Origin: Betaproteobacteria bacterium
GTDB taxonomy: Bacteria; Pseudomonadota; Gammaproteobacteria; Burkholderiales; SG8-41
Assembly (NCBI GenBank): GCA_025363575.1
Contig: JANYDM010000185.1
Location: 1 to 7,467 of the forward strand
Reading direction: 5' to 3'
Length of the DNA: 7,467 nt
Shown here: positions 1 to 7,467 of the stretch, piece by piece
Layout: each line of letters opens with the position of its first letter
Numbering within the stretch: position 1 is the first letter of the stretch
The notes under the pieces: model-generated
The model's database searches: none
What the model was told of the DNA's origin: nothing
The model's input: the letters and a program-made list of their open reading frames with translations, nothing else
Made by a program: the position numbers and the translations under genes

Positions 1-859
1 GCCACACCAGCTCGCCGGTCTTCGGCCGGATCGCAACGACGCTGGCGGAATAAAGACTGTCCTTGCCGCGATACCGTGTATTCCACGGGCCGGCGTTGCC
101 GGTGCCCCAATACGTGAGATCGAGTTCCGGGTCGTACGAGCCCGTGATCCAGGTGGTGGCACCGCCGTTTTTGTAGACCTGGCTTTCCTGCGGCCACGTC
201 TCGAAGCCCGGCTCGCCCGGCCCCGGTATGGTGTAGCGGCGCCACAACTGCTTGCCGGATTCCGGGTCCCAGCCGTCGAGAAAGCCGCGCACGCCGAATT
301 CCGCGCCCGACATGCCGGTGATCAGCACACCGTTGGCGATCAGCGGCGCAACGATCGACGAGTAACCTTCTTTCCACTCCGCAAATTTAGTCTTCCACAA
401 TTGCTTGCCGGTTTTCATGTCGAGCGCGACGACATGCGCGTCGAGCGTGACGCGATAGAGCTTGCCGTTGTAGATCGCCGAGCCTTTGTTGGATATCCCG
501 CAGCACACCACGCGCGGCGTCTCCGGATCGTAGTCGACCGGCGTGCGCCAGATCTGCCTGCCGGTCGCAACGTCGATCGCGAACGTCCACTTGACGTTGG
601 TCACGTACATCACGCCGTCGTACACCATGGGCTGTGCCTGCTCGCCGAGATCGTTGGCGAGGCTCGTGCTCCACACCGGCACCAGGCGCTTGATGTTCGA
701 TGTATTGATCTGCTTGAGCGGGCTGTAGCGCTTCAAATCGTAGCCCATGCCGTAAGTGGTGACGTTTTCGGTGTTCCTGCCGTCGGTCAGCAGCTCCTGC
801 GCAGTTTGCGCATGTGCAACCGTGCAGCAGCACAATAGCAGCGGCAATAGTGTTCTCAT
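1..859 (-). CDS. PQQ-dependent methanol/ethanol-type dehydrogenase, N-terminal 286 residues (cut by left edge)
   Basis: Periplasmic quinoprotein that oxidises alcohols, with PQQ plus a bound metal, and passes electrons to a cytochrome c. Reading starts at ATG 859-857, preceded by an AAGGGGGAA ribosome site, and stays open to position 1. Residues 1-17 form a signal peptide ending AHA. Visible family landmarks: Glu73; the vicinal cysteine pair Cys119-Cys120 (VVCCG), which forms the disulfide ring over PQQ; SGAEFGVRG at 184-192, with Glu187 at the metal-ligand position; Thr235/Trp237 that sandwich PQQ; and Asn255 in YWGTGN, the second metal ligand. W-motif blade repeats such as KTGKQLW and ESGKQLW support a beta-propeller. 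The catalytic Asp, and the extra Asp that marks lanthanide (XoxF/ExaF-like) enzymes, would lie about 40 residues after Asn255, outside the window. Calcium versus lanthanide type and substrate are therefore undecided. Full-length relatives have about 570-620 residues. Confidence 0.93.
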   Translation of the reverse strand, partial: MRTLLPLLLCCCTVAHAQTAQELLTDGRNTENVTTYGMGYDLKRYSPLKQINTSNIKRLVPVWSTSLANDLGEQAQPMVYDGVMYVTNVKWTFAIDVATGRQIWRTPVDYDPETPRVVCCGISNKGSAIYNGKLYRVTLDAHVVALDMKTGKQLWKTKFAEWKEGYSSIVAPLIANGVLITGMSGAEFGVRGFLDGWDPESGKQLWRRYTIPGPGEPGFETWPQESQVYKNGGATTWITGSYDPELDLTYWGTGNAGPWNTRYRGKDSLYSASVVAIRPKTGELVW

Positions 860-919
860 TTGTGTATTCCCCCTTGAATGGAATCGCTCACCTGCAGCGA
901 CGTTCTTATTCTCGAACAT

Positions 920-948
920 ATTCTGCGCTCATTTACCGTCTCCGCCAA
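920..948 (-). promoter_or_regulatory. Candidate sigma70-type promoter for the PQQ dehydrogenase
   Basis: On the minus strand, TTGGCG (948-943) and CAGAAT (925-920) are spaced by exactly 17 nt and lie about 60 nt before the dehydrogenase start. Each hexamer matches consensus at 4 of 6 positions, so this is only a candidate. A direct repeat TATTCT (907-912 and 919-924, 12-nt period) overlaps and follows the -10 and could be an activator or repressor contact. Confidence 0.3.
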
Positions 949-962
949 ACGCGCCCTCGTCC

Positions 963-980
963 TACGCGCGCGCGTACGCA
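963..980. repeat. Alternating pyrimidine-purine tract with a 14-bp perfect palindrome
   Basis: TACGCGCGCGCGTACGCA is 18 nt of strict pyrimidine-purine alternation. Its first 14 nt (963-976) form a perfect palindrome. Such tracts can adopt Z-DNA or cruciform structure under negative supercoiling. It lies between the divergently transcribed dehydrogenase and csbD genes, so a role in that control region is possible but unproven. Confidence 0.4.
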
Positions 981-1083
981 ACCGTACAGATGGTCGCGCC
1001 CCGCCGCCTTAGGATGATTTCGCAACGCGGTGTGCGTCGCGCCGGCTTTCGGCGCAAGGCGGTCGACACCGTTATTTTGTTCT

Positions 1084-1099
1084 GCGCCAGGCGTGGCGC
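1084..1099 (+). promoter_or_regulatory. Small hairpin just upstream of the csbD ribosome site
   Basis: GCGCCA (1084-1089) and TGGCGC (1094-1099) form a 6-bp stem with a GGCG loop, ending 7 nt before the AGGAGG ribosome site of the csbD-like gene. It may structure the leader RNA. No alternative pairing that would make it a switch was recognised. Confidence 0.25.
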
Positions 1100-1120
1100 G
1101 CATAACAGGAGGTATTGACT

Positions 1121-1303
1121 ATGAATAAAGACCAAGTGAAGGGCACGGCGAAAGACATCGCCGGTAAAGTGCAGGAGAAAGTGGGCAAAGTGACGGGCAG
1201 CACGAGCCAGCAAGTCAAGGGTCTGGCGAAGCAGGTCACCGGCAAGATGCAGAAGGGCGCCGGAGACGTCGAAGAAACAGTCAAGAAATCCAATACACAC
1301 TAA
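1121..1303 (+). CDS. CsbD-family stress-response protein
   Basis: A 60-residue hydrophilic protein rich in Lys, Gly, Val and Gln, with the CsbD pattern MNKDQVKGTAKDIAGKVQEK followed by a second similar KVTGS...VKGLAKQVTGKMQKGAGD repeat. The family is small, mostly helical and general-stress-associated, and its biochemical role is not known. ATG 1121 is chosen because a perfect AGGAGG (1107-1112) lies 8 nt before it. The upstream in-frame TTG at 1115 would be only 2 nt from that site. The usual length for the family is about 60-70 residues, so the gene looks intact. It is transcribed divergently from the dehydrogenase and convergently with the Bug gene at 1422-2405, so it is probably monocistronic. 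Confidence 0.9.
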   Translation: MNKDQVKGTAKDIAGKVQEKVGKVTGSTSQQVKGLAKQVTGKMQKGAGDVEETVKKSNTH

Positions 1304-1312
1304 CGTGCAGGC

Positions 1313-1335
1313 GCGCGCCGCCGGCGGCGGCGCGC
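1313..1335 (+). terminator. GC-rich hairpin after csbD, possible terminator
   Basis: GCGCGCCGC (1313-1321) pairs perfectly with GCGGCGCGC (1327-1335) across a 5-nt loop, starting 10 nt after the csbD stop. No T-run follows, so it is either a weak intrinsic terminator or a transcript-stabilising hairpin. Confidence 0.45.
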
Positions 1336-1391
1336 ATCTGCGCTCTTGCCGACGGTATCCGGCGAACTCGCGCCGCGCGGCATTGGACTAA

Positions 1392-1420
1392 CGGACGTCG
1401 AGAGCGCTAATTCACGTCCG
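1392..1420 (-). terminator. Inverted repeat after the minus-strand Bug gene
   Basis: CGGACGT (1392-1398) and ACGTCCG (1414-1420) form 7-bp arms around a 15-nt loop that itself contains AGCGCT. It begins 1 nt beyond the stop of the Bug gene that ends at 1422, in the intergenic gap where csbD and this gene converge. There is no clear T-run on either side. Confidence 0.3.
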
Positions 1421-1421
1421 C

Positions 1422-2405
1422 TCACTCGCTGCGGATGCCGGCCTCCCTGACCAGTTTTCCCATGCGCGCAACTTCCGCTTTCACCGCCGCGCCCAGCTCT
1501 TCCGGCGTGCACCCCGCCGCTTCCATGCCGGCGTTAAAAAATTTCTCTTTAACGTCAGCGCGATTGAGATAGCGTACGATTTCCGCGTTTAGCCTGCCGA
1601 CGATGGCGCGCGGCGTCCGCGCGGGCGCAAACAAGCCGTAGATCGAAGTAGCCTCGTAACCCGGGAGCGTTGCAGACACGCTCGGCAAACCGGCAAATAG
1701 CGGGGTCGGCGCAGCGCTGGTCACCGCCAGCGCTTTCACGCGGCCGGCCTTGAGGTAGGGGGTCACAGCACCCGCCGACGGGAACATCAGCTGCAATTCG
1801 CCCGCGAGCAGCGCAGTGAGCGCGGGGCTCGCGCCTTTGTAGTTGATGCGCACGATGTCGATGTGCGCCATGCTTTTGAACAGCTCCCCCGCCAGATGGT
1901 TGGACGAGCCGGCGCCTGCGGAGCCGTAGTTGAGCTCGCGCGGTTTCGCTCGCGCCAGTGCTATGAGCTCGGCGACCGAACTTACCGGCAGCGTAGGCAT
2001 CACCACCAGCACGTTTACCGTTCTGGCCACCGCGCTGATAGGCGCGAAGTCGCGTTCCGCATCATACGGTGTGCGCTGTATCAGCGGCCCTATCCATAGC
2101 GCGCCGTTGTAGAACAGCAGCGTGTAACCATCGGGCGGCGCTTTGGCCACGATATCCTCCGGTATCACCCCGCTCGGACGGTTCTCGACCACGATCTGCT
2201 GGCGCAAAGCGGCTGTCAGCCCCTGCGCGAGCATGCGCGCCGGAACATCGTTGCCGCCGCCCACTTCCGACGTGACGATGCGCACGGGTTTGCGCGGATA
2301 GTCGTCCCCCCGTGCTGCGCCGGACATGGCCGCTGCCAACAACAGCGTCGACACGCAGAGAAGCAACGCAAACTCGTGCAATATTTTCTTACTCGGGAAA
2401 TCCAT
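1422..2405 (-). CDS. Bug/TctC-family periplasmic solute-binding protein
   Basis: A 327-residue extracytoplasmic receptor of the tripartite tricarboxylate transporter (TctC/Bug) family, which bind carboxylates or related small organic molecules in the periplasm. Residues 1 to about 33 form a signal peptide (lysines at 6-7, then an L/A-rich core). The mature part shows the family signatures: PRKPVRIV, GGGNDVPARM at 49-58 (ligand-loop region), VENRPSG, APPDGYTLLF, PYDAERDFAPIS, LNYGSAGAGSSNHLAGELF, INYKGASPALTALLAGELQ and GRVKALAVTSA. Length is typical (about 320-330). Start ATG 2405 gives a full signal peptide, but no strong ribosome site is seen. Stop is TGA, which shows TGA is an ordinary stop in this genome. 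It is divergent from a second Bug gene. No TctA/TctB permease gene is present, as is common for orphan Bug genes. The ligand cannot be read from sequence. Confidence 0.93.
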   Translation of the reverse strand: MDFPSKKILHEFALLLCVSTLLLAAAMSGAARGDDYPRKPVRIVTSEVGGGNDVPARMLAQGLTAALRQQIVVENRPSGVIPEDIVAKAPPDGYTLLFYNGALWIGPLIQRTPYDAERDFAPISAVARTVNVLVVMPTLPVSSVAELIALARAKPRELNYGSAGAGSSNHLAGELFKSMAHIDIVRINYKGASPALTALLAGELQLMFPSAGAVTPYLKAGRVKALAVTSAAPTPLFAGLPSVSATLPGYEATSIYGLFAPARTPRAIVGRLNAEIVRYLNRADVKEKFFNAGMEAAGCTPEELGAAVKAEVARMGKLVREAGIRSE

Positions 2406-2528
2406 GGCGAAAGTTTACTATGCGCCGGCGCAACTTGACGGCGCCCGCGCCCGCGCGGAAACTTGCGCGATAATTCAATCCGGCGCGGCGTGACTCGCAG
2501 ACCCGCCACCACTCGAGAGTAAACACCG
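2406..2528. promoter_or_regulatory. Divergent intergenic control region between two Bug genes
   Basis: These 123 nt must hold the promoters for both divergent Bug genes unless transcription enters from farther away. A TTGACG (2435-2440) on the plus strand resembles a -35, but no good -10 lies at 16-18 nt. GATAAT (2469-2474) resembles a -10 but has no matching -35. GAGAG (2515-2519) is the likely ribosome site of the rightward gene. No convincing operator was found. Confidence 0.4.
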
Positions 2529-3488
2529 TTGTTCTTCCTGCACCTGTTGTGGTCGTGCATTGCCTTTCTCGCGCCCGCTGCGCATGCCCAGGCCTATCCC
2601 GCAAAGCCGCTGCGCATGATCGTCGGCTTCGCGCCGGGCGGTGGCACGGATGTGACCGCGCGCGTGGTGGCGCAGCCGCTGGCGGAGCGGCTGGGCCAGC
2701 GTGTGGTCGTCGACAACCGGCCCGGCGCCGATGGCGTACTGGGCACCGACCTCGCTGCCAAATCGCCGCCCGACGGCTACACGATACTCATGGTGAATTC
2801 GGGCCATACCGTCAATCCCGGCGTGTTCAAAAAACTGCCTTACGACACGCTGCGCGATTTCGCTCCTGTTTCACTGGTCGCCATGATCGCGAACCTGCTC
2901 GTGGTGCACCCTTCGCTGCCGGCGAAATCGCTGGCGGAATTCGTGCGCCTCGCCAGGGCCCGCCCGGGCATGATCAATTACGCGTCGGGCGGTTATGGTT
3001 CAAGCGGACACCTGGCGGTCGAGCTCTTCAGGAAATACGCGCGGATCGAAATGACGCACGTGCCGTATAAAAGCGGCGGCCTCGTCGCGACCGCCCTGCT
3101 GGCGGGTGAAGTCGCCGTATCGTTCAACACAATACCGTCGCTGATTACCTACGTAAGAGCCGGCCGCCTGCGCACGCTCGGCGTTTCGACCCCGCAGCGC
3201 TCGCTGAGCCTGCCGGATGTCCCGACTATCGCCGAGCAGGGATATCCGGGCTTTTCAGCCAGCGGACTAGCGGGACTGCTGGCGCCCGCCGCTACGCCGC
3301 ACGAAGCCATCGACCGACTGCACTCTGAAATCGCCTTCCTCGTCAAGCAACCTGCACTAATCGAGCGCTTCGTCACTCTCGGCCTCGAGCCCGCCGGCAA
3401 CACACCGGCGGAGTTCGACAGGTTTATCCGCGGCGACATCGACAAATGGACGCAGCTCACACGCGAGCTGAAAATCAATCAGCAGTAA
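2529..3488 (+). CDS. Bug/TctC-family periplasmic solute-binding protein, first gene of the selenoprotein operon
   Basis: A 319-residue TctC/Bug receptor expected to bind a small organic anion in the periplasm. Signal peptide residues 1-20 end in AHA before QAYPAKPLRMIVG. Mature motifs: FAPGGGTDVTARV (34-46), DNRPGADG, SPPDGYTILMVNS, LPYDTLRDFAPVS, INYASGGYGSSGHLAVELF, VPYKSGGLVATALLAGEVAVSF, GRLRTLGVST and LPDVPTIAEQGYPGF. The start is TTG 2529. An in-frame TAA at 2520-2522 blocks anything further upstream, later starts would destroy the signal peptide, and GAGAG lies 9 nt before the TTG. The signal peptide is odd in having no Lys or Arg before its hydrophobic core. Its TAA overlaps the AAGGAG ribosome site of the following selenoprotein gene, so the two are almost certainly cotranscribed and probably functionally linked. 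Confidence 0.93.
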   Translation: MFFLHLLWSCIAFLAPAAHAQAYPAKPLRMIVGFAPGGGTDVTARVVAQPLAERLGQRVVVDNRPGADGVLGTDLAAKSPPDGYTILMVNSGHTVNPGVFKKLPYDTLRDFAPVSLVAMIANLLVVHPSLPAKSLAEFVRLARARPGMINYASGGYGSSGHLAVELFRKYARIEMTHVPYKSGGLVATALLAGEVAVSFNTIPSLITYVRAGRLRTLGVSTPQRSLSLPDVPTIAEQGYPGFSASGLAGLLAPAATPHEAIDRLHSEIAFLVKQPALIERFVTLGLEPAGNTPAEFDRFIRGDIDKWTQLTRELKINQQ

Positions 3489-3497
3489 GGAGCATGC

Positions 3498-5219
3498 ATG
3501 GAAAAACTCGCAGTAGTCAGCCCTCTCGGGCTCGAGATCGTGAAATCGAGCGCTAGCGCACCGCGCCTGGATACGCTCGCCGGCAAGACGATCGGAGAAG
3601 TCTGGAACGGCGTGTTCAAAGGCAACGCGACCTTCCCGCTCCTGCGCCGGGCGTTGCAGGAAAAATACCCGGACCTGAAAATCATCCCCTACACTGAATT
3701 TCCGCATGCGCCGCACAGCGACAATCCCGCGCGCCAGAAGGAACTAATCGACGAAGTCATCGCCGTCGCAAAACGCGAGCACTGCGACGCGCTGATCACC
3801 GGCAACGGCGCCTGAGGCAACTGCGCTCCGGCCGCGGCGCGGCCGGCTACTGCGGCAGAGAAGGCGGGCCTGCCGGCGGTCGTCATAACGACGTCCGGCT
3901 TTTCGGTGCTCGCGCGCTTCACGGGCAAAGCAGGCGGCATCGATGACCTGCACATCGCCGAATATCCGGGCCCGCTTGGCATTCATGAAGCGCCGGAGAT
4001 CGAAAAGAACATTACCGGCGTGCTCGCCGATCGCATCGTTGCGGGACTCACATCGAAAGCAGACGGCGCCGCAGCAAAAGGCGCGATATCGCGCGGTCCC
4101 CGCGCGATCGTCTTTAGCGGCACGGCGGAAGAGGTCAACCGCTATTTCCTGGCGCAGCAATGGAGCGACGGCCTGCCGGTCGTGGCGCCTACGGTCGAAC
4201 GTGTCGAGCGCTTTCTCCGCTACACTGATAATTCGCCCGACGCGGAAATCGCGATACTCCCGTCTGCCAATCTGCGCGCCACGCCATGGAACATCGCAGT
4301 CAACGGTGTGATGGCGGGTTTGAGCCCGCAGCACATGCCGCTATTGATTGCTGCGGTCGAAGCGCTGGCGGACCCCGAATGTCGGCTGGCAAGCATCGGC
4401 AGTTCATCCGGGATCTTCCCGTACGTGCTCGTCAACGGGCCGCTCGCTTCTGAACTCGGTTTTGAGCATGGCGCACAACTCGTTTCGTGCGGAGCGAATC
4501 CCGCGTTTGGCCGCGCCATCGGGCTCATCGTCAAAAATATCGCGGGCTTTCGTCCCGGCGCGAGTTACATGGGCACGTTCGGCTACCCGCTGGGTTTCGC
4601 GCTCGCCGAAAACGAAGCGGAGTCGCCGTGGGAGCCGTTCCACGCCGGCCGCGGCTTCGACCGCACAGCGAGCACGGTGACCATAGGCGTGACCAACAAC
4701 TGGGGACCGGCGCCCGCCGCCTACAGCGCAGAAGGACAAAACGGCGCGCAAAGCGCGCTCGAACTGATCGCGAAGGAAATCAAGAGCTCGACGCGGCTCT
4801 TCAATTTTCCAGCGCGCGGCGCCGATGCCGAGCGCGTGATGATCACCATTCTGATGTCGCCATCGATCGCGAAATCGCTCGCTGCAGCCGGCTATTCGAA
4901 GCAAGACATCAAGCAGCACCTGTTCGAACACACGCGCATGTCGCTGCGCGAATTCGACTGGGTGCTCAAGTACACGACGATCTCCGGCCAATCCGCGCGG
5001 GAGCGTGCCGCAGAGGGCGTGTTCCCGCCCGAATTCGGCGGCGACCCCGGCGACAGAGTGAGGATGCTGTCGAGTCCGGATATCCTGCATATCATCGTGT
5101 GCGGCGATCCGCATCGCAATCGCGTGATGGTGCTCGAAGGCGGTCACACATATCCGGTCACGAAGAAGATTGCGTTGCCGGCGGACTGGCAGACGTTGCT
5201 GCCGCGATCCGCGTCCTAG
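3498..5219 (+). CDS. Predicted selenoprotein: UGSC-type domain (UGNC motif) fused to a C-terminal domain of unknown function, read through TGA 3813-3815
   Basis: One 573-residue frame interrupted only by TGA at codon 106, proposed as selenocysteine. ATG 3498 follows AAGGAG (3487-3492) by 5 nt. Residues 1 to about 190 resemble the UGSC family of (seleno)proteins: LDTLAGKTIGEVWNG (24-38), a helix ending REHCDALITGNGA, the motif U106-G-N-C109, then EKAGLPAVVITTSGFSVLAR (from residue 121) and HIAEYPGPLGI. Residues about 200-573 form a second domain with TAEEVNRYFLAQQW, WSDGLPVVAPT (222-232), NIAVNGVMAGLSP, ILVNGPL-like YVLVNGPL, and AENEAESPWEPFH (370-382). I recall this arrangement near UGSC genes but cannot name a reaction. 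No signal peptide or membrane segment: cytoplasmic. The vicinal U-x-x-C suggests redox or thiol chemistry (inference). A GTG restart at 3906 has no ribosome site and lies inside the first domain. The alternative is a nonsense mutation in a former Cys codon. Confidence 0.85.
3813..3815 (+). other. Proposed selenocysteine codon (UGA) in a U-G-N-C motif
   Basis: TGA is followed in frame by GGC AAC TGC, giving U-G-N-C, with no other stop between 3498 and 5217. The family motif after which UGSC proteins are named has selenocysteine or cysteine at exactly this place. TGA also serves as a genuine stop for the Bug gene at 1422-2405, so this is local recoding rather than a changed genetic code. Confidence 0.82.
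3821..3858 (+). promoter_or_regulatory. Candidate bacterial SECIS stem-loop
   Basis: Upper stem CCGGCCG (3828-3834) pairs perfectly with CGGCCGG (3840-3846) around loop CGGCG (3835-3839); one more C-G pair would leave loop GGC. A lower stem CUGC (3821-3824) with GCAG (3855-3858) encloses it across an internal loop that includes U3827 at the base of the upper stem. The upper stem starts 12 nt after the UGA, close to the ~11-nt spacing known for E. coli fdhF, and the loop contains G residues as SelB targets do. The sequence is generally GC-rich, so part of this pairing could be chance. Confidence 0.55.
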
Positions 5220-5232
5220 CAGCAGCCGCGCG

Positions 5233-5260
5233 CACCGGCGGCCCAGAAATTCCGCCGGTG
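5233..5260 (+). terminator. Hairpin after the selenoprotein gene, probable terminator
   Basis: CACCGGCGG (5233-5241) and CCGCCGGTG (5252-5260) are perfect 9-bp arms around a 10-nt loop, starting 13 nt after the selenoprotein stop. No T-run follows, as is frequent in GC-rich genomes. It would end the Bug-selenoprotein operon and separate it from the topoisomerase gene. Confidence 0.5.
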
Positions 5261-5353
5261 ATGCCCGCGTTGGTGTGCTGACGCACAGAAAACGGCAAAC
5301 CCTGCGGCAATACTTCCGCGCGGTTAAACTGACGCCGGACGCTTGGTTCGCCA

Positions 5354-6382
5354 ATGACAAAATTCGAACAACTTCAGAAATCCGGCATCCGCCGCGCGGG
5401 CACGCCGGCGCGCGGCCTCACATACCGGAATGCGGATAACAGCAAAGCCAATGCCGCCGACCGCGCACGCATCGATGAACTGCGCATTCCCCCCGCGTGG
5501 ACTGACGTATGCATTAATGCAGCGGCGGGCGGCGTCGTGCAGGCAATCGGACGCGATGCCGCGGGCCGCCTGCAGTACATCTACCATGCGAACCACGTCA
5601 AGCGGCGCGAGGCCCGGAAGTTCAGGCGCATAATCAAATTTGCCGAGACGCTGCCGAAAATGCGCACGGCCGTTGCCGCCCACATCAGGCTGCCCGGGCT
5701 CGGCCGCGAGCCGGTGATGGCCGCGATGCTGAGAATACTGTCGACGTGTTTCCTGCGCCCGGGCAGCCAGGTCTACGCGAGCGAGAATGGCAGTTTCGGG
5801 CTGGCGACGCTGCGCCCGCGGCACGTCAAGGTCAGAGGCGACACGGTAGAACTCGACTTTACCGGCAAATCGGGGGTCCATCAGCAATACGAGTTAAAGG
5901 ACCGCCATGTCGCGCGCATCGTCAGGAACCTGCTGCTGCAACCGTCGCGCGAAGTCTTCAAGTACCGCAATGGCGACAACGAATTCGTCAACGTCACGCG
6001 CCATCACATCAACGACTACATACGTGAAGTCATGGGCGCCCGGTTCAGCGCCAAGGATTTCCGCACATGGGCCGGCACGCTGGTCTGCGCCTCAGCGCTG
6101 GCGCGCACCGGCACCGAAGCCCGCGAGAAAAAAACCGCGCGCAAGCGCAAGGTGGTCTCGGCAATCAGGGAGACTGCCGGCGTGCTCGGCAATACACCCG
6201 CGGTCTGCCGCAGCGCTTACATCTGTCCCGAAATCATCGAGGGCTTCGAGCAAGGCAGGATAATCGACAGCTACTTCGCTTCGCCCGGCCATTTGCTCGC
6301 TTATCGCGGGCAGAAACTGCACGCCGCCGAAAAATCGCTGCTCGCATTCATGAAACGCGGCGCGAACGGCGCCAGGGCCTAA
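5354..6382 (+). CDS. DNA topoisomerase IB (poxvirus/bacterial type)
   Basis: A 342-residue type IB topoisomerase, which relaxes supercoils through a 3'-phosphotyrosyl intermediate without ATP. An N-terminal DNA-binding domain spans about residues 20-100 (RIPPAWTDVCIN, YIYHANHVKRREARKF). The catalytic domain follows. Active-site positions are visible: Arg135 in FLRPGS, ENGSFGLATLRPRHV (144-158), Lys172 in TGKSG, Arg237 in DFRTWAGT, and nucleophile Tyr289 in CRSAYICPE. Asn280 in LGNTPAVCR sits where vaccinia has His; this is common in bacterial members. Length is normal (about 330-380). ATG 5354 gives a standard N-terminus, though no strong ribosome site precedes it. It lies 134 nt beyond the selenoprotein stop, after a hairpin, so is likely transcribed separately. 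Its TAA overlaps the TAG of the opposing DUF2188-like gene by 4 nt. Confidence 0.95.
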   Translation: MTKFEQLQKSGIRRAGTPARGLTYRNADNSKANAADRARIDELRIPPAWTDVCINAAAGGVVQAIGRDAAGRLQYIYHANHVKRREARKFRRIIKFAETLPKMRTAVAAHIRLPGLGREPVMAAMLRILSTCFLRPGSQVYASENGSFGLATLRPRHVKVRGDTVELDFTGKSGVHQQYELKDRHVARIVRNLLLQPSREVFKYRNGDNEFVNVTRHHINDYIREVMGARFSAKDFRTWAGTLVCASALARTGTEAREKKTARKRKVVSAIRETAGVLGNTPAVCRSAYICPEIIEGFEQGRIIDSYFASPGHLLAYRGQKLHAAEKSLLAFMKRGANGARA

Positions 6383-6597
6383 CGAATCTCCGGGAATACC
6401 CGTTCTTCGTCGAACACGCCGCTCTTGGTGCGCAATACGACGATGCCACCCATCTGGCCAAGCGATTTTCGCAGGATCCCGGCGCGGCTGCCTTCTTCTT
6501 TGGTCTTAAAGGTCCGCAGCACCTTCATCGTGTCGTCATGCTTGAGTACCCATTGCGCCTTGCTCTCATCGAAACGCAGGGTGAATTTCCTCTTCAA
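6379..6597 (-). CDS. DUF2188-like small protein
   Basis: A 72-residue basic, soluble protein whose pattern fits DUF2188: an amino-terminal strand with a Trp (AQWVLKHDD, Trp16), an FKTKEEGSRAGILRKSLG helix (30-47), then a strand pair GGIVVLRTKSGVFDEERVF ending EERVFPE, like the ER-T/V-Y/F end of the family. Function of the family is unknown. The start is TTG 6597, decided by AGAGGAG (6610-6604) placed 6 nt before it; no ATG serves. It converges with topoisomerase IB, their stop codons overlapping at 6379-6382, and lies downstream of the ArsR-type gene on the same strand with a 129-nt gap. It could be cotranscribed with that regulator or have its own promoter. Confidence 0.78.
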   Translation of the reverse strand: MKRKFTLRFDESKAQWVLKHDDTMKVLRTFKTKEEGSRAGILRKSLGQMGGIVVLRTKSGVFDEERVFPEIR

Positions 6598-6726
6598 GTG
6601 CAGCTCCTCTTCCGTGGATTAACTTGTCGTGGGAACCGTGCGCCATGGCGACAACAGCACGATCCGGGCCACTAGCGTAGCACCAGCGCGCGGCCAGAGG
6701 CAAATCTATCGGGGCCGGCCGCGGGG

Positions 6727-7086
6727 CTAGAGGGCGTTCACCTTCGCGCACGCATGGTCCCGCTGCTGCGCGATGACTTCGAGCGAAAAACGGGCTTCAT
6801 CAAGCCGCGCGGGCTCGAACGCCCAGCGGCGCTCACGGCCGATCTTGACATCGCGCACCAGGCCGGCCTCCGCGAGCACCTGCAGATGCTTGGTGACCGC
6901 CTGTCGGGTAATGGGCGTGCCGGCCGTCAGCTGCGCGATCGATAACGTGCCGCCGGCGCATAGCACGACGATCAGGCGCAGACGCGTCTCGTCGCCCAGC
7001 GCCGAGAATACCGGAGCGTAGGCGCGCGGCGACAGATTTCTCAACGCCGCCGGCGGCGTTGGCGACGGGCTAGGGCGTGGCAACAC
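6727..7086 (-). CDS. ArsR-family winged-helix transcriptional regulator
   Basis: A 119-residue DNA-binding regulator. The ArsR core is clear: APVFSALGDETRLRLIVVLC (24-43), LSIAQLTAGTPITRQ (48-62), recognition helix TRQAVTKHLQVLAEAGLV (60-77), and wing VKIGRERRWAFEP (80-92). The metal-binding ELCVCDL box of arsenic or cadmium sensors is absent. The sequence is closer to the metal-independent ArsR regulators often paired with an SRPBCC/AHSA1 gene, but no such partner is in the window. The start is uncertain: GTG 7086 gives a Pro-rich leader (PRPSPSPTPP) unusual for the family, TTG 7083 is equivalent, and TTG 7044 would give the more typical MRNLSPRAYAPVF. None has a strong ribosome site. The target is unknown. 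Confidence 0.88.
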   Translation of the reverse strand: MLPRPSPSPTPPAALRNLSPRAYAPVFSALGDETRLRLIVVLCAGGTLSIAQLTAGTPITRQAVTKHLQVLAEAGLVRDVKIGRERRWAFEPARLDEARFSLEVIAQQRDHACAKVNAL

Positions 7087-7219
7087 GGCGCGCGGTGTTT
7101 TCCGGTTGTCGTCCCGACCAACCCCATTCCGACGTCATGCCAGCGACCTCGCCCACCACCGTCATGATGTTGTGCGCGTAGTGCGGAAGAATGTTCCAAT
7201 GCTTTAGCGGTTTTGACAC
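7070..7219 (-). CDS. Possible 49-residue ORF overlapping the ArsR start (doubtful)
   Basis: From GTG 7219 (or GTG 7225) the minus strand reads VSKPLKHWNILPHYAHNIM..., then VVGEVAGMTSEWGWSGRQ, to TAG at 7070. The open frame extends back to about 7345 without an ATG (…AFSYNNFVVTLTSSDPSCRYRNC). The residue mix is less Ala/Arg-biased than usual shadow translations in this window, suggesting a gene remnant or short leader ORF. No ribosome site is seen and I recognise no homolog. Its stop lies inside the first codons of the ArsR gene if that starts at GTG 7086, which would allow translational coupling. Confidence 0.2.
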   Translation of the reverse strand: MSKPLKHWNILPHYAHNIMTVVGEVAGMTSEWGWSGRQPENTARRVATP

Positions 7220-7350
7220 GGGCACAATCGAGGCGACAAGCCGGCAATTACGATAACGACATGACGGATCGGACGATGTAAGCGTGACGACGAAATTGTT
7301 GTAAGAGAAAGCGCTTGCCCGCTGACCTAGTGTTATGAGTCTTTAATTCA

Positions 7351-7380
7351 TTGAACATTTATTGCCTTGCGTTGTCTTAT
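7351..7380 (+). promoter_or_regulatory. Candidate sigma70-type promoter for the right-edge gene
   Basis: TTGAAC (7351-7356) and TCTTAT (7375-7380) are spaced by 18 nt, each matching 4 of 6 consensus positions, in the most AT-rich part of the window. Transcription would start about 15-20 nt before the ribosome site. Confidence 0.3.
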
Positions 7381-7395
7381 GTAGAGTAGACAACG
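7370..7395. promoter_or_regulatory. Inverted repeat CGTTGTCT-N10-AGACAACG, candidate operator or leader hairpin
   Basis: Perfect 8-bp arms (7370-7377 and 7388-7395) with a 10-nt spacer overlap the proposed -10 hexamer and end at the first base of the GGGAGGGG ribosome site. Its placement suits a repressor operator; as RNA it could form a hairpin next to the ribosome site. Confidence 0.45.
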
Positions 7396-7405
7396 GGAGG
7401 GGCAT

Positions 7406-7467
7406 ATGAAACGCGGCCGGCAACTTGCAAAACTGGTAATGAGCGTGACTGAGACCAACCAACTGAC
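7406..7467 (+). CDS. Start of an unrecognised gene (first 20 codons, cut by right edge)
   Basis: ATG 7406 is preceded by a strong GGGAGGGG ribosome site (7395-7402) with 3 nt between. The frame reads MKRGRQLAKLVMSVTETNQL and stays open to the window end. The basic, amphipathic start has no signal peptide character. Too little is visible to name a family. The dedicated upstream region with candidate promoter and palindrome supports that it is a real, regulated gene. Confidence 0.65.
   Translation, partial: MKRGRQLAKLVMSVTETNQL

Follow-up and report, generated by a model that had tools for sequence, protein, structure and literature searches.

A fused UGSC-type protein of a Betaproteobacteria bacterium with an in-frame TGA that is very probably decoded as selenocysteine

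Does a reading frame that is interrupted by a single TGA in a Betaproteobacteria bacterium encode one selenoprotein? The frame lies in a stretch of 7,467 nucleotides (NCBI GenBank assembly GCA_025363575.1, contig JANYDM010000185.1, positions 1 to 7,467; here called the window). A first-pass annotation, made from the sequence alone, had proposed that the TGA is decoded as selenocysteine (Sec) and that the product belongs to the UGSC family. In their relevant passages, reviews list this family and describe the functions of such proteins as largely uncharacterised (PMC13188914, PMC9312934, PMC5029168). The section on these proteins in a study published in 2008 counts 255 UGSC-containing selenoproteins in the GOS data, commonest in non-marine samples, with one of them fused to a domain called Unknown_1 (PMC2398784). 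By its description, that fusion is like the window protein in joining a UGSC selenoprotein to a conserved uncharacterised domain. Comparison of sequences across relatives leads us to conclude that positions 3498 to 5219 are very probably one intact gene, that its internal TGA is decoded as Sec, and that the fused protein is made. The features of the locus are collected in Table 1.

Table 1. Features of the selenoprotein locus, in positions of the window.
Feature	Position	Strand	Basis or remark
Very probable complete selenoprotein gene from ATG to TAG (573 residues, Sec106)	3498..5219	+	Full-length alignment of homologs
Shine-Dalgarno-like AAGGAG; overlaps the stop codon of the TctC/Bug gene	3487..3492	+	5 nt ahead of the ATG at 3498
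In-frame TGA, very probable Sec codon 106	3813..3815	+	TGA in 37/37 covering relatives; some distant homologs have Cys
TGC, Cys109, second residue of UxxC, putative resolving Cys	3822..3824	+	Invariant in alignment A2
Candidate bacterial SECIS hairpin CCGGCCGC-GGC-GCGGCCGG, 8 bp, triloop 3836-3838	3828..3846	+	Comparative pairing, synonymous conservation
UGSC domain (PF24696), residues 6-185, Rossmann-like in predicted model	3513..4052	+	
C-terminal domain, residues 201-573, without Pfam family; stand-alone gene beside UGSC elsewhere	4098..5216	+	
TctC/Bug solute-binding protein (PF03401)	2529..3488	+	Its end lies about 10 nt upstream of the selenoprotein gene

On translation, we found that the TGA at codon 106 is the sole internal stop of the frame, which ends at a TAG (5217-5219). 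The 105 codons that precede the TGA (3498-3815 with it) are in the same frame as the downstream open stretch, and reading the TGA through gives the single product of 573 residues that had been proposed. The next codons, GGC AAC TGC, encode the G-N-C that had been read there. The first-pass annotation had also noted that the GTG at 3906 has no ribosome site, and we found none there; the site lies ahead of the upstream ATG instead. Shine-Dalgarno-like sequences likewise precede 27 of 35 upstream starts in relatives.

When the TGA is read through, the Pfam family PF24696 matches across it with 87 bits, which passes the curated cut-off of 25 bits. The first 105 residues alone score 27 bits, and the downstream ORF gives no match to this family. 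All 36 members of alignment A2 match PF24696. The pattern is more than a chance one because the Pfam domain spans the TGA and all 37 covering relatives keep it. The assignment to the UGSC family, as a divergent member, thus holds by PF24696, but the window protein misses the cut-off of the NCBIfam equivalog NF041046 (53.2 bits against 125 bits). Like UGSC proteins (PF24696/NF041046), it has Sec or Cys at the same column and then G-x-C. It differs from them in that the literal U-G-S-C motif is absent, the third residue being N in the window and N, T or V in its 37 relatives, and in that it is fused to a second domain. That domain, of about 370 residues and without a Pfam family, makes up two thirds of the protein; the first-pass annotation, whose frame is confirmed and whose Sec site is supported, left this domain undescribed.

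A scan of one genome per species gave 41 related loci, of which 37 cover codon 106; the other four (L035, L038, L039, and L040) stop short of it and were excluded from the TGA counts. We found that codon 106 is TGA in all 37 covering loci, at 40 to 87% identity. These fall in 31 genomes, loci of one assembly being entered once, and span many Betaproteobacteria MAGs, one Syntrophaceae MAG (L033), and one Pirellulaceae MAG (L034). Each gene has one internal TGA, save L021, which is frameshifted near codon 446, and L008, for its terminal TGA. L021 was retained for the counts of TGA, hairpins, and stop codons. Alignment A2 took 32 of the 37 loci, leaving out L005, L008, L021, L023, and L031, and the codon-constraint test used 33 sequences, likewise without these five. 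Eight of the MAG records (L003, L005, L007, L013, L016, L021, L022, and L025) are titled Bordetella parapertussis or Chitinophaga pinensis and have sample-type isolate names; in our judgement these titles look like mislabels. ORFs at L007:11104-12491 and L025:19145-20530 resemble pieces of second family copies near the first gene.

Among protein-database candidates, 912 of the 7,998 scored pass an E value of 0.001. Of the 120 homologs listed, 117 (including the window's own ORF, P0002) are without the motif around the TGA; they have 423 to 463 residues and are shorter than the stretch behind the TGA. The three listed homologs that span the site all have Cys there, in the motif CGTC. We found Cys at the Sec column in P0018, P0027, P0032, L054, L055, L057, L059, L061, L080-L082, and L084, and further TGA forms outside the 37 in L056, L058, L062-L068, and L070. 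Across 369 sampled genomes of a single class, seven genes have TGA at the exact Sec column (L062, L063, L064, which is the same as L069, L065, L066, L067, and L070), and L061 has Cys. L068 has the TGA ahead of G-S-C. Matches occurred in 24 plasmid records, 20 of them listed, and 11 regions were opened (L058 without annotation): eight have Cys, two have TGA (L056 from Acidovorax and L058 from Paracoccus), and one, L083, has Met. The expectation of Sec or Cys at column 106 held in all 37 relatives and in the farther homologs, with L083 as the one exception that we saw. This protein of a Vibrio europaeus plasmid, aligned by eye, has Met for Sec and Ser for the second Cys, and is possibly a non-redox member. 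It is a fused UGSC/C-domain protein (L083, plasmid pVEu, 3644-5329) encoded near aconitase X and DUF126 genes.

The bacterial SECIS element is a hairpin just behind the TGA with a G at the start of its loop. The window has a hairpin that fits this rule in its position and its loop-initial G. It begins 12 nt past the TGA, has 8 bp and a GGC or GGU loop, and can form in close relatives. Rfam gave no match at the TGA. The window hairpin alone is no more stable than shuffled or synonymously recoded versions of it, and because it is not unusually stable, the case for it is a comparative one. Of 38 sequences, the window included, 35 have all eight pairs; L017 and L037 have seven, and L034 has six in the common register, its predicted fold showing a different 7-bp register. 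If codons were recoded synonymously according to the codon usage of each gene, 3.7 to 5.7 pairs would be expected, and the chance of at least the observed number is 0.01 in the window and lies between 0.001 and 0.11 in the individual sequences.

We found a coupled change between the two arms. Where codon 113 is Ser TCG in place of Ala GCG, Arg115 is AGG in 12 of 12 sequences; the 26 others have Arg115 as CGG (24), CGT (1), or CGC (1). Elsewhere in these genes AGG accounts for 74 of 1239 Arg codons. Pair counting over 36 distinct rows showed that 98.6% of cells are paired, and that pairing drops to 23 to 55% when the partner is shifted by 1 to 3 columns. Both sides have changed in 14 cells, against 3.1 in shuffles, and 0 of 500 shuffles reach 14; these cells come from related sequences and may represent few events. 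Such changes fall at three of the eight pairs, which 10 of 500 shuffles reach. The excess of codon identity in the 33 sequences peaks at codons 110 to 116 (0.83 versus 0.35 expected, an excess of 0.47). This is the best of 533 segments scored for synonymous conservation; segments off the site have a mean of 0.067, a standard deviation of 0.047, and a maximum of 0.22.

We inspected distant hairpins in five TGA and four Cys loci. The TGA forms L056, L058, and L068 have other sequences there and again an 8-bp stem with a G-starting triloop at a nearly equal distance; such a form was not seen in the TGA forms L066 and L067. The Cys forms L054 and L055 retain the stem, and L057 and L059 do not. Because two of the four Cys forms still have the stem, some of the likeness between distant hairpins may be due to the encoded protein sequence.

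We then counted the Sec machinery in the 31 genomes that carry relatives and in 14 control genomes. The search for tRNA-Sec at an E value of 0.001 is unspecific, and since the controls match too (14 of 14, five of them over the cut-off), we counted only high scores. A tRNA-Sec of at least 68.7 bits is present in 28 of the 31 carriers, the next score being 54 bits. The tool's cut-off is passed in 29 carriers, but weaker hits such as that of G026 (49 bits) were discounted. SelB passes its cut-off in 26 of 31 carriers and 2 of 14 controls; it is split in pieces at contig ends in G004, and G027 has a possible piece. SelA is present in 29 of 31 carriers, G002 and G012 being those where it was not found, and in 1 of 14 controls. 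SelD is present in all 31 carriers, with an in-frame TGA in the best copy of 30 (the exception is G031), and is over the cut-off in 2 of 14 controls. In G012, G015, and G026 we found no convincing tRNA-Sec or SelB; all three have SelD with TGA, and G015 and G026 do have SelA. The gaps are as expected from incomplete MAGs. The genome of L001, the 87%-identical relative, has tRNA-Sec, SelB, and SelA on a single contig (G001:C132).

In the class sample of 369 genomes, tRNA-Sec passes the cut-off in 21, namely 5 of 6 carriers (G166 is the carrier without it) versus 16 of 363 non-carriers. With the centre genome removed, which had been chosen as a carrier, the counts are 4 of 5 versus 16 of 363 (Fisher P = 3e-5); two carriers of this sample, G122 and G345, matched mainly via the C-domain. 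In G363, selA (PF03841, 493 bits) directly follows the TGA-bearing UGSC fusion gene (L067:1267-4261), and a tRNA-Sec lies about 5.5 kb away on the same contig. The TGA in all 37 loci, the covarying hairpin, and the Sec genes in most carrier genomes strongly support the proposed decoding as Sec.

The C-terminal domain has relatives of its own, at least 7,474 among the 7,999 candidates scored. The 120 that were listed are, where named, only "hypothetical" or "uncharacterized." Stand-alone versions (hypothetical proteins of haloarchaea, Variovorax, and Roseovarius, and an unannotated one in Paracoccus) are about 27 to 36% identical over the window's C-terminal domain. They are encoded beside a Cys- or Sec-type UGSC gene, so the two parts are separate there and fused in the window. 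In the 11 plasmid regions opened, the UGSC and C-domain genes are adjacent in eight and fused in three. Codon 275 (4320-4322) encodes Leu in the window protein and its closest relatives, whereas a broad comparison shows Cys in the 10 remaining sequences.

The TctC/Bug protein encoded upstream matches PF03401 with 237 bits. Its gene and the selenoprotein gene probably form one transcript, because the latter starts 5 nt after an AAGGAG that overlaps the end of the former. The BLAST cluster of this TctC protein, of which the window's two members were checked with Pfam, has a member in 35 of 38 loci (fetched stretches of up to 10 kb); in 14 of the 38, such a member is no more than 300 nt away on the same strand. 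With a close same-strand member in 14 of 38 only and a mixed neighbourhood, we considered conservation of the operon but did not take it to prove function. Near the fused genes, a cluster of MmgE/PrpD enzymes occurs at 9 of 38 loci (two members checked); other neighbours are Bug proteins, LysR regulators, single cases of an amidohydrolase, a lyase, a racemase, and a DHDPS-family protein, and unrelated genes. We call the neighbourhood mixed because the 20 neighbour proteins checked with Pfam are so varied: they include selA, a chromate transporter, a STAND NTPase, a luciferase-like protein, an integrase, a solute-binding protein, a peptidase, and three without a family. Elsewhere in the window, Pfam identifies a topoisomerase IB (5354-6382, forward strand) and an ArsR-type regulator (6727-7086, reverse strand), with no evident link to the selenoprotein. 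An open-ended ORF (2-919, reverse strand) is, judging by its repeats, presumably a PQQ-dependent dehydrogenase, and we take a short ORF (1121-1303, forward strand) to resemble CsbD-type stress proteins.

To what is the Sec domain related? We compared its profile with that of a GrdB protein from carrier genome G002 (L072, which matches TIGR01918 with 557 bits). The alignment covers 103 columns with the Sec columns aligned, and it is a weak match (hhalign probability 65%, E of 6e-5 for one comparison). When 477 proteins were ranked, pieces of the family gene took the first 33 places, and the two at ranks 34 and 35 seem, from the columns matched, to be fragments of second copies. GrdB, at rank 36, is the first protein outside the family. 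UPNC-motif selenoproteins of the same genomes follow at ranks 37 to 39, with a fourth at 43 behind three unrelated ORFs. The window protein gave no match to TIGR01918, TIGR01917, or TIGR04483 (NCBIfam, E up to 1) or to PF07355 (Pfam, E up to 10). Of four UGSC proteins tested, one is hit by TIGR01917, with an E value of 0.009. Pfam matches to glycine reductase B were considered as support and given no weight: 11 of 36 members have a weak one (best E 0.017), and the irrelevant RepB_primase_C matches just as many (best E 0.02). GrdB/PrdB proteins (TIGR01918, PF07355) and the window family have a similar segment after the Sec, with a GIP-type turn at its end in most relatives, but the total architecture of GrdB/PrdB differs from that of the window protein. 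Taken from these alignments, kinship of UGSC proteins to GrdB is likely but unproven.

The GRDB search matched in 8 of the 10 carrier genomes searched (of 31), full-length only in G002. In four genomes (G010, G003, G001, and G014), the proteins L074, L075, L076, and L077, respectively, have an in-frame TGA, the motif V-U-P-N-C-T-C-A-V, and a weak PF07355 (GRDB) match. This protein is apparently a second GrdB/PrdB-like selenoprotein of those genomes.

Could the TGA have another meaning? If it were a true stop, the locus would be a pseudogene or the contig would hold a sequencing error. Gene callers do end there, 117 of the 120 homologs listed lack the motif that flanks the TGA, and the relative L021 is frameshifted elsewhere. 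However, sequencing error is excluded because many independent assemblies share the TGA, and a true stop is at odds with the covarying hairpin and with the conservation of both halves of the gene. Relative to L001, the part before the TGA has 26 synonymous codon changes and 11 that alter the amino acid, and the part after it has 116 and 61; relative to L009, the figures are 29 and 45 before and 150 and 151 after. We give a true stop a negligible probability. Two proteins from one mRNA, a 105-residue product ending at the TGA and a 437-residue product from a second start, would be in keeping with the separate UGSC and C-domain genes of other organisms. Elsewhere, however, the split falls between the domains, whereas here it would sever the UGSC domain at its active site. 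Moreover, when the first in-frame start downstream of the TGA was examined in 38 genes, only one had a Shine-Dalgarno-like sequence ahead of it, and an ordinary stop codon should have drifted towards TAA or TAG. We consider two products very improbable. Reassignment of TGA to another amino acid, or random read-through, would account for the open frame and nothing more. In 20 of 38 genes, counting the frameshifted L021, the next stop after codon 106 is itself a TGA, and thus the genetic code is not reassigned. The single internal TGA per gene (L021 and the terminal TGA of L008 apart), the presence of Cys rather than Trp or Gly in most homologs without TGA, and the tRNA-Sec and SelB of most carrier genomes also speak against this explanation, which has almost no probability left.

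Reading the TGA as Sec, we propose that SelB on the hairpin would carry Sec-tRNA to the UGA and allow synthesis of the 573-residue selenoprotein. In the predicted Rossmann-like model of the UGSC domain, Sec106 would start the helix after the strand-loop ITGNGA, with Cys109 one turn on. The selenol of GrdB is held to attack its substrate. Because of the remote similarity to GrdB, Sec106 is most likely the nucleophile, and its target may be a small organic acid that the C-terminal domain holds or helps to hold. A selenium adduct, or a selenenyl-sulfide with Cys109, would then be reduced by a thioredoxin or flavoprotein system. From its position, the Bug protein encoded upstream probably collects the substrate. 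By analogy, a GrdB-like mechanism, that is, a selenol enzyme for a small imported acid that is re-reduced by a dithiol or flavoprotein system, is a scheme that we put forward tentatively. A selenoprotein that is a thiol-disulfide oxidoreductase or a peroxide-type redox protein, and not a substrate-cleaving enzyme like GrdB, is an alternative that we rate about equal to this scheme. The UxxC motif favors it, and so do TrxR-like genes near the UGSC pair in 4 of 11 plasmid regions (L055, L057, and L059 by Pfam Pyr_redox_2; L084 by annotation). Such genes would also suit the flavoprotein step of the GrdB-like scheme. Among the 38 loci of the fused Sec gene, only one, L041, has a TrxR-like ORF, about 7 kb away. 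A Trx-like fold is supposed for these proteins in the GOS paper's section on them (PMC2398784). That paper's account of the UGSC/Unknown_1 fusion, in the same section, makes no mention of the gene's hairpin, a partner gene, a transporter link, or kinship to GrdB (PMC2398784).

Among the papers that our literature searches listed, no title or abstract opening ties UGSC proteins to Bug transporters, to the partner domain, or to GrdB. The UGSC family and a UGSC fusion were already known; the undescribed partner domain and the putative GrdB kinship are the interesting part. Many database entries of 423 to 463 residues, stored as proteins of unknown function, are very probably selenoproteins that have lost their front part through a cut at the active site. 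In a broader and more doubtful reading, UGSC proteins may be a third, mostly non-clostridial branch of GrdB/PrdB-type selenol enzymes, in which a Sec domain and a dedicated substrate domain would cleave or reduce a carboxylate imported through Bug or TRAP binding proteins. The substrate domain would then be fused in soil and freshwater Burkholderiales and encoded by a separate gene in haloarchaea and others. If this is true, Stickland-type selenium chemistry extends to aerobic scavengers. Naming the pair, the recoding signal, and the likely kinship to GrdB makes the function testable in cultured organisms with Cys versions.
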